Assembly: GCA_900018345.1 (NCBI GenBank)
Contig: FCNA01000028.1
Location: 62,001 to 126,000 of the forward strand
DNA length: 64,000 bases
DNA from: Clostridiales bacterium CHKCI006
GTDB taxonomy: Bacteria; Bacillota_I; Bacilli_A; Erysipelotrichales; Coprobacillaceae
Direction of reading: 5' to 3'
Positions 1 to 64,000 of the stretch are shown in pieces. The position numbers were made by a program, and so were the translations under genes. Under the pieces are notes generated by a model. It saw only the letters and a program-made list of their open reading frames with translations, did not search any database and was not told the origin of the DNA. Position 1 is the stretch's first letter; each line of letters starts with the position of its first letter.

Positions 1-1329
1 TAAATTCGGAATCAGCTTCGCCAGTTGTTCCAATTTCACCGGCGAGATCCCCAACACCTTGCCCAGATCACGCAAAGCAATCTTTGGTCCATAAGTATTG
101 AAAGTCACGATCTGACAAACATGTTCCTGGCCATAACGTTCGATAACGTAATTGACGACTTCTTCACGTCGATCGTCCTGAAAATCCACATCGATATCCG
201 GCATACTGACTCGTTCCGGATTCAGGAAGCGCTCAAAGATCAGGCCATACGCCAGCGGGTCCACATTGGTGATCCCGAGTACATATGCCACCAGACTTCC
301 ACAGGCACTGCCTCGTCCCGGTCCAACCAGGATGCCATGCCGCTTGGCATATAAAACATAATCATACACAATCAAAAAATAATCCGCAAACTGCATTTGG
401 TTGATCATGGCCAGTTCGCTTTGCAATCGCTCCCGATATGAAAGCGGAACAGGCTGAGGCTGGAAACGTTTCTTTAACCCAACCATGCATAAAGCCTGTA
501 AATAATCTGAACTCTTTGCGCCTTTAGGCGTATGATATACAGGCAGATGCATCTCGTGCATCGGAATGGTCGCCTCGCATTTCAAAAGCAGGGATCGTGT
601 TGCGGCCAGCGTCTTTTCATCAAAAAGCTGCGCCATCTCCGCCTCTGATTTCAGATAAGCCTGATTGGTCCGCAGTTCCTCTTTTCCGCTCAGCACCCGA
701 TTATTTTTTGATGCCTGCAGCAAGGCCAGCGTCAACGCCTCCTGGCTATCTAAATAGCACACCTGATTGGCACAAACATAAGGTGTATGGGTCATCTTCG
801 CCAGACCGACCAGCTTTTCATTGATTTCTTTTTGTAAGGCAATCTGATGATCGACCAGACATAAATAAAAACGATCATGAAAGGCTTCGGAAAACAGCTG
901 CATCTTCTTCAGCGCTTCCTGGTTCATCTCCTTGACAAGCAAGCGATAGACGATGGACTCTTCGCCCGATAGTAAGACAAAGAGATGCTGGCACTTGGCT
1001 AAACGCGAAAAATCAGCGGATTCATTGTCATCTAACAGAATATCACTAGAAAGCTGACTTAATTCAAAATACCCTTCCGTATCCTTGGCCAGAAGCAAAA
1101 CCGGATAGACTTCTCCGTCAATACGAATACTGGCCTCCATGCCATAAACGGGGCGGATCTGATAGCGTTCGCAGGCTCGGGTGAATTCCATTGCGCCATA
1201 TAGATTATTTTTATCCGTTAAAGCCAGCCTTTCCAGGCGAAGCTCACTCGCGCGTCTGACCAGGCGTTCAATACTTAACGTACTTTCCTGAAAACTGTAC
1301 GCACTATAGATTTGCAGATGTCCAAACAT
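1..1329 (-). CDS. dnaE: DNA polymerase III subunit alpha, DnaE type (N-terminal 443 codons, cut by window edge)
   Basis: The reading frame is open from an ATG at 1329 to base 1, so the C-terminal part lies outside the window. The start reads MFGHLQIYSAYSF, the PHP-domain opening of DnaE polymerases. Further in come the nucleotide-binding signature GPGRGSACGSLVAY (about 287-330) and the catalytic PDIDVDFQDDRR segment (about 180-215), whose two Asp residues bind the metals. Together with PolC at 49.4-53.7 kb this gives the two-polymerase set typical of Bacillota, where DnaE extends primers on the lagging strand. The second His of the usual PHP HxHS motif is replaced (HLQIYS), as is common for DnaE without proofreading activity. 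No good ribosome site precedes the ATG apart from GGGGTGAT. Confidence 0.95.
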   Translation of the reverse strand, partial: MFGHLQIYSAYSFQESTLSIERLVRRASELRLERLALTDKNNLYGAMEFTRACERYQIRPVYGMEASIRIDGEVYPVLLLAKDTEGYFELSQLSSDILLDDNESADFSRLAKCQHLFVLLSGEESIVYRLLVKEMNQEALKKMQLFSEAFHDRFYLCLVDHQIALQKEINEKLVGLAKMTHTPYVCANQVCYLDSQEALTLALLQASKNNRVLSGKEELRTNQAYLKSEAEMAQLFDEKTLAATRSLLLKCEATIPMHEMHLPVYHTPKGAKSSDYLQALCMVGLKKRFQPQPVPLSYRERLQSELAMINQMQFADYFLIVYDYVLYAKRHGILVGPGRGSACGSLVAYVLGITNVDPLAYGLIFERFLNPERVSMPDIDVDFQDDRREEVVNYVIERYGQEHVCQIVTFNTYGPKIALRDLGKVLGISPVKLEQLAKLIPNL

Positions 1330-1373
1330 ATCATCACCCCACTTACATTTATTATACACAATCCGACGTCTAT

Positions 1374-1682
1374 TTAAAAGAAGAGCCTAAGCGCAACAGC
1401 CAGAAAAAGCAGTCCCAGGCATATACAGCATAGATCATAGGCCCACCATAATAATGAAAAACTGAGATCTAAACTTAATAAAAGAAGCCTGAGCATATAC
1501 AATCCCAAGTTTCCTAGACTCAAGGGAAGCGGGATCCAGCGACAGCTGCAGGCATTGTATAAAAGAATCATGCTGATCAGGACCGCAAGTAAATGCAGCG
1601 GTAACCAACGAATCGAAATAAACGCCGATCCAATCAGCAGGATGCCACAGCCTAGATGTAAGCAATACATTTTTTTCATCAT
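1374..1682 (-). CDS. small hydrophobic membrane protein, unknown
   Basis: 102 residues, almost entirely Leu/Ile/Cys/Trp-rich, with three or four predicted membrane spans and a short basic N-terminus (MMKKMYCL). A ribosome site GAGGTG stands 7-8 bases before the ATG. I do not recognise a family. It sits between the HAD phosphatase gene and dnaE on the same strand, so it may be cotranscribed with either. The composition is real membrane-protein composition rather than a shadow frame, but function is unknown. Confidence 0.55.
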   Translation of the reverse strand: MMKKMYCLHLGCGILLIGSAFISIRWLPLHLLAVLISMILLYNACSCRWIPLPLSLGNLGLYMLRLLLLSLDLSFSLLWWAYDLCCICLGLLFLAVALRLFF

Positions 1683-1722
1683 GATGATTTCACCTCAGGC
1701 TATGTATATGAATGACAACGAC

Positions 1723-2463
1723 TTAAATCCACTTGCGTGACTGACAAATCTCGTAAATTCCGCCTTTTAGATCAATGATGGCGTTCGCCAAGGCCTTGAG
1801 TGCATCAGGACTATGACGCATACAGTAGCCTTCATCGCAATATTCGAACATTTTGAGATCGTTATGGCTATCCCCAAAGCAGACCGTATAAGTGATCCGA
1901 GGATCATATTGTTCTAAAAAGCGTATGCCTTCCGCCTTATCTTGATTTTCCCAAAAGTAAAACAGATGATAATCCTGTAAATTCGGATAAGGCGGTTTGG
2001 AAGTAAAAAGATAGAGCTTCTTGATCTCCAGATCTCCCAGATCTGCCATAGGCAAAACACGATCGATCATTTTGAAGAACTGATGGGCACTGTGCATCGG
2101 TGGAAAAAATGAATAAAAATGACTGGCCAATTTCAAAGATAGCGGCAGATCATGACCAAAGGTTCCTTCATCACAGCAGACCATGCAGGGATAAGACAAG
2201 ACCGTTTCATCGATCCAGTCAGCTCGCCGCGAATAGATTCGGCCCTGACGATCAAATACACTGAGTCCGCCATTGCAGACTAAATAATCAAATGGGAGCT
2301 GGGTAAAGACCGGCTGGCTCTCCTGAAAACCGCGGCCGGTCGCAAGCGCCAGCAGATGTCCTCTGTCATGCAGTCTGGCTAATGCCTCTAACGTAGATGA
2401 CGGAATCGCACCGAAGGTGGGCTTCAGGGTGTTATCAATATCAAAAATAAAAAGGTTGGACAT
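1723..2463 (-). CDS. HAD-superfamily (Cof-type) phosphatase
   Basis: 246 residues. Motif I is FIFDIDNTLKP (residues 5-15), with the nucleophile Asp and the +2 acid/base Asp. Motif II is the ALATGRG segment near residue 40. The late CFGDSHNDLKMFEYCD is motif IV with its metal-binding Asp pair. This is the Cof/YidA layout with a C2 cap, a group that dephosphorylates sugar phosphates or flavin/coenzyme phosphates in the cytoplasm; substrate cannot be read from sequence. The ATG follows directly on the T-tract of a strong terminator and has no visible Shine-Dalgarno sequence. No internal start is possible without losing motif I. Confidence 0.85.
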   Translation of the reverse strand: MSNLFIFDIDNTLKPTFGAIPSSTLEALARLHDRGHLLALATGRGFQESQPVFTQLPFDYLVCNGGLSVFDRQGRIYSRRADWIDETVLSYPCMVCCDEGTFGHDLPLSLKLASHFYSFFPPMHSAHQFFKMIDRVLPMADLGDLEIKKLYLFTSKPPYPNLQDYHLFYFWENQDKAEGIRFLEQYDPRITYTVCFGDSHNDLKMFEYCDEGYCMRHSPDALKALANAIIDLKGGIYEICQSRKWI

Positions 2464-2490
2464 AGTAAAAAAACTGCCGCGGCAGTTTTA
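2464..2490 (-). terminator. intrinsic terminator after the TSCPD gene
   Basis: A perfect palindrome AAACTGCCGCGGCAGTTT (2471-2488) is followed on the minus strand by a run of T. It overlaps the stop codon of the TSCPD gene and abuts the start codon of the HAD gene. Confidence 0.85.
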
Positions 2491-2730
2491 TAAGGCCTGT
2501 TTTAAAGCCTGCGCAATCTGGTCAGGACAGCTTGTTGGTTTTGCCCCGCAGCGGATGCCTTCAATGCGGCTGATTGCCTCTTCCACTTTCATGCCTTCCA
2601 GAAGACGGGATACACCCTGCAAGTTCCCGTTACATCCACCAACAACTTTCACATGCGAAATGACATCGTTCTCAACGTCAATTTCCATCAATCGACTGCA
2701 AACCCCTTTAGGTACATACGTTATTTTCAT
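2488..2730 (-). CDS. TSCPD-domain protein (four-Cys family, TIGR03905-like)
   Basis: 80 residues, start ATG at 2730 behind a strong GGAGGAG ribosome site; it overlaps the preceding Gx transporter gene by 4 bases (ATGA), implying translational coupling. The C-terminal motif CGAKPTSCPDQIAQAL gives the family its name. Four cysteines (C11, C33, C61, C68) are spaced as if to bind a metal. The same domain occurs at the C-terminus of some anaerobic/adenosylcobalamin ribonucleotide reductases and as a free-standing protein in Firmicutes; its role alone is not established. Here it closes the redox-linked operon. Confidence 0.8.
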   Translation of the reverse strand: MKITYVPKGVCSRLMEIDVENDVISHVKVVGGCNGNLQGVSRLLEGMKVEEAISRIEGIRCGAKPTSCPDQIAQALKQAL

Positions 2731-3230
2731 ATTAATCTCCTCCTTGATAAATGTTGAATGACTAAATGAGCAATATAACCTGTAAACAATCCGGTCGGAA
2801 TGGCAAGAATCATCAAAACCGGTAAATAGAAGACCATGGCCGACTGACTGTAGATTCCCATCACAACCAGTACCTGTCCTAATCCATGGAAAGATGCCTG
2901 AAGCATGCTGACACCTAGAACCGAGCAGTGCGTATAGCGCTTCGCCCACCCACTGACAAGCATGGCCAAGACCGTTCCGCCTAGACTAAGGAAAAAACCT
3001 ATCGTCAAAAGGCGCCCATTCAATAAGCTGGCAAAAAGCACTCGTCCCAGATTGACTTCGACCATGGTACGAAAGCCAAATAGATATAGCGCGATAAGAC
3101 CGACGATATTCGCAAATCCCAAACGAACCCCAGGAATGCCTGGCAACTCAATTAATGACTCTGCATAATGGAAGATGACCCCCAAGGCCACCAGCATGGT
3201 GATCATCAATAAGCGTCTTGTTTTATTCAT
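2727..3230 (-). CDS. Gx transporter family membrane protein (heptaprenyl diphosphate synthase component I-like)
   Basis: 167 residues with about five membrane spans, rich in paired Gly. The segment GIPGVRLGFANIVGLIALYLFG is typical of the Pfam family formerly named heptaprenyl diphosphate synthase component I, now regarded as a small-molecule (ECF S-component-like) membrane family. It overlaps the NusG-II gene upstream and the TSCPD gene downstream by 4 bases each. In many Firmicutes this gene sits next to NusG-II, ApbE and FMN-binding proteins, exactly as here, so a role in quinone/isoprenoid or flavin-linked extracellular redox is an inference from context. Confidence 0.8.
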   Translation of the reverse strand: MNKTRRLLMITMLVALGVIFHYAESLIELPGIPGVRLGFANIVGLIALYLFGFRTMVEVNLGRVLFASLLNGRLLTIGFFLSLGGTVLAMLVSGWAKRYTHCSVLGVSMLQASFHGLGQVLVVMGIYSQSAMVFYLPVLMILAIPTGLFTGYIAHLVIQHLSRRRLI

Positions 3231-3628
3231 CGAATCACCGAATCCAATCCTTCTTCCTGTAACGAGTCGCCCTCCACACGAACCACCACATGATTAGGTA
3301 AACAAACCAGCGGTGTCAGCGTAGAGGAAGTCGGTGCCTGTCTGGAACAGATGTGGTTGGGTGAGGTCTCTTTGGTAATCGCAACCTTGCCATTAGAAAC
3401 CGTAATCTCCAGATCATCGAGCAGTAACGGATAATCTGCTTTGGACAACACCAAGGTCTCATCCTGATTCAAATCAAGTGTGGCCACCAGGCGATCATCA
3501 TAATAGACACTGACTTGGCTGGACGACTGCGAAAACAGAAAATGGAACAGCCCGTACAACACGAGTGCACCAATCAAAATCGTCCCCAGTACGACCCAGT
3601 CACTTCTGTTTAAAAGTTTACGAGACAT
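3227..3628 (-). CDS. NusG domain II (DUF1312)-type membrane-anchored protein
   Basis: About 133 residues from the ATG at 3628, chosen because GGAG lies upstream and because an earlier start would sit deep inside apbE. It overlaps the apbE stop by 11 bases. One N-terminal membrane helix (after MSRKLLNRSDW) is followed by a small beta-rich outside domain with the motif NHICSRQAPTS and LVCLPNHVVVRVEG, the Cys-containing pattern of this family. The family recurs beside Gx transporter and ApbE genes in anaerobic Firmicutes. Biochemical function is not known to me; location suggests an extracytoplasmic partner of the flavin system. Confidence 0.8.
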   Translation of the reverse strand: MSRKLLNRSDWVVLGTILIGALVLYGLFHFLFSQSSSQVSVYYDDRLVATLDLNQDETLVLSKADYPLLLDDLEITVSNGKVAITKETSPNHICSRQAPTSSTLTPLVCLPNHVVVRVEGDSLQEEGLDSVIR

Positions 3629-4709
3629 AGAGATGGAAATTCTCTCCTTCAACAAGTCCGCTTGAGTATAGGATCGTCCCGTCATTACAGAGCCACACGG
3701 CTTCTACGCCTTCTAATGATTCGACAAAGGCCTGTCCTTCATCAACAGGCATTAAAAATAGTGTGCTCGATAAGAAATCGGCCAGACCAGAATCTTCAGT
3801 AATCACGGTAACCGAGCGCATATAGTTTGCCGGATAAAGCGTTTCAGGATCAATCAGATGATGATAGCGTGTCCCATCTGCGGCAGTAAAATAACGCTGA
3901 TAATCACCGCTGGTCACAACAGACTGGCCATCCAGCACGATGGCAACCGTGTTGGCAATATTCGCATAGGCCCCATCCCCTGGAGACTGAACACCGACTG
4001 TGAACTGATTTAAACATGCTGGTAAGACCTTCGAAAGTGAACTTGGCTTTGCCTCAACGAGGCGATGTCCATAACTGACAACGTTCCCTCCCGCAGAGAT
4101 CAGGAAGCTCTCACAACCGGCCTCAACCAACTGATTCTTGACCAGCTCGCAGGCATAGCCTTTGGCCACTGCACCGACATCCAATGACATTCCCGCTTCG
4201 GTTAAAAAAACCGTTTTCGCTTCTTTATCAATTTGCACCTTCTCGATATCGCAATACTGACTGGCCCTTTCCAGGCTATCCGCATCCGGAACCTGAGGGT
4301 CAGCAGACTCTCTGGCATCATGCCATAATGAAAGAACCGGTCCTAAAGCGACATTCACCTTACTGGAATACGTGTGATAATCCGCGATGCTCATCTCTAA
4401 GAGATCGATGATTGCCTCATCCACTTCAACCGCATGATCTCCTGCCGCATCGTTGATCGTCTTGATGTTGTTCAGACCTTCATACGTGTTATACTGATCA
4501 TAGAGTTCATGATAATGGGTAAAAGCATCTTCTACCAGTTTAGCATAGGTATCAAAGGTATCCTGGCTATCGGCATACGCTCTAAACTCGAACTGGGTAT
4601 CGAAAGGACCCATAAAATGACTCTCATACATTTGCATACCGCCATTTTGGCATGCAGTGAGTAGGGTCAATGTCAAAAAGAGACATAACCCCATGATTAA
4701 TTTACGCAT
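3618..4709 (-). CDS. apbE: FAD:protein FMN transferase (ApbE), lipoprotein
   Basis: 363 residues from ATG 4709 (AGGTGATTGAA spacing to the ATG). A lipobox LLTAC places the mature protein on the outer face of the membrane with Cys20 as lipid anchor. ApbE signatures are visible: SLDVGAVAKGYACE, SAGGNVVSYG and VTSGDYQRYF followed by HHLIDPETLYPA. The enzyme transfers FMN from FAD through a phosphoester bond to Thr/Ser of FMN-binding domains. Likely clients are encoded beside it: RnfG, the RnfD C-terminal domain and perhaps the double-domain lipoprotein. A terminator separates it from the lipoprotein gene, so it may depend on read-through or its own promoter. Confidence 0.93.
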   Translation of the reverse strand: MRKLIMGLCLFLTLTLLTACQNGGMQMYESHFMGPFDTQFEFRAYADSQDTFDTYAKLVEDAFTHYHELYDQYNTYEGLNNIKTINDAAGDHAVEVDEAIIDLLEMSIADYHTYSSKVNVALGPVLSLWHDARESADPQVPDADSLERASQYCDIEKVQIDKEAKTVFLTEAGMSLDVGAVAKGYACELVKNQLVEAGCESFLISAGGNVVSYGHRLVEAKPSSLSKVLPACLNQFTVGVQSPGDGAYANIANTVAIVLDGQSVVTSGDYQRYFTAADGTRYHHLIDPETLYPANYMRSVTVITEDSGLADFLSSTLFLMPVDEGQAFVESLEGVEAVWLCNDGTILYSSGLVEGENFHLYVS

Positions 4710-4756
4710 TTCAATCACCTTCAAAATTATAACACAACTCGTCAATAGAAAACAAT

Positions 4757-4777
4757 AAAAAGGGCTTGCGCCCTTTA
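4757..4777 (-). terminator. intrinsic terminator at the end of the Rnf lipoprotein gene
   Basis: Stem AAAGGGC (4759-4765), loop TTGC, GCCCTTT (4770-4776), followed on the minus strand by TTTTATTG. It splits the rnf genes from apbE and the genes after it. Confidence 0.85.
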
Positions 4778-5713
4778 TTATTTCGCTCTTTCGATAGCTT
4801 TCAGCAACGTCGCATCAAAACCGCCTGTGCTGATGGTACATCCAGAGATGCTGTCGAGTCCTTCTGCATCACTGGCGCCATCAACACGCACCTTGACATC
4901 AGAAAGTGTTTTACCGATCATATAATCTTCGTAAGCATCCGCCTGTTCATACCATTCCTTCTTGATAGGTGAGACATTACGCATATTGTATCCATCTTGT
5001 TTTTCGTATTTGGATAGACCAATCGTATTGTAGTTCTCGACTGACGTGTATTGCTGCGCTTCATCCAGATTCATCCAAACAATCTGACCGGAATCATCCA
5101 ATGCCACGGAAATAACGATCGTATCCACTAATGGACTGCTAGGATCGACGGATACTGAAGAAGTGGCACCAATCTTGGCGACCCCTTCAACTTCCACGGC
5201 GTTTGCAAATGCTTTGCTGACAGCCGTCTGGAAATCATCAATGTTGATCGTACAACCGCTGGCTAGATCCGTTCCTTCCGTTGGCATCGCCGTATAGATC
5301 TCATTCACATAAGTGACCGGCGTTGCCGCAATTTCTTCTTCCGTCTTACCAATTAAATAATTTTCATAAGCTTCTGCCTGCGAATACCATTCAGCACCGC
5401 CGCTGATGTTACCGATCGCTGCTGAAGTCGATTGCATGCCATACTGCTCACGCTGTTCAGCATTCGTCTTCAAAATAGGATTCGCAGCTGTTGCGGATTG
5501 CTCCACACAGTCCACGTCCGCATAGCTGACCTTACCCTCACTGTCAATACCGATGGTCGCATAGGTGGTGTAGACCGTTCCCGTGTTATCCACACGGGTC
5601 ATGATTCCCTGACCGACCTTCGTCGTTGTTGAAACAGGCATGGAAGAAGTGCTCTGACAACCAAACAACAGCATTCCAGCCAAAGCAAGGGTTAACACAT
5701 TTCCTTTCTTCAT
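4778..5713 (-). CDS. lipoprotein with two FMN-binding-like repeats, Rnf-associated
   Basis: 311 residues. Lipobox LLFGC gives a lipidated Cys19. The rest is two similar halves: each has an EWYxQAxAYExYxIGKT segment (about 108-124 and 253-269), followed some 30 residues later by an SGCT motif (152-155 in DLASGCTIN, 290-293 in DSISGCTIS). In RnfG/NqrC-type proteins the equivalent DxxSGATxT motif is the FMN attachment site for ApbE. Here Ala is replaced by Cys in both repeats. It is the last gene of the rnf run, 9 bases after rnfB with an AGGAGG ribosome site. I infer an extracytoplasmic electron-transfer lipoprotein; whether it is flavinylated is open. Confidence 0.7.
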   Translation of the reverse strand: MKKGNVLTLALAGMLLFGCQSTSSMPVSTTTKVGQGIMTRVDNTGTVYTTYATIGIDSEGKVSYADVDCVEQSATAANPILKTNAEQREQYGMQSTSAAIGNISGGAEWYSQAEAYENYLIGKTEEEIAATPVTYVNEIYTAMPTEGTDLASGCTINIDDFQTAVSKAFANAVEVEGVAKIGATSSVSVDPSSPLVDTIVISVALDDSGQIVWMNLDEAQQYTSVENYNTIGLSKYEKQDGYNMRNVSPIKKEWYEQADAYEDYMIGKTLSDVKVRVDGASDAEGLDSISGCTISTGGFDATLLKAIERAK

Positions 5714-5722
5714 ATTTGCCTC

Positions 5723-6031
5723 CTATAAGCTGACCTTTAATGTATTTCCGTCTGGGCCAGGTGTCGTATTTAAGAATTCCACGATTTCTGCTTTCTTTTC
5801 AGCTGAAGTTGGTGCACAGCGAGAGACCTTATCCACTTCACCTTCAACCAAAGCGGTCGCAAAGCCCTGGCAGCCTGGATAACCACAACCACCGCAGTTG
5901 GCGCCGGCCAGTTTACTTGTTACCACTTCAATACGATTATCGACTTCAACCTTTAAATACTTATCCGCAATTCCAAGAATGACTCCCAGAACTGCACCAA
6001 TCACTGCTAAAGCAAGAATTGCATTGATCAT
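5723..6031 (-). CDS. rnfB: RnfB-like iron-sulfur protein, short form
   Basis: 102 residues: an N-terminal membrane helix (MINAILALAVIGAVLGVILG) and one Fe-S domain with cysteines in ANCGGCGYPGCQGF plus a fourth Cys about 20 residues later (SRCAPT), the hallmark of RnfB/RsxB. Normal RnfB proteins are about 180 to 330 residues and continue with one or more ferredoxin domains (2x[4Fe-4S]). Here the frame simply ends in a TAA, directly followed by the AGGAGG of the next gene, with no ferredoxin remnant in any frame. The start ATG at 6031 follows GAGGAGGAG and overlaps the previous gene by 4 bases. Confidence 0.85.
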   Translation of the reverse strand: MINAILALAVIGAVLGVILGIADKYLKVEVDNRIEVVTSKLAGANCGGCGYPGCQGFATALVEGEVDKVSRCAPTSAEKKAEIVEFLNTTPGPDGNTLKVSL

Positions 6032-6213
6032 CTTTTCTCCTCCTCATGATGAACCGGGTTATGCGTACAGTCATATAACTGACACCCTTCACAACCCGCT
6101 TCCAGATTTTCACAGCCTTCTGGTTTAGGTGTCTTCTTATTGGCCACATAAAGACCGATGTATAAGAAGACTAAGATGGCCATCCAGAAAACTGCCATTA
6201 AGATAGATCCCAT
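6028..6213 (-). CDS. small Cys-rich membrane protein inside the rnf operon
   Basis: 61 residues: one N-terminal membrane helix (about 3-23) and a hydrophilic tail with four Cys in CENLEAGCEGCQLYDC and two late His in HNPVHHEEE. The pattern resembles FeoB-associated Cys-rich mini-proteins in layout only; I do not claim that family. It lies 1 base after rnfA and overlaps rnfB by ATGA, so it is a true operon member. A metal or Fe-S site next to RnfB is a reasonable inference, not shown. Confidence 0.65.
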   Translation of the reverse strand: MGSILMAVFWMAILVFLYIGLYVANKKTPKPEGCENLEAGCEGCQLYDCTHNPVHHEEEKR

Positions 6214-6214
6214 C

Positions 6215-6787
6215 TTATACTAACCCCGTTAAACCGTTGATCGCACATGCCATGATAGCTGCTGTGATCAAGGCAATTGGCACACCTTTGAAACCTTCAG
6301 GTGTCGTCGCTAATTCCAGTCTTTCACGGATGGTAGCAAAGATGTAAATGACCAAAGTGAAACCAAGAGGGACAGCTAACCCAGCAACCATCGCTTCAAC
6401 GAAGTTGTAACCAGCTGTAATGTTATCCAAAGCCACACCTAATACGGCACAGTTCGTTGTAATCAAAGGTAAGTAAACACCCATCGCCTTATAAATGGCT
6501 GGAGAAGTCTTCTTTAAGAACATCTCAACAAACTGAACCAGTGAAGCAATGACCAGGATGAAGGTGATCAAGTCCATGTAAGCAATGTTCAGTGGTACCA
6601 ATACATAGTAGTACAATAACCAGGTGATGACGGCTGCAACAAAAATAACGAAAGTAACCGCGATCCCCATAGAGAGTGCGTTCTTACTGTTTTTAGAAAC
6701 ACCTAATAATGGACAAACGGCCAAGAACTTACTTAAAACAACGTTATTGATCAATAATAACGAAATAAATAATGCGAAGAGTTCCAT
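6215..6787 (-). CDS. rnfA: Rnf electron transport complex subunit A
   Basis: 190 residues, six membrane spans, the usual length. Family segments are visible: LLINNVVLSKFLAVCPLLGVS near the N-terminus, and PLITTNCAVLGVAL around residue 110, each with the conserved Cys that in Rnf/Nqr holds the membrane [2Fe-2S] cluster between subunits A and E. The ribosome site GAGGTG precedes ATG 6787 by 8 bases, 2 bases after rnfE. Confidence 0.96.
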   Translation of the reverse strand: MELFALFISLLLINNVVLSKFLAVCPLLGVSKNSKNALSMGIAVTFVIFVAAVITWLLYYYVLVPLNIAYMDLITFILVIASLVQFVEMFLKKTSPAIYKAMGVYLPLITTNCAVLGVALDNITAGYNFVEAMVAGLAVPLGFTLVIYIFATIRERLELATTPEGFKGVPIALITAAIMACAINGLTGLV

Positions 6788-6789
6788 GT

Positions 6790-7449
6790 TTATTTCACCT
6801 CAGCTTTCTTTTGTTCGGCTCTTTTTTTACGTACATTACCGATAGTATGAATTACACCGATAATTGTTCCTAAAGTCAGGAAGGCACCTGCCGGCTGACT
6901 GAACAAACTGATGGCATATTGGCTTAAGACATCAAAACTAAAGATGATCTGAGTGGAATCAAATGGATTGACCAGTTCGATCATTCCTGAACCAATCAGC
7001 TGACGGCAGAAAGAAATGATCAGTAAGGCTAAGGTATAACCACATCCCATGCCGAGCGCATCAAAAATGGAATCAACCACACCATTCTTGCTGGCAAAAG
7101 CCTCCGCACGCCCTAAGATGATACAGTTAACAACAATCAGCGGAATGAAGACACCTAAAGATTCATACAATGCTGGTGTAAAAGCATTCATGATCAGCTG
7201 AACACATTTAACTAATGTCGCAATGATGACAATATAGACCGGAATACGAATTTCATCCGGAATGATCTTACGTAACAAGGAAATGATCGTATTTGACATC
7301 AGTAAGACACACGTCACGGCAACGCCCATCCCGATAGCATTGGTTAATGTTGTCGTAATGGCCAGGGATGAACACATACCGAGCATCAAACAGAAGATTG
7401 GATTTTCTGTCGTGATACCATTTTTGAAAATAGCGAACTTATTTTTCAT
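6790..7449 (-). CDS. rnfE: Rnf electron transport complex subunit E
   Basis: 219 residues, six spans. It is the inverted-topology partner of RnfA: ENPIFCLMLGMCSSLAIT near residue 15 and PLIVVNCIILGRAEAFA around residue 108 are the paired Cys-bearing half-helices. Start ATG 7449 follows GGGAGGAAAAATACG. The C-terminal tail is basic (RKKRAEQKK). The product forms the membrane core together with RnfA and RnfD. Confidence 0.96.
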   Translation of the reverse strand: MKNKFAIFKNGITTENPIFCLMLGMCSSLAITTTLTNAIGMGVAVTCVLLMSNTIISLLRKIIPDEIRIPVYIVIIATLVKCVQLIMNAFTPALYESLGVFIPLIVVNCIILGRAEAFASKNGVVDSIFDALGMGCGYTLALLIISFCRQLIGSGMIELVNPFDSTQIIFSFDVLSQYAISLFSQPAGAFLTLGTIIGVIHTIGNVRKKRAEQKKAEVK

Positions 7450-7464
7450 CGTATTTTTCCTCCC

Positions 7465-7989
7465 TTAGCGATAATTGGCATTGAAATGTTCGACCGCTTC
7501 ATTCACACCATCCACCACAGCGCCAGAAGTAATGGTCGCACCGGATAATGTATCTACGCCATCATCGATCGATGAAGCATCGAACTGACTAGTGAATTCT
7601 GAATCTGCAATACGCGAACCAAAACCAGAAGTCTCACCTGAATAATTGATTGGAACAAAGCCCTGATAAGTGCCATCCGTATTGATTCCGACCATGAAGG
7701 TTACTTCATCTCCATAACCCTGGACTGCACACTGATAAACATAGCCTGCAACAGCGCCGTCTTTATTGACACTATAAATAGAGGTGATTGCCGTCTCTTC
7801 AGGAAGCTCGGCATCCACTGGTTCAAAGGTTTCGCCCTCACCATATAAAACACTTAAACTTTCCTGAACAGCGGCAATTTGCTGCTGCTCAATAATTGGT
7901 GCAGTCAGATCATTGACATAAGAGAGCATGAGTCCGGATAAGCCACTGATCACTGCTAAGAATACAGCTAATTTTAAAATTTTACCCAT
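7465..7989 (-). CDS. rnfG: Rnf electron transport complex subunit G (covalent FMN subunit)
   Basis: 174 residues: one N-terminal membrane helix (about 5-23) followed by an extracytoplasmic FMN-binding domain. The flavin attachment motif DTLSGATITS lies at residues 146-155, with Thr152 the expected phosphoester-linked residue. The GFGSRIADSEFTSQFD stretch before it is also typical. ApbE encoded 3 kb further on would load the FMN. GGAGG ribosome site upstream of ATG 7989. Confidence 0.95.
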   Translation of the reverse strand: MGKILKLAVFLAVISGLSGLMLSYVNDLTAPIIEQQQIAAVQESLSVLYGEGETFEPVDAELPEETAITSIYSVNKDGAVAGYVYQCAVQGYGDEVTFMVGINTDGTYQGFVPINYSGETSGFGSRIADSEFTSQFDASSIDDGVDTLSGATITSGAVVDGVNEAVEHFNANYR

Positions 7990-8003
7990 ACGATGCTAAC
8001 CTC

Positions 8004-9431
8004 CTATTGCACACTGTCCAAAGCGCCACGAATCGCATTGATGATCCCATTCGTCGTTTTGGTTGCACCTGTTGTCGTATCTAAGCCATCCAGATCAGCC
8101 TTCGTGAAGCTGCCGTTTAAGATCGTATCATAGAAAACTTGGGCTTTTTCGTTCAGCATCGGACCCGACCCTGCTTCAATCAGGTCACGGCCATAGCCAC
8201 GTGTTTCACCCTGGTAATCAATGACATCGACAGAAATAGCATCCCCATCAATAAAGACTTGAACCGTTAATGGTGACGCATTCGAGAATCCCGTTGCCTT
8301 CACTGTGATCGACTGATCCGTCTGTTCAACGATTTCGGCTGTAATTGGTTCAGGTTCCTGCATGCTTTCAGGTAGTTTCAGACTCGTACTGATAGCACCG
8401 ATCACGGCTGTCGCTAAGATGACATAACCGATAATGATTCCATATTGTCTAGCCTGATGCTGGTCAGTCCGTCCTAAAGTGACATTATCGATCATTGGTG
8501 TCAGCATATTCATGATCAGAATAGAGAATAAGACACCTTCTGGATAGTTCGCTTTTAAACGAATCAGCATCGTGATAAAGCCTAAAGAAATACCATAGAT
8601 GATCTTGCCTAATGGGCTGGTTGGTGAAGTGACTGGATCAGTCGCCATAAAGATGGCACCAAAAGCGACACCACCAATCGCAATATGCGTTAAGGCCGTC
8701 TGAATTGGGTCCAGTCCACAGATAGCGCCCTGGCAAGCCCCCATGATCAAGACTGTACCTAAATAAGCAACCGGAATACGCCAGTCAAATACTTTACGGA
8801 TTGCTAAGAACACACCGGCAAGCAAGATCAAGATCGTGCATGTTTCGCCCAATGCCGCCGAATACATACCTGTAAAGAGCGTTGGCAGATCAGTGGTGAT
8901 CGTCCCCACCCAGTTCGTCTGATTCAAAGCAGTCGTTGGAGTGACGCTAGAAATGATATCCGGTGCATTCGTGCCCAGATAACTCGTCAGGCTCGAACCA
9001 AAAGAAAGATGCACAACGACACGTCCAACTAAAGCTGGGTTAAAGATATTCTGACCAAAGCCACCGTAGATCAGCTTACCAAAGAAGATGGCAATCACGG
9101 CACCGATGGCCACAACATATAAAGGTGTTCCAATTGGCAGGGTCAGAGCAAAAAGCAGTGCCGTTACCCAGCCAAATGAATAACGCATTTCCGTCAGCAC
9201 ATTTTTCTTTTTGCTCACAGCAAAGAAAATGGCTTCTGTCAAAGCAGCTGCAACTAAGGCAACCGCATAGATTTCAATTGCTTTAATTAAATAATCGGTT
9301 CCCACTGTTGAAAAATAATAGAGTGAGAAAATAACAATCGCTAAAATGGCAATCGTCAGATCACGCATGATGCGTGGTGTGCTTAATTTCTGACGATAGT
9401 TTGGCGAGGTTCTTTTTAAAGTAATCTTCAT
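8004..9431 (-). CDS. rnfD: Rnf subunit D fused to a C-terminal FMN-binding domain
   Basis: 475 residues, against about 310-350 for ordinary RnfD. Residues 1 to about 360 are the RnfD membrane domain (FGKLIYGGFGQNIFNPALVGR; MATDPVTSPTSPLGKIIYG). The region VTPTTAL near 163-169 stands where RnfD carries its covalent FMN Thr. After the last span, residues about 370-475 form a soluble domain with YQGETRGYGRDLIEAGSGP and the attachment-like motif DTTTGATKTT (451-460), which is an FMN-binding domain of the RnfG kind. The frame is continuous with no sign of an assembly fusion. Start after GGAGGGAACTGGA. Confidence 0.92.
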   Translation of the reverse strand: MKITLKRTSPNYRQKLSTPRIMRDLTIAILAIVIFSLYYFSTVGTDYLIKAIEIYAVALVAAALTEAIFFAVSKKKNVLTEMRYSFGWVTALLFALTLPIGTPLYVVAIGAVIAIFFGKLIYGGFGQNIFNPALVGRVVVHLSFGSSLTSYLGTNAPDIISSVTPTTALNQTNWVGTITTDLPTLFTGMYSAALGETCTILILLAGVFLAIRKVFDWRIPVAYLGTVLIMGACQGAICGLDPIQTALTHIAIGGVAFGAIFMATDPVTSPTSPLGKIIYGISLGFITMLIRLKANYPEGVLFSILIMNMLTPMIDNVTLGRTDQHQARQYGIIIGYVILATAVIGAISTSLKLPESMQEPEPITAEIVEQTDQSITVKATGFSNASPLTVQVFIDGDAISVDVIDYQGETRGYGRDLIEAGSGPMLNEKAQVFYDTILNGSFTKADLDGLDTTTGATKTTNGIINAIRGALDSVQ

Positions 9432-9444
9432 TCCAGTTCCCTCC

Positions 9445-10761
9445 CTATTTCTTCTTCAGTGCGTTTTTCTTAATGTTGGCAAGATTCAAACGACGTTTTG
9501 CCTTAACGACAAAATCCGTTACCTCGATCTTTGAAGGACATGTATAAGTACACATACCACATTCAATACAACGCATGACATCTAATTTTTCCATCATATC
9601 AATATTGGCTGCTTTTTCAGCCTGCATGATCTTGACAGGCTGCAGACGGGATGGACAGTTTTCTGTACACATACCGCATTTCAAACAAGCCAATGTTCTT
9701 GTTTCTTCTTTGATCAGGCAGGTAATACCATTCGTATAAGAACAGATCACAAACTGATCGTTCATGACAGATTTACCCATCATTGGTCCACCGCTTAAAA
9801 GCCAGCCTTCCGGCGCATCTGCGTAACCGCCAATCTTCTCCACAATATAATTGACAGGTGTACCGACCGCAACCTCTACGTTTTGCGGATCTTTGAATCC
9901 GTTTCCAGAGAAAGTCACGACACGTTGGGTAATCCCTTCCCCTAAACGAATCCCTTTCGAAAGCGCAATCGCTGTTGAGGCATTGTTGACAATGACGCCT
10001 ACTTCGGCAGGTAAACGATCATATTCTTTTTTCATCAGCACACGAACAAGCACGCGTTCCCAACCCATCGGATAGTTATCAGGAACTTCCTTCACTTCGA
10101 TGTGACGATGACTTTTCGCTTCATTTTGCAGCAATTCCAACAAATCAGGTTTATGTTCCTTGATTGCGATGATTGCTTTGGAAGCCCCCGCTGCTTTCAG
10201 CATGAACTCCGTACCATCAAAAAGCGCAGAAATATCCCGCTTCATTGACAAGTGGTCACTTGTTAAGAACGGTTCACATTCTACTCCGTTAATCAGGAGT
10301 GTATCAATGCCCTCAGGATGTCCATATTTCACATATGTCGGGAAGCCTGATCCACCCAGTCCGACAAGGCCGAGCTCCTTCATGGCATCCACGATCTCCT
10401 GCTGACTTAAAGCATCAGGATCAGCGATATCCAGAACCTTGACACGATCCTCCTTATGGTTATTTTCGATCACAATGTGATTTTGCGGACGTCCTGTAAT
10501 GTGCATTCTTTTTTCAATGCCTTTGACTGTCCCACAAACGGGTGAGTAAATTGGTACATACATGTCTTTACGTACGGCAAGTCTTGTACCGATCACCACT
10601 TCGTCGCCTTCTTTTACCAGAACATCAAACTGTGTAGCTGTTCCAATAACCAATGGAATGTAGACAACATCTGGTGTTTCAATGGATAAGATTGGTTTAT
10701 CTTTGGTGAGACCTTTTTGTCCATCAAGCTTAGTACGCCCTTTTCCTGACAAAATTGTCAT
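9445..10761 (-). CDS. rnfC: Rnf electron transport complex subunit C
   Basis: About 438 residues from ATG 10761, which has GGAGGGGAATAT directly before it; an ATG seven codons earlier has no such site. The N-terminal domain contains GLVGLGGSGFPTYVK (NADH/flavin-site region of RnfC/NuoF-like folds) and INGVECEPF. The C-terminal part carries two [4Fe-4S] motifs, CLKCGMCTENCPS and CIECGMCTYTCPS. It is the peripheral subunit that hands electrons between NAD and the clusters. First gene of the rnf run, behind its own promoter. Confidence 0.96.
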   Translation of the reverse strand: MTILSGKGRTKLDGQKGLTKDKPILSIETPDVVYIPLVIGTATQFDVLVKEGDEVVIGTRLAVRKDMYVPIYSPVCGTVKGIEKRMHITGRPQNHIVIENNHKEDRVKVLDIADPDALSQQEIVDAMKELGLVGLGGSGFPTYVKYGHPEGIDTLLINGVECEPFLTSDHLSMKRDISALFDGTEFMLKAAGASKAIIAIKEHKPDLLELLQNEAKSHRHIEVKEVPDNYPMGWERVLVRVLMKKEYDRLPAEVGVIVNNASTAIALSKGIRLGEGITQRVVTFSGNGFKDPQNVEVAVGTPVNYIVEKIGGYADAPEGWLLSGGPMMGKSVMNDQFVICSYTNGITCLIKEETRTLACLKCGMCTENCPSRLQPVKIMQAEKAANIDMMEKLDVMRCIECGMCTYTCPSKIEVTDFVVKAKRRLNLANIKKNALKKK

Positions 10762-10798
10762 ATATTCCCCTCCACTTCTCATAATATTTCCACGTACT

Positions 10799-10826
10799 AT
10801 TATATCATTCCTCTATTTAATTGCAA
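10799..10826 (-). promoter_or_regulatory. sigma-A type promoter of the rnf operon
   Basis: On the minus strand TTGCAA (10821-10826), 16 bases, TATAAT (10799-10804), located about 40 bases before the rnfC start. Confidence 0.75.
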
Positions 10827-10867
10827 ATGCAAATCAGTTATTTTCACATCTTGCTAAAGAAACAAAA

Positions 10868-10902
10868 AAACCATTATGCGAGATCTAATCGCATAATGGT
10901 CG
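10868..10902 (-). terminator. intrinsic terminator of the RlmD-like gene
   Basis: Long stem ACCATTATGCG / CGCATAATGGT with a 9-base loop, followed on the minus strand by a run of seven T. It overlaps the stop codon at 10874. Confidence 0.9.
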
Positions 10903-12199
10903 TTAAAGTCGAGCCGTTCGGTGCTCCATCAAGGTTCACGATCTTAGCAAGACGATAATTTTCTTTCAATTCTCCAGCCATTTTGGCCATAGTTGAGAGA
11001 TGATCACCAAATAAAAGAATGTGGCGTGTAGTGGAAAGACGCAAATTCGAAATAAAATGCGGATCATATTTTGCCTCTCGCACATGGACCATGACCAGAT
11101 CAAAATGTCTGGCTTTACATAATGTTGGGAATAAGATATCCATTTTACCTGATTCATAATTCACATTCATCCGGCCCATCAAACGCACATTGTTCATCGC
11201 ATCCACAATGTCCCCTTTGCGTTCATCAATTCCCTTAATGACATAGCGTTCATCCAAACCTAAGCTATATAAACCAATACCGCTGTTCACTTCTAAAATA
11301 GACAGCGTATCCTCCGGAATCATGTCCGCAATCTCTTTGGCTACACGAACGGCATGCTGACGGTAGACAGGGAAATCATCTTTAGGAGATATCGTAAATG
11401 TTTTTTGCATAAAATACTGTTCAATCGTGGCTTTACCGAATTTCTTTTCGTATTTACCGGCTTCAAAATCCTGTTTCTTTGAAGTGTTCACACAAACATA
11501 AATGGAAATGACACCTTCAATACGGCTCATGGCTTCTAAAGCGCGATCCGGGATCCGATCTTCACCCGTTACAAAGATCAGCTGTAAGCCGGCATCAAAT
11601 TCACGCACTGTCAAAAAGCGTAATCCTTTTCTCTTCAGTTCGTCATAAGCATGTAAATGCAGTTCACTGAAAAGCAACTCAAGTTCTGTCAAACAGCTGT
11701 TGATGCGTTTAGACTGCATCGGGCAGCGGCTCATTAATGACAAATACTTGGATTCTCTTTGATAGATACCAAACACAACACGATCATCAAATTTAATGAT
11801 TGGTAAACGCACGATATTGCGTACAGCTAAGCGCTGACTGGAAGCTTTGACCGGTTCGATCGGTACACGAACATTTTCCTTACCAATATATTTATTCAAA
11901 GTATCTTTGACCAACTGATGCTTGCTGGTTAATTGTGCTTGATAATCCATGATCATCAGTGGACAGCCTAGACACTTTCCTTGCTGATAGCATTTTGGGC
12001 GCACGCGGTCTTTAGAACGGGAAACGACCTTGACCAGTTCACCAATTTTATAAGTTGGTTCATCGCGCACGATCTCAATCTCCACTACTTCACGTGGGAG
12101 TGCCCCTTGCACAAATGTAATTTTTTTATCTAAATAAGCGATTCCTTCGCCGTTAATACCTAATTTTTTAATTTCAGCAGTCACTGTTTTTCTGACCAT
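10874..12199 (-). CDS. RlmD/RlmCD-family (TrmA-type) protein with degenerate methyltransferase site
   Basis: 441 residues. An N-terminal TRAM domain (about 1-58) is followed by an Fe-S motif C-x5-C-x2-C (KCYQQGKCLGC) with a later candidate fourth Cys, as in 23S rRNA m5U methyltransferases. The SAM-site region is recognisable but altered (EVNSGIGLYSLGL where the family has DxYCGxGxFSL). The DPPR motif is replaced by VHVREAK. The catalytic Cys motif (YVSCNP in the family) reads LLFGDH, and the HVE base motif reads STLTT. So the fold appears kept while the nucleophile and base are gone. I infer an RNA-binding protein or a methyltransferase that has lost activity. The frame is intact; start ATG 12199 after AAGGGTAATCG. 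Confidence 0.8.
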   Translation of the reverse strand: MVRKTVTAEIKKLGINGEGIAYLDKKITFVQGALPREVVEIEIVRDEPTYKIGELVKVVSRSKDRVRPKCYQQGKCLGCPLMIMDYQAQLTSKHQLVKDTLNKYIGKENVRVPIEPVKASSQRLAVRNIVRLPIIKFDDRVVFGIYQRESKYLSLMSRCPMQSKRINSCLTELELLFSELHLHAYDELKRKGLRFLTVREFDAGLQLIFVTGEDRIPDRALEAMSRIEGVISIYVCVNTSKKQDFEAGKYEKKFGKATIEQYFMQKTFTISPKDDFPVYRQHAVRVAKEIADMIPEDTLSILEVNSGIGLYSLGLDERYVIKGIDERKGDIVDAMNNVRLMGRMNVNYESGKMDILFPTLCKARHFDLVMVHVREAKYDPHFISNLRLSTTRHILLFGDHLSTMAKMAGELKENYRLAKIVNLDGAPNGSTLTTIMRLDLA

Positions 12200-12984
12200 C
12201 GATTACCCTTCCTTTCCATATATTCATGATGTCGCACAGCACTCAAGCTAATGCCAAAATAAATCACATTACTCATCCAATTTAAAATAATCAACACTGC
12301 GGCAATGCTTGCGAGAGGACCATATAGATTGGTGTAAGTAGAAATGTTGAAAAAAGCTTCGTAAAAGATCAGCAAAGCCATAATTCCAATCGTTGAAACA
12401 AGACTTCCTAGATACACATCAATCAAACGGGGTACATCTGAAGGAACGATCAAATTAATGAGCAGCATAAGCCCGTGAATAGCCAAAAACGTCAAAAGAT
12501 AACGCGAGAATGGCACCAGGGACAAGGTACTGATCACAAATCCAACACCAGGTAAAAATCCAATCAGCAACACCAAAAAGACCACAATCAACAAAAAAAA
12601 GAGAGTATTGACAACCGCACTAAAGCGCGATTTTACATAACGTGTCTGCTTATTCGTAAAACCATACAGCCGATCTGAGACCTGCTTCATCTTAAAAATG
12701 CCTCGGCTCGAAATAAGCAAACACATAATAATCGTAAAGATGGAGATATAACTCACATCTTTTTGCTGCATGAATGCAATCAGCTGGGCTGTCAGATCAT
12801 CTGAAAAGAATTGCAGTAACAGCGTTTCAAACTTTAAGACATCTAAATGCAGCCAATTTAAGAGAATGACTAACAGAGTTAAAGAAGGTACAACAGATAA
12901 AAGTAGATAATACGATAGACTCGTCGTGTCACTGGATTTGACTTCCAGACGAAATAATCGTAATGCCTTCAGCAGTTGATCCAT
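12181..12984 (-). CDS. YihY/BrkB-family inner membrane protein
   Basis: 267 residues with six membrane spans. The opening SYYLLLSVVPSLTLLVILL and the later VYLGSLVSTIGIMALLIFYEAFFN with YGPLASIAAVLIILNWM are the YihY/virulence factor BrkB pattern. Function in the family is poorly known (the older RNase BN label is wrong). It overlaps the start of the RlmD-like gene by 19 bases, so the two are cotranscribed and probably coupled. AGGAGGTAAGCG precedes ATG 12984. Confidence 0.88.
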   Translation of the reverse strand: MDQLLKALRLFRLEVKSSDTTSLSYYLLLSVVPSLTLLVILLNWLHLDVLKFETLLLQFFSDDLTAQLIAFMQQKDVSYISIFTIIMCLLISSRGIFKMKQVSDRLYGFTNKQTRYVKSRFSAVVNTLFFLLIVVFLVLLIGFLPGVGFVISTLSLVPFSRYLLTFLAIHGLMLLINLIVPSDVPRLIDVYLGSLVSTIGIMALLIFYEAFFNISTYTNLYGPLASIAAVLIILNWMSNVIYFGISLSAVRHHEYMERKGNRWSEKQ

Positions 12985-13036
12985 CGCTTACCTCCTTTGC
13001 AGGCCAACTATTGATTAATCAATTTGAATCAAAACT

Positions 13037-13065
13037 ATTATACAACATGGAAAGGTCCTTGTCAA
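13037..13065 (-). promoter_or_regulatory. consensus sigma-A promoter before yihY
   Basis: TTGACA (13060-13065), 17 bases, TATAAT (13037-13042) on the minus strand, a perfect consensus. It should drive the YihY and RlmD-like genes. Confidence 0.85.
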
Positions 13066-13096
13066 ACTAGCCGAACATCCGTCTCTTTTTTACATT

Positions 13097-13132
13097 TTTA
13101 GAAAAACAGGAAACCCTAATGACTTCCTGTTT
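13097..13132 (-). terminator. intrinsic terminator of the D,D-carboxypeptidase gene
   Basis: Stem AAACAGGAA (13104-13112) / TTCCTGTTT (13124-13132), then TTTTTC on the minus strand. The gene's TAG stop lies in the loop. Confidence 0.85.
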
Positions 13133-14324
13133 GATGACGTGATTGGATCCTGCCGCTGGCAATATAAAGAAGTACTCCTGATAAGAGCACGATGCTTACT
13201 CCCTCCAGAAAGCAAGTAAAGGCGATTGAAGAGACAACGAACCCCTGGCTATATACCGCAACCGAGCCGATTTCTGTACCATCCACAAGTATATGAATAT
13301 CCCCTAAATGGCTCTGATTCCCTATCAGTACATGTGCCGATTCCCACTCCAGCTGATAAGTTTGATCATCAGGCAGCGTAAACCCGCTCAGGCTGCTCGT
13401 TTCATGAAATTGAAGCGCTCCATCCAAAGTCAGATATTGTGCTTGCAAAGGCTGCAGCATCTCTTCATATAATGACCGTTCTACCTTGATGTATTGACTA
13501 TTGGCAAGGGTATTGGTAAAGAGGTCATGAATGTGCGTCGTTCGTGTCAACGTGTCATGCTCATTGAGAACAACAACGATGAGACCCTGACCCTCCTTCT
13601 CATAATAAGCGACCATGCAATTGCCGGCCTGATCGGTAAAACCGGTCTTAGCACATTGGATCCCGTCAATATAATAAGCAGAATCCTTCTGTAAAAGCGG
13701 ATTTAATTGTTTGAGCTCTCGTTCGACGTGCTGATTGGTCTTGGGGATCGTATACGTATCTAAACTTAACCAGTATCGAAATCCCTGTACCCCGATACAA
13801 TAGCGCATCAACTGAGCAAGATCACTGGCTGTTGTATAATGCTCCGGATCATGCAGTCCATTCGTTGTCACAAAATGCGTATTTTGTAAGCCCAGTTCAC
13901 TGACCTTCTGATTCATTCGATTCACGAAGGCTTCCTGACTGCCATCTATCAGCTGGGCGATCCCGTTGCAGGCTTCGTTGGCTGACCAGAGCGATGCAGC
14001 AGCAATCAGATCGCGCAAGCGCACTTCTTCACCCGGATACATCTCCGCATCGCTACAGTCCCACTCGACACGATCACGGACATGCTCATCCAAAACAACT
14101 GTCTGATCCAAATTGCCATACTCTAAAGCTAAAGCAATGGTCAGAATCTTCGTTGTACTGGCTGGATAATACTTTTCATCTGCATGCTGACTTTCTAAAA
14201 TGACCCCTGTATTCGCATCCATGACGACATAGGCCGGCTCCTTGCTGTCATCTGCCAGGCAGGTCACAGGCGCAAGGAACACCATGACCATAGTCATCAG
14301 AATCATTCCTAAACGTTTAATCAT
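13116..14324 (-). CDS. dacF: D-alanyl-D-alanine carboxypeptidase (low-molecular-weight PBP)
   Basis: About 402 residues from ATG 14324 (MIKRLGMILM), which gives a proper signal peptide ending near the VTCLADDS region. Serine-PBP motifs are in order: SxxK as ASTTKI (near 55), SxN as WSANEACN (about 110), KTG as CAKTGFTDQAG (about 200). A C-terminal beta-rich domain and a final membrane helix (VSSIAFTCFLEGVSIVLLSG) with a basic tail hold it on the outside of the membrane. It trims the pentapeptide of peptidoglycan. The start overlaps the upstream HAD gene by 8 bases. The dacF symbol is by similarity of layout only. Confidence 0.9.
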   Translation of the reverse strand: MIKRLGMILMTMVMVFLAPVTCLADDSKEPAYVVMDANTGVILESQHADEKYYPASTTKILTIALALEYGNLDQTVVLDEHVRDRVEWDCSDAEMYPGEEVRLRDLIAAASLWSANEACNGIAQLIDGSQEAFVNRMNQKVSELGLQNTHFVTTNGLHDPEHYTTASDLAQLMRYCIGVQGFRYWLSLDTYTIPKTNQHVERELKQLNPLLQKDSAYYIDGIQCAKTGFTDQAGNCMVAYYEKEGQGLIVVVLNEHDTLTRTTHIHDLFTNTLANSQYIKVERSLYEEMLQPLQAQYLTLDGALQFHETSSLSGFTLPDDQTYQLEWESAHVLIGNQSHLGDIHILVDGTEIGSVAVYSQGFVVSSIAFTCFLEGVSIVLLSGVLLYIASGRIQSRHQTGSH

Positions 14325-15138
14325 GAAGCACGAACCTCTCAATCGCCTCGGCGACAGCACCCTGACTAAAATCTTTGGTTGTCACTACATCCGCTGCTTC
14401 CTTCACATCCGGCAAAGCATTCTGCACCGCAATGCCCAGTCCTGCCATTTTGATCATCTCCATATCATTTTCATTATCTCCAATGGCGATCGTCTTTTCT
14501 AAAGGAATGCCTAAATAACGGGCCAGCCAGGCAAGGGCCTGTCCTTTATTGACACCGGGAGCATTAAATTCCAGATAGCGCATGGACGAGTAACTGACAG
14601 CCACCCGATCACGTGTCAAAGGTTCCATTTGTCTAGCCACTTCCCTTAAATAAGGCATATCACATTTTTGAAAAATGATCTTGGCAATGCGCATGTCCTT
14701 CGTAAAAGACATATCAAAATCTTCAATGACTTTAAAATTCGCCTTTTGTTTGATCTTCCGGTCGATCTCATCCTGATTGGCATGAAACAGAAAACAGCCT
14801 TCAGGTGTAAAGATCTCCATACAGACATCCAGGTGCTTGCCAAAATCAAAGAGTTCTTTGACTAACGCATACTCCATTCCCTGAAATAAAATCTCCTGAA
14901 AGGTTCCCGTCGTGACGATCATCCCGCCATTAAAAGCGATGATATAATCCTCGTCCGATTGATCCATCTCGAGTTCATGCAGGATCTCACGGGTCATCTC
15001 ATAGCCCCGTCCTGTTGCCGGAATAAACTTTAAGCCTTTTTTTCTGGCCAGTGCGATCGCCTGACGATTGATTGGGGGAACATGATGATCGCTTGTTAAT
15101 AAGGTTTCATCCAGATCAGAAAACATCAGCTCATACAT
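14317..15138 (-). CDS. HAD-superfamily (Cof-type) phosphatase
   Basis: 273 residues from ATG 15138 (MYELMFSDLDETLLTSD), preceded by AAGGGGG; longer versions of the frame run back into ligA. Motif I is FSDLDETLL, motif II is the ATGRGYEM region, and the late IAIGDNENDMEMIKMAGLGIAV is motif IV. It is a sugar/coenzyme phosphate phosphatase of unknown substrate. It overlaps ligA by 8 bases and the carboxypeptidase gene by 8 bases, so ligA, this gene and the carboxypeptidase gene form one tight transcription unit. It is a second, distant paralogue of the HAD gene at 1.7-2.5 kb. Confidence 0.88.
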   Translation of the reverse strand: MYELMFSDLDETLLTSDHHVPPINRQAIALARKKGLKFIPATGRGYEMTREILHELEMDQSDEDYIIAFNGGMIVTTGTFQEILFQGMEYALVKELFDFGKHLDVCMEIFTPEGCFLFHANQDEIDRKIKQKANFKVIEDFDMSFTKDMRIAKIIFQKCDMPYLREVARQMEPLTRDRVAVSYSSMRYLEFNAPGVNKGQALAWLARYLGIPLEKTIAIGDNENDMEMIKMAGLGIAVQNALPDVKEAADVVTTKDFSQGAVAEAIERFVLHD

Positions 15139-17101
15139 TGGTTTCGCCCCCTTCAAGCATTCTGATAAAGTCTTCTTCACTAATGATCGGAATTTGTAAT
15201 TCTTTGGCCTTACGATTCTTTGAAGAATTTGAAGTCGTATCATTATTGATCAAATAATGGGTCTTGCTTGTCACTGAGCCCGTCACCTTACCACCTCTTT
15301 CTTCAATGACCGCTTTGAGCTCATTTCGGTTCTTATAATGATTGACACTGCCGGTAATACAGAAAGTCTTGCCTTCAAAGATGGCCTCTTCACTACTTTC
15401 CGTGTAGGGTTCAATATCCAATACCGCCAGCAGGTGCGCAATGATCTTCTGATGTTCAGGATCGGACATATAGCGTACATAAGCATCCGCCATGATTTCT
15501 CCGATCCCATCGATACTGATCAAAGAAGCCGCATTGGCACTTAGGACCTTCTCGATGTCGCCTTTAAAATGTTTGACGATCAGCTTGGCATTCGCTAAAC
15601 CAATATTCGGAATACCCAGGGCATAGATCAGACGAACTAAAGTCGTATGACGTGCCTTTTCAATCGACGCCACTAAATTCATATACGATTTTTTACCAAA
15701 ACCTTCCATATTTTCAATGCGTAAACGATAACGCTCCAAGTTGAAAAGATCCGCAAATTCCTGAATGTAACCCAGATCGATAAACTTTTCTAAGGTTGCC
15801 TCGGATAAACCATCCACATTCATCGCATCCCGGCTCACAAAATGGGTAAAGCTCTTCAAATGCTTCGCCAGGCAGTTCGGGTTCGTACAATAAAGAGTAC
15901 GGATCCCATGATCATCGACAATCTCGGTTGGTGCATGACAGACTGGGCATTCCTTTGGTATCTCTAAACGATCCGACTGATCGAGATTTTCCGCTATCTG
16001 AGGAATGATCATATTAGCCTTATACACACGCACCCGATCACCGATCCCGATATGTAGATTTTCCAAAACACTGACATTATGTAGAGAGGCACGTGAAACC
16101 GTCGTCCCTTCTAGTTCCACCGGTTCAAAGATGGCTACCGGATTGATCAGACCGGTCCGACTGGCTGACCACTCGACTTCTTTGATCCGCGTTTCCTTCG
16201 TTTCATCCTGCCATTTAAAGGCAATCGCATCGCGCGGAAACTTCGCTGTCCGCCCTAAGCTCTCGCCATAAGCAATATCCTCATACGTCAAAACTAAACC
16301 ATCACTCGGATAAGCAAAAGTAGCGATCTGATTGGCATAATTTTCAATTTCACTAATGATGGTCTGAGCATTGACTAAACGATGAGCAACGACTTCAAAG
16401 CCCTGTTCCTCCAGCCAGTCGAACTGGGCCTTGCGCGAATTGTGAAAATCCACATCATTCGCCTGGACTAAGGCAAAAGCCACAAATCGCACATGACGAT
16501 CTTTGGTGATCCGGTTATTGAGCTGGCGAACCGAACCACTGCATAGATTACGTGGATTCTTATATTTTTCGCTCTCCAGTTCAATGGAGGCATTGATCTT
16601 TTCAAAATCCGCATAAGTAATCAGTGCTTCCCCACGCACCACCAAGGTTCCCTGGTAAGGAATCTTCAGAGGGATATTGTCAAAAACACGGGCATTATTC
16701 GTAATGAGCTCGCCCACTTCCCCATTTCCGCGGGTAACCGCTTTTTCCAATGATCCATTCGTATAGGTCAATACAATGGTCAGGCCGTCTAATTTCCAGG
16801 AAAGCAATCCTTCATAGACCCCCAGCCATTCCCGTAAGGCATCCGGATCTTTGGTCTTGTCCAGGGATAACATCGGTGAAGCATGCGTTTCTTTCGGCAG
16901 TTCACTGACCACCTCATAACCAACCCGCTGGGTCGGACTATTCGATAAGACCACGCCGGTCTCTTTTTCTAAACGTTCCAATTCATCATATAAAGCATCA
17001 TATTCATAGTTGCTCATCAATTCCTGACTAGTCGAATAATAGGCTTTGGCTGCCTCATTCAACTGATCGACGAGCGTCTGCATTCTCTTTCTCTGATCCA
17101 C
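15131..17101 (-). CDS. ligA: NAD-dependent DNA ligase
   Basis: About 656 residues. I choose GTG 17101 because AAGGAG stands 9 bases before it and the protein then begins (M)DQRKRMQTLVDQLN, like other LigA N-termini; an upstream ATG would add up to 24 unlikely residues. The active-site segment LSWKLDGLTIVL carries the adenylated Lys. A four-Cys zinc finger follows (CPVCHAPTE ... CTNPNC), then HhH repeats (LIYALGIPNIGLANAK), and a C-terminal BRCT domain (FEGKTFCITGSVNHYKNR). Essential replication and repair enzyme. Confidence 0.95.
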   Translation of the reverse strand: MDQRKRMQTLVDQLNEAAKAYYSTSQELMSNYEYDALYDELERLEKETGVVLSNSPTQRVGYEVVSELPKETHASPMLSLDKTKDPDALREWLGVYEGLLSWKLDGLTIVLTYTNGSLEKAVTRGNGEVGELITNNARVFDNIPLKIPYQGTLVVRGEALITYADFEKINASIELESEKYKNPRNLCSGSVRQLNNRITKDRHVRFVAFALVQANDVDFHNSRKAQFDWLEEQGFEVVAHRLVNAQTIISEIENYANQIATFAYPSDGLVLTYEDIAYGESLGRTAKFPRDAIAFKWQDETKETRIKEVEWSASRTGLINPVAIFEPVELEGTTVSRASLHNVSVLENLHIGIGDRVRVYKANMIIPQIAENLDQSDRLEIPKECPVCHAPTEIVDDHGIRTLYCTNPNCLAKHLKSFTHFVSRDAMNVDGLSEATLEKFIDLGYIQEFADLFNLERYRLRIENMEGFGKKSYMNLVASIEKARHTTLVRLIYALGIPNIGLANAKLIVKHFKGDIEKVLSANAASLISIDGIGEIMADAYVRYMSDPEHQKIIAHLLAVLDIEPYTESSEEAIFEGKTFCITGSVNHYKNRNELKAVIEERGGKVTGSVTSKTHYLINNDTTSNSSKNRKAKELQIPIISEEDFIRMLEGGETNV

Positions 17102-17154
17102 AGTTTCCAACTCCTTCATCCTACTCATTAAACCATTAAAGCCAAAGAAAAGCA

Positions 17155-17184
17155 AGCAAAAAAGCCAGCGCAAAGTCTGGCTTT
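17155..17184 (-). terminator. intrinsic terminator before ligA
   Basis: Stem AAAGCCAG (17161-17168) / CTGGCTTT (17177-17184), followed on the minus strand by a T-rich run. It ends the transcript of the 17.2 kb orphan gene. Confidence 0.8.
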
Positions 17185-17632
17185 AAGAAGTGGTTACTTC
17201 CTGCATATAATCCTGTAAGGTATCCGAAGTATACACATATTCATAATCATGATCTAAAGGCGTATAGACGCCATCATTCGATCCATTTTGTTTAAACGAG
17301 TAAGTTCCCAGATAATACGTTGTGCCATCATAGAGGACATCCATCAATGTATTTCGTCCGGCAACCCGCCAAACCACATAGGCGTCATCAGGAAGGCTGG
17401 TCTCCACCATACTTTCATCCTGAAAAGTTTTCAACTCGTCAACGCTAACCTCCATCAGCTGATCACCGGAAACATCCATCGCACTGACCGGATCCTGGGT
17501 AAAACTGGCAACCACTTCATCATAACGATAGTCCAACAAGCTGATCTTAGGACGAGTAAATCCATAGATTGCCACAGCGGCGACAATGATGACCACCACT
17601 AAAGCTGCCCATAAACCCATTTTCTTTTTCAT
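17183..17632 (-). CDS. membrane-anchored protein of unknown function
   Basis: 149 residues from ATG 17632, preceded by AGGTGAAAGT. The basic start MKKKMGLW is followed by one membrane helix (about residues 5-25), then an outside domain of about 120 residues ending in an acidic, Tyr-rich tail (DHDYEYVYTSDTLQDYMQE). I recognise no family. The tail is echoed by a broken fragment immediately upstream, which suggests a former tandem duplicate. Confidence 0.6.
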   Translation of the reverse strand: MKKKMGLWAALVVVIIVAAVAIYGFTRPKISLLDYRYDEVVASFTQDPVSAMDVSGDQLMEVSVDELKTFQDESMVETSLPDDAYVVWRVAGRNTLMDVLYDGTTYYLGTYSFKQNGSNDGVYTPLDHDYEYVYTSDTLQDYMQEVTTS

Positions 17633-17636
17633 ACTT

Positions 17637-17750
17637 TCACCTGCTTTCAAACTGCTTCATCCATGCTTGCATGACATCTGAAATATAAACGTGTTCAAAA
17701 TCACGATCAGGGATAACAGATACGCGATTTTTACCACCATAACGAATCAT
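17637..17750 (-). pseudogene. 3' remnant of a tandem copy of the 17.2 kb gene
   Basis: A 37-codon frame ending in TGA at 17637 encodes PDRDFEHVYISDVMQAWMKQ. This lines up with PLDHDYEYVYTSDTLQDYMQE at the end of the next gene (D-F/Y-E-H/Y-VY-SD-x-x-Q-x-x-M). Upstream of it the frame soon meets a stop (TGA a few codons before the ATG at 17750), and no membrane helix or start region is present. I read it as the C-terminal scrap of a decayed paralogue. It could instead be a tiny gene, but it has no ribosome site at its ATG. Confidence 0.55.
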
Positions 17751-18061
17751 TACCACTAATCAAAAATGACGATTACTTTCAGCTCTTTACTGATCGTCAA
17801 TCAAAGCAAGCTATCCCTTAATCTAATCTTAACATTTTATACAAAAAAAACAATAGTTAGCGTTTACATTTGTGTTAAATATGTGTAAAGAAAGCAAAAG
17901 TGGATGACTTACATTACAAAAACAGGCACCTATAGATAATGTCAGTATAGCTAATATACCGACATTCCCACAGATGCCAGATAATAGAGTAACTCATTCT
18001 TAACCATATTATTAAAAGGGATTAGGTGAACAACTTTTTTAGGCTAGGTTAATCAAGATAG
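17751..18061. other. gene-free AT-rich stretch
   Basis: About 310 bases with no believable reading frame. It contains the large imperfect hairpin at 17925-17978 (listed separately) and nothing else I can name; no tRNA or IS ends were seen. Confidence 0.6.
17917..17978 (-). terminator. large imperfect hairpin with T-run, probable terminator of the accessory island
   Basis: Outer arms GGCACCT (17925-17931) and AGATGCC (17972-17978), inner 11-bp stem ATGTCAGTATA / TATACCGACAT (17939-17949, 17955-17965) around a GCTAA loop. On the minus strand it is followed by TGTTTTTG, which fits a terminator for the small membrane-protein gene upstream. Its size (54 bases) would also fit a miniature inverted-repeat element; no target duplication was seen. 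Confidence 0.5.
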
Positions 18062-18292
18062 TTAAGATTTATTAGATTTATTCTTCTTAGGTGGGAATGC
18101 AATAACAATAAATATTTGTATAAAGAAAAGAATAATTGTAATTACATTGTGGTAATCCACGATTCCATACAGAATAGAAAAAATATATATCCACCCAACC
18201 AAATTATATCTATCATCATTTTTTTTAACAGATAGATAATATGAGAACAATCCAATTAATTGCAAGATATTGAATGGTAATCCTACACCCAT
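18062..18292 (-). CDS. small membrane protein next to secreted paralogue B
   Basis: 76 residues from ATG 18292 (MGVGLPFNILQLIG). The longer frame back to 18373 only covers the homologous tail of the upstream gene in a wrong frame, so it is not used. Three hydrophobic segments (about 4-18, 31-46, 50-68) end in a basic KKNKSNKS tail. No Shine-Dalgarno site is visible: the ATG sits one base after the ancestral stop codon (18294-18296) of the secreted-protein gene, so translation was probably coupled to it. By position it is a candidate immunity or partner protein of the secreted product; this is inference. Confidence 0.55.
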   Translation of the reverse strand: MGVGLPFNILQLIGLFSYYLSVKKNDDRYNLVGWIYIFSILYGIVDYHNVITIILFFIQIFIVIAFPPKKNKSNKS

Positions 18293-18380
18293 TTTATTTA
18301 GAGGTATAATAACCCGTTCCATAATAAGAACCAGGTTCCTGAGCCATACCACTTGACGCAGTATGCCATACATCTAGACA

Positions 18381-19025
18381 TCATGTAACATACCAAGAAC
18401 CATTATAGGAAGTCCTATAATTTATTTCTAATATTCCTTCTCTTTCTCTATGAGCTTGAGCGATAATAGTAGAATCAGTACCACTAGCCGAATTAATTGC
18501 AAATAAGAAAAAACCACCAATCATTGTAGCAGCGGGCCCTCCATAAAGCGAAATTAAAGTAGCAGTTAGAGCACTTCCAATTAAATTATCGTTTAATGCG
18601 CTTTGCAACCGAGCTAACATAGTCGAATCGCTGAGTATATCATCTACAAATAATTCAACTACATCAAAATTGCCATAAGAAATTCCCAAAATAGTCAATG
18701 CACCATTATACGAACCATCAGGTCCACCACTCGTGTATCTCCAAACACCACCATTATACTGACCGTAATGTTTTGTACCCGTTAATGTACCTGAAAAATC
18801 AATTAATGGAATTATAGAAGGCTGAACGATTTCTCTTGCCTTATTGTCTAACTCCTCTTTATACGGACAATCTGAACTTAACACATAAGGATCTGTTTCT
18901 GTACCTGATCCAGCGATAATATAATTTGATATACTATCTTTTGCATCTACATGACCAACACTTAAAGTAAGAACCGTACAGCACAAACAAATTGCTAATA
19001 AACAGTTGAAGATTTTTTTCAACAT
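18381..19025 (-). CDS. secreted protein B, unknown family, shortened by an in-frame TGA
   Basis: 214 residues. Signal peptide MLKKIFNCLLAICLCC... with likely cut after VDA (28). The mature part shares with paralogue A (20.2-20.9 kb) the blocks GSGTxxDPYxL, PLIDFSGxLTG, YxQxNGGxWxYxSGGPD, a central Gly/Ala-rich hydrophobic region (about 140-175) and INYxTSxNGSWYVT. After GSWYVT this copy has TGA (18381-18383) where A has Ser. The frame beyond still encodes CLDVWHTASSGMAQEPGSYYG and stops at 18294, matching the end of A. One C-to-G change would explain it. Start ATG 19025 follows AAGGAG. The full ancestral gene would be 18294-19025. Confidence 0.7.
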   Translation of the reverse strand: MLKKIFNCLLAICLCCTVLTLSVGHVDAKDSISNYIIAGSGTETDPYVLSSDCPYKEELDNKAREIVQPSIIPLIDFSGTLTGTKHYGQYNGGVWRYTSGGPDGSYNGALTILGISYGNFDVVELFVDDILSDSTMLARLQSALNDNLIGSALTATLISLYGGPAATMIGGFFLFAINSASGTDSTIIAQAHREREGILEINYRTSYNGSWYVT

Positions 19026-19105
19026 ACAAATTACTCCTTAAACTAACATTTTACCCCCTAACCATCTTAGTTATACACTTTAAATAAGTAACTTTATATA
19101 AATAG

Positions 19106-19132
19106 ATTATAATTATTTATCGATTTTGTCAA
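19106..19132 (-). promoter_or_regulatory. probable promoter of secreted gene B
   Basis: TTGACA (19127-19132), 15 bases, TATAAT (19106-19111) on the minus strand. The boxes are perfect but the spacer is short. Confidence 0.5.
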
Positions 19133-19250
19133 AAAAATATAGAGTTATTGTTTTTTTATCACTATTTCATCGATAAGGAAGATAGAAAGAAAATGATATA
19201 AAGTGACTTTCCTATTGATAAGACATGAAAGAGATGAAAAATAGCATTAT

Positions 19251-19279
19251 AGCGGATAACTTACATAAAGTGATCCGCT
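19251..19279 (-). terminator. inverted repeat after the 121-residue membrane protein gene
   Basis: AGCGGATAACTT (19251-19262) / AAGTGATCCGCT (19268-19279) with an ACATA loop and one mismatch. The minus-strand continuation is TATAATGCTATTTTT, a loose T-run, so termination is likely but not certain. Confidence 0.45.
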
Positions 19280-19318
19280 GAAAATGAGAATGATTCAGGA
19301 AAATCCTGTATATTCTTC

Positions 19319-19684
19319 CTATCGATGCTTTATGATGGCGCAAATGAAGATGTTGACTCCAAATAAGATAATAACAATTGGAAAAATATTGGCGACATAA
19401 AATTGATAGTCCGAATTACCTAATTGTTCTGTCAGGAAAATGTAAACCTTTAATAAAGGAAATAAAGCAAGCATCAAAACCATCCATACAAGAAAACTGG
19501 CACTCATTACCTTATAATTACGTTTTTCTTCCTCTCTGGCTGCTTTTTCAATAGCTGCTAACAATGAAAACCGCTGTCCCTTTACTTTTAAGATCCTCAA
19601 ATAGATTTCAATAACGACATAAAAGAACAGTGAATAGACAATAAACAGTCCTGCAATCCCTAATAAACACATCGTTAGACTCAT
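19319..19684 (-). CDS. membrane protein of the accessory island (121 aa)
   Basis: 121 residues with three membrane spans (about 5-30, 60-85, 93-117), separated by a charged cytoplasmic-looking segment (EKAAREEEKRNYK). No family recognised. The start ATG 19684 overlaps the stop of the preceding 129-residue gene by 4 bases (ATGA), with a weak site GAAGCGGA. The two are translationally coupled and probably form one membrane unit that accompanies secreted protein A. Confidence 0.6.
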   Translation of the reverse strand: MSLTMCLLGIAGLFIVYSLFFYVVIEIYLRILKVKGQRFSLLAAIEKAAREEEKRNYKVMSASFLVWMVLMLALFPLLKVYIFLTEQLGNSDYQFYVANIFPIVIILFGVNIFICAIIKHR

Positions 19685-20070
19685 GAATGATCCGCTTCTT
19701 TCTTTTTCTTCAAATACTTCCTTCTCAGTATGATCATGTCAATGATAATACTGCCTAAAGCAATCGGAAAAACCAGGAACATTTCCGTATCTTTTATGAT
19801 ATGAAACCACCTGCCTGACGCAGGTAAATACTGACTATCCTGAAAAAAATGATAGATAAAACCATACAGAGCAGATGCCACCACCCCAATTACTTCCCAA
19901 TGCCATGACGATTGATCCCATCCATTTTTTGAGAATTTTATATTCGTATAGTTGTTTTTATACCATAGGATGGCAATAATCAATAAAACATACAAAATCG
20001 GAATACCAAAGACAAAAAACCAGAACCAAAACGGACTGAAAGCACCATAGGAAATAGGTTCGTTATTCAT
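19681..20070 (-). CDS. membrane protein of the accessory island (129 aa)
   Basis: 129 residues from ATG 20070, selected because AAAGGAGTATTTC stands directly before it; the ATG seven codons earlier lacks a site. Three hydrophobic segments (about 9-35, 50-70, 85-110), with several aromatic residues at the membrane borders, and a strongly basic C-terminus (RRKYLKKKKE). No family recognised. It lies just after the terminator that ends secreted gene A. Confidence 0.6.
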   Translation of the reverse strand: MNNEPISYGAFSPFWFWFFVFGIPILYVLLIIAILWYKNNYTNIKFSKNGWDQSSWHWEVIGVVASALYGFIYHFFQDSQYLPASGRWFHIIKDTEMFLVFPIALGSIIIDMIILRRKYLKKKKEADHS

Positions 20071-20102
20071 GAAATACTCCTTTCCACACATAATTTCCTA
20101 AA

Positions 20103-20130
20103 AAATGACCTCCTCCATAAAAGGAGGAGG
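20103..20130 (-). terminator. intrinsic terminator after secreted gene A
   Basis: Perfect stem CCTCCTCC (20109-20116) / GGAGGAGG (20123-20130) with a 6-base loop, followed on the minus strand by TCATTTTTT. The stem reads like a ribosome site in RNA but no start codon is placed to use it. Confidence 0.8.
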
Positions 20131-20157
20131 CATTAATCAACACGTAATAGATTTGAT

Positions 20158-20898
20158 TTACGAGCTCGTATATGTTCCAATTCCATAATACGAACCTGGT
20201 TCCCGAGCAGTTGGATAGCTACTCCAATAATCCAAACAGGAAGTAACATACCACGAACCATTCCATGAGGTTTGATAGTTAATTTGTAAGATGCCCCAAC
20301 CATTCCGTTTAGCTGTCTTCATCAGTTCGCGATCGCTGTTTTTAAGCCCTGCACCATAATACCACTTAAAAATCATACTAGCTGCAGTTGCAGCACTAGC
20401 TGGTACACCTATAACAAGCAAGGCCGATTTTAAGGCTGCACCAAACAAGCCTTTGGAAAGGCGATCAGCTAAATCATCCCATAAAACTGAACTGGTTGTC
20501 AATTCTGTCATATCAAATACAGTTTGTTTATCCACATAGTTAATACGATTGACACGTAAAGCATTATTAGCAGTCGTATCTGGTCCACCACTCTTATAAA
20601 TCCATTCTCCTCCATTATTTTGATTATAATGTGAAGCCCCAGTCAATACTCCAGAAAAATCAATGAGAGGCATCAAATTAGGATCTGAATACCCTCTTAC
20701 TCTCGCATCAAACATATCCTTATACTGATTATCACCTGTCAAAATATAGGGATCATCATAGGTTCCACTTCCTCCGACGACATAATTCATAATGTCATCA
20801 TCGCCATTTACATCACTAGCATTTACAGTGGTCAAACCGCTTAGTATCATACCAAAACTAAGCAAAAAGATGAAAGTTTTTCTTAAAATTTTTTTCAT
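20158..20898 (-). CDS. secreted protein A, unknown family
   Basis: 246 residues from ATG 20898, preceded by GGAGGGATAAA. Signal peptide of about 27 residues (cut after TTVNA). Mature blocks: GGSGTYDDPYIL (about 41-52), PLIDFSGVLTG, NNGGEWIYKSGGPD, a central Ala/Gly-rich hydrophobic stretch (about 145-180) that could cross a membrane, then INYQTSWNGSWYVTSC and a C-terminal EPGSYYGIGTYTSS. Paralogue B shares all these blocks. The GSGTxxDPY opening also occurs on other secreted Firmicute proteins, but the rest matches nothing I know. Secreted protein plus small membrane proteins recalls bacteriocin/immunity or toxin/immunity layouts; this is inference. Confidence 0.7.
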   Translation of the reverse strand: MKKILRKTFIFLLSFGMILSGLTTVNASDVNGDDDIMNYVVGGSGTYDDPYILTGDNQYKDMFDARVRGYSDPNLMPLIDFSGVLTGASHYNQNNGGEWIYKSGGPDTTANNALRVNRINYVDKQTVFDMTELTTSSVLWDDLADRLSKGLFGAALKSALLVIGVPASAATAASMIFKWYYGAGLKNSDRELMKTAKRNGWGILQINYQTSWNGSWYVTSCLDYWSSYPTAREPGSYYGIGTYTSS

Positions 20899-20973
20899 TT
20901 TATCCCTCCATTCCATACAGACAGATTTCAAGTCAAATGATAGAACTTACTAAGACCTATCTTTCCAAAATAT

Positions 20974-20995
20974 GAGTTAGCTTTATCACTAACTC
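20974..20995 (-). promoter_or_regulatory. leader hairpin upstream of secreted gene A
   Basis: GAGTTAG (20974-20980) / CTAACTC (20989-20995), 8-base loop, in the untranslated leader. No T-run follows, so it is a stability or regulatory element rather than a terminator. Confidence 0.45.
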
Positions 20996-20997
20996 TC

Positions 20998-21038
20998 TAT
21001 CCTATTTTTAGGATACAACCGCTTTCATAATATGTCAA
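20998..21038 (-). promoter_or_regulatory. promoter of secreted gene A with palindrome over the -10 box
   Basis: TTGACA (21033-21038), 17 bases, TATCCT (21010-21015). The -10 box is one arm of the palindrome TATCCTA-tttt-TAGGATA (20998-21015), which looks like an operator placed over the start site. Confidence 0.6.
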
Positions 21039-21231
21039 GGATATTCTGACATTTTGGTATATATTTACCAATATAATGTGAATCAATCATGAAGTTGACA
21101 TACACTTTAATTAATATTCAATCATAATCAAACATTTGACTATTTTCGATTTGATAGAATAGTTATTGATTGATATGTGATACAAAGAATGAACCTATGT
21201 GTTTAATCTTTCCATATAGTTACGAATATCT

Positions 21232-21727
21232 TCATGATATGCTTTGCACAAGACTTTCATGTTCAACCACCTGGATTTGACCCTTCTCATCCAGATAATA
21301 TCCGACCAAATGAATGACCTTGCGGCTTTCTATTAAATGAGCCAGACGAAACGCCATGCTCTCTCTGATCATCGCTTGCGCTTCTTTCAAAGTGACCCAG
21401 CGATAAGCATCATTCTCTTCGCTGTTGATGACTGAAGTCGTGAGGGCTTCACAAATAAAGTCAACCACCAGCAATGTCGAAATGGTCTTCACGCCGTTAT
21501 AACCTGGTTTTGTCTTCAAATTGGAATTCAGACTCAACAACTGGCATACTTCGATCGTGATCCCAGTCTCCTCAAAAACTTCTCGTTTTAAAGCCTAAAT
21601 CAGCGTTTCCCCTGTTCGACGATTCCACCGGGAATCTCCCAGCACTCAATGGATTGTGAATCAATAACAGACGCTGCTGATTAAAAATAAAGGCAGCGAC
21701 GCTCAATGTATGTACAGGTAATTCCAT
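21232..21727 (-). pseudogene. NUDIX hydrolase, frameshifted and interrupted
   Basis: The gene starts at ATG 21727 behind AAGGAGGAG and encodes MELPVHTLSVAAFIFNQQRLLLI. It then changes frame to give WEIPGGIVEQG, lacks one G in the GGGG run before GETLI, and meets TAG in the middle of the Nudix box. The box continues as ALKREVFEETGI and the rest of the domain is intact to the stop at 21232. So the Nudix signature GX5EX7REUXEEXGU is complete in residues but spread over frames, with at least two shifts and one nonsense codon. Function is lost unless the errors are in the assembly. Confidence 0.8.
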
Positions 21728-21761
21728 TTTGCTCCTCCTTTTCTCACGCCTTACCTAAAAA

Positions 21762-21785
21762 GGACAACATCTGACGATGCTGTCC
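21762..21785 (-). terminator. intrinsic terminator of the GH13 gene
   Basis: GGACAACATC / GATGCTGTCC with a TGAC loop and one mismatch, then TTTTT on the minus strand. Confidence 0.8.
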
Positions 21786-21791
21786 ATTGAA

Positions 21792-23459
21792 CTACATTTT
21801 GAAGATACAAGCCTGATATGGTTTCAAGTGAACCATCTGATGATCGATCTCTACTTCCTCATTGGATAAGAGACATTCAGGATTTCCAGACAGCGGATAG
21901 CTCATCGCTTCATTCTGGAAATTATAGACACATAAGAGATGCGTATTGTCTAATTTACGAGAAAATGCAATGACATTTTCTGCTACTTCTGGTTCAACGA
22001 CAAAGTCACCATCCACAAAGGTATCATGATAAGCCTCGCTTTGACGTAAAGCAATCATCTTGACATAGAAGTTGAAAACTGAATTTGGATCGTCCAGCTG
22101 ACTAGCGACATTGATAGTAGAAGCATGCTCGTTGACTTTCAGCCATGGTTTCACATCACTGAAGCCGGCATACTCACTATCATCAAAGCACATTGGGCTG
22201 CGCGTATTATCACGTGAACGACGATTGACAAACATCAGCGCTTCTTTTTCCGTATACCCTTCCTCAAGTGCACGCTGATACTGGTTATGCGAACTGATAT
22301 CATCGAATTCGCTAATATCTGAACGTTCATTGTTGATCATACCGATCTCTTCACCCTGATAGATGAAAGGTGTGCCTTTCAAGCTCAGTAACAGTGCGCC
22401 TAACATTTTGGCAGCTGTTGGAGTTCTTTCCTCTTCATTGCGGATCAGACGATTCATTGAACGCTGCATATCATGGTTTTCGAAGAAAGGAGCATTCCAG
22501 CCCACTTTAGCGAGTTCAACCTGGCTGGCGTATAAGGCTTCCTTGAAGGCCTTGATCGTCCAGTTCTGCAATGGGAACCACTCTTCGTTTTCAGTGACAT
22601 CCAAATTGGCATAACTGAAATCAAAGAGCATGTTGAAGCAGCCTGTGTCACCGATAAAGATATCGAGCTTATCATAAGCGACACCCACCGCTTCGGCGAC
22701 CGTAAAACACTGATACTTGTCAAATGTATTCTCTCTTAATTCTTTGAAGAAGACCTCGATTCCCGGTACGTTACGACTGAATGGGAAACAAGCAGACAGT
22801 CCATCTGCACCATCAGGCTTGCCATCCGGCCAATCCTGATTCTTCTTCATGAAGTTGATCGCATCGACGCGGAAACCGGCAATGCCTTTTTCCAGCCAGA
22901 AATTGATCATCTGATAGATATCCTGACGCATCTTTGGATTTTCCCAGTTCAGATCCGGCTGTTTTTTCGCAAAGGCATGGAAATAATACATATTGTCCTC
23001 ACCAGGAACGGGTTCCCAGACACTGCCGCCAAAGACAGAACGCCAATTCGTTGGCGCATGTCCATCCTTACCTTCCTTAAAGATATAATAATCACGATAA
23101 GGACTCTGTGGATCTTTCAGGGCTTCCTGGAACCAGGCATGCTCATCAGACGTATGGTTGATGACAAGATCCATGATCACATACATGTCACGTTTTTTGG
23201 CTTCAGCGATCAAACGATCGACATCTGCCATCGTCCCAAACTCAGGATTAATGTCATAATAATCCAAAATATCATAGCCATTATCTGCCATTGGTGAACG
23301 GTAGACCGGACATACCCAAAGCATCGTGACGCCTAACTTTTTTAAGTAGTCCAATTTTTCTATGATTCCCGGAATGTCTCCAATTCCGTCATGATTAGAA
23401 TCTTTAAAACTACGTGGATAAATCTGATAAACAATTTGTTCTTTCCATTGATGAAGCAT
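21792..23459 (-). CDS. malL: alpha-glucosidase / oligo-1,6-glucosidase (GH13)
   Basis: 555 residues, the normal length for cytoplasmic GH13 exo-glucosidases; no signal peptide. Conserved regions: YQIYPRSFKDSNHDGIGDIPGI, DLVINHTSDEH, GFRVDAINF (nucleophile Asp), FTVAEAVG (acid/base Glu), FFENHDMQRS (third Asp). It would split maltose/isomaltose-type oligosaccharides. The residue after the nucleophile is Ala rather than the Val common in oligo-1,6-glucosidases, which in the family points towards alpha-1,4 preference; this is inference. It starts 28 bases after tyrS with only a weak site (AAGGGCGG), so it may be read from the tyrS T-box transcript. The CcpA-like gene lies just beyond tyrS. Confidence 0.88.
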   Translation of the reverse strand: MLHQWKEQIVYQIYPRSFKDSNHDGIGDIPGIIEKLDYLKKLGVTMLWVCPVYRSPMADNGYDILDYYDINPEFGTMADVDRLIAEAKKRDMYVIMDLVINHTSDEHAWFQEALKDPQSPYRDYYIFKEGKDGHAPTNWRSVFGGSVWEPVPGEDNMYYFHAFAKKQPDLNWENPKMRQDIYQMINFWLEKGIAGFRVDAINFMKKNQDWPDGKPDGADGLSACFPFSRNVPGIEVFFKELRENTFDKYQCFTVAEAVGVAYDKLDIFIGDTGCFNMLFDFSYANLDVTENEEWFPLQNWTIKAFKEALYASQVELAKVGWNAPFFENHDMQRSMNRLIRNEEERTPTAAKMLGALLLSLKGTPFIYQGEEIGMINNERSDISEFDDISSHNQYQRALEEGYTEKEALMFVNRRSRDNTRSPMCFDDSEYAGFSDVKPWLKVNEHASTINVASQLDDPNSVFNFYVKMIALRQSEAYHDTFVDGDFVVEPEVAENVIAFSRKLDNTHLLCVYNFQNEAMSYPLSGNPECLLSNEEVEIDHQMVHLKPYQACIFKM

Positions 23460-23487
23460 TATTTTTCCCGCCCTTCATTTCATTGTT

Positions 23488-24714
23488 TTAGATGTGTTTT
23501 AATACAAAGTAATTTTTCTTACCACGGCGAATAACTGTTACTTCGCCGCCAAAAGCCTGTTCACGACTCACCACAAAATCAATATCCGTGACTTTTTCAC
23601 CATTGATGAGTACCGAACCGCCCTTCACAAATTCACGTGCCTCACGCTTACTGCTGGCTGCTTTACATAAGATCAAGGCATCTATGACTGGCAGATCGTG
23701 ATCCACTTCTACCTGAGGCAAGCCATTGAAACAGTCTTTGACCTGGTCTAAAGTCAGATCCTGAATATGTCCGGAGAATAACATCTCAGAAATGTGCACT
23801 GCTTCTTCATAAGCTTCACGGCCATGAATGAAGGTAATGACTTCGCGAGCCAACGCCTTATGCGCCTCACGTAAATGTGGCTGCGTCCGATTTTTTTCTT
23901 CCAGATCTTCAATTTCCTCTCTGGATAAGAAAGTTAAGAATTTCAGATAGTCAATGACCTTATCATCCTCTGAGTTGATAAAGAACTGGTACATTTCGTA
24001 TGGTGAAGTCTTCTTACGATCCAGCCAAATCGCTTTTCCATTGGTCTTACCGAATTTCGTCCCATCGGATTTTGTTAATAAAGGCATCGTGAAACCAAAG
24101 GCTTCTTTACCCGTCTTCTTGCGAATCAACTCGATACCGGCAGTGATATTGCCCCACTGATCCTGTCCGGCACACTGGAGTTCACAGTTTTCATTTTCAT
24201 AAAGGTGTAAGAAGTCTGCAGCCTGCATGATCATGTAACTAAACTCTGTGTATGTAATTCCCAGATCCAGACGACGTCTCACGATATCTTTATTCAACAT
24301 GTAGTTGACATTAAAATATTTACCGTAGTCGCGCAAAAAATCAATAAAAGAAATATCTTTGAGCCAGTCATAGTTATTTACAACCCTAAAGCCAAAGAGC
24401 TTTTCGGCCTGTTCCTTCAAGCAGTTGAAATTATGCTGAACCTGTTCTTTTGTGATCATTGGTCTTTCCGTATCTGGTTTTGGATCACCGATCAGACCTG
24501 TTCCGCCGCCGACTAATAGGATCGGATGATGGCCAGCGTCCTTTAAACGCTTAGAAATCAAAAAAGATGAAAAATGACCGATGTGTAAACTATCTCCGGT
24601 TGGATCAGTCCCAATGTAAAAAGTCATCCCCCCCTGATTCAATCTGTCTTTTAATTCTGGTGAACTGACATCTTTGATCAGGCCACGCCAAACTAATTCT
24701 TCATAGATACCCAT
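23488..24714 (-). CDS. tyrS: tyrosyl-tRNA synthetase
   Basis: 408 residues. Class I signature HIGH in DSLHIGHFSSF; KFGKTNG in the KMSKS position; tyrosine-binding loop around EFSYMIMQAADF and CAGQDQWGNI. A C-terminal S4-type RNA-binding domain (ASSKREAREFVKGGSVLINGEKV) ends the protein, as in other bacterial TyrS. Expression is governed by the T-box leader directly upstream. Confidence 0.96.
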   Translation of the reverse strand: MGIYEELVWRGLIKDVSSPELKDRLNQGGMTFYIGTDPTGDSLHIGHFSSFLISKRLKDAGHHPILLVGGGTGLIGDPKPDTERPMITKEQVQHNFNCLKEQAEKLFGFRVVNNYDWLKDISFIDFLRDYGKYFNVNYMLNKDIVRRRLDLGITYTEFSYMIMQAADFLHLYENENCELQCAGQDQWGNITAGIELIRKKTGKEAFGFTMPLLTKSDGTKFGKTNGKAIWLDRKKTSPYEMYQFFINSEDDKVIDYLKFLTFLSREEIEDLEEKNRTQPHLREAHKALAREVITFIHGREAYEEAVHISEMLFSGHIQDLTLDQVKDCFNGLPQVEVDHDLPVIDALILCKAASSKREAREFVKGGSVLINGEKVTDIDFVVSREQAFGGEVTVIRRGKKNYFVLKHI

Positions 24715-24741
24715 TTGTCTATACCCCTTTCTATTAAAAAA

Positions 24742-24945
24742 GAGATTTCGTTAAAGGACGAAATCTCGCGGTACCACCTTTATTCATACATCATGTATGC
24801 ACTCTACGCTTTAACGGGCGTCCGTCCAGACTTTTGATCTGGAAACTCCAAAGTGTATTTCATGCCTTCTACGTTCTGTTTCCACCAGCCACAGACTCTC
24901 TAGATGTCATCAAAAGCATGCTTTTGCTTCTTCCTCGTCTCTAAC
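24742..24945 (-). promoter_or_regulatory. T-box riboswitch (Tyr) before tyrS
   Basis: Read on the minus strand the leader has GAGAGTCTGTGG, the GGTGGAAACAG region, a specifier loop containing GAAATACAC with a UAC (Tyr) codon, the T-box sequence AAGGTGGTACCGCG (24768-24781) and a terminator stem GAGATTTCG / CGAAATCTC (24742-24767) followed by a T-run. Uncharged tRNA-Tyr would favour the antiterminator and raise tyrS, perhaps also GH13, expression. Confidence 0.93.
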
Positions 24946-24949
24946 TGGT

Positions 24950-24977
24950 ATTATACCAAATCAAATGGAAAATGCAA
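24950..24977 (-). promoter_or_regulatory. promoter of the T-box/tyrS transcript
   Basis: TTGCAT (24972-24977), 16 bases, TATAAT (24950-24955), just behind the end of the ccpA-like gene. Confidence 0.75.
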
Positions 24978-24979
24978 TC

Positions 24980-25975
24980 TTATTTTGTTGATTCACGTTT
25001 GATCAATAAATGCTTAACGACCACTTCATGGCTTTCGATTGGTTCATCATTTAAGATTTTCGTGAGCAGACGCAAAGCCAGTGCACCCATATTGTAAACA
25101 GGGACATTGACCGTTGTCAGGGTCGGATTACACATGACACTATAAGTCGTGTTCATCATTCCAATGACTTCCATATCTTCAGGAACACGGATGCCATTTT
25201 CTCTGGCGGCATTGATGGCAGCCACTGCTTCTTTATCATAACCCGCAATCACGACCTGCGGACGATGTGTCTTGAAATAGTCTACAAAATAAGGATAACT
25301 TTCTTCATAATGTGTGGATACGTTCGTGACGTTATCAAAGGTCAGGCCATGTTCTTCATAAGCCTGTTTGAATCCCTCTACAAGTTCCTCTTTCTTGACC
25401 AGATTCTGTCTGGCTGTAAAGAAGGCAATATCCGACACACCTTTATCCAGATAACTCGTTGCGAGCTCATAAGTGATCTTGCGTGCGTCAACATAGATGG
25501 ATCCCTGATTCTCTGCAGAAATACGATCTCCAATGACAACAATTGGCATATCATAGCTGCTGATTTTTTCAATCTCAGTCGCTAAATTATCGTTATTGAA
25601 AAGAATAACACCATCCACACGGGACTTGATCAATTTCTCAACCAGTTCATCAATCATATCATCTTCACCAATATCATCCGTCGTATGAATGGTGACATTG
25701 TATTTTAACGTTCGGCTGGCATCCCCGATGCCACCGATCATTTCTTTAACATGAGCAAACAAAGCCTGTGGGAAAACAACCGCTATCATCGTTGTCTTGC
25801 TTTTCGCTAATCCACGTGCAACTTCATTTGGCTTAAAATCTAAGCGTTTGATGACTTCTAAAACTCTTTGACGTGTGGCTTCCTTAACGACATTAGAGCC
25901 GTTGATGACTCTTGAAACCGTCGCTAAAGAAACACCTGCTTCGCGTGAAACATCGTAAATCGTAACTTTCTTCAC
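24980..25975 (-). CDS. ccpA: LacI-family regulator, probable catabolite control protein A
   Basis: 331 residues from GTG 25975, which has GAGG six bases before it and gives MKKVTIYDVSREAGVS, the CcpA-type start; a GTG four codons earlier is less good. N-terminal helix-turn-helix VSLATVSRVINGS and hinge PNEVARGLAKSKTTMI, then a periplasmic-binding-protein-like effector domain, ending DEPIESHEVVVKHLLIKRESTK, close to CcpA. The neighbours ytxH, ytxG and murC upstream and tyrS downstream copy the B. subtilis ccpA locus, which supports the call over a local sugar repressor. It would act with P-Ser-HPr on cre sites. Confidence 0.82.
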   Translation of the reverse strand: MKKVTIYDVSREAGVSLATVSRVINGSNVVKEATRQRVLEVIKRLDFKPNEVARGLAKSKTTMIAVVFPQALFAHVKEMIGGIGDASRTLKYNVTIHTTDDIGEDDMIDELVEKLIKSRVDGVILFNNDNLATEIEKISSYDMPIVVIGDRISAENQGSIYVDARKITYELATSYLDKGVSDIAFFTARQNLVKKEELVEGFKQAYEEHGLTFDNVTNVSTHYEESYPYFVDYFKTHRPQVVIAGYDKEAVAAINAARENGIRVPEDMEVIGMMNTTYSVMCNPTLTTVNVPVYNMGALALRLLTKILNDEPIESHEVVVKHLLIKRESTK

Positions 25976-25987
25976 GTTATTCCTCAC

Positions 25988-26464
25988 TTAATTTTCATCA
26001 GAGTTCATTTCTTCAATTAACTCTTCGATTTCTTTAGCAGTTTCGTCAATTTCGCATTCCACGCTTTCTTCGTTTTCATCTTTTGCATGCTTAATAATTT
26101 CGTTGACCCTGTCACTGATCATATTAACAATATGGTTGAATGTTCCCACTAGTGAATTAAATTGATCACTTTCTAAGATCCTGTTTTTCAACGTCACCAG
26201 ATCATTCATCAAACGATTCATTTTTTCTTTAGTTGATGCTTTGTAGGAAGCATAATCAAACTCACGTACATAGGTCTGTACGTTTGCAATCGTATCGTTT
26301 AATTTATTGACGACATCCTCTTTGGTCATATCTTTCAGGTTTTCTTTCACCTTTAAAAATGACGTATTGATATCTTCAACGAGCTCACTCCCTTTTTTTG
26401 GCGCAAGCAACAGACCGATCACAGTTCCAACACCAAGACCTACGATAAACTTACCCATTTTCAT
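25988..26464 (-). CDS. ytxH: YtxH-family protein
   Basis: 158 residues. The start MKMGKFIVGLGVGTVIGLLLAPKKGSEL is the YtxH signature: a Gly-rich hydrophobic segment followed by APKKGxE. The rest is a long amphipathic helix region and a very acidic C-terminus. It is one base-step from the ccpA-like gene and follows ytxG, as in B. subtilis. Function in the family is poorly defined (general-stress/envelope associated). Confidence 0.85.
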   Translation of the reverse strand: MKMGKFIVGLGVGTVIGLLLAPKKGSELVEDINTSFLKVKENLKDMTKEDVVNKLNDTIANVQTYVREFDYASYKASTKEKMNRLMNDLVTLKNRILESDQFNSLVGTFNHIVNMISDRVNEIIKHAKDENEESVECEIDETAKEIEELIEEMNSDEN

Positions 26465-26479
26465 CGGCTCTCATCCTTT

Positions 26480-26788
26480 CTATTTTTTTCTTTTTTTTCC
26501 GGCACGATAGGCACCCGCCATACTTAATGTACGACCTAAGAAGCTGCTGTTTGACTTATGATCAAATAAGCCTGACACCTTTTCGATGGGTGCATTCATT
26601 AGTTTCAGCTTGTAATTCAAATCATCGATCGTATGATTCGCTTTGTCAATCGCCCGATTCATCTCTCTCAGACTTGAATTTGCCTCATCCAAGGTACTCA
26701 ACATTCTGATAAACAGAATGCCCAAACAGATGCAGGCAAAGGCTCCAGCCACCAGTAAGATGCACAAACAGATTTCAACCGCCGTCAT
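26480..26788 (-). CDS. ytxG: DUF948 protein (YtxG-like)
   Basis: 102 residues: one N-terminal membrane helix, then a coiled coil (LDEANSSLREMNRAIDKANHTIDDLN) and a basic end (RAGKKRKK). This matches DUF948. Position between murC and ytxH is conserved in Bacillota. Predicted membrane-tethered, cytoplasmic coiled-coil protein. Confidence 0.83.
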   Translation of the reverse strand: MTAVEICLCILLVAGAFACICLGILFIRMLSTLDEANSSLREMNRAIDKANHTIDDLNYKLKLMNAPIEKVSGLFDHKSNSSFLGRTLSMAGAYRAGKKRKK

Positions 26789-26865
26789 GACAACACCTCT
26801 TTCCTACTAACCATTATCTCACAATTTAATAACCTTTGCAACATATAATCTAAACGCTTTCATTA

Positions 26866-28179
26866 TTATTTTTCTTTTTCTTTGCAGCTGATGACTTTTT
26901 CCTCAAGTTTGTAAATATCTTTGCTGCTCATAAATAAGTAGACCACATCATGATATTTTGCGAGTTCTTCAGCCGCCTCTTCATCCTCTTTGATGATCGA
27001 CGCACGCGGAATGTACTGACCGATCTCATGAATATCAATGTCGATGCCTGGCTCTTTGGTTGCATTTTCAGGAAAATGACAGAGATAGACGGCATCTGCG
27101 CCCTCCAGACTCTTGGCAAATTCACGTGCAAATTGTTTGACGCGTGAGAAGCGATCCGGCTTGAAGATGGCGACGATCTTCTTGTTTGGATAACGTACGC
27201 GCGTCGCCTCAATGACAAATTTAATGGCCGTTGGATGATGTGCATAATCATCAACATAGACACAATCATCATGCACCTTCACGGTATAACGACGTTTGAC
27301 GCCCTCGAAGCTCGCCAGATGTTCCTGAATGTATTCAGGTGACATATTTTCCAGGTAGCCCAGTGTAATGATCGCCAAGGCATTATGCAGCATGTGATGT
27401 CCATAAAGTGGCAAATTGAAATGACCAAACAATTCATGATGGATATACACATCAAAGCTCATCCCATCCTTGTTTTCAATCAGATTGACTGAACGTACAT
27501 CATTGTTCTGACCTGAACCAAAAGTCAGTTTTGGTGTCGTGATATTCAGCTTTGGTAAATAAGGATCATCACCCCAGATGATCACGGTCTTCTTCACCTG
27601 ATTGGCAAACTTCTCGAAAGAAGCCTTGTAGGCATCAATCGTTGGGAAATAATCGACATGATCCAATTCAATGTTATTGATGATGGCATAATCCGGATAA
27701 TAGTGCAAAAAGTGATCCTGATATTCACATGCCTCAGCAATAAAATACTTGGCATCTTTGACCGCATGACCCGTCCCGTCCCCAATTAAGACAGAGGTCT
27801 TGTCAAAATCCTGAAAGAGATGGTAGGCCATGCCCGTCGTCGTGGTCTTCCCATGTGTGCCGGCAATACAAATAGAAGTGAAATGCGTCATGAATTCACC
27901 TAAGAAATCAAAATAACGGGTGCAGGTGACATTTGGATTCGCCCTTGCCGCTTTTACTTCCGGATGATCTTCCCCAAAAGCATTTCCGATGATGACATGG
28001 TAGCCATCTTTGATATTAGCTGGATCAAAATCCAGAATTTCAATATGGCGCTTACGCAGTTCATCTTCGATAAAAATATATTTAGAGATATCGCTTCCTT
28101 TGACCTCATAACCTAGATCATATAGAATCGTTGCCAAAGAAGCCATCCCTGAACCCTTAATTCCAATAAAATAGTACAT
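26866..28179 (-). CDS. murC: UDP-N-acetylmuramate--L-alanine ligase
   Basis: 437 residues from ATG 28179, preceded by GAGGTGAGAGT. The start MYYFIGIKGSGMASLA is the UDP-binding Gly-rich loop; IAGTHGKTTTTGM is the ATP P-loop; NNIELDHVDYF and DDYAHHPTAI are further Mur ligase motifs. It adds the first L-Ala of the peptidoglycan stem in the cytoplasm. The murC-ytxG-ytxH order is conserved. Confidence 0.96.
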   Translation of the reverse strand: MYYFIGIKGSGMASLATILYDLGYEVKGSDISKYIFIEDELRKRHIEILDFDPANIKDGYHVIIGNAFGEDHPEVKAARANPNVTCTRYFDFLGEFMTHFTSICIAGTHGKTTTTGMAYHLFQDFDKTSVLIGDGTGHAVKDAKYFIAEACEYQDHFLHYYPDYAIINNIELDHVDYFPTIDAYKASFEKFANQVKKTVIIWGDDPYLPKLNITTPKLTFGSGQNNDVRSVNLIENKDGMSFDVYIHHELFGHFNLPLYGHHMLHNALAIITLGYLENMSPEYIQEHLASFEGVKRRYTVKVHDDCVYVDDYAHHPTAIKFVIEATRVRYPNKKIVAIFKPDRFSRVKQFAREFAKSLEGADAVYLCHFPENATKEPGIDIDIHEIGQYIPRASIIKEDEEAAEELAKYHDVVYLFMSSKDIYKLEEKVISCKEKEK

Positions 28180-28288
28180 ACTCTCACCTCGAAACCATTT
28201 TAGCACAAATTGCGCTAAAAACATAATGCTTTTTCATGTATATTTCATCATCATCCAGCCATATTAACAGTGTAAAGGAGAGATGACA

Positions 28289-28405
28289 ATGTCAAAATCA
28301 AAACGAAACAAAAATACACCACCAAAAAAGCATCAGGAAGAAATGATTGCACCCAATCAGCCATACATTGAAAAAGAAGAACAGCCGGCCCATCATCCTT
28401 ACTAG
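28289..28405 (+). CDS. 38-residue basic/hydrophilic peptide, unknown
   Basis: A plus-strand ORF in the murC-pepQ gap. ATG 28289 follows AAAGGAGAGATGACA. It encodes MSKSKRNKNTPPKKHQEEM and continues PNQPYIEKEEQPAHHPY. It is lysine-rich first, then acidic/Pro-rich, with no hydrophobic segment. A terminator follows about 20 bases later on the same strand. A good ribosome site, clean codon content and its own terminator make a real small gene likely. Function unknown. Confidence 0.55.
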   Translation: MSKSKRNKNTPPKKHQEEMIAPNQPYIEKEEQPAHHPY

Positions 28406-28410
28406 GCCAA

Positions 28411-28452
28411 AAAGAAGCACATGCAGGGTTTGCCTCCATGCGCTTTTTTCTT
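28411..28452 (+). terminator. intrinsic terminator after the 38-residue ORF
   Basis: AGCACATGCAGG ... CCTCCATGCGCT with small mismatches, followed by TTTTTTC at 28444-28450. The minus-strand side (A-run) also allows use by pepQ, whose stop lies at 28452. Confidence 0.65.
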
Positions 28453-29528
28453 TATTCAATGACAATCAAGTCTTTAGGATAATGATTCAATATCTCACAT
28501 CCGTCTTCCGTGACCAGCACCAGGTCCTCGATGCGTACACCAAATTCTCCCTCGATATAGATGCCCGGTTCGATTGAGAAGATCATCCCTGCTCGAACAG
28601 GCATATCAAAGGCACTGGAGACATCTCCGTATTCATGGACTTCCTTACCAATGAAATGTCCTGTACGATGATTGAACATTGGGCCATAACCGGCCTTGGT
28701 AATGACGTCTCTGGCCGCCTTGTCAATATCGCAAAGACGCACGCCCGGTTTAATGATGGCTTCGGCAGCCAGATTGGCCTGAAGCACCAGATCATAGACC
28801 TCTCTTTGTTTTGGTGTGACAGACTTGTAGAAGAAGGTTCTTGTCATATCAGAACAATATCCCTGATACATACAGCCCATGTCTACAACGATACTGTCCC
28901 CTGGTTTTAGTGGGGTCTGGTCACAGCCATGATGCCCATCAGCCCCATTGGGTCCATAGCCAACGATGGGATCAAAGGAATATCCTTCTCCGCCATGGGC
29001 CTTATAGAATTCCAGCAGTTTAGCTGCCATTTCATTTTCCGTAATGCCTTCTTCAAAAGCTTGACGCATATCGGCCATCGCCTGGTCATTGATCAGACTG
29101 GCTTCTCTCATCAGCTGCCTCTCAGCTTCATCCTTGACCATGCGCATCTCATCCACTAAATAGGAACCGTTCACAAAATGCGCCTGTGGCACATTCGCCA
29201 TGATTGGTAAAAGGAAACGCGCTGGCCAGTTCTTATCGACACCAATCACACTTGCCTGATCTAAATAAGATGCCAGCATACCGGTATAATCATCCGTATC
29301 ATAAAACCAGACCTTTTCAAAGCCAAAATCTTCAGGGACATTGAAAAGATGATTCAAAAAGAAGACAGGCGCCTGCTTCTGGAAAACCGCTAATACCAGC
29401 ATTCTTTCACCTGGATGGATCATTTTGCCAAGCAGATATTCAATGCTGTGAGGATCACTGATCAGCAATACATCCATCTTCGCTTTTTTCAAAGCAGTCT
29501 GTAAAGTCGTTAAGCGTTCATTATTCAT
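28452..29528 (-). CDS. pepQ: Xaa-Pro aminopeptidase / M24-family dipeptidase
   Basis: 358 residues. Creatinase-like N-terminal domain (to about 130) and pita-bread catalytic domain. Metal ligands are visible: Asp pair in IVVDMGCMYQGYCSDMTRTF, His in HRTGHFIGKEVHEYG, Glu in FSIEPGIYIEG and Glu in VRIEDLVLV. It cuts X-Pro bonds in the cytoplasm. It overlaps the end of aspS by 8 bases, so it is read with hisS-aspS. The pepQ symbol is by similarity; XPDase versus aminopeptidase P cannot be separated by eye. Confidence 0.9.
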   Translation of the reverse strand: MNNERLTTLQTALKKAKMDVLLISDPHSIEYLLGKMIHPGERMLVLAVFQKQAPVFFLNHLFNVPEDFGFEKVWFYDTDDYTGMLASYLDQASVIGVDKNWPARFLLPIMANVPQAHFVNGSYLVDEMRMVKDEAERQLMREASLINDQAMADMRQAFEEGITENEMAAKLLEFYKAHGGEGYSFDPIVGYGPNGADGHHGCDQTPLKPGDSIVVDMGCMYQGYCSDMTRTFFYKSVTPKQREVYDLVLQANLAAEAIIKPGVRLCDIDKAARDVITKAGYGPMFNHRTGHFIGKEVHEYGDVSSAFDMPVRAGMIFSIEPGIYIEGEFGVRIEDLVLVTEDGCEILNHYPKDLIVIE

Positions 29529-31272
29529 GCTTTGACACCTCGATTTCTAATTCCTCGAGCTGTTCAGGTGCAACCGCCGAAGGTGCCATGGAAACAGGAC
29601 AGCGTGCACTGGCATTCTTTGGAAAAGCAATGACATCACGCAGTGATTTCTCCTGTGCCAGGATCATCGCAATACGGTCCAAACCTAAAGCGAAACCGCC
29701 ATGCGGTGGTGTTCCATATTTTAATGCTTCCACAAAGAAACCAAACTGTGCCTGGATGCTTTCATCAGTAAAGCCCAGGGCATTGAAGACCTTGGCCTGC
29801 ATATCCTGATCATAAATACGCTGTGATCCGCCACCTAACTCATAACCATTCAAGACAATATCATAAGCTTCCGCTAAACAATGAGCCGGATCACTGGCAA
29901 TCAGATCCTCGTGTCCTGGTTTTGGCAGTGTGAATGGATGATGTTTCGCATAGTAACGCGCCGTCTCTTCGTCATATTCGAACATAGGGAAATCTACGAT
30001 CCATAAAAAGTCAAAAGTATTTGGATCATAGAGATGTAATTCTTTTCCTAAATGGTTACGCAAAGCAGCCAGGGCATCACAAACCACTTCATAATGTGTA
30101 TCCGCTACAAATAAGAGCAGATCCTGATCTTCTGCCTGCATCGCTTCGCATAGACGGGAAAGCTGTTCTTCAGTGAAGAACTTCACGATAGGTCCTTCTG
30201 CCTTGCTGTTTTTGACCTTCATCCAGGCAAGTCCCTTGGCTTTATATGTCTTGGCAAGATCCTGCAGCTTATCGATCGCTTTGCGTGAATAATGATCGGC
30301 CTGTCCTTTCACGTTGATTCCTTTGACATGACCGCCCTGACTTAAGGCGTTTTTAAACACGGCAAAATCCACGTCCTGAACCACTGCGTTCAGGTTGGCC
30401 AGTTCCAGACCAAAACGCGTATCCGGTTTATCGATACCATAACGCTCCATCGCTTCATGCCAGGTCATCCGGCGCAAAGGCAGTTCAATGTCAATATTCT
30501 TGACCTTTTTCATGACATAAGCCATCATTCTTTCCCCGATATCTAAGATCTCATCCGTTGAAAGGAAGGAAGTTTCGACATCGATCTGGGTAAATTCAAT
30601 CTGACGATCCGCACGCAGATCCTCGTCACGGAAACAGCGTGCTACCTGGTAGTAGCGTTCAAAACCAGAAACCATCAGCATCTGCTTAAAGAGCTGCGGA
30701 GACTGTGGCAGGGCATAAAACTCGCCTGGATGCACACGGCTCGGAACCAGAAAATCGCGGGCGCCTTCCGGTGTAGATTTTCCTAAATAAGGTGTTTCAA
30801 TCTCAATAAAATCCTCATTATCTAAGAACTCATGAATCGCTTTAACGATTTTCGCTCTTAAGATGATGTTTTGCTGCATGTGCGGACGGCGCAGATCGAG
30901 GTAACGATACTGCAGTCTGAAATCCTCTAAAGCATCTGTTTCATCCGCAATGATCATTGGCGGCTGCTTAGCAGCATTGATGATACGAATGGTCTTGGCT
31001 TCGATCTCAATCTCACCCGTTGGCATATGAGGGTTCTTACTGGAACGTTCCACAACCACACCCTCAACCTGAATCACATATTCATTACGAATCTCTTTGG
31101 TAATGTTTTCCATCTTTTCATCGCAGATAATCTGAGTGATCCCATAGCGGTCGCGCAAATCGATGAACACTAAAGCCCCCAGATTACGTTTACGGCTTAC
31201 CCAGCCCACCAGCTGGACAGTCTTGCCGACGTCAGAAAGACGCAGCTGGCCATTTGTATGTGTCCGATACAT
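29521..31272 (-). CDS. aspS: aspartyl-tRNA synthetase
   Basis: 583 residues, normal length. N-terminal OB-fold anticodon domain (VGWVSRKRNLGALVFIDLRDRYG), class II core with FRDEDLRADRQIEFTQID and the GAD insertion domain of bacterial enzymes, final motif 3 GFALGLDRIAMIL. It starts 2 bases after hisS, a conserved hisS-aspS pair. Confidence 0.97.
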   Translation of the reverse strand: MYRTHTNGQLRLSDVGKTVQLVGWVSRKRNLGALVFIDLRDRYGITQIICDEKMENITKEIRNEYVIQVEGVVVERSSKNPHMPTGEIEIEAKTIRIINAAKQPPMIIADETDALEDFRLQYRYLDLRRPHMQQNIILRAKIVKAIHEFLDNEDFIEIETPYLGKSTPEGARDFLVPSRVHPGEFYALPQSPQLFKQMLMVSGFERYYQVARCFRDEDLRADRQIEFTQIDVETSFLSTDEILDIGERMMAYVMKKVKNIDIELPLRRMTWHEAMERYGIDKPDTRFGLELANLNAVVQDVDFAVFKNALSQGGHVKGINVKGQADHYSRKAIDKLQDLAKTYKAKGLAWMKVKNSKAEGPIVKFFTEEQLSRLCEAMQAEDQDLLLFVADTHYEVVCDALAALRNHLGKELHLYDPNTFDFLWIVDFPMFEYDEETARYYAKHHPFTLPKPGHEDLIASDPAHCLAEAYDIVLNGYELGGGSQRIYDQDMQAKVFNALGFTDESIQAQFGFFVEALKYGTPPHGGFALGLDRIAMILAQEKSLRDVIAFPKNASARCPVSMAPSAVAPEQLEELEIEVSKHE

Positions 31273-31274
31273 CT

Positions 31275-32543
31275 CTATTCCTCCATCTTTTTCTCTAAGT
31301 ATGCCAGGATATCTTCTAAAGCAACCGTTTCCTGGTTACGTGTCCGGGTATCCTTAATATTGACTACTTCTTGATCCACTTCATCATCACCGATAATGAT
31401 GGCAAAGTTGGCCTTCATGCGATCGACCGTCTTAAACTGTGCCTTCATGCTGCGATTCTGATAATCCATATCACAGCTAAGTCCATTGGCTCTGAGCATG
31501 GCCTGAATCTGTACTGCCAGATTTTTGCCCTTCTCACCTAAAGGCATGAGATAAACATCCAAATGTTCTTCCTCTTCTTCCAGCTGGTCGCCTAAAGCGA
31601 TAACAAGTCGTTCCATCCCAAAAGCAAAGCCGATTCCCGGTGTTGCCGGACCACCTAATTCTTCAATCAGAGAATTATAGCGTCCTCCACCGCCAAGGGT
31701 GGACTGCGCCCCCAGGATCGGATCATCCGAAATGACCTCAAACACGACATGGCAATAATAATCCAGACCGCGTACCAGATTAGGATCAACCACATAGCTG
31801 ACCTCTAAGTCATCCAATAAGGCCAATACCTGATCAAAATAGGCCTTTGCTTCATCGGTCAAATAATCAATCGTACGTGGAGCATTTTTCATGGCTGGAT
31901 GATCATGATCCACTTTGCAGTCTAAAATACGCAGCGGATTCTTTTCAAAACGCTCCTGACAGTCATGACAAAGTTCACCTAAATAAGGTTCAAAGTGTTT
32001 CTTCAGCGCTTCTTTGTGGGCCTGACGGCTCTTGGCATCTCCTAAAGTATTCACAACCAGTCGAACATTTTTCAGCCCTAAAGACTGAACGATGGTCACC
32101 GCCATCAGCATCGCTTCGACATCTAAAGCCGGATCTTCCACTCCCAACATTTCCACACCAAACTGATGGAACTGACGCTGACGTCCTTTTTGCGGACGCT
32201 CATAACGGAACATCGGTCCCATATAATAGAGCTTAACTGGCTTATCAGCTGCCGCAAAAAGCTTGTTTTCAACATAAGCCCGCGCCACCCCGGCAGTTCC
32301 TTCTGGACGCAGGGTCAATGAACGTCCTTTCTTATCAGCAAATGTGTACATTTCTTTAGTCACAATATCACTCGTATCACCAACCGAACGATTGAACAGT
32401 TCCGTATGTTCAAACATTGGCGGACGAATCTCTTTCACATTGTATAAATCGGCAATTGTTCTTAACAACTGTTCAAGATATTGCCATTTGCGTGTATCCT
32501 GAGGCAACAGATCCACTGTGCCTCGAGGGGCTGTATAGGCCAT
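31275..32543 (-). CDS. hisS: histidyl-tRNA synthetase
   Basis: 422 residues. Class II motifs: LRPEGTAGVARAYVENK (motif 2 side), FRYERPQKGRQRQFHQFG, and the His-specific RGLDYYCHVVFE plus GIGFAFGMERLVIAL (motif 3). A C-terminal anticodon-binding alpha/beta domain closes the protein. Ribosome site GAAGGAGGAAG before ATG 32543. It is expressed from a consensus promoter through a structured leader listed separately. Confidence 0.97.
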   Translation of the reverse strand: MAYTAPRGTVDLLPQDTRKWQYLEQLLRTIADLYNVKEIRPPMFEHTELFNRSVGDTSDIVTKEMYTFADKKGRSLTLRPEGTAGVARAYVENKLFAAADKPVKLYYMGPMFRYERPQKGRQRQFHQFGVEMLGVEDPALDVEAMLMAVTIVQSLGLKNVRLVVNTLGDAKSRQAHKEALKKHFEPYLGELCHDCQERFEKNPLRILDCKVDHDHPAMKNAPRTIDYLTDEAKAYFDQVLALLDDLEVSYVVDPNLVRGLDYYCHVVFEVISDDPILGAQSTLGGGGRYNSLIEELGGPATPGIGFAFGMERLVIALGDQLEEEEEHLDVYLMPLGEKGKNLAVQIQAMLRANGLSCDMDYQNRSMKAQFKTVDRMKANFAIIIGDDEVDQEVVNIKDTRTRNQETVALEDILAYLEKKMEE

Positions 32544-32561
32544 AAATCTTCCTCCTTCTTC

Positions 32562-32661
32562 ACAAAAAAAGCCCAGGACAAGGCATCAGGCCCTCAGGCG
32601 AGCCTAGCCGGGCATACTCTGACGAGTATTCAGATCATTCCCTCAATGATTTGAAATCATT
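32562..32661 (-). promoter_or_regulatory. structured leader with terminator before hisS (no T-box consensus)
   Basis: The roughly 90-base leader read on the minus strand starts at a palindrome, then forms ATACTC-gtca-GAGTAT, then a closed multibranch element from GCCCGG to CCTGGGC containing AGG-CTCG-CCT and GGGC-CTGAT-GCC arms, directly followed by TTTTTTT and the hisS ribosome site. It has the form of an attenuator. The GGTGGxACCGCG T-box sequence is absent and the leader is too short for a classic T-box. Confidence 0.6.
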
Positions 32662-32687
32662 ATAGACTATTTACTAAAAAAATGCAA
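32659..32687 (-). promoter_or_regulatory. promoter of hisS-aspS
   Basis: TTGCAT (32682-32687), 17 bases, TATAAT (32659-32664) on the minus strand. The palindrome AATGATTTGAAATCATT (32645-32661) covers the start site and part of the -10 box. Confidence 0.8.
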
Positions 32688-32709
32688 TCATTCAAACGAA
32701 CCTTCTCTT

Positions 32710-32738
32710 TTGCATCATATATACAAAAACTATAAAAT
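32710..32738 (+). promoter_or_regulatory. probable promoter of the HEPN protein gene
   Basis: TTGCAT (32710-32715), 17 bases, TAAAAT (32733-32738), about 85 bases before the start codon and back to back with the hisS promoter. Confidence 0.5.
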
Positions 32739-32824
32739 ATCGCTTATTTTAGAAATTTATTTTAATAAATATATCTATTTCATAAAAAATATGATAATCT
32801 CTTATTATAAGGAGGTTGATTTAC

Positions 32825-34990
32825 ATGAAGAACTTAGAACTATTTAATACTTTTGAAAAACAGAATTCCTTTTTTCAAAGCGAAATCGCACTGACCAGTG
32901 CCTTGACGACTTATTTACGCAAGATCGGTGATGGTTCTAAAGAAGATATCTACGCCCGACTGGAAGACCTGATTGAACTTGATTATGATGATTTTGTCCA
33001 ATATTTTAGTGAACCGCGTCACCTGGCAAATCATGCAGTCGAAGAAACGGTCTATCAGGTCATCGCTGATAAACGGCTGCTTTCCATTCAGGAAGCTCAA
33101 AATGAAGTTCATCACTATGGCTACCTCTTAGATATCTTAGAAAAAAGTTCGCGTCTCGCTGCTCTGCAAACTGCCAGCGAACTATCAGACAAGATCAGTG
33201 ATCCAGAGACCTTTGCCAAGCTTCTTGCGAAATACATGGTCTATCATGGCATTACCAAAAAGGATCTCACTAAAAGGATCCCGGCTGTCTATCCTCAGCT
33301 CTGTGAAATGATCGATCATCGTCAGGATCCTGACTCCCTTCATACCATCAATGATGAGCTGATGGCTTATGAACGCATGCAAAAACAATATGAAGATCAT
33401 AAAATTCTATCCCGTCTTTTACAGAAAGCACAACGCAAATTCCGTCATATCCAAAAACGACGGATGGATGCCCAGGATAAAATGAACTGCCTGCTGCTCT
33501 TGGAAAAATCATTAAAAGACAAGATGCAATCCTTCCAGCCTTTATCCGCACCAAGCAAGGAAGCTTTTGATCATTATTTTGATACGCTCCAGCAGGAAGT
33601 CATCCGTCTCTCCCAGATTCCAGATGTCCGCATTGAACCAGAAAAGCCAGAAAAACCACCGGTGTCTGATCAGGATGTGCAGCTGATCGAACGCTTCTAC
33701 ACGGATCATCATCTCGCTTTTAAAAAGAATCAGCTGATGGATGAATTGAGCGAATTCCCTGAGCTCCCTGTTTATTTTCAACGCTATGAGGGGATTCTTT
33801 CAATCCAGGAAACAGAAGAAAAATTGAAGGCTCTGGATGAACTGGAAAGTGATATCAACGAGGACAATCATAAAAAAACAGACGGTCTCGTGCGCCTGAC
33901 CCAGATACTTAAGCAATATCATACCGAACTACTTGAAGCAATGACGCCACCAGAACCAGCTAAACCTGAAAAAATGTCGGAACCTGTCGTTATCCCTGTT
34001 AAAGAATCGAGTGATCAGTTCCTAAAGATCGGTAAGTTCTTGGTCGTTAAAGGCAGTGATTCCCCTAACCCACTCAATATTTCTCAGTTAGCTAAACTGC
34101 TCTCTGACGACAGTCAAGATAAGATTGGGCTATTAGAGAAACTGATCTTTCAGATCGGCTATGACAAAGTACATGCCTACTTATCCAAACATCCCCACAT
34201 CCACATTTATGACCTGGAATCCATCATCAAGACAGATCGCCAGCTGCGCTTCGAATACCAGAAACGCTTAGAAGAGATTGAGATGTATTTTCGTTCCAGT
34301 CTCACTTATTATCTCACGAATAAATATGACAAAAAATATAAAATGGCCTATCACGATGGCTATTTCTACTATCGCGCTTATCTGGATAAATCCCTATTCA
34401 ACGATAAAGAAGAACATTACAACCTCATTAGTCAACTCAACGACCGGATTGATAATGAACTCAAGAATAATCAGCAAGTGACCGAAGAATATCGCCAATA
34501 CCGTTATTCATTAAACTTTGCGACTGCAGCCGGTATCATGCCCTTTGGCTGGGTACTCAACCTCTTCCAGACCCTTAATTTACCTGACCGCGTCTCTTAT
34601 TTAGCCCGTTATTTCCAAGGCCTTTCTGTCCAGACCTTCTATGCCTGGATGATCAGTTTAAATAATCTGCGTAATCGTTGTGCCCACTATCAAAGTCTCT
34701 ATCGCCTCTCTTCTTTTAAAGAACTGCGTCCTATCATGACCAAAGATAAAGATGCGAACAACCAGGATCGCCAGCATAAGAGCACGACCCTCTTCTACTA
34801 CACCCTGATCATGATCAGACTTTGTCCGGATATCTTAAGTGCTGAAGATTTTATTGATTCACTCACGATTCTTTTCCGCAAAGCACATCGCGAGAATTAT
34901 ACCTTCGACTTAGAAAAAGATTATAGTTTTCCAGCCAATTGGCAGCATATTTTAGAAGTCGAAAAAAGCGCCCGGATAGGCGCTATGTAA
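32825..34990 (+). CDS. HEPN-domain Abi_2-like (AbiD/AbiF-type) protein with long N-terminal extension
   Basis: 721 residues from ATG 32825 (AAGGAGG before it). The C-terminal 320 residues follow the Abi_2 plan: LAKLLSDDSQ ... LIFQIGYDKVHAYL, a DLESIIKTDRQLRFEYQKRLEEIE helix, PFGWVLNLFQTLNLPDR and finally the HEPN RNase motif RNRCAH (616-621). Abi_2 proteins are usually 300-400 residues. Here about 390 extra residues precede, mostly charged helices and coiled coil, with Pro-rich linkers (near 275-285 and 375-390). A second Rx4H sequence, RHLANH, is at 65-70 but may be chance. HEPN proteins of this kind act in phage defence by cutting RNA; activity here is inferred. It is the only plus-strand gene between housekeeping blocks, with its own promoter and terminator. 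Confidence 0.75.
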   Translation: MKNLELFNTFEKQNSFFQSEIALTSALTTYLRKIGDGSKEDIYARLEDLIELDYDDFVQYFSEPRHLANHAVEETVYQVIADKRLLSIQEAQNEVHHYGYLLDILEKSSRLAALQTASELSDKISDPETFAKLLAKYMVYHGITKKDLTKRIPAVYPQLCEMIDHRQDPDSLHTINDELMAYERMQKQYEDHKILSRLLQKAQRKFRHIQKRRMDAQDKMNCLLLLEKSLKDKMQSFQPLSAPSKEAFDHYFDTLQQEVIRLSQIPDVRIEPEKPEKPPVSDQDVQLIERFYTDHHLAFKKNQLMDELSEFPELPVYFQRYEGILSIQETEEKLKALDELESDINEDNHKKTDGLVRLTQILKQYHTELLEAMTPPEPAKPEKMSEPVVIPVKESSDQFLKIGKFLVVKGSDSPNPLNISQLAKLLSDDSQDKIGLLEKLIFQIGYDKVHAYLSKHPHIHIYDLESIIKTDRQLRFEYQKRLEEIEMYFRSSLTYYLTNKYDKKYKMAYHDGYFYYRAYLDKSLFNDKEEHYNLISQLNDRIDNELKNNQQVTEEYRQYRYSLNFATAAGIMPFGWVLNLFQTLNLPDRVSYLARYFQGLSVQTFYAWMISLNNLRNRCAHYQSLYRLSSFKELRPIMTKDKDANNQDRQHKSTTLFYYTLIMIRLCPDILSAEDFIDSLTILFRKAHRENYTFDLEKDYSFPANWQHILEVEKSARIGAM

Positions 34991-35013
34991 AGGTGGGAGT
35001 ACCCACCTTTTTA
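34989..35013. terminator. bidirectional terminator between the HEPN gene and relA
   Basis: AAAGGTGGG (34989-34997), AGTA, CCCACCTTT (35002-35010), with T-rich flank on the plus side and a shorter one on the minus side. It serves two convergent genes. Confidence 0.85.
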
Positions 35014-37236
35014 ATGAATCAAACGATCAATTTCATAAAGGCCCTGAACCTTCAGCAGGTTCGCTTTTGCCTGGTCAAGCTGTCCAGCATTTTCAACTGA
35101 AATCTTCAAATCAATTTTCGCTTTGCCATCGGTTGCATCCCCGTGGATCTTCAGAATATTGATCTTCATGGAACCTAGAACAGTAATCACATCCGTCAAG
35201 AGATTCGGACGATCATAACCCCGGATCTGTAAATCCACTTCGTAATGTTTAGACTGCAGGCTTGGCCAATCCCAATAGACCTCGATCAGACGTTTTTTCG
35301 CCTCATCGCTTTGGACATTCGGACAATCTTTACGATGGACCTTGATGCCCTGTCCCTGCGACACAAAACCAACGATCTCATCACCAGGAATCGGATTACA
35401 ACATTTACTTAATTGAATACGCATCCCACGGATGCCCTGTACTGCGACACCAGAACTACTGGATTTACGCTGACGTTCAATGGCATCATTGTTTTTCTGC
35501 ATGATCTTATTGAGATTATCGAAGAAAGACTTTTTATTGGGAATCACCTTTTCTAACACAGCTGCAGCTGTGATATTCTTTCGTCCGATCAGATACAATA
35601 GATCATCGAAATTATTTGCCCCAAAGGAAGCCACGACACTATCATAAGTCTTTGCTTCCAGATAGACCTTTTCATCCAGATCATGACGTCGTCTGATCTC
35701 ATCACGCAAAAGCTTACGTCCTTCATCAATCTGGATTTTTTTGTTTTCTTCTTCTTTTTTTGCTAAAAACTGACGAATTTTGTTACGCGCCCCAGCCGTT
35801 CTGACAATCTTGAGCCAGTCTTCACTAGGTCCCGGTGAATTATTAGAGGTCTTGATTTCCACTAAGTCACCGGTTTTTAAACGGGTATCAATCGGTACCA
35901 TAATGTTGTTGACAAAGGCACCTGTCATATGGTGACCGACTTCGGTATGAATACGATAGGCAAAGTCAATAGGCGTTGCCCCATTGGGCAGTTCAATGAT
36001 CTTGCCTTTAGGGGAAAGCACATAAACATTGGCTTCGAAAATATCGCGGTTGATCGCATTGTAATATTCTTTCGCATCGGTATTCTGGATATCATCGGAT
36101 AGAGAGATAAAATCGCGCAGCCACTGCAGCTTCTCTCCAATCTCCTTTTGCTCATTGCGACTGGAATACCCCTTGTTTTCCTTATAGCGCCAGTGCGCTG
36201 CAACGCCTCGTTCGGCAATCTGGTCCATCTCCTCGGTACGGATCTGAATTTCGAAGATCAGACCGTCCACACCGATGACCGCCGTATGCAAGGATTGATA
36301 CATATTCGGTTTAGGCATGGCGATATAATCTTTAAAACGACCTGGTAATGGACGATAGTGATCATGGATGATCCCTAAGATCTCATAGCACTGCAGTTTG
36401 GTCTGAGTAATGATCCTTAACGCATTAAGATCGTATAGCTCATCAAAGCGTTTGCCTTTGATGACCATCTTCTTGTAGATACTGTAAATATGCTTAGCAC
36501 GTCCCAGGATTCGAAATGGCATATGGCTCTGTTCAAGCAAATGACGAATTTCTTCCATCATCTTGTCCACAGCCGCTTTACGTTCGGCGCGTTTACGTTC
36601 CAGCAAAGCCGCAATGTCCTGATAGGCCTGTGGTTCAGTGTACATCAGACTCAGATCCTCAAGCTCTATACGAATATCATTGATACCCAAACGATGTGCA
36701 ATCGGTGAATAAACCTCTAAGGTCTCCGTTGCAATTCGTTTTTGCTTTTCCGGCGGCATATATTTCAGTGTTCGCATATTATGCAGCCGATCCGCTAATT
36801 TGATCAGGATCACACGTATATCCTTCGCCATCGCAATATAGATCTTACGGTGGTTCTCGGCATAAAAGTCTGACCGATCTTTAAAAGGCATTTTTGAGAT
36901 CTTGGTTACCCCTTCAACCAATGAAGTAATCTCCTCGCCAAAGCGTTCGACCATCTCATCATGAGGAACCTCACAGTCTTCCATCACATCATGTAACAGC
37001 CCTGCCGTAATGGTGACCGGCCCTGTCTGCAGTGTTGCCAAAATATAGGCAACCCAGATCAGATGGATAGTATAAGGCTCTCCGCTGCGTCGTTTTTGAC
37101 CAGCATGTTTGACCATCACATACTCATAAGCATTCTTGATCATCTGGATACTGTCCGGATTTTTAATATACTGACCTGCCAGTTCCAGCACGTCCTCAAT
37201 CGTCACTTGATCCTTCGCTGTTTTAATCTCAGTCAT
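35011..37236 (-). CDS. relA: bifunctional (p)ppGpp synthetase/hydrolase (Rel/SpoT)
   Basis: 741 residues from ATG 37236 (GAGGGGTGATAAA before it). HD hydrolase domain with LLHDVMEDCEV; synthetase domain with KRFDELYDLNALRI and KDYIAMPKPNMYQSLHT; TGS domain (NVYVLSPKGKIIELPNGATPIDFAYRIHTEVG); zinc-finger/conserved Cys region (SKCCNPIPGDEIVGF); C-terminal ACT domain. The usual HP in the RxSGEPYxxHP hydrolase motif reads HL here. The protein makes and breaks the stringent-response alarmone. It lies after recJ and apt, as in B. subtilis. Confidence 0.95.
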   Translation of the reverse strand: MTEIKTAKDQVTIEDVLELAGQYIKNPDSIQMIKNAYEYVMVKHAGQKRRSGEPYTIHLIWVAYILATLQTGPVTITAGLLHDVMEDCEVPHDEMVERFGEEITSLVEGVTKISKMPFKDRSDFYAENHRKIYIAMAKDIRVILIKLADRLHNMRTLKYMPPEKQKRIATETLEVYSPIAHRLGINDIRIELEDLSLMYTEPQAYQDIAALLERKRAERKAAVDKMMEEIRHLLEQSHMPFRILGRAKHIYSIYKKMVIKGKRFDELYDLNALRIITQTKLQCYEILGIIHDHYRPLPGRFKDYIAMPKPNMYQSLHTAVIGVDGLIFEIQIRTEEMDQIAERGVAAHWRYKENKGYSSRNEQKEIGEKLQWLRDFISLSDDIQNTDAKEYYNAINRDIFEANVYVLSPKGKIIELPNGATPIDFAYRIHTEVGHHMTGAFVNNIMVPIDTRLKTGDLVEIKTSNNSPGPSEDWLKIVRTAGARNKIRQFLAKKEEENKKIQIDEGRKLLRDEIRRRHDLDEKVYLEAKTYDSVVASFGANNFDDLLYLIGRKNITAAAVLEKVIPNKKSFFDNLNKIMQKNNDAIERQRKSSSSGVAVQGIRGMRIQLSKCCNPIPGDEIVGFVSQGQGIKVHRKDCPNVQSDEAKKRLIEVYWDWPSLQSKHYEVDLQIRGYDRPNLLTDVITVLGSMKINILKIHGDATDGKAKIDLKISVENAGQLDQAKANLLKVQGLYEIDRLIH

Positions 37237-37266
37237 TTTATCACCCCTCACCTGACCGATTTATGT

Positions 37267-37779
37267 TTAATAATGCATCAGGCTCATGACCTCATAATCA
37301 TGAAGCAACTCGCGCCCTTTTAAAGCGTCAAGTTCAATCACAAAAGCCATACCGGCAACAACCGCCCCTAAGCTTTCAACCAGCTTTGCACCAGCCTGAA
37401 TGGTTCCGCCTGTCGCTAACAGATCATCGATCAAAACGACCCGCTGACCTGGTTTTAAAGCATCCTTATGCATGTGAAGGATATTGCTTCCATACTCTAA
37501 ATCATATGAAACACTGATCGTTTCGCGTGGGAGCTTGCCCGGTTTTCGGATCGGAACAAACCCAATATTCAAAGCATAGGCCGTTGGGCAGCCGAAGAGA
37601 AAGCCTCTGGCTTCCGGACCCACGATCACATCAGCCTGCACTTTGCGGGCAAAATCGCATAATGCATCAATGGTATATTGATAAGCCTCACTATCCTGTA
37701 GAAGTGGCGTGACATCACGAAAGATCACACCCTCACTTGGAAAGTCAGGAATGTCTTTGACAAATTTTTTTAAATCCAT
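37267..37779 (-). CDS. apt: adenine phosphoribosyltransferase
   Basis: 170 residues, normal length. The PRPP-binding motif [17 protein letters not shown] is near residue 115; [16 protein letters not shown] and [16 protein letters not shown] are further Apt signatures. Salvages adenine to AMP. The recJ-apt-relA order is conserved in Bacillota and the 30-base gap to relA implies cotranscription. Confidence 0.96.
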
Positions 37780-37838
37780 ATTATCATCCTCCTAATATGA
37801 TTATTATACCAAAAAGACGACATCTTTCCAATCACATT

Positions 37839-39473
37839 TCAGCGCAAATCCTGAAGAATCAGCTGAATGTTTTCGAAATTTCGAAATTGATTGATGGAAA
37901 TCTGACCAAAGAGCTCAAAATGCTGCTGCTGACTGATCTGGTTATAGACCTCTCCGTGATTAAACCAGAGACAGCTTAGACGCGCATGACTGAGTTCAAA
38001 AGTCAATTTGAGATGTTTTTTATCGGAAAGTGTTTCGATTTTTATAGGATGAGACAGGCGCATTGCGAAGGTTGGTTCTTCGTTGCCCTGCCCAAATGGT
38101 TGGAGGGCCTCTAATCCGCGAACATTCTCTAAGCTGATATCACGATCCTCCAGCAAAATGGCATGACTCTTTTCAACAAAGAGATCCGGTGTGCGAATAT
38201 CATCAATATAGGCTTTCACATGTGTCTCAAAATCGTTCAGTTTAGCCAATTCCAGAGAAAATCCGCCGGCCAGTTCATGACCACCATAAACCAGCAGATC
38301 ATCCTTATTTTTCTTCAAAAGGTCATAGAGGTTGATCCCGGCGATGCTTCTGGCACTGCCTTTCAGAATGCCTTTTTCTTCATCGAGGTGCATCACGAAA
38401 CTAGGTCGATAATAGGTTTTCGTCAATTTGCCTGCAACTAGACCAATCAATCCCTCATGAAAATCCTTATCATAACAGAAAAGGACATCCTCATCCGTGT
38501 TCATATTTGTGGTAGCCAGCGCATATTGTGAAGTAGTCAGTTTCTGTCTGGACTGATTGATCTTCGTGGCAAGACTCGCAAACTGCATTTTGAATTCTCT
38601 TTCCTTGGCATCATGCGCGATGGCATGGCGGAAATAAGTGACACATTTGGATGGATTGAGTCCGTCAACCAGACGTCCGATTGAATTGATCTTCGGCACA
38701 AGCGTAAATCCGATCGATGTCGTAGAATAGCGCTGATTTTCACCTAATAAGAGCTCAAAATTCAAATAACGTTTTTCCTGCATCACGCTTAAGGCACACT
38801 TGACCAGCGTCCGATTTTCATCAACCATCGGCATCACATCGCTGATGGTTGAGATGGCCGCTAAGCAATGAAAATAGGCATCCTGCGAACCAATGAGCGC
38901 ACACCCCAACTTACAAGCCAGAAAACCGCCAGAAATCCCTTTGAAAGGATAATCCGGTGAGAGTCCGGTATGCAAGATGGCATAGGCTTCGGGCAGCTTG
39001 CTGCCTATCTCATGATGATCGGTGATAATGACATCCATGCCAAGTCGTTTGGCTTCTTCACAGGCTTCAAAAGCACTGATTCCATTATCAACCGTGATGA
39101 TCAGCGTATAGCCCTTTTCATGCATCTGGCGCACCCGTGCAACACTCAGACCATAGCCATCGACAAAGCGGTTAGGAATATGAAACCCGACCTTGAGATG
39201 ACGGCGTTCAAACGCGCTGACAAGAATACTGGTCGCCATGATCCCATCACAGTCATAGTCTCCATACACCACTACTTTTTCCTGTGTGAAAATGGCCTTT
39301 TCCAGGCGTTCGAGCACTTTCTTCGCATCTTTGAGCAATCCATAATCATGTAAAGGTGTTTTGCCAGGATCCTGATTCTCTCTGAAATCCAGCACCTTAC
39401 CAACGATCGTTCCCACCTGCAGACGCTGCATGATTTCAAGATATCGCTGACTTTCTAAAATTTGCCACTCCAT
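37839..39473 (-). CDS. recJ: single-stranded-DNA-specific exonuclease RecJ
   Basis: 544 residues, somewhat shorter than B. subtilis RecJ (about 786), without its long C-terminal addition. DHH motifs: YGDYDCDGIMATSIL (motif I), TVDNGISAF (II), VIITDHHE (III), then ISGGFLACKLG. DHHA1-type substrate domain with KGSARSIAGINLYDLL and YGGHELAGGFSL, then an OB fold at the end. Acts 5' to 3' in repair and recombination. Confidence 0.93.
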   Translation of the reverse strand: MEWQILESQRYLEIMQRLQVGTIVGKVLDFRENQDPGKTPLHDYGLLKDAKKVLERLEKAIFTQEKVVVYGDYDCDGIMATSILVSAFERRHLKVGFHIPNRFVDGYGLSVARVRQMHEKGYTLIITVDNGISAFEACEEAKRLGMDVIITDHHEIGSKLPEAYAILHTGLSPDYPFKGISGGFLACKLGCALIGSQDAYFHCLAAISTISDVMPMVDENRTLVKCALSVMQEKRYLNFELLLGENQRYSTTSIGFTLVPKINSIGRLVDGLNPSKCVTYFRHAIAHDAKEREFKMQFASLATKINQSRQKLTTSQYALATTNMNTDEDVLFCYDKDFHEGLIGLVAGKLTKTYYRPSFVMHLDEEKGILKGSARSIAGINLYDLLKKNKDDLLVYGGHELAGGFSLELAKLNDFETHVKAYIDDIRTPDLFVEKSHAILLEDRDISLENVRGLEALQPFGQGNEEPTFAMRLSHPIKIETLSDKKHLKLTFELSHARLSCLWFNHGEVYNQISQQQHFELFGQISINQFRNFENIQLILQDLR

Positions 39474-39489
39474 TTTGCTTCCCCCTAAA

Positions 39490-39518
39490 TAGAAAAAAAA
39501 CTGCTTAGCGCAGTTTTA
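39490..39518 (-). terminator. intrinsic terminator of comN
   Basis: AAAACTGC / GCAGTTTT stem around a TTAGC loop, then a run of eight T on the minus strand. It separates comN from recJ. Confidence 0.85.
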
Positions 39519-39806
39519 TCTCGAAATTAAATCACTAAAATCCTCAATGCGCAAACTCGCAGCATTTTTGATTCCTTCATTGCGCAAATAATCAAAGACC
39601 TGACTGGCTGTCACATCAAAAATATCATTGACGATATCACAAGTGACTAATTTATCACGTCTTTTCCATTTCACATTAAAAAGATAATCCAATAAATTAT
39701 CTTTTGTGATCGATCTTAAATTGTGTTCTCTAAAATCTTTCATTTTTAAGATCAGCATCATTTCCAGTTCAGATCTTAAAACCCCATCCAACATTTCTGG
39801 TTTCAT
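39516..39806 (-). CDS. comN: ComN-like post-transcriptional regulator
   Basis: 96 residues, acidic/helical. The sequence MKPEMLDGVLRSELEMMLILKMKDFREHNLRSITKD with the later LLDYLFNVKWKRR matches the ComN (YrzD) family, which in B. subtilis affects mRNA localisation of comE. No competence genes are in view. Location beside a spoVB-like gene agrees with B. subtilis. Confidence 0.8.
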   Translation of the reverse strand: MKPEMLDGVLRSELEMMLILKMKDFREHNLRSITKDNLLDYLFNVKWKRRDKLVTCDIVNDIFDVTASQVFDYLRNEGIKNAASLRIEDFSDLISR

Positions 39807-39875
39807 ACTACGCTCACTCCATTTTTTCTATTTCTATATTATAAATGAATTTGCGTCATAAAGGAAGTGATTTTA

Positions 39876-41177
39876 ATGAAAAAAAAGATTTTTCGATCTT
39901 TTGCGACGTTGCTGGGACTGACCTGTACAGCCAAACTGTTCAGCGTGCTCTGTCGGGTCATTCTTGCCCGCACGCTTTCGAGCGAGGGCTACGGATTATA
40001 TATGTTGGTGCTGCCGACACTGGGCTTCTGTCTGACGCTGGCTCAAATGGGCATCCCAAGTGCTGTCTTTCGCCTGAGCTCTGATCCGCATTATCAGCCT
40101 AAACGAGTCCTTAAAAAAGCATTGAGCCTTAGTTTGGTCATTAGTCTCACGATTGCCTTTCTCTTGGCCCTGCTGGCGCCTATCATCGCCAATACGCTCT
40201 TCAGACAGCCTGAAGCGACCGGTGCCCTTTATGCGATTGCCCTCTTTATTCCGCTGGCAAGTACGAACAACACACTGCGCAGCTATTATCTGGGTCAGGA
40301 AAAGATCGTTCCGCCCGGCCTCTCCCAGATCATCGAAGAAGTGATGCGCATTGCTGTCATGCTGACTTGCTTTCTTTGCTTCTCTCATTTAAGTCTGGCC
40401 CATCAGATAACCCTGGCCTATTTAGCCATGTGTGCAGGAGAACTGGCAAGCTTTCTATTGCTGGTGATTTTTGATCATCGTTATGTTTCCAGAAGTGCTA
40501 CATCCATCGATTTCTACGATGAACTCATGTCCAGAGACATTTTCGCCATCAGCCTGCCGGTGACCGCCAGCCAGCTGCTCCATTCTTTGTCTAACTTTTT
40601 AGAACCGTTGATCCTGACCAGTTTGCTTCTCTGTTTAGGCTATTCAAGCGAATGGATCAGTACCCAGTATGGGATCGTCAACGGTTATGCACTGGGCATG
40701 CTGATGATTCCGACCTTTCTGACAACCATCATCTATCGACTGGCACTGCCCAAATTAACCAAAACCATTACAACCGGCGAGATGGAAGCCGCTCAAAAGA
40801 CCCTGATCATGGCGGTACTTGGTTGTCTAGCCTTAGGCCTTCCTTTCACTCTGCTTTTCTTCTTTGCTCCTGAATTCTGTCTGCAGCTTTTCTACGGTAC
40901 CACGCAAGGAGCCTCGATCTTACGTTATTTGGCCATCCCCTTTCTCATCTATTATATGCAGACCCCCCTGGCCTGTGCCTTACAGGCCCTTTGCAAAAAT
41001 AAGACCCAGTTAGCTATCTGCTGTATCGAATGTCTTGTCAGCATCAGTGTCCTTTATCTTGCTATTCCTTATTTCCAGGCAGTCAGCGTCGCTATTTCCC
41101 TGCTCGCTGGTTTACTGGCAAATACCCTCTTGTCTTTCATTCTGGTCTTCTACTATCTATTTTGGAAGAAAAAATAA
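39876..41177 (+). CDS. spoVB: polysaccharide/lipid flippase of the SpoVB-MurJ (MATE-like) family
   Basis: 433 residues from ATG 39876 (AAGGAAGTGATTTTA before it). Twelve or more membrane spans. The start MKKKIFRSFATLLGLTCTAKLFSVLCRVILARTLSSEGYGLY is typical of oligosaccharide flippases of the SpoVB/YtgP group, as is the QMGIPSAVFRLSSD loop. It probably moves a lipid-linked cell-wall precursor. Its position next to comN, DUF421 and TIGR04086 genes follows the B. subtilis spoVB locus; sporulation itself is not implied. The 3' end overlaps the convergent DUF421 gene by 21 bases. Confidence 0.87.
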   Translation: MKKKIFRSFATLLGLTCTAKLFSVLCRVILARTLSSEGYGLYMLVLPTLGFCLTLAQMGIPSAVFRLSSDPHYQPKRVLKKALSLSLVISLTIAFLLALLAPIIANTLFRQPEATGALYAIALFIPLASTNNTLRSYYLGQEKIVPPGLSQIIEEVMRIAVMLTCFLCFSHLSLAHQITLAYLAMCAGELASFLLLVIFDHRYVSRSATSIDFYDELMSRDIFAISLPVTASQLLHSLSNFLEPLILTSLLLCLGYSSEWISTQYGIVNGYALGMLMIPTFLTTIIYRLALPKLTKTITTGEMEAAQKTLIMAVLGCLALGLPFTLLFFFAPEFCLQLFYGTTQGASILRYLAIPFLIYYMQTPLACALQALCKNKTQLAICCIECLVSISVLYLAIPYFQAVSVAISLLAGLLANTLLSFILVFYYLFWKKK

Positions 41178-41786
41178 GCGTTTCTTTTCAATCACACAAT
41201 AAGCAATATCTCTGATGTCGGGAGCATGCTGACTGGCTAAACGCTTTTTCAACCAGTTTTCATCATAACCCAATGACGCTAAGACCTGGCCCATGATCTT
41301 ACCATCTACAATGACCGGATCTAAAGACTCAACTTCAAGCCCTTGCCACTTGATGACAGATAACTGCCCATTAGGCTCCAGGATGGCAAAAGCCACCTCG
41401 GATAAACTGGCAATTCCCTGTTGTCTGAGATGCTGACATAACGAATCCATATCGTACCGCAGCTTTCGCATATTTTCGTAATTCAATTTGCCATCTGTCA
41501 CGATATAGGTTGGTTTTCCTTCCAAAAGATCCCGCCACTTTTTGTTTTTTAAGGCAATCCAGGAACAAAAATAATCAATGACAGCCAAAATTCCTGTAGC
41601 AATGACCCCGTTGATCAGTCCTTCGCCATTCTCAAAAGCAATGGCCATCAGATCGGCCACCAAAAGAAAAATGACCAAATCAAAAATATTTAACTGACTG
41701 CATTCTTTTTTTCCTAAAAAACGTAAAAGAATGATCAGATAGAGATAACAGAACATACTCTTTAGCGCAACAAAAACATAGTCCAT
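41157..41786 (-). CDS. DUF421 (YetF/YrbG-like) membrane protein
   Basis: 209 residues. Three N-terminal spans (ending near 85) and a cytoplasmic alpha/beta part with KPTYIVTDGKLNYENMRKLRYDMDSL, LSEVAFAILEPNGQLSVI, the DUF421 signature. Family function is unclear (spore or stress membrane protein in bacilli). Convergent with the flippase gene; B. subtilis yrbG occupies the same place beside spoVB. Confidence 0.88.
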   Translation of the reverse strand: MDYVFVALKSMFCYLYLIILLRFLGKKECSQLNIFDLVIFLLVADLMAIAFENGEGLINGVIATGILAVIDYFCSWIALKNKKWRDLLEGKPTYIVTDGKLNYENMRKLRYDMDSLCQHLRQQGIASLSEVAFAILEPNGQLSVIKWQGLEVESLDPVIVDGKIMGQVLASLGYDENWLKKRLASQHAPDIRDIAYCVIEKKRLFFLPK

Positions 41787-41843
41787 AGCTTTTCTCCTTC
41801 TATTTTTAAATCAATGACATACACTATAACAGGAGGTTCTTTT

Positions 41844-42200
41844 ATGAAAGCAATCATTAAATTACCCGTTTTGACCCTGGGAATGATCCTGCTTAGCTAC
41901 CTTATTTTTGCGGCCATTCTTGCAGGTATCGAATCCTTCGGGAATCTGTCATTATCATTATTTAGTATGCTCACTTTGGTTCTGAGCTATACGACGATGG
42001 TGCTTGCCGGACTGATTTTTTCCATCTATCTGAAGCCGCCTTATGCCTTGCAGATCGGACTTGTCATGATTGTTTATTTAGCGATTGCGCTGATCGTTGG
42101 CGGTTTTCAAGCACTGCCATATGCGGCGATACGCATGGCCGTATTTTGTTTAGTCACCATTCTTTTCCAATGGTGGAAAAAACGTATGAAAGAAAGCTGA
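41844..42200 (+). CDS. TIGR04086-family membrane protein (YrzE-like)
   Basis: 118 residues from ATG 41844, which has AGGAGG directly upstream; an earlier GTG/ATG is not supported. Four membrane spans, basic end (WWKKRMKES). Small membrane family found beside spoVB/yrbG in Bacillota; function unknown. Divergent from the DUF421 gene. Confidence 0.75.
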   Translation: MKAIIKLPVLTLGMILLSYLIFAAILAGIESFGNLSLSLFSMLTLVLSYTTMVLAGLIFSIYLKPPYALQIGLVMIVYLAIALIVGGFQALPYAAIRMAVFCLVTILFQWWKKRMKES

Positions 42201-42230
42201 AACGGCTAGACTAGAAGAGGTGAAGAAAAG

Positions 42231-42560
42231 ATGAACGATAAAACGAAAGCACAGCTGCAGGCAAAACTAAGCCGGTTAAAGACCATCTCCAGCCAATTAG
42301 AACTGGCTGATGGCATCTGTTTTTCCATTGAAGATCTGAATGATGCCTATATAGAAGCCAAGGTCCAGGATCTTAAACAGAAAATGGACAAGTTGGCTGA
42401 CAAGTTAAGTCTGGCCAAAGATCAGGACAGTTATCAACGGATGTATCATCAGTTGGAAGACTATGAGCAGGCCATCTATCTGCTTGAAAAAAAACATTCG
42501 CGAACCTATCTACGCGCTAAAAAGATGCAGCAAAAGCAAAAGGATCAGTCCGAAAACTGA
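42231..42560 (+). CDS. coiled-coil hypothetical protein
   Basis: 109 residues, nearly all charged helix: alternating Lys/Glu/Gln/Leu with predicted coiled coil through about residues 40-90 and a Lys/Gln-rich end (KKMQQKQKDQ). Ribosome site AGAGGTGAAGAAAAG before ATG 42231. It follows the YrzE-like gene by 30 bases and ends in a terminator, so the two form a small plus-strand unit. No family recognised. Confidence 0.65.
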   Translation: MNDKTKAQLQAKLSRLKTISSQLELADGICFSIEDLNDAYIEAKVQDLKQKMDKLADKLSLAKDQDSYQRMYHQLEDYEQAIYLLEKKHSRTYLRAKKMQQKQKDQSEN

Positions 42561-42570
42561 TCCCCTTTTT
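42541..42570 (+). terminator. intrinsic terminator of the coiled-coil gene
   Basis: GGATCAGT-ccgaaa-ACTGATCC followed by CCTTTTT. The convergent epimerase gene ends 3 bases further on. Confidence 0.88.
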
Positions 42571-42572
42571 CA

Positions 42573-43451
42573 TTATTGAACGATTTCGACGGCAAAGTCA
42601 CACTGGAAAGTATCGCCGACATCCAATGTCACAACACCCTCTTTATCTTTTAATTCGCCCGTAAAATCATTGTAATCTGCATGACCGACCCATGGTTCGA
42701 TGGCAATCAGACCACCGACATGTTTGGCTGCCCAAATGCCTAAATGATTGAAATGATGCATATGGAAAACAATCGCTTTTCCATGATTCAGGCTGCGTAA
42801 AGCGACCCATTCGCTCTTAAAGTCTTTAACGACCACCGCATCCTCGTCAAACATCGCCTGACGAACAAAGAAGCGACGTTCGTTATCAAACAGTTTTTTA
42901 GTCTCATGGCTCATGGCGCGATGGGCCACATCAATGATCTTCTGATCTAATGTTTCATTCTGTTCGAATTCCAGATAATAATCATTGCTTGACTCATTCT
43001 CATAGAATGGGCAGGCAAAGGCCGGATGACCACCAACTGCAAAAACAATTGGTTTCTCGTCCACATTCTTGACCTCAATCAAACAAGCTAAAGTGGAACC
43101 CTCTAAACGATAAGTCACTTTTAATTCAAAAAGATATGGATACTGCTTCAAAATGTCTGGATTGCTGCGCAAGGTAAAAACCACTTCTGTATCCGAATGA
43201 CTCGTCACTTCAAATTCATTATGACGAGCAAATCCGTGTTGTGTCAGATGATAGGTCTTTCCCTCTACCAGATAGGTATCATCCCTAACCGCACCCACAA
43301 TTGGGAATAGAATTGGCGCACTGTTGGCCCACTGACTTGGATCACGACGCCACATATAATTCAGGTCATCTTTCAAACCGATAATGCGATGGATCTCTGC
43401 TCCTTTAGGATGAAGATCAACCGATAAATAATCATTTTTTAATGTAATCAT
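42573..43451 (-). CDS. aldose 1-epimerase family protein (LacX-like)
   Basis: 292 residues from ATG 43451, which overlaps the nagA stop by 4 bases; GGAG lies inside the nagA end. Galactose mutarotase-like fold: GAEIHRIIG, WANSAPILFPIVG, TYHLTQHGFARHNEF with the His, AVGGHPAFACPF with the catalytic His, and a late IAIEPWVGHAD with Glu. It would interconvert anomers of hexoses or hexose phosphates. Pairing with nagA suggests an amino-sugar route. Confidence 0.85.
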   Translation of the reverse strand: MITLKNDYLSVDLHPKGAEIHRIIGLKDDLNYMWRRDPSQWANSAPILFPIVGAVRDDTYLVEGKTYHLTQHGFARHNEFEVTSHSDTEVVFTLRSNPDILKQYPYLFELKVTYRLEGSTLACLIEVKNVDEKPIVFAVGGHPAFACPFYENESSNDYYLEFEQNETLDQKIIDVAHRAMSHETKKLFDNERRFFVRQAMFDEDAVVVKDFKSEWVALRSLNHGKAIVFHMHHFNHLGIWAAKHVGGLIAIEPWVGHADYNDFTGELKDKEGVVTLDVGDTFQCDFAVEIVQ

Positions 43452-44587
43452 GCAAGACTTTTCTCCTTTCCATCCAGCATTGCCCATTTGATATCGATCT
43501 TGTCATCAAACATGATCAGATCCGCCTTCTTATAAGGTGCGATTTGACCTATCTGCATCAAATGGCAGGAACGGGCTGGATTATATGAAGCCATACGTAC
43601 CGCTTCATAAATAGGCATATGTAAATAATGGCAGGCATTATACACAGCCACATTGAGTTTTAAAACACTGCCTGCAATGGTTCCGTCTTCCAGACGGGCC
43701 TGTCCATTCTTCACAAAGACTTCCTGGCCGCCCAACTGGTAAGTGCCATCGGACACCCCGGATGCTTCCATCGAATCGGTAATCAGGCACACTTTCTCTA
43801 CCCCTTTTTCTCTGATCAGGGTCTTAGCTGCTGCCCAATGGACATGGAAACCATCCAGGATCAATTCAGCATAGACTTCGTCAGAGTCAAATACGGCTCC
43901 GACAACGCCAGGTGCACGATGCGTAAAAGCCGTCATCGCATTGTAAGTATGGGTCGCATGGTTGACCCCAGTCATAAAGGCTGTTTTTGCCTGTTCATAG
44001 GTCGCCCCCGTATGACCGATGCTGACAGTCACACCCTGCGCCTTTAAATAATGAATCAGCTTCTCTGCACCAGGTTGTTCAGGTGCAATGGTGATCAGAC
44101 GAATCACCTTCCCGTGTTCACCAACCATTTCCTGGTAAGCCTCGATTGAAGGTGCCAGCACGTATTGACCAGGCTGTGCCCCTTTATGTGCCTGATCGAT
44201 AAATGGTCCTTCCATATGGACACCAGCCACTTTAGCGCCGTTTTCATGTCCCATGTACTTCGCGCAGTTGACGATTGCCTGATGCGTCTGGTCAATAGAC
44301 TGTGTCATCGTCGTTGGCAAGAAGCTGGTTACGCCTGTCTTTAAACAGTTGACAGAAATCGTATCAATAGACTCCGGTGTCCCATTCATCGTATCGCATA
44401 GATTCCGTCCATGCGTATGGATATCTACAAACCCAGGTGATACATAGAGTCCTTTCGCATCAATGATCTCATATCCATCCGGAACCGAGTCACTCAATCC
44501 GACAATCCTGTCATCTTCAATCAGTACATTTGTTTCTTGAACAGTATCTTTTAAGATGACTTTCCCGTTAACGATTGCTTTTTTCAT
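43448..44587 (-). CDS. nagA: N-acetylglucosamine-6-phosphate deacetylase
   Basis: 379 residues from ATG 44587 (AAAGGAGATTC before it). Amidohydrolase motifs: GFVDIHTHGRNLCDTMNG (HxH region), HMEGPFIDQAHKGAQ (metal Glu), VSIGHTGATYEQ and NHATHTYNAM (metal His), and SDSMEASGVSDG with the catalytic Asp. It gives GlcN-6-P for glycolysis or the cell wall. It has a private promoter and is followed by the coupled epimerase; no nagB or PTS gene is in view. Confidence 0.93.
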   Translation of the reverse strand: MKKAIVNGKVILKDTVQETNVLIEDDRIVGLSDSVPDGYEIIDAKGLYVSPGFVDIHTHGRNLCDTMNGTPESIDTISVNCLKTGVTSFLPTTMTQSIDQTHQAIVNCAKYMGHENGAKVAGVHMEGPFIDQAHKGAQPGQYVLAPSIEAYQEMVGEHGKVIRLITIAPEQPGAEKLIHYLKAQGVTVSIGHTGATYEQAKTAFMTGVNHATHTYNAMTAFTHRAPGVVGAVFDSDEVYAELILDGFHVHWAAAKTLIREKGVEKVCLITDSMEASGVSDGTYQLGGQEVFVKNGQARLEDGTIAGSVLKLNVAVYNACHYLHMPIYEAVRMASYNPARSCHLMQIGQIAPYKKADLIMFDDKIDIKWAMLDGKEKSLA

Positions 44588-44621
44588 AAGAATCTCCTTT
44601 CTCATTTTCATTTGTAATTCT

Positions 44622-44650
44622 ATTATACCATTTCACTGGAAACTTGCCAA
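44622..44650 (-). promoter_or_regulatory. promoter of nagA
   Basis: TTGGCA (44645-44650), 17 bases, TATAAT (44622-44627) on the minus strand. Confidence 0.78.
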
Positions 44651-44662
44651 TCAACTGACCAT

Positions 44663-44691
44663 ACAAAAAAGGCAGAAGTTAATCTTCTGCC
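44663..44691 (-). terminator. intrinsic terminator of the nusA-infB-rbfA operon
   Basis: GGCAGAAG (44671-44678), TTAAT, CTTCTGCC (44684-44691) and a run of six T on the minus strand. It overlaps the rbfA stop. Confidence 0.88.
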
Positions 44692-45041
44692 TGAGGATCA
44701 TCATTCTCATGGATCTCTTTGATCAGACTTTCAATCTTATCGCCGTAATCCAAGGAAGAATCATAAATAAATTTCAATTCTGGAACGCGTCGGATCGTCA
44801 AACGTGAAGCCAGCATCGAGCGGATAAATCCTTTGGATTTTTCCAGCGCCTCGAGTCCGTGCTTTTTCTTATAGCCCTGTCCTAAAAAGGTAACATAGAC
44901 CTTAGCGAGAGAAAAATCGCCTGTGACTTCCACACCGGTAATGGTGATGAAGCCAACCTGTGGATTCTTAACTTCCTTACTGATGATATCTGTCAGTTCA
45001 CGCTGCAGGATCCCGTTCATCTTTTCTTTTTTTACTGCCAT
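44679..45041 (-). CDS. rbfA: ribosome-binding factor A
   Basis: 120 residues. KH-like fold with LQRELTDIISKEVKNPQVGFITITGVEV and KVYVTFLG, then RRVPELKFIYDSSLDYGDKIESLI, the RbfA signature. Needed for 30S maturation. Last gene of the operon, 4 bases after infB. Confidence 0.96.
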   Translation of the reverse strand: MAVKKEKMNGILQRELTDIISKEVKNPQVGFITITGVEVTGDFSLAKVYVTFLGQGYKKKHGLEALEKSKGFIRSMLASRLTIRRVPELKFIYDSSLDYGDKIESLIKEIHENDDPQAED

Positions 45042-45045
45042 AGTT

Positions 45046-46917
45046 CTAGTCTCTTTCTACTTCCTGCATCTCAAAGGCTTCAATGATATCGCCCTCTTTG
45101 ATGTCATTAAAGTTCTCAATGGTCATACCGCATTCATAGCCAGCCTGAACTTCACGCACATCGTTTTGGAAACGTCTCAGACTACCTAACTTACCGGTGT
45201 AGACAACAACACCATCACGAATCAAACGTACACCGCAGTCGCGTTTCATACAGCCATCTGTTACATAAGAACCTGCCACAGAACCGACTTTGGAAACCTT
45301 GATGACCTGACGAATCTCTGCCTGGCCAATAACGACTTCTTCAATAACCGGTGCAAGCATTCCTTTCATCGCTGCTTCGATTTCTTCCACCATCTTATAG
45401 ATAATGTTGTGCAGGCGGATCTCGACACCTTCCTGCTCAGCAAACTTACGCACATTAGCATCCGGACGCACATTGAATCCGTAGATGATCGCTTTAGATG
45501 CACTTGCCAGCAGGACGTCAGATTCCGAAATAGCCCCTACGGTAGAACGGATGACATTGACACGGATATTGTCCATAGTAATTTTCTCCAATGAAGCCTT
45601 CACTGCTTCAGCCGTTCCCTGGACATCTGCCTTGACGATGATATTGATTTCCTGAACCTCTCCGCTGTTGATTTGAGCGTACAGATCATCTAAAGACATT
45701 GCCGCATTCGTACGTCTTTCTTTCTCCTGTTTGCTCTTGAGACGTTCCTGTCCAATATGACGTGCTTTCTTTTCTGAATCGAAAGCCATGAATTTATCAC
45801 CGGCACTTGGGACATCACTCAGACCAGTAATCTCGACAGGTGTAGCTGGACCAGCTTCCTTTAATTCCTGTCCGCGATCGTTGACCATGCGACGCACACG
45901 TCCAAAGGTCGTACCAACAACGATTGGATCGCCTGAACGAAGTGTTCCGTTTTCAACTAAGAGCGTTGCCACAGGTCCGCGTCCTTTATCGAGTTTCCCT
46001 TCGATGACTGAACCGTATGCATAGCGTTTTGGATTTGCTTTCAAATCAGCCAGTTCAGCGACAACTGTGATTGTTTCTAAAAGATCGTCAATTCCCAGCT
46101 TCTGTTTCGCACTGATTTCGCAGAATACGGTATCTCCGCCCCAGTCTTCCGGCATCAGACCGAGATCAGCTAATTCGCCTTTGATACGTTCAGGATCTGC
46201 TCCTGGTTTATCGATCTTATTGACTGCTACCACAATAGGGACTCCGGCTGCCTTCGCATGATCGATGGCCTCTTTGGTCTGCGGCATCACGCCGTCATCA
46301 GCAGCTACCACGATAATGACAATGTCAGTGACCTGTGCCCCACGTGCACGCATTGCTGTGAAGGCCTCATGGCCTGGTGTATCTAAGAAAGTAATCTTCT
46401 TTCCGTTGATTTCAACCTGGTAGGCACCAATATGCTGCGTAATCCCACCAAATTCTCCTTCAACCACACGTGACTTACGAATGGCATCCAGCAAAGTGGT
46501 TTTCCCATGGTCAACATGCCCCATGATCGTAACGACTGGTGGACGATTGACAAGATCGGCTTCAGCATCGACAATCTCGATATCTTCGAAATTGACTTCA
46601 CTGACTTCTACATGTTTTTTGGTTTCATAACCATATTCCAGACAAACCAGTTCTACGGTTTCATCATCCAGACTGGAATTGATCGTCAGCATCTTCCCTA
46701 ACATAAACAGGAATTTAATAATGGCTGCAGCTGGCTGATTGACTTTTTCGGCCAATTCACCAACAGTAATCCCTTCTTCATAAACGACTACACCATCATT
46801 CAATTTCTCCTCTACCTGTTTTTTTGGTGGTACATTCGAAATGAGTGGATTCTTTTTCTTATGTGTATTTTTCTTTGACCGATTGGCTGAAGGTCGATTT
46901 CTATTTGGTTTCGCCAT
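45046..46917 (-). CDS. infB: translation initiation factor IF-2
   Basis: 623 residues from ATG 46917 (AGGTGAAGAAA before it); short N-terminal part, so smaller than B. subtilis IF-2 (716). G-domain motifs: [15 protein letters not shown] (G1), [38 protein letters not shown] (G4). C-terminal domains II to IV follow ([25 protein letters not shown]). Overlaps ylxQ by 17 bases. Confidence 0.97.
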
Positions 46918-47230
46918 TTTCTTCACCTACCCCTAACTTTTCTTTCAATTTCTTCGCAAAGCCCGCATTTAAGATAGCCACGCTTTTGCGATTGTGTTTG
47001 CCGATAGCAGTTGAGAGTGCTTCACTATCTTCCACCATCAAACATTCCACCTGATAATAGTGACATTTGTCTGTCACTTGTTTTTGTGTTCCCTGACTGC
47101 TATCACTAGCAAGCAAGACCAGAACAGCCTGCTTTTGACGAACCGCAGGCAGGACCTGAGATCCGCTCACAAGCGCTCCGGCTCTGACCATCAGGCCAAG
47201 AAGATTTGCTGCATCACGATTCAACAACAT
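46901..47230 (-). CDS. ylxQ: YlxQ-like L7Ae-family RNA-binding protein
   Basis: 109 residues with the L7Ae/L30e fold: [22 protein letters not shown], then [16 protein letters not shown] and [18 protein letters not shown]-turn-type RNA-binding protein of the nusA-infB operon. It overlaps rnpM by 17 bases and infB by 17 bases. Confidence 0.88.
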
Positions 47231-47474
47231 ACTTCATCAGCTCCTCATAGATTTCATCAGGAATGTCCGTCTCCAGCGCACGTTTCAATGCACCTTTCTT
47301 ACGCGCCAGCTCAATGGCCTCTTTAGAGCGTTTCAGATAAGCGCCACGACCATTCTTCTTTCCGGTGTCATCCACGAAAAGCTCGCCTTCCTTATTTTTG
47401 ACGACCCGAATTAATTCACGTTTGGGTAACTGTTCGCCAGTTGCCACACATTTGCGTAACGGGATTTTTTTCAT
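47214..47474 (-). CDS. rnpM: RNase P modulator RnpM (YlxR)
   Basis: 86 residues. PLRKCVATGEQLPKRELIRVV at the start and DDTGKKNGRGAYLKRSKEAI are the YlxR signature. In B. subtilis the protein binds RNase P RNA and lowers its activity. It is 11 bases after nusA. Confidence 0.92.
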   Translation of the reverse strand: MKKIPLRKCVATGEQLPKRELIRVVKNKEGELFVDDTGKKNGRGAYLKRSKEAIELARKKGALKRALETDIPDEIYEELMKYVVES

Positions 47475-47485
47475 CCAATCACCTC

Positions 47486-48799
47486 TTAATTCTCATCATA
47501 ATATTCATCATAAGCATCATAGTCGATCTCTTCATCATACTTTGACAGCTCATCATCTTCATATTCGTAATCCTCTTCCTCATCGTCATCATAAATTGGC
47601 AGAGGTTCAGGTTTAACGACTTCTTCTTCCTCTTCTTCACTTTCTGAAGGTGTAGTGTCTTCCCAGAAATCTTCTTCATCCGCCTGTACAACAGGGCTAG
47701 TCAGATCTTCCTGTTCGGTTGTCTCTTCTTCCTGGCTGGACATCGCGATGCCTTCTTCGATCGCTTCAGAAACAGACTTGATGTCGATCTTCCATTTGGT
47801 CAGACGAACAGCCAGACGGGCATTCTGACCACGTTTACCGATAGCTAAAGACAACTGATTATCAGGAACGATCACGATGGCACTATGTTCTTCTTCGTCG
47901 ATAATGACGTTAATGACCGTTGCTGGACTCAGCGCATTTGAAATAAAGACTTTTGGATCTTCAGAATATTCGATGATGTCGATCATTTCACCATTTAACT
48001 CTTCAACCACATTCCGTACACGAGTTCCCTTAGGTCCTACGCAAGCTCCGATTGGGTCGATATTGTCATTCTGAGCATAAACAGCAATCTTCGTTCGTTC
48101 TCCGGCTTCACGGCTGACAGACTTGATTTCAACTGTCCCTTCGAAAATCTCTGGGACCTCCAGTTCAAATAAACGTTTGACCAGCTGCGGATCTGTTCGA
48201 GAGACATTGACATGGGTGCCTTTAGTACTGTTTTCAACATCCGTGACATATACCTTAATGCTCTGCCCTTCTTTTAGCTGTTCGCCAGGAATCTGATGGC
48301 TCACTGGCAGCAATGCACCGGTCTTACCGATATTGATAATGGCAAAACGTGGTTCTACCCGATCAACGATTCCCGTGATGATCTCATCTTTTTTATCTGC
48401 ATACTCGTTATAGAGAGCCTCTTTTTCAGCCTCTCGAATCTTCTGACGTAAGATCTGTTTTACCTGACTGGTTGCCAGACGACCAAAGACTTCCGGAGAT
48501 ACCATGGTTTCCAGTGTATCGCCGATATTTTTACGAGGATCCACTTCTCTTGCTTCTTCTAGGGATACTTCCAGGTCTTCATCATTGACATCATCCACAA
48601 CTTCGCGAATCTCATATAGAACAATACTGAAATTTTTTGGATTGATCTCAACTCGCACATTCGCTTCTGGACACATGTAGTTCTTTTTGTATGACTTTTC
48701 CAGTGCTTCTGTCAGCGCGTCAATGACCACTTGTTTGGAAATTCCGCGCTCATTTTCCAGCACGTCCAGCGCTTCAATGATTTTCTTAGAGATACTCAT
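47486..48799 (-). CDS. nusA: transcription termination/antitermination factor NusA
   Basis: 437 residues. N-terminal RNA-polymerase-binding domain, S1 domain (ITGIVDRVEPRFAIINIGKTGALLP), two KH domains (IGACVGPKGTRVRNVVEEL; LAIGKRGQNARLAVRLTKWKIDI). After about residue 350 comes an unusual tail of about 85 residues, almost only Asp, Glu, Ser, Tyr (for example EEDYEYEDDELSKYDEE), much longer than in B. subtilis NusA (371 residues). The tail might mimic the acidic repeats that auto-inhibit E. coli NusA, but that is inference. Confidence 0.95.
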   Translation of the reverse strand: MSISKKIIEALDVLENERGISKQVVIDALTEALEKSYKKNYMCPEANVRVEINPKNFSIVLYEIREVVDDVNDEDLEVSLEEAREVDPRKNIGDTLETMVSPEVFGRLATSQVKQILRQKIREAEKEALYNEYADKKDEIITGIVDRVEPRFAIINIGKTGALLPVSHQIPGEQLKEGQSIKVYVTDVENSTKGTHVNVSRTDPQLVKRLFELEVPEIFEGTVEIKSVSREAGERTKIAVYAQNDNIDPIGACVGPKGTRVRNVVEELNGEMIDIIEYSEDPKVFISNALSPATVINVIIDEEEHSAIVIVPDNQLSLAIGKRGQNARLAVRLTKWKIDIKSVSEAIEEGIAMSSQEEETTEQEDLTSPVVQADEEDFWEDTTPSESEEEEEEVVKPEPLPIYDDDEEEDYEYEDDELSKYDEEIDYDAYDEYYDEN

Positions 48800-48815
48800 T
48801 TCTTATTTCCTCCTG

Positions 48816-49283
48816 TTAAAACTTTACCGCTAAGCGAATCGATTCAATATTTTCGTAATTGATTTGGCATTTCTTTTTAATGTTTTTGACCAGATATTCT
48901 AAATGGATGCAGCCGTCTTGACAGTCTAGGATCGTCCCGTAAATTTCGTCGAACCCATCCACGGGTTCTTTAGGCCAGATGCAGACATACTGACCGACTG
49001 CTTTTTCTACCTGCTCATAGCTCTTCAATGGTCTTTCAGCACCAGGACTGGATACTTCTAAATAATATTCCCCTTCAATTGGATCGACCTCATCCAGTTT
49101 TGCGCTAATATCCTCAGAAACAGCAACACAGGTATCCATATCTAATGAGCCATTGTTTTTATCGACATAGATTCTTAAATACCATTCTCCCTGTTCTTTG
49201 ACATATTCCAGATCATCCAGATAACAGTCATGCTGCTCAAGCAGCGGCGTGATCATTGTTTTGATTTCATCTAATAGAGACAT
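48816..49283 (-). CDS. rimP: ribosome maturation factor RimP
   Basis: 155 residues. LDDLEYVKEQGEWYLRIYVDKNNG and CVAVSEDISAKLDEVDPIEGEYYLEVSSPGAERPLK is the RimP signature with the VSSPG turn. First gene of the operon, with a GGAGG site before ATG 49283 and its own promoter and leader hairpin. Confidence 0.95.
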   Translation of the reverse strand: MSLLDEIKTMITPLLEQHDCYLDDLEYVKEQGEWYLRIYVDKNNGSLDMDTCVAVSEDISAKLDEVDPIEGEYYLEVSSPGAERPLKSYEQVEKAVGQYVCIWPKEPVDGFDEIYGTILDCQDGCIHLEYLVKNIKKKCQINYENIESIRLAVKF

Positions 49284-49310
49284 GCTGGTCCTCCTTCCTT
49301 CATCTCAATA

Positions 49311-49333
49311 ATAAAGAGTGGGTTCCCCCACTC
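49311..49333 (-). promoter_or_regulatory. leader hairpin (possible attenuator) upstream of rimP
   Basis: GAGTGGG (49316-49322), TTCC, CCCACTC (49327-49333), followed on the minus strand by TTTATTATT. It lies between the promoter and the rimP start, inside the transcribed leader, so it would be an attenuator rather than the polC terminator. Confidence 0.55.
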
Positions 49334-49353
49334 GTGTACTTTCTACGCTTATT

Positions 49354-49381
49354 ATTCTACCACATTTTAGCTAAATTACAA
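49354..49381 (-). promoter_or_regulatory. promoter of the rimP-nusA-infB-rbfA operon
   Basis: TTGTAA (49376-49381), 16 bases, TAGAAT (49354-49359) on the minus strand. Confidence 0.65.
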
Positions 49382-49405
49382 CCCAAAAGCATGCATTTAC
49401 TTCTA

Positions 49406-49441
49406 AAAATCAGCTTTTTTAAAATAAACTCAGCTGATTTT
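49406..49441 (-). terminator. terminator at the end of polC
   Basis: AAAATCAGCT (49406-49415) / AGCTGATTTT (49432-49441), 16-base loop that includes the stop codon, then T-rich on the minus strand. Confidence 0.7.
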
Positions 49442-52400
49442 CTTCCTGCAGATGGTCAAAGACATTCATACTGCTGAGTGTTTTGATATGCGTGTTATTC
49501 AAACGTGTCCGCTTGATGACATCTTCCTTAGAAAGGAAAGGATGTTCATTACGTGCCTGAACGATGGTCACAGCCACCGACTCCCCTAAACCGTCGATGC
49601 AGCTGAAAGGCGGTACGATCAAATGTGGATCATTAGGATGCGGCAGAAAACGCGTCGCATCTGATAGTTCCAGATCGATATTGCTGAAAGCAAAACCGCG
49701 TTCAAACATCTCGATGCAAATTTCAAAAACCGAATATAGATCTTCATCTTTCTTGGTTGTCCGGTGCTCCTGTTTCAGCTTTTCGATCTCTCGATGGCGG
49801 TTCATCACGACATCCTTGCCGCGGATCATGCTTTCAATCTCATAAGCATCACAGCGAGTCGTGAAATAAACAGAATAATATTCCACCGGATAATATAGTT
49901 TCCACCAGGCCACACGGATAGCCGATAACACGTAAGCGGCGGCATGTGCCTTCGGGAACATGTATTTGATCTTGGCACAGGAATCGATATACCATTGGGC
50001 AATATTATTATCCTCAAGTACCTTGACCCATTCCTGCCAACCTTCTTTATTCTTAGAAGGCTGTCCTTTACGTACGAACTCCATGATCTTAAAGGCCTGT
50101 AAAGGCTCTAAGCCATGCTGCATCAAATAGACCATGATATCGTCACGACATCCGATAACCTCTTTTAGCGTACAGGTACCGGATTTGATCAATAACTCTG
50201 CATTTCCCAGATAAACATCGGTCCCATGAGACAGTCCGGAAATGATGACCAGATCACTAAAGGTCGATGGATGCGTCTGTTCAAGCATTCCGCGTACAAA
50301 TGGGGTTCCGAATTCCGGCAAGCCTAAGGCGCCTGTCTTACAGTTGATCATACTCAGGTCGATCCCCATCGCTTCGGTTGAGTTAAAGAGACTCATGACC
50401 TTTTTGTCATTGGTCGGTATGTCCTTGGGATCAATGTGCGTCAGATCCTGCAGCATACGAATGACCGTAGGGTCGACATGGCCCAGGATATCCAGTTTCA
50501 AGACATTATCATGGATGGCATGGAAGTCGAAGTGTGTGGTCTTCCATAAGCTGGTCAGATCATCGGCCGGATACTGAACCGGGGTAAAATCAAAGACATC
50601 CATCTCTCGCGGAATGACAATGATCCCGCCCGGATGTTGACCGGTCGTCCGCTTGGTTCCGGTACAGCCGGCCGCAATGCGCTCCAGTTCCGCTGAACGA
50701 ATCGTATCCTCTGTCCCCATCAGTTCACTATATCCTTTGGCATAACCATAGGCCGTCTTTTCGGCAACGGTGGAAATCGTACCGGCACGATAGACCTTAT
50801 CCTCACCGAAGAGGACCTTGGTATAGTCATGCGCCTTCCACTGATAATCACCTGAGAAGTTCAAGTCGATGTCCGGTACCTTATCCGCATTAAAACCCAG
50901 GAAGGTCTCAAACGGAATATTATGGCCATCCCCTTTTAAAGGTTTCCCACAGACAGGACAGCTTTTATCAGGCAGGTCATAACCATCCGCGGTCTCTTCA
51001 GGATTCACAAATTCGCTGTAGCCACAATGTGGACAACGATAATGCGGCGGCAAAGGGTTGACCTCGGTGATGCCGGACATGGTTGCCACGAAGCTCGATC
51101 CAACCGAACCACGGGACCCTACCAGATACCCATCTTCATTCGACTTCTTAACCAGACGATGGGCGATGTAATAAATAACGCCAAATCCATGTTTAATGAT
51201 GCTGCCCAGCTCACGATCCAAACGTTTTTCTACAATTTCCGGCAACTTCTCACCATACCATTCATGGGCGGTCTTGTAACACAGGCGCTTCAACTCTTCA
51301 TCCGCACCATCGATAGATGGGGTATACAGCTTATCATGGACCGGATTGATTTCCTCGATCATATCTGCAATCTTGCGTGTATTCGTCACAACGTATGCAT
51401 ATGCCTTGTCACTAGGCAGCCATTGGCTGAAGCTGGCGAGCATCTCATCAGTCGTGCGCAGATAGCAGCTTGGTGTAAACGCCCGCGGATTACGCCGATC
51501 ACAAAGCGGATGAGGTGTATGGTTCAATCCAATGGTCGGATTGGCAATAAAGACATCACGGAAGATCTTTTCTTCAGGCTCAAGAAAATGCACATCCCCA
51601 CTGGCGACAACGAGCTTGTTTTTCTTTTCAGCGTGCTCGATCAAGCGTTGAAGGGATAATTTGAGATTGTCCACACTGGCAATCGAACCATGCTCAACCA
51701 GGTGATAATAATCTTCCAATGGCTGGATCTCTATATAATCATAAAAATCTAGTAGCGCATCCAGGGTCTCATCGTTGGCATTCATGGCCGCCTCAAAAAC
51801 CTCTGATTTATAACAGGAACTGCCAATCAACAAGCCATCATGATACTGACAGATCAATTCCTTAGGCAAGCGCGGCTCATTATGGAAATAAGTGGTATTC
51901 GCCTCGGTAATCAGCTTAAAGAGATTCTTCAGCCCCTTCTTATTCTTCACTAGGAGAGTGGCATGATAAGGGTAAACCAGTTTAAAGACCTGATTCATAT
52001 CCTGGCGGTCATTGATCTGATTGATATTATAGATGCCTTCGTTCATCAGCTGATGAAACATCATATTTAAGACGTTCGAAAGGACCTCCGCATCATAATC
52101 TGCACGGTGAGCTACGTCGTCATCATACGCAACACGATAAAATTTGGCAACAGCGCCAAGGCGGTAAGATTTCATCGGTTTTAAGATTGCTCTTGCAAGC
52201 GGCAGGGTATCGATGATCGTGTTTTGGATCGGTGGCTTTCCGGCTTTACGATATGCTTCGTTTAAGAAGCCGACATCGAAGGTCGCATTATGAGCGACAA
52301 TGACATGATCGCCAAAGAAATCCATGATGCGATCGACCATTTCCACTGCCGTCGGAGCGTTCTTTACCATCTCATTGGAAATATGGGTCAGATCGACGAT

Positions 52401-53732
52401 CCGTGAAGGAATCTCACGTTCCGGATTGATGAAACATTGCATGCGATCGATGACCTCTCCATTACGCACTTTGACTGCACCAAATTCTGTAATGCCGTCA
52501 TGAACAACAGAGAGCCCCGTTGTCTCAAGGTCAAAAGACACAAAGACAGAATCTTCGATCGGCACATCCCGCGGATTCATCACGATCTTTAAATAGGATT
52601 CAATAGCATTGATCTCAGTGCCATAGATCATCTTCAAATGATGCTTGGCAGCCGCACTCTGGGCTTCCGGAAAGGATTGTACATTGCCATGATCAGTCAA
52701 AGCAATGGCATCATGACCCCAGGAAGCCACACGACTAACATATTCTGTAATCGTGGAGATTCCATCCATGGCTGACATTTGTGTATGGGTATGAAGCTCT
52801 ACTCTTTTTTCACTGGCCGTATCCGTCCGCGCTGCAGGCGCTTCAATGATTTCAACGGAATTGGCCATCAGGATCGTTTCTTTCGCAAAACTGTCATATT
52901 TGATCTCACCGATCACTTCTACAAAACAATTGCCCTTGCCCACCTTCTGCAATTCTTCCAAAGGATGACGAGCGCTCTCGAAACGCTTAACTAAGATAGA
53001 ATCCGTGTAATCCGTCAGCCAGAGTGTCTGAATGTGTTTACCTGATTTGATCTGAATCAGATCTGTTTTAAATATATAGCCCCGAACTCTGGCATTCCGC
53101 ACATCATTTCTGATTTCGTTGAGTTTCAGATCCACACAGTCTTCTTTGCTGCGTCGATAATAATTCGGTTTGGCTGCTGGCTTTGGTGCTTCCGGCTTTT
53201 TGATCGGGGCACTGACCTTGACTTCAATGTTCTGTTCCATTTCCTGTTTGATCTTCTGATAATCCGCATTTTCCGTATCAATCGCAGTCTCTACATTCAG
53301 CGCAAGCCCAACCTCTTCTAACAATGAAGCCAGCAATGGTTTAAGCTCTCTTAGCGCATTTAACTGAATTTCGTTGACCACTTCGATCTTTAACGTATCT
53401 CCTTCATAAGTCAGCGGCAGGCTGGCTACAAAGGCCCATTGCGGATACTGATCCTGCAAGTTCAAGATGAAGTATCTCGCGTAAGCCAGCACCTCCTCTT
53501 TAGGGTAACGCAGTGATCTGACCTTTAGATAAAAGGACGCTGGATAAGGAAAATCATTCAGCCTGGTCTTAAATTGTCGATATTCAGCGAAGGGAATGAC
53601 CTCTTCACTCTCTAAAAAGAAAGAATAACAGTCATGGGTTGTGACTGTTACCTTGGTCATGGTTGCTTTAGCGAGGATGGGCAGTTGACCATCCAGCTTT
53701 AATTGCGAAAGCAAAATTTCTGTTTTATTCAT
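49419..53732 (-). CDS. polC: DNA polymerase III PolC
   Basis: 1437 residues, the family length. Order: N-terminal domain, OB domain, PHP domain (VELHTHTQMSAMDGIS; ALTDHGNVQSFP) interrupted by the DnaQ-type 3'-5' exonuclease (FVSFDLETTGLS, VIVAHNATFDVGF, HRADYDAEV). A four-Cys zinc-binding element follows (YRCPHCGYSEFVNPEETADGYDL ... SCPVCGKPL). The polymerase core holds VGSRGSVGSSFVATM and PDIDLNFSGDYQ with its two Asp. Main leading-strand polymerase of Bacillota. Start ATG 53732 after rseP by 19 bases. Confidence 0.98.
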   Translation of the reverse strand: MNKTEILLSQLKLDGQLPILAKATMTKVTVTTHDCYSFFLESEEVIPFAEYRQFKTRLNDFPYPASFYLKVRSLRYPKEEVLAYARYFILNLQDQYPQWAFVASLPLTYEGDTLKIEVVNEIQLNALRELKPLLASLLEEVGLALNVETAIDTENADYQKIKQEMEQNIEVKVSAPIKKPEAPKPAAKPNYYRRSKEDCVDLKLNEIRNDVRNARVRGYIFKTDLIQIKSGKHIQTLWLTDYTDSILVKRFESARHPLEELQKVGKGNCFVEVIGEIKYDSFAKETILMANSVEIIEAPAARTDTASEKRVELHTHTQMSAMDGISTITEYVSRVASWGHDAIALTDHGNVQSFPEAQSAAAKHHLKMIYGTEINAIESYLKIVMNPRDVPIEDSVFVSFDLETTGLSVVHDGITEFGAVKVRNGEVIDRMQCFINPEREIPSRIVDLTHISNEMVKNAPTAVEMVDRIMDFFGDHVIVAHNATFDVGFLNEAYRKAGKPPIQNTIIDTLPLARAILKPMKSYRLGAVAKFYRVAYDDDVAHRADYDAEVLSNVLNMMFHQLMNEGIYNINQINDRQDMNQVFKLVYPYHATLLVKNKKGLKNLFKLITEANTTYFHNEPRLPKELICQYHDGLLIGSSCYKSEVFEAAMNANDETLDALLDFYDYIEIQPLEDYYHLVEHGSIASVDNLKLSLQRLIEHAEKKNKLVVASGDVHFLEPEEKIFRDVFIANPTIGLNHTPHPLCDRRNPRAFTPSCYLRTTDEMLASFSQWLPSDKAYAYVVTNTRKIADMIEEINPVHDKLYTPSIDGADEELKRLCYKTAHEWYGEKLPEIVEKRLDRELGSIIKHGFGVIYYIAHRLVKKSNEDGYLVGSRGSVGSSFVATMSGITEVNPLPPHYRCPHCGYSEFVNPEETADGYDLPDKSCPVCGKPLKGDGHNIPFETFLGFNADKVPDIDLNFSGDYQWKAHDYTKVLFGEDKVYRAGTISTVAEKTAYGYAKGYSELMGTEDTIRSAELERIAAGCTGTKRTTGQHPGGIIVIPREMDVFDFTPVQYPADDLTSLWKTTHFDFHAIHDNVLKLDILGHVDPTVIRMLQDLTHIDPKDIPTNDKKVMSLFNSTEAMGIDLSMINCKTGALGLPEFGTPFVRGMLEQTHPSTFSDLVIISGLSHGTDVYLGNAELLIKSGTCTLKEVIGCRDDIMVYLMQHGLEPLQAFKIMEFVRKGQPSKNKEGWQEWVKVLEDNNIAQWYIDSCAKIKYMFPKAHAAAYVLSAIRVAWWKLYYPVEYYSVYFTTRCDAYEIESMIRGKDVVMNRHREIEKLKQEHRTTKKDEDLYSVFEICIEMFERGFAFSNIDLELSDATRFLPHPNDPHLIVPPFSCIDGLGESVAVTIVQARNEHPFLSKEDVIKRTRLNNTHIKTLSSMNVFDHLQEENQLSLF

Positions 53733-53751
53733 CTACCTTCCCCCTTTATGC

Positions 53752-54840
53752 TTAAAAGATACGTGAAAAATCCTGTATCGTCACAACGATCATCAGACCG
53801 AAGACTAGCACGAGTCCTGCCAGCTGTAAATAATAGCGTAAACGTGTCGGGATAGGTCTGCCCAATGCTTTTTCTACTAAAGCAAACAGGATCTGCGAAC
53901 CGTCCAATCCTGGAATCGGCATCAGATTAAAGATACCGACGTTGATGCTTAAGGTTGCTACTAACGCAATCAATGTCGCTATATCCCCTTGACTGGTGAC
54001 CTGGCTGGTGACCTGATAGATACCGGCCGGTCCAGATAACTGTGAAATGGTATTTCGCGAATCGGTGATCAATCGGCCTAAGGTCTGGAAGATCAGGGTC
54101 GACATTTCAGCGACGTCCTGGAAGGTATAAGAGATACTTTCCGTTAAGGTCAATGAACGTGTCGTTGGCTGAATGCCTAAGTAAAATGCTTCACGGCTTT
54201 CATCATAAGGAGCCACCAGAGTGATCGTTTGCGATGCACCATCCCGCATCAATCCGATCTCAATTTCTGTTTCCGCTGCCTCAACATGATTGTTTTCCAC
54301 GCGTAATGCCACTGTGATATCGCTCATGCTGCTGATTGAAAAGGTTTCACCATTGGCCGGAAAAGTCATTTGCGTGATCTCATCCCCGACTTCAATTCCC
54401 GCCTGATAAGCCACACCTTCTTCTAAGACATTACCAATGATGTTCTCGTTGGTTGAAACCGAAGCTGAGAAAGTATAAACGCCAATCAGTAAAACAATAG
54501 CCAATACGAAATTCATGAAGACTCCAGCGGACATCACGACGACCTGCTTCCAGGTCTTGATGCCTTTGATGGTCCGCTCAAAAGGAACATCTTTCATCTC
54601 CTCATTTTCTTCCTGATCCACTTCCCCGGCCATCGCGACATAACCACCGATAGGCAAAGCACGAATATGATAGGCTGTCTCTCCTTTTTGAGAATGCCAT
54701 AAAGAGGGGCCCATACCTATCGAAAATTCACTGCAGTAAACGCCAAAGGCTTTGGCAGCGATAAAATGACCTAATTCATGGACAAGAATGATCACCCCTA
54801 AGACAAGGATGAATACAATAAGATTAATGATTGTCTGCAC
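53752..54840 (-). CDS. rseP: site-2 protease RseP/RasP (M50 metalloprotease)
   Basis: 362 residues. HExxH zinc site in VILVHELGHFIAAKAFG (about 18-34), PDZ domain in the middle (GNVLEEGVAYQAGIEVGDEI), and NLMPIPGLDGSQ near residue 300 with the third zinc ligand. Four spans. Cuts membrane anti-sigma factors or leftover signal peptides. Overlaps dxr by 17 bases. The proS gene found after this gene in B. subtilis is absent. Confidence 0.95.
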   Translation of the reverse strand: MQTIINLIVFILVLGVIILVHELGHFIAAKAFGVYCSEFSIGMGPSLWHSQKGETAYHIRALPIGGYVAMAGEVDQEENEEMKDVPFERTIKGIKTWKQVVVMSAGVFMNFVLAIVLLIGVYTFSASVSTNENIIGNVLEEGVAYQAGIEVGDEITQMTFPANGETFSISSMSDITVALRVENNHVEAAETEIEIGLMRDGASQTITLVAPYDESREAFYLGIQPTTRSLTLTESISYTFQDVAEMSTLIFQTLGRLITDSRNTISQLSGPAGIYQVTSQVTSQGDIATLIALVATLSINVGIFNLMPIPGLDGSQILFALVEKALGRPIPTRLRYYLQLAGLVLVFGLMIVVTIQDFSRIF

Positions 54841-55993
54841 TTGCGCTCTCTCCTATTCTTTTGCGAACATAACGTCTTGCCCACAAATCACACATGACAA
54901 GATCATCCAGAGTTGGCTCTTCAATCGCTCGATGATGCTTGAGGCAGTCAGCGACACATTCCTCAATCTCTAAAAACGAGATCTCATCCGATAGAAAAGC
55001 TTGGGTGGCCACCTCTTTGGCAGCATTTAAGACCGCCGGACGCGTCCCACCTAAACGACCCGCATCATAAGCCATCCCTAAAGCCGGGAAGCGTTCAAAA
55101 TCCATTTTACGGAAAGTCAATTGGCCAACCTCCTCCAGATTCAGAGCGTGACTGTTGGCAATCGGTTCACGATCCGGATAAGTCAGCGCGTACTGAATCG
55201 GCAGGCGCATGTCCGGGGTTCCCATTTGTGCCATCACCGCACCATCTACAAATTCAACCATGGAATGCACAATACTTTCCGGATGCATGATCACACTGAT
55301 CTTGCCTAAAGGCAGATCGAACAGCCATTTCGCTTCAATGACCTCAAGTCCTTTATTGAACATGGTCGCACTATCGATCGTAATACTGTTCCCCATGGAC
55401 CAGTTAGGATGCTTTAAAGCCTGTTCCTTGGTGACACCTTTTAACTCTTCTCGATCAAGATTGCGGAAGGCACCACCGGACGCTGTAATGATCAAACGTT
55501 TGATCTGACGATGATCTTCACCCTGCAGGCACTGGAAGATGGCCGAATGCTCACTATCGACCGGCAGGATCCTGACTCCCTTTTCCTTGGCCAGGCGGGT
55601 CACGAGCGAACCACCGACAACCATCGTTTCTTTATTAGCCAAAGCAAGATCCTTGCCCGCTTCAATCGCTGCCAGGCTTGGCTCCAGACCGGCAAATCCT
55701 ACGATCCCGTTCAGGACGATATCCGCTTCTTCTTGGCGGCATAGCGTCAAAAGACCTTCTTTGCCATAACCAAATTGAATATTCGGATAATCAGCGGCTA
55801 ACCGTTTCGCATCCGCTTCCTCCATCACACAAACATAAGGACAATAAAACGCATCCAACAATGTGCGCAGTTTTTCTATCTGATGTCCACAGGAAAGACC
55901 GACCAATTCAAAATCATCCGGATGATTTCGCACGACATCCATTGCCTGCATGCCGATCGATCCTGTACATCCTAAGATCGTTACTCTTTTCAT
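54824..55993 (-). CDS. dxr: 1-deoxy-D-xylulose-5-phosphate reductoisomerase
   Basis: 389 residues from the second of two consecutive ATGs (55996/55993); AGGAGG is 5 bases before the first pair, either could be used. NADPH fold MKRVTILGCTGSIGMQAMDV, metal/substrate motifs LPVDSEHSAIFQ and ASGGAFRN, PNWSMGNSITIDSATM and the NKGLEVIEA segment. Second step of the MEP isoprenoid route. Between cdsA and rseP, as is usual. Confidence 0.96.
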   Translation of the reverse strand: MKRVTILGCTGSIGMQAMDVVRNHPDDFELVGLSCGHQIEKLRTLLDAFYCPYVCVMEEADAKRLAADYPNIQFGYGKEGLLTLCRQEEADIVLNGIVGFAGLEPSLAAIEAGKDLALANKETMVVGGSLVTRLAKEKGVRILPVDSEHSAIFQCLQGEDHRQIKRLIITASGGAFRNLDREELKGVTKEQALKHPNWSMGNSITIDSATMFNKGLEVIEAKWLFDLPLGKISVIMHPESIVHSMVEFVDGAVMAQMGTPDMRLPIQYALTYPDREPIANSHALNLEEVGQLTFRKMDFERFPALGMAYDAGRLGGTRPAVLNAAKEVATQAFLSDEISFLEIEECVADCLKHHRAIEEPTLDDLVMCDLWARRYVRKRIGESASADNH

Positions 55994-56002
55994 CATAACC
56001 TC

Positions 56003-56779
56003 CTAAAGAAACAATGTATAAAATACGGAAAAGACAATGACGTTGAAAACCAGACTATCAATGCGGTCTAAAACACCGCCATGTCCCGGTAACAAATTTG
56101 AAAAATCCTTGATCTGGTAATGACGTTTCAGGGCACTGAAAGTCAGATCTCCGATTTGACTGGTAACTGTCAAGAGAAAAGCCAGGATCGTCGCTTTGCC
56201 TAACGTTAGCCCAAAAGGGAAGAAATAAGCAATGCCTACACCAAACAGCGTTCCTAAGATCATCCCGCCTAGCGATCCCTCTACGGTCTTTTTAGGAGAC
56301 AGACGAGGAATCAATGGATGCTTTCCAATCAGATATCCCGTGAAATAAGCTCCTGTATCACAGCCATACGTCGCAAATAATAAGAAGAAGATCGCACCCA
56401 GACCTAAGCTGGCACGGATGTGCGCAATCCCACGCAAGGCCGTCAGCACAAAGATCATCATCGTGAAAATCAGGTAACTGTCTTCGATCTTAAACTGTTC
56501 CAAGAGCACTACCAGCGTGAATAGACCTATCAGAAAAAGCATTTCCTGCCAGGCCGGAATGAAGAAATCCTGCGTGCCTAAAAACAGCCAGACACTCATT
56601 GCCAGACAGTACACATCGACGATATAAGACCAGTCCGGGCGATGACAGATCTTGACAATTTCGTACACACCTAATAAACTCACCAGCAGCAAGCCGACCG
56701 TTAAAGCCGTTTGGCCTATGTAAATCACACTTAATGCTAAAGCGGCCAGGATCAAGCCGGTAATGATACGCTGCTTCAT
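56003..56779 (-). CDS. cdsA: phosphatidate cytidylyltransferase
   Basis: 258 residues, about eight membrane spans. Signature near the C-terminus: RLSPKKTVEGSLGGMI, then SQIGDLTFSALKRHYQIKDFSNLLPGHGGVLDRIDSL, the CdsA motif with metal-binding Asp. Makes CDP-diacylglycerol. Start overlaps uppS by 4 bases. Confidence 0.96.
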   Translation of the reverse strand: MKQRIITGLILAALALSVIYIGQTALTVGLLLVSLLGVYEIVKICHRPDWSYIVDVYCLAMSVWLFLGTQDFFIPAWQEMLFLIGLFTLVVLLEQFKIEDSYLIFTMMIFVLTALRGIAHIRASLGLGAIFFLLFATYGCDTGAYFTGYLIGKHPLIPRLSPKKTVEGSLGGMILGTLFGVGIAYFFPFGLTLGKATILAFLLTVTSQIGDLTFSALKRHYQIKDFSNLLPGHGGVLDRIDSLVFNVIVFSVFYTLFL

Positions 56780-57528
56780 GATTTCAGACCTCCAAAGCGA
56801 CGATCACGATGCTGATAAGCAATGATTGCCTCATGCAGACACGCTTCGTTGAAATCCGGCCAGAGGACCGGTGAGAAATAGAGTTCCGCATAAGAAAGCT
56901 GCCATAGCATGAAGTTGGACAGGCGGCATTCACCACTTGTTCGTACCAGCAAATCGACCGGCGGCAGGTCTGCGCTCATCATATAACTTTCAAAGAGATC
57001 CTCATCGATTTCATCAAGTGTCAGATCTCCCTGTTTATAATCCATTGCAATCTGCTTGCAGGCTTCAACGATTTCCTGTCTGGAACCATAGATAAAGGCA
57101 AAACAGAGGATCAGTCCGGTATTATGAGACGTCCGCTCCACCGCTGAAAAGATGACATCCTGTGTCCACTGGGGTGCTCTGGCAACATCACCAATAAACC
57201 GGATCTGGACATTATTATCCATGAGTTCCTGTAAATACAAGTTAAAGAATTCTTTAGGTAATTTAAAAATATACTCTACTTCCTGCTGGGGACGTGCAAA
57301 ATTCTCAGTCGAGAAAGCATAAACGGTCATCGCTTTGACCCCTAGACGATTCGCTTCTAAAGCCAGCGTACGAATTGTCTTGGTTCCTTCATGATGACCG
57401 TAAGTGCGCGGCATGTTTCTTTTTTTGGCCCAGCGTCCGTTTCCATCCATAATAAAAGCAATATGCGCTGGAATGTTGTTTGGATCTAATTTTGGAACAG
57501 TCTGAGGCTGCTTCTTTTTGAAGATCAT
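56776..57528 (-). CDS. uppS: undecaprenyl diphosphate synthase (isoprenyl transferase)
   Basis: 250 residues. IAFIMDGNGRWAKKRNMPRTYGHHEGTKTIR holds the catalytic Asp; AFSTENFARP and the late VRTSGECRLSNFMLWQLSYAELYF are the other cis-prenyltransferase motifs. Note ECRLSNF where most have EQRISNF. Makes the C55 lipid carrier. It has its own promoter. Confidence 0.96.
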   Translation of the reverse strand: MIFKKKQPQTVPKLDPNNIPAHIAFIMDGNGRWAKKRNMPRTYGHHEGTKTIRTLALEANRLGVKAMTVYAFSTENFARPQQEVEYIFKLPKEFFNLYLQELMDNNVQIRFIGDVARAPQWTQDVIFSAVERTSHNTGLILCFAFIYGSRQEIVEACKQIAMDYKQGDLTLDEIDEDLFESYMMSADLPPVDLLVRTSGECRLSNFMLWQLSYAELYFSPVLWPDFNEACLHEAIIAYQHRDRRFGGLKS

Positions 57529-57573
57529 AAATGTCCTCCCTCTTCATATGATTATATGCATTATCAATGTGAT

Positions 57574-57602
57574 ATTATACCACACATCCATGCTCACCTC
57601 AA
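57574..57602 (-). promoter_or_regulatory. promoter of uppS-cdsA-dxr-rseP
   Basis: TTGAGG (57597-57602), 17 bases, TATAAT (57574-57579) on the minus strand, between the frr terminator and the uppS start. Confidence 0.72.
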
Positions 57603-57624
57603 TCAAAACCCCTGTATCAAAGCC

Positions 57625-57652
57625 AAAAAAGGGGATATCCGAAGATATTCCC
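57625..57652 (-). terminator. intrinsic terminator of pyrH-frr
   Basis: Stem GGGGATATC / GATATTCCC with CGAA loop, then TTTTTT on the minus strand. Confidence 0.88.
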
Positions 57653-57654
57653 TC

Positions 57655-58200
57655 TTATACTGTCATGATTTCCTTTTCTTTATCTTTTGCGATGCTATCT
57701 ACCTTTTTCACAAATTCATCGGTCTTCTTCTGTACTTTTTCAGTCGCACGTTTCGCTTCATCCTCACTGAAATCGCCTTTTTTGATTTCATCATTCGCAT
57801 CACGACGAATATTACGAATAGCGACTTTAGCTTGCTCAGCCATTTTCGAAACGACCTTGCAGTATTCTTTACGACGATCTTCTGTTAAAGGCGGAATGAC
57901 CAAACGGATCACATTACCATCATTTTGAGGTGTGATACCCAGATCAGATTCAAAGATGGCATGTTCGATATTCTTTAAAGTAGACTTGTCATATGGCTTG
58001 ATGACTAACTGACGACCTTCTACAACCTGAACGCTCGCAACCTGATTCACTGGTGTTGGAGATCCCCAGTAATCCACACTGATACGGTCAAGCATATTAG
58101 GATTGGCACGACCAGTACGCACTGTTGCCAGGTCATGGTTTAAAGCAGTAATGGCTTTTTCCATACGCTGTGAAGCTTTTTCAATAATTTCTTTAGACAT
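57655..58200 (-). CDS. frr: ribosome recycling factor
   Basis: 181 residues from ATG 58200, which has AGGAGGAAAATAAA before it; longer frames run back into pyr[40 protein letters not shown] and the [19 protein letters not shown] segment are RRF. Releases ribosomes after termination with EF-G. 1 base after the pyrH stop. Confidence 0.97.
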
Positions 58201-58201
58201 T

Positions 58202-58924
<723 letters not shown>

Positions 58925-59026
58925 TTATACTCCTTTCATGATAGGCCCAATCTCCTAACTCATTAACTATACTTTGCCACAAAATGCGTTTCGTGTCAAC
59001 TATTTTAAAAGTACGTCTTCCTGAAA

Positions 59027-59893
59027 TTAAAAATAACGTTTCAATAAGCGAATAAACTCAATCAAATGCTGATTCTGATCATCCTTTCGATGATAGACAC
59101 CAAAAATCAATTTTGGTGAGTCGATCAGCGGAAGATAGCGCAGGCTCGGATCTCGCCCTTTTTTGATATCTGGTCGAAACGTCACCCCGACCCCAGCCTT
59201 GACCAGGGCTGTGATACTTTCAAATGTCTCACAAAACTGAATCTGATTGATCTTTAAGCGTCTCATCAAGCGGTTTTGCATTGATATAATCCCTTCAGGT
59301 GCCTTGAGATCCTGACTGAAAAGAACAGTCTCCCGGATTTCATTCACATCAACACATTGAACATTCTTAAGCATATAATCAGATGTCACGCAAGCTATCA
59401 TCACTTCCCCGAGTTTCTCAAATGCGATATTGTCTGGTATTTTTTCACGTTTGAGACCAAAAGTCAAAGAAACAATATGATGCTGGAGCAACTGTTCGTC
59501 AGTTTGTGTGGAAACACAATGAAGAATCGGCCGAAGCCCTGGATAAAGAATCAAAAGCTCATGTAAAGGTTTGCTGATGAGATCCAATTCCAATTGATTA
59601 TGACAACAGATTTCAAAAGGTACTGCAACTTGCCTGGCAGGTGTGGCAAGTTCACTTTGAATGCTCTTTTGTATTTCAAGGATGTGTTCAATGTGCGGAC
59701 GGATCTGTTTTGCCTGCTGAGTAGGTGTTACAAATTTGTTAGTCCTTACAAATAAAGAGGTCTCTAATTCATTTTCCATTGAGATAATCTGATGACTGAC
59801 AGCGGGTTGAGATAGATGTAAACGATTGGCTGCCTTAGAAAAACTAAGCGTTTGATAAACTGAAATAAAGCATTCCATCTGAACAGTATTCAC
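59027..59893 (-). CDS. LysR-family transcriptional regulator
   Basis: 288 residues from GTG 59893, preceded by AGGAGGAATAGA. Winged helix-turn-helix SFSKAANRLHLSQPAVSHQIISMENEL (about 20-46), then a substrate-binding-type effector domain. It is divergent from the MATE gene, the classic LysR layout, so it probably controls that gene and the sugar gene after it. Effector unknown; the nearby phospho-glucosidase suggests a sugar, but this is weak. Confidence 0.9.
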   Translation of the reverse strand: MNTVQMECFISVYQTLSFSKAANRLHLSQPAVSHQIISMENELETSLFVRTNKFVTPTQQAKQIRPHIEHILEIQKSIQSELATPARQVAVPFEICCHNQLELDLISKPLHELLILYPGLRPILHCVSTQTDEQLLQHHIVSLTFGLKREKIPDNIAFEKLGEVMIACVTSDYMLKNVQCVDVNEIRETVLFSQDLKAPEGIISMQNRLMRRLKINQIQFCETFESITALVKAGVGVTFRPDIKKGRDPSLRYLPLIDSPKLIFGVYHRKDDQNQHLIEFIRLLKRYF

Positions 59894-59999
59894 TCTATTC
59901 CTCCTCTTCAATAAATATCTTTTATTGATTATAACATATTTTGTTAATAACTTAAACTGAAATAGTGTTATAATCCTAAACGTTGAAAGGAGAGATAAC
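59894..59999. promoter_or_regulatory. divergent lysR / MATE control region
   Basis: 106 bases with TATAAT boxes in both directions: 59928-59933 for lysR (minus) and 59969-59974 for the MATE gene (plus). Very AT-rich with LysR-type TxxA spacings; no clear -35 for the plus side, as expected for an activated promoter. Confidence 0.55.
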
Positions 60000-61337
60000 A
60001 TGGAATCAAATCAAAATCAGTATTTAGGGACAGCACCCATTTCCCATCTGCTTCTCAAATTTTCCCTGCCAAGTGTTACTTCCATGTTGGTGAGTTCACT
60101 CTACAACATGGTCGATCAAATCTTTATTGGACAAGGCATTGGCTATATCGCCAATGGGGCGACGAATGTCGTCTTTCCAATTGTAACCATAGCCAATGCT
60201 TTTGCATTATTGATTGGTAATGGCTGTGCTGCCTTTCAAAGCATCTGTTTGGGTAAAGGGGATAACCACAAAGTGAAACAGACGATCGGTAACAGTATTG
60301 TCCTTACCATTGTAACAAGTCTCTTATTAGTCGTCCTGTTCACTCTGTTTCAAAATAATTTTCTGTTGCTATTTGGCGGCACGGAACAAAACTTCGAATA
60401 TGCTAAACAGTACTTGCAGATCATCCTGATCGGATTTCCGTTTTTTATGTTCACCAATACCTTGAGTTCGATCATCAATGCCAATGGCATTCCAGGCTAT
60501 ACGATGTTGTGCGGAATTTCTGGATGTGTGATCAATCTCATCTTAGATCCGATTGCCATCTTTATTTTCAATATGGGCGTACAGGGAGCCACGCTGGCCA
60601 CCATTACGGGACAAATCGTCACTGCACTTATTTCATTGCGCTATATCCGAAAACATATTTTACTGTCTAAAGAAGATTTTATACTATCAAAGAACACTTT
60701 TTATAAAGCGCTTCCTTTAGGTATGAGCAGTATCTTTTCGCAGGTATGCATTCTGATCATCAATGCCGTAATGAATAATGCCCTGGTTACCTATGGCGCC
60801 AGTACTAAATTTGGCCCCGATATTCCTTTAGCCGTTGTGGGAATCGTCATGAAAGTGTATTCACTGGTGACTTCTTTTGTCGTCGGGATTGCCGCAGGTG
60901 CCCAACCCGTTGTCGGATACAACTATGGTTTAAAGGCATACGATCGTGTACGCCAATTATACAAAACCATCATGGCCTACGAGATTGCTGTTGGGATCGT
61001 TGCCTTTGTTATCTTTGAGGTATTCCCAATGAACGTCATACAACTCTTTGGCTCAGAAGGAGAGCTATACAATGAATTTGCTTTATTTGCCCTCAGAGTC
61101 TATTTCTCAACAGTCGTCTTCTGCTGTGTACAAAAAGCCACTTCTATTTTTCTACAGGGAATTGGAAAACCACTGGCTTCAATGTCCCTATCCATTTTAA
61201 GAGACTTCGTTTTTGCGGTTTCATCAGTTTATATCATGGCTTATTTTTTAGGCATCTATGGTCCTTTATACAGTGCCCCTATCTCAGACTTACTGTCCAT
61301 GATACCAGTCATATATATATGGCTCACTATATTTTAA
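60000..61337 (+). CDS. MATE-family efflux transporter
   Basis: 445 residues, twelve membrane spans. The start LLLKFSLPSVTSMLVSSLYNMVDQIFIGQGIGY and the second-half repeat LPLGMSSIFSQVCILIINAVMNN are the MATE/NorM pattern; VVGIAAGAQPVVGYNYG is its usual mid-protein motif. Likely Na+ or H+ coupled drug/metabolite export; substrate unknown. GAAAGGAGAG ribosome site. It is followed 25 bases later by the broken glucosidase gene. Confidence 0.93.
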   Translation: MESNQNQYLGTAPISHLLLKFSLPSVTSMLVSSLYNMVDQIFIGQGIGYIANGATNVVFPIVTIANAFALLIGNGCAAFQSICLGKGDNHKVKQTIGNSIVLTIVTSLLLVVLFTLFQNNFLLLFGGTEQNFEYAKQYLQIILIGFPFFMFTNTLSSIINANGIPGYTMLCGISGCVINLILDPIAIFIFNMGVQGATLATITGQIVTALISLRYIRKHILLSKEDFILSKNTFYKALPLGMSSIFSQVCILIINAVMNNALVTYGASTKFGPDIPLAVVGIVMKVYSLVTSFVVGIAAGAQPVVGYNYGLKAYDRVRQLYKTIMAYEIAVGIVAFVIFEVFPMNVIQLFGSEGELYNEFALFALRVYFSTVVFCCVQKATSIFLQGIGKPLASMSLSILRDFVFAVSSVYIMAYFLGIYGPLYSAPISDLLSMIPVIYIWLTIF

Positions 61338-61362
61338 ATAAAGCAACAAGGAGGAATGTACA

Positions 61363-62802
<1,440 letters not shown>

Positions 62803-62828
62803 AAATAAATACTCTCTGAATAATGTAA

Positions 62829-62850
62829 AAACAGCCAATGGCTGTTTTTT
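62829..62850. terminator. terminator after the GH1 gene
   Basis: AAACAGCC-AAT-GGCTGTTT followed by TTT on the plus side (62829-62850). The minus-strand gene at 62861 converges on it and may share it. Confidence 0.85.
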
Positions 62851-62860
62851 TAAGTAAATG

Positions 62861-63976
62861 TTATTTTTTGCAGCATACCGCTAAATCCATCAGTTCGCGT
62901 TCACTGACCACTTCACCTGGGTGAGGATGCATGCGAGCTACTTTTTCAAAACGTTGTCTAATTTTAGCTGCCTTCGCCTGATCATTCTCATAAAGCAGCG
63001 CATAGGCAAATTGTGTTCTTAAAACAGAAAGATGACGCTTCATCTTCTTCATCAGCTGTCTAGTCTCACGCGCCTGCCAGGAGGAAAGATGATCCAAACT
63101 GGCGTTGCTGACAAGTTCCACATAGAGCGCATCTGCTTCCAGCAAATGCTTGTATAAGACCGGCACGGCAGAGCTCTTGTCGGTCAGTCTGGCAACATAA
63201 AAGAGAACCGTCGAAAAATCGTGCCTGTCCAATGCCCGGGCTTCTAAAAGCATGAGTGTGGCAGCGCTCATCAATAAGCTGACATCGTACGTCTTCTCTT
63301 CATATGGATCCAGGGGCAGCTCTCCAGGACGCAGCCCTTTGGCAAGCTTTCCGGCAACCATTAATTGCAGATCAAATCCTTCGATCTCGCTTGGATGGCG
63401 CCATATCTCCAGGGCATTTCTACCATCGTTGTTGATGAATGGCGAAGCAGCCGGCAGCGCATTAACCACAGCAAAATAAAAACCGACCAGACAAAAGATC
63501 AGACCAAAGAGCAGCCAATAGGCATTCACAGGCAAAACAACTAGACACAGAAGCATGATAAAACTCGAGGCAAGATTCAAAATGATCCCACCCAGGTTAT
63601 ATAACAGGTATGGATGTTGATGATGATTTAGGATCGGTGGTAACATCAGGCATTGCCCTGCAGTTCCGCATAGCGCATAGCGTTTAAGCTTCAAGTGCCC
63701 ATTCGATCGGGTAAGCACTAATGAAAACAAACGAAACGAGACAAACCGATACCCCGTCAATAACCCAAAAAGAAGATGACCTCCCTCATGAACCAGGATC
63801 TGAATAGGCAGAGCGATATAAAACGCAAGGCAAATCACTAAGATCAAAGTGAACCAATGCATCCCATCGAATGCCAGGGATTCTAAATTAACAAAAAAGC
63901 CGAGCATAAAACCAAATAAGAACCCGATGACCATCACTAAAAGAAAACTTAGCACCGGACGAATATACTTTTTCAT
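62861..63976 (-). CDS. M50-like membrane protein with HEGGH motif
   Basis: 371 residues from ATG 63976 (GGAGGAAAA before it). Six or so membrane spans in the first 190 residues. PIQILVHEGGHLLFGLLTGYRF (about 59-80) is an HExxH zinc motif as in site-2 proteases, and ALPAASPFINNDGRNALEIW (about 170-190) looks like the second M50 motif (NxxDG). The C-terminal 180 residues are helical and cytoplasmic, without PDZ. I call it a putative metalloprotease of the M50 superfamily; substrate unknown. The gene's promoter side is cut by the window end. Confidence 0.7.
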   Translation of the reverse strand: MKKYIRPVLSFLLVMVIGFLFGFMLGFFVNLESLAFDGMHWFTLILVICLAFYIALPIQILVHEGGHLLFGLLTGYRFVSFRLFSLVLTRSNGHLKLKRYALCGTAGQCLMLPPILNHHQHPYLLYNLGGIILNLASSFIMLLCLVVLPVNAYWLLFGLIFCLVGFYFAVVNALPAASPFINNDGRNALEIWRHPSEIEGFDLQLMVAGKLAKGLRPGELPLDPYEEKTYDVSLLMSAATLMLLEARALDRHDFSTVLFYVARLTDKSSAVPVLYKHLLEADALYVELVSNASLDHLSSWQARETRQLMKKMKRHLSVLRTQFAYALLYENDQAKAAKIRQRFEKVARMHPHPGEVVSERELMDLAVCCKK

Positions 63977-64000
63977 TTTTCCTCCATTTGATACCAAAGA

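Follow-up and report, generated by a model that had tools for sequence, protein, structure and literature searches.

A rare family of secreted proteins adjoining small membrane proteins in Erysipelotrichales, with a possible antibacterial role

An AT-rich patch with secreted and membrane proteins

The window, a stretch of 64,000 nucleotides from contig FCNA01000028.1 of Clostridiales bacterium CHKCI006, a gut-type member of the Erysipelotrichales, contains a patch that is low in GC (0.340; mean of the window 0.432, sd 0.025) and ranks among the 5 lowest of 606 windows of the same size. The earlier note had described five open reading frames in this patch and a composition richer in AT than the flanks, and both descriptions agree with the present analysis (Table 1); the genes encode the secreted proteins A and B and the small membrane proteins P1, P2, and P3. 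Its statement that the patch is edged by decayed genes applies to the right edge, where a frameshifted gene has a split Nudix box, but not to the left, where there is just a short open stretch to which no gene identity was assigned. A search for direct repeats around the patch returned the A/B paralogy and short matches only, with no clear insertion footprint, and an Rfam search returned no match.

Table 1. Features in and beside the AT-rich patch (positions are those of the window)
Feature	Position	Strand	Basis and remarks
AT-rich patch, 3.4 kb	17637..21038	.	GC composition
P3, hydrophobic protein of 76 aa with 2-3 predicted spans and a basic tail	18062..18292	-	ORF list, span prediction
Part of the B frame downstream of its TGA	18294..18380	-	ends in the family C-terminal block and TAA
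B, truncated paralogue of A (in-frame TGA)	18381..19025	-	homology and frame reading
P2, 121 aa, three predicted spans	19319..19684	-	start overlaps P1 stop (ATGA)
P1, protein of 129 aa with three predicted spans and a basic C-terminal tail	19681..20070	-	own Shine-Dalgarno-like site
Intrinsic-terminator-like hairpin between A and the P1/P2 genes	20108..20131	-	9 pairs, 6 GC, then a T-run
A, intact secreted protein, 246 aa	20158..20898	-	ORF list, motif blocks, family alignment, structure model
8-pair hairpin GAGTTAG...CTAACTC in the putative 5' leader of A	20974..20995	-	sequence scan
Promoter-like site of A, TTGACA-17-TATCCT	21010..21038	-	consensus match only; the region's count of such sites is no higher than in shuffles
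Decayed Nudix-type gene, right edge of patch	21232..21727	-	frameshifted, break within the Nudix box; family assigned by eye

From its N- to its C-terminus, A consists of a signal peptide, a GSGTxxDPY segment, a β-hairpin, a Gly/Ala-rich helical centre, a second β-hairpin (NGSWYVT), and a C-terminal EPGSYYGxGTY block, and its mature size is approximately 23 kDa. A and B are indeed paralogues: they are 42% identical (query 15-256, E 3e-54) and have in common signal peptides and the GSGTxxDPY, LIDFSG, SGGPD, and NGSWYVT blocks. A shared hydrophobic Gly/Ala centre had also been proposed, and the uncharged central stretch exceeds that of composition shuffles in both proteins (p 0.04 for A; p 0.005 for B), but the stretch of A is short (20 residues vs. 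37 in B). A glycine zipper was ruled out for A and B by a motif scan, as the strict forms (G/A/S)xxxGxxxG and GxxxGxxx(G/S/T) are absent from their centres; within the family, such motifs are present only in G151 (two overlapping) and G141 (one).

Rather than two full paralogues, the locus holds one intact gene (A) and one broken copy (B). The frame of B runs past its in-frame TGA for 28 more codons, which include the family C-terminal block EPGSYYGTGYYTSK, as far as a stop at 18294-18296, and B as first delimited is thus a truncated copy. Because this tail fits the family, the TGA is explained more simply by a sequencing error or a recent break than by alternative decoding. The ATG of P3 (18292) lies 1 nt past the stop that closes the longer frame of B, so that P3 was coupled to full-length B and not to the truncated ORF. 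A longer ORF (18062-18373) overlaps the tail of B in a different frame. A third, divergent paralogue is found elsewhere in the same genome (G000:C42:13865-14365), and the genes 2-3 positions downstream of it encode a secreted protein of 143 aa, a fragment resembling ABC-2, and two three-span proteins that are weakly related.

Downstream of A, the overlap of P1 and P2 (19681-19684) bears out the reading of these genes as a coupled pair of three-span proteins. Terminator-like sites number 8 in the region vs. 2.1 in shuffles, and the strongest is the one between A and P1, where termination would leave the mRNA of A in excess of that of its partners. In 98 related genomes, P1 has no relatives above chance level, while P2 and P3 have none. 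This orphan status is consistent with immunity genes, which often change fast.

Distribution, gene neighbors, and fused forms

The family was found in 12 of the 316 genomes of its order, the Erysipelotrichales, in a patchy manner, and no true relatives were found outside the order. Profile searches of Pfam, NCBIfam, PHROGs, and PADLOC with the five proteins and their homologues gave sub-threshold matches only, a PDB sequence search gave no credible match, tblastn in phages and plasmids gave no match, and the family was not found in viral contigs. The earlier failure to recognize a family for any of the five proteins thus holds in every library tried, and neither an enzyme nor an adhesin match appeared for A or B. 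Two AlphaFold2 models built from 7 sequences gave no fold match (Foldseek, threshold E ≤ 0.001; VIA Z ≤ 4.5), but their confidence is so low (pLDDT 53 and 58) that this negative carries no weight. To judge from the sequence searches, the secreted proteins are a rare and previously undescribed family. One pair sits on a mobilisable element (integrase and Mob_Pre), and gene decay is frequent (B, G006, and G170). The patchy distribution, the mobilisable element, and the frequent decay fit an interference gene.

The adjacency of membrane genes exceeds chance. When a partner is taken to be the next gene downstream, provided that it encodes ≤145 aa and ≥2 spans, four of the eight secreted members have one, vs. 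3 of 138 other genes (Fisher 1.3e-4, a small sample). ATGA or 1-nt coupling is seen in three cases; for instance, the secreted and membrane genes of G030 overlap by ATGA. The layout of G159 matches that of the window, in that two small three-span genes follow the secreted gene. The other four secreted members lack such a gene directly downstream. No small multi-span downstream neighbor is present in G149, G141, or G151; the contig of G151 ends at that point, and its upstream neighbor is a PnuC-like transporter. The membrane partners of different loci show no homology to one another, with the exception of the G006 partner and the fused domains.

In one genus, the family domain is fused behind a 4-span domain, as in the proteins of G016 and G025. 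The G006 secreted member adjoins a stand-alone 4-span gene homologous to the N-terminal membrane domain of these fusions (phmmer 9e-12), and in the tree its own domain branches as sister to the fused clade (98/97). The earlier note would have been refuted by homologues that never adjoin membrane proteins; given the enrichment and the fusion, this is not the case. The fused forms have no signal peptide and have lost the hydrophobic centre, their G+A fraction in this part being 0.03-0.07, compared to 0.13-0.26 in the secreted forms. Basic residues after the fourth span predict that the fused domain is on the cytoplasmic side. In G016, G025, and G030, the fused genes precede, in one orientation, genes for a WYL regulator, a response regulator, a SapS-like kinase, an ABC ATPase, and an FtsX-type permease. 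This synteny is stable in the three genomes, which a housekeeping role would fit as well.

Comparison with known systems

Two type VII-exported toxins are among the nearest counterparts. EsxX of Staphylococcus aureus has an LXG domain and is paired with the polytopic ExiC and ExiD, which have six spans and belong to DUF5079/DUF5080 (PMC12744356), and TspA is protected against by the polytopic TsaI (PMC7456083). As in the A locus, a secreted protein with a hydrophobic helical part adjoins one or two polytopic membrane proteins; in both known systems the partners protect from action on the outside, and the loci are patchy and polymorphic. On the other hand, A has a Sec signal peptide and neither an LXG domain nor a strict glycine zipper, and its partners are three-span proteins of no family. 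No LXG or other type VII targeting domain was matched in A by Pfam.

CdzC and CdzD of Caulobacter (84-86 aa) leave through a type I exporter and contain glycine zippers, with the three-span CdzI as their immunity protein (PMC5380434). These secreted proteins also combine hydrophobic segments rich in small residues with an orphan three-span protein, but their size, type I export, and glycine zippers set them apart from A by description, and no sequence relation came up in the searches made. No cdzAB-like type I secretion genes (ABC/HlyD) adjoin A or B among the listed ORFs. P1 and P2 have three predicted spans and no relatives in the 98 genomes, and an immunity role like that of CdzI is putative for them.

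Lactococcin 972, a class IId bacteriocin of Gram-positives with a signal peptide, targets lipid II, and AucIA is a cationic three-span immunity protein (PMC8538875). P1 and P2 resemble immunity proteins of the AucIA/AurI type, small cationic three-span proteins beside the structural gene, but the leaderless bacteriocins concerned are short peptides and a sequence relation was not detected. Lactococcin 972 likewise resembles A in its signal peptide, but is about a third of its size. A GGxWxY-like block bears a loose resemblance to it as well. Pfam and NCBIfam both include a lactococcin 972 model, and neither library returned it among the hits of A and B with E ≤ 10. The companion ABC transporter and large membrane protein of the lactococcin 972 type do not adjoin A or B in the window; an ABC ATPase scoring below cut-off against L_ocin_972_ABC is present near the fused genes only. 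Across the libraries tried, no homology of the family to a known toxin or immunity protein was found. By analogy, A and its partners may work like EsxX/ExiCD or CdzC/D-CdzI while being related to neither.

Proposed function and alternatives

The family itself, its signal peptides, the adjacency and overlap of the genes, the fusion, and the loss of the centre in the fused clade are evident from the sequence; an antibacterial toxin with its immunity genes is a possible function. According to our preferred reading, to which we give a probability of roughly 0.45, A would be an antibacterial protein that is exported by Sec and acts on membranes, and the three-span proteins transcribed with it would confer immunity. 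We infer that the target is the cytoplasmic membrane of competitors, which the Gly/Ala-rich hydrophobic helical segment, framed by the two β-hairpins, probably enters or makes permeable, and that P1 and P2 (for A) and P3 (for B) would block this insertion in the membrane of the producer. Read-through of the A-P1 terminator would yield much toxin mRNA and little immunity mRNA. Since A has an ordinary Sec signal peptide, a dedicated exporter, which is not present at the locus, would not be needed. B would be a second such unit whose secreted gene is broken. Points that weigh against this reading are the lack of homology to known toxins or immunity proteins, the absence of a strict glycine zipper in A and B, the secreted members with no small multi-span gene downstream, the stable synteny of the fused genes, and the poor quality of the structure models.

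The main rival, which we consider somewhat unlikely, is a non-toxic envelope complex, its outer part formed by the secreted domain and its anchors or signaling partners by the 3-4-span proteins; it might, for instance, serve to sense or resist antimicrobial peptides. The fusion of secreted and membrane parts and the regulatory and transport genes that the fused genes precede argue for it, as do the conserved β-hairpin motifs, whose invariant G, W, and Y suggest binding. However, the fused domain is predicted to be cytoplasmic while A is secreted, and one simple complex does not account for the two. No relation to the 4-span domain is detectable in the partners of A, B, G030, and G159, which would be odd for a fixed complex, and the patchy occurrence and frequent decay also speak against it.

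That an accessory surface protein family merely has membrane genes as chance neighbors, unrelated cargo of AT-rich accessory patches, appears improbable. Such patches do carry many short orphan genes and half of the secreted members lack the layout, but the enrichment, the three cases of tight coupling, and the gene fusion speak against chance. About as improbable is that the secreted protein has some other function and that the membrane proteins, as holin-like or processing factors, help to export, mature, or release it. Co-directional coupling and small polytopic partners would be compatible with such a role, but the ordinary signal peptide of A requires no dedicated exporter, the partners are mutually unrelated, and some members have none.

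Returning to the toxin-immunity reading, the form that arose in one genus when the domain was fused to its 4-span partner, without a signal peptide or a hydrophobic centre, would plausibly be a non-toxic protective derivative, fixed beside the two-component/ABC module. A far-reaching version, doubtful as a whole, would be a new family of ~23 kDa bacteriocins, Sec-secreted and membrane-active, that is limited to Erysipelotrichales and whose three-span immunity proteins are interchangeable. The toxin-like domain of one genus, fused to an immunity partner and deprived of its membrane-active centre, would then have become fixed at the cytoplasmic side of the membrane, next to a two-component/ABC resistance module, as a toxin turned protective gene.

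To our knowledge, few such systems have been studied in Erysipelotrichales. If the toxin-immunity reading is true, it would extend the weapons with which gut Erysipelotrichales fight each other by a protein family not described before, in a system small enough (two or three genes) to be testable. As a natural experiment, the fused form would then bear on which part of the protein does harm and on how a toxin domain can become a fixed protective gene.

Locus and range of the family

The genes for the paralogous secreted proteins A and B lie in a 3.4 kb patch of a 3.33 Mb genome (164 contigs), and this patch is AT-richer than its surroundings, as the earlier note had observed (GC 0.34 vs. 0.43 for the window). 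The window covers positions 62001-126000 of contig C100, and the named relatives of the genome assign it to the Erysipelotrichales. A is followed by two small three-span proteins, P1 and P2, and B by the 76-residue membrane protein P3. The proposed relationship of A and B holds (42% identity, E 3e-54), but B is not the whole secreted gene for which it had been taken: its frame passes an in-frame TGA and, 28 codons further on, reaches a C-terminal block as in A. P3 begins 1 nt past the stop of this longer frame, indicating that P3 was coupled to the complete B gene; the longer ORF found there (18062-18373) represents an overlap with the tail of B.

Features of the AT-rich patch and its flanks (window positions)
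Feature	Position	Strand	Remark
NAD-dependent DNA ligase gene	15131-17173		left flank
P3	18062-18292	minus	
B	18381-19025	minus	incomplete gene
P2	19319-19684	minus	
P1	19681-20070	minus	
Terminator-like hairpin	20131-20108		strong; between A and P1
A	20158-20898	minus	
Promoter-like site of A	21038-21010	minus	consensus match only; A has a leader hairpin as well
Alpha-glucosidase/phosphotrehalase-type enzyme gene	21792-23459		right flank

The window also has a decayed Nudix-type gene (21232-21727), with its frame broken within the Nudix box, and, immediately behind a HAD hydrolase gene, one for a four-span protein of 102 aa (1374-1682) that matches nothing in Pfam. Contig C42 of the same genome carries a third paralogue, in which the N-terminal segment is missing and the centre contains two membrane-span-like stretches. 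Two to three genes downstream of it (L037:5019-6220) stands a protein of 143 aa, secreted or lipoprotein-like, followed by a pair of three-span proteins of about 120 and 114 aa that are weakly related, with an ABC-2-like fragment further on; this is possibly a second system with the same layout.

Searches of curated libraries and the PDB, and of phage, plasmid and viral contig sequences, yielded no relatives of the family, consistent with the earlier failure to recognize a family. Of the 316 whole genomes searched from the order, 12 contain relatives, and nothing beyond the window's own family appeared among genomes sampled from the class (395) and phylum (392). A scan of 84,980 species with two motifs, which divergent members would escape and which missed the fused members, picked up five true relatives and one short archaeal match to the N-terminal motif. 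All five belong to the Erysipelotrichales (Ca. Stoquefichus, Solobacterium, and uncultured rumen Erysipelotrichaceae). The GSGTxxDPY N-terminal segment also occurs alone in open frames as long as 1634 and 1560 aa and is thus not family-specific; the conserved core is GGxWxYxSG ... Y ... NGSWY ... EPxxYYGxGTY. Besides B, two further members are broken: in one (L030:7541-7900, genome G006) signal peptide and domain lie in different frames, and in the other (L036:7500-8000, genome G170) stops and a shift interrupt the frame.

Small membrane genes beside the secreted members

For 4 of 8 secreted members (A, B, and those of genomes G030 and G159), the gene directly downstream encodes a protein of no more than 145 aa with two or more spans, compared with only 3 of 138 other genes of those sequences (Fisher 1.3e-4), the four positive cases being not fully independent, as A and B adjoin in one genome. 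Together with the gene fusion described below, this supports the association with membrane proteins that the earlier note had proposed. In G159, the layout is that of the window, a single secreted gene with two small three-span genes behind it, and in G030 the secreted and three-span genes overlap by ATGA. The G030 unit is located on an element with a tyrosine integrase, a Mob_Pre relaxase, and an AAA ATPase (L028:1093-7284). The layout is absent in G149, G151, and G141, where the member is followed by a 294 aa three-span protein, the contig end, and a one-span DUF2500-like protein, respectively. For the partners of A and B, nothing above chance level turned up in 98 related genomes, and they do not detectably resemble the other partners. 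At another locus, an AgrB-like gene (E 4e-20; L034:2591-2977) is found near an A-like gene, on the opposite strand, a hint that quorum-sensing genes are close by. The family is real, rare, and undescribed, and its link to small membrane proteins is supported.

Fused members and the hydrophobic centre

In the fused members, the A-like domain follows an N-terminal four-span membrane domain. In G006, a separate four-span gene lies upstream of the secreted gene; its product is homologous to the N-terminal domain of the fused proteins of G016 and G025 (phmmer 9e-12), and in the tree the G006 domain is sister of the fused clade (98/97); neighbouring genes thus turned into one. G016 carries the fused gene in two tandem copies.

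In the secreted forms, the helical centre is rich in Gly/Ala (13-26%) and mostly hydrophobic, whereas the equivalent part of the four fused proteins is hydrophilic, with 3-7% Gly/Ala; the p-value of 0.0014 for this Gly/Ala difference is overstated, since the fused proteins form one clade and the loss counts as one evolutionary event. Charge-free runs in this centre, of 37 residues in B (p 0.005) and 49 in the G141 member (p 0.004), exceed composition shuffles. Two AlphaFold2 models, of low confidence (only seven input sequences; pLDDT 53 and 58, pTM 0.52 and 0.54), both show two beta-hairpins with five or six helices between them; neither matched a solved fold, which shows little given such weak models.

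A possible antibacterial role

The most likely reading, at a probability somewhat under one half (about 0.45), is that A is an antibacterial protein that is secreted and active on membranes, its three-span partners providing immunity. The sequences show a family with a secretion signal, its linkage and coupling to the membrane genes, the fusion, and the disappearance of the hydrophobic centre from the fused form; beyond these, secreted A would insert into the membrane and be toxic to bacteria, and P1/P2-type proteins would give immunity. The main alternative is that a surface domain and its membrane partners form a complex without toxicity; in its favour, the fused genes keep a stable position in three genomes, ahead of a WYL regulator, a two-component system, and an ABC transporter. 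Against this alternative, the basic residues that follow the fourth span predict a cytoplasmic location for the fused domain, whereas A is secreted. At the loci of the fused genes (L026:1960-8587, L027:6163-13532, L029:1-7111), the order is conserved: the fused gene is followed by a 203 aa unknown protein, the WYL regulator, a response regulator, a SapS-like kinase, an ABC ATPase, and an FtsX-type permease.

Described systems with the antibacterial mode proposed for A include EsxX with the polytopic pair ExiCD (PMC12744356), TspA with TsaI (PMC7456083), and CdzC/D with the three-span CdzI (PMC5380434). Membership of A in any of these was rejected, as A lacks both an LXG domain and a strict glycine zipper, and its neighbours include no type I exporter. 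If the hairpin between A and P1 acts as an attenuator, more A would be made than P1 and P2, much as a bacteriocin is commonly produced in excess of its immunity gene product.
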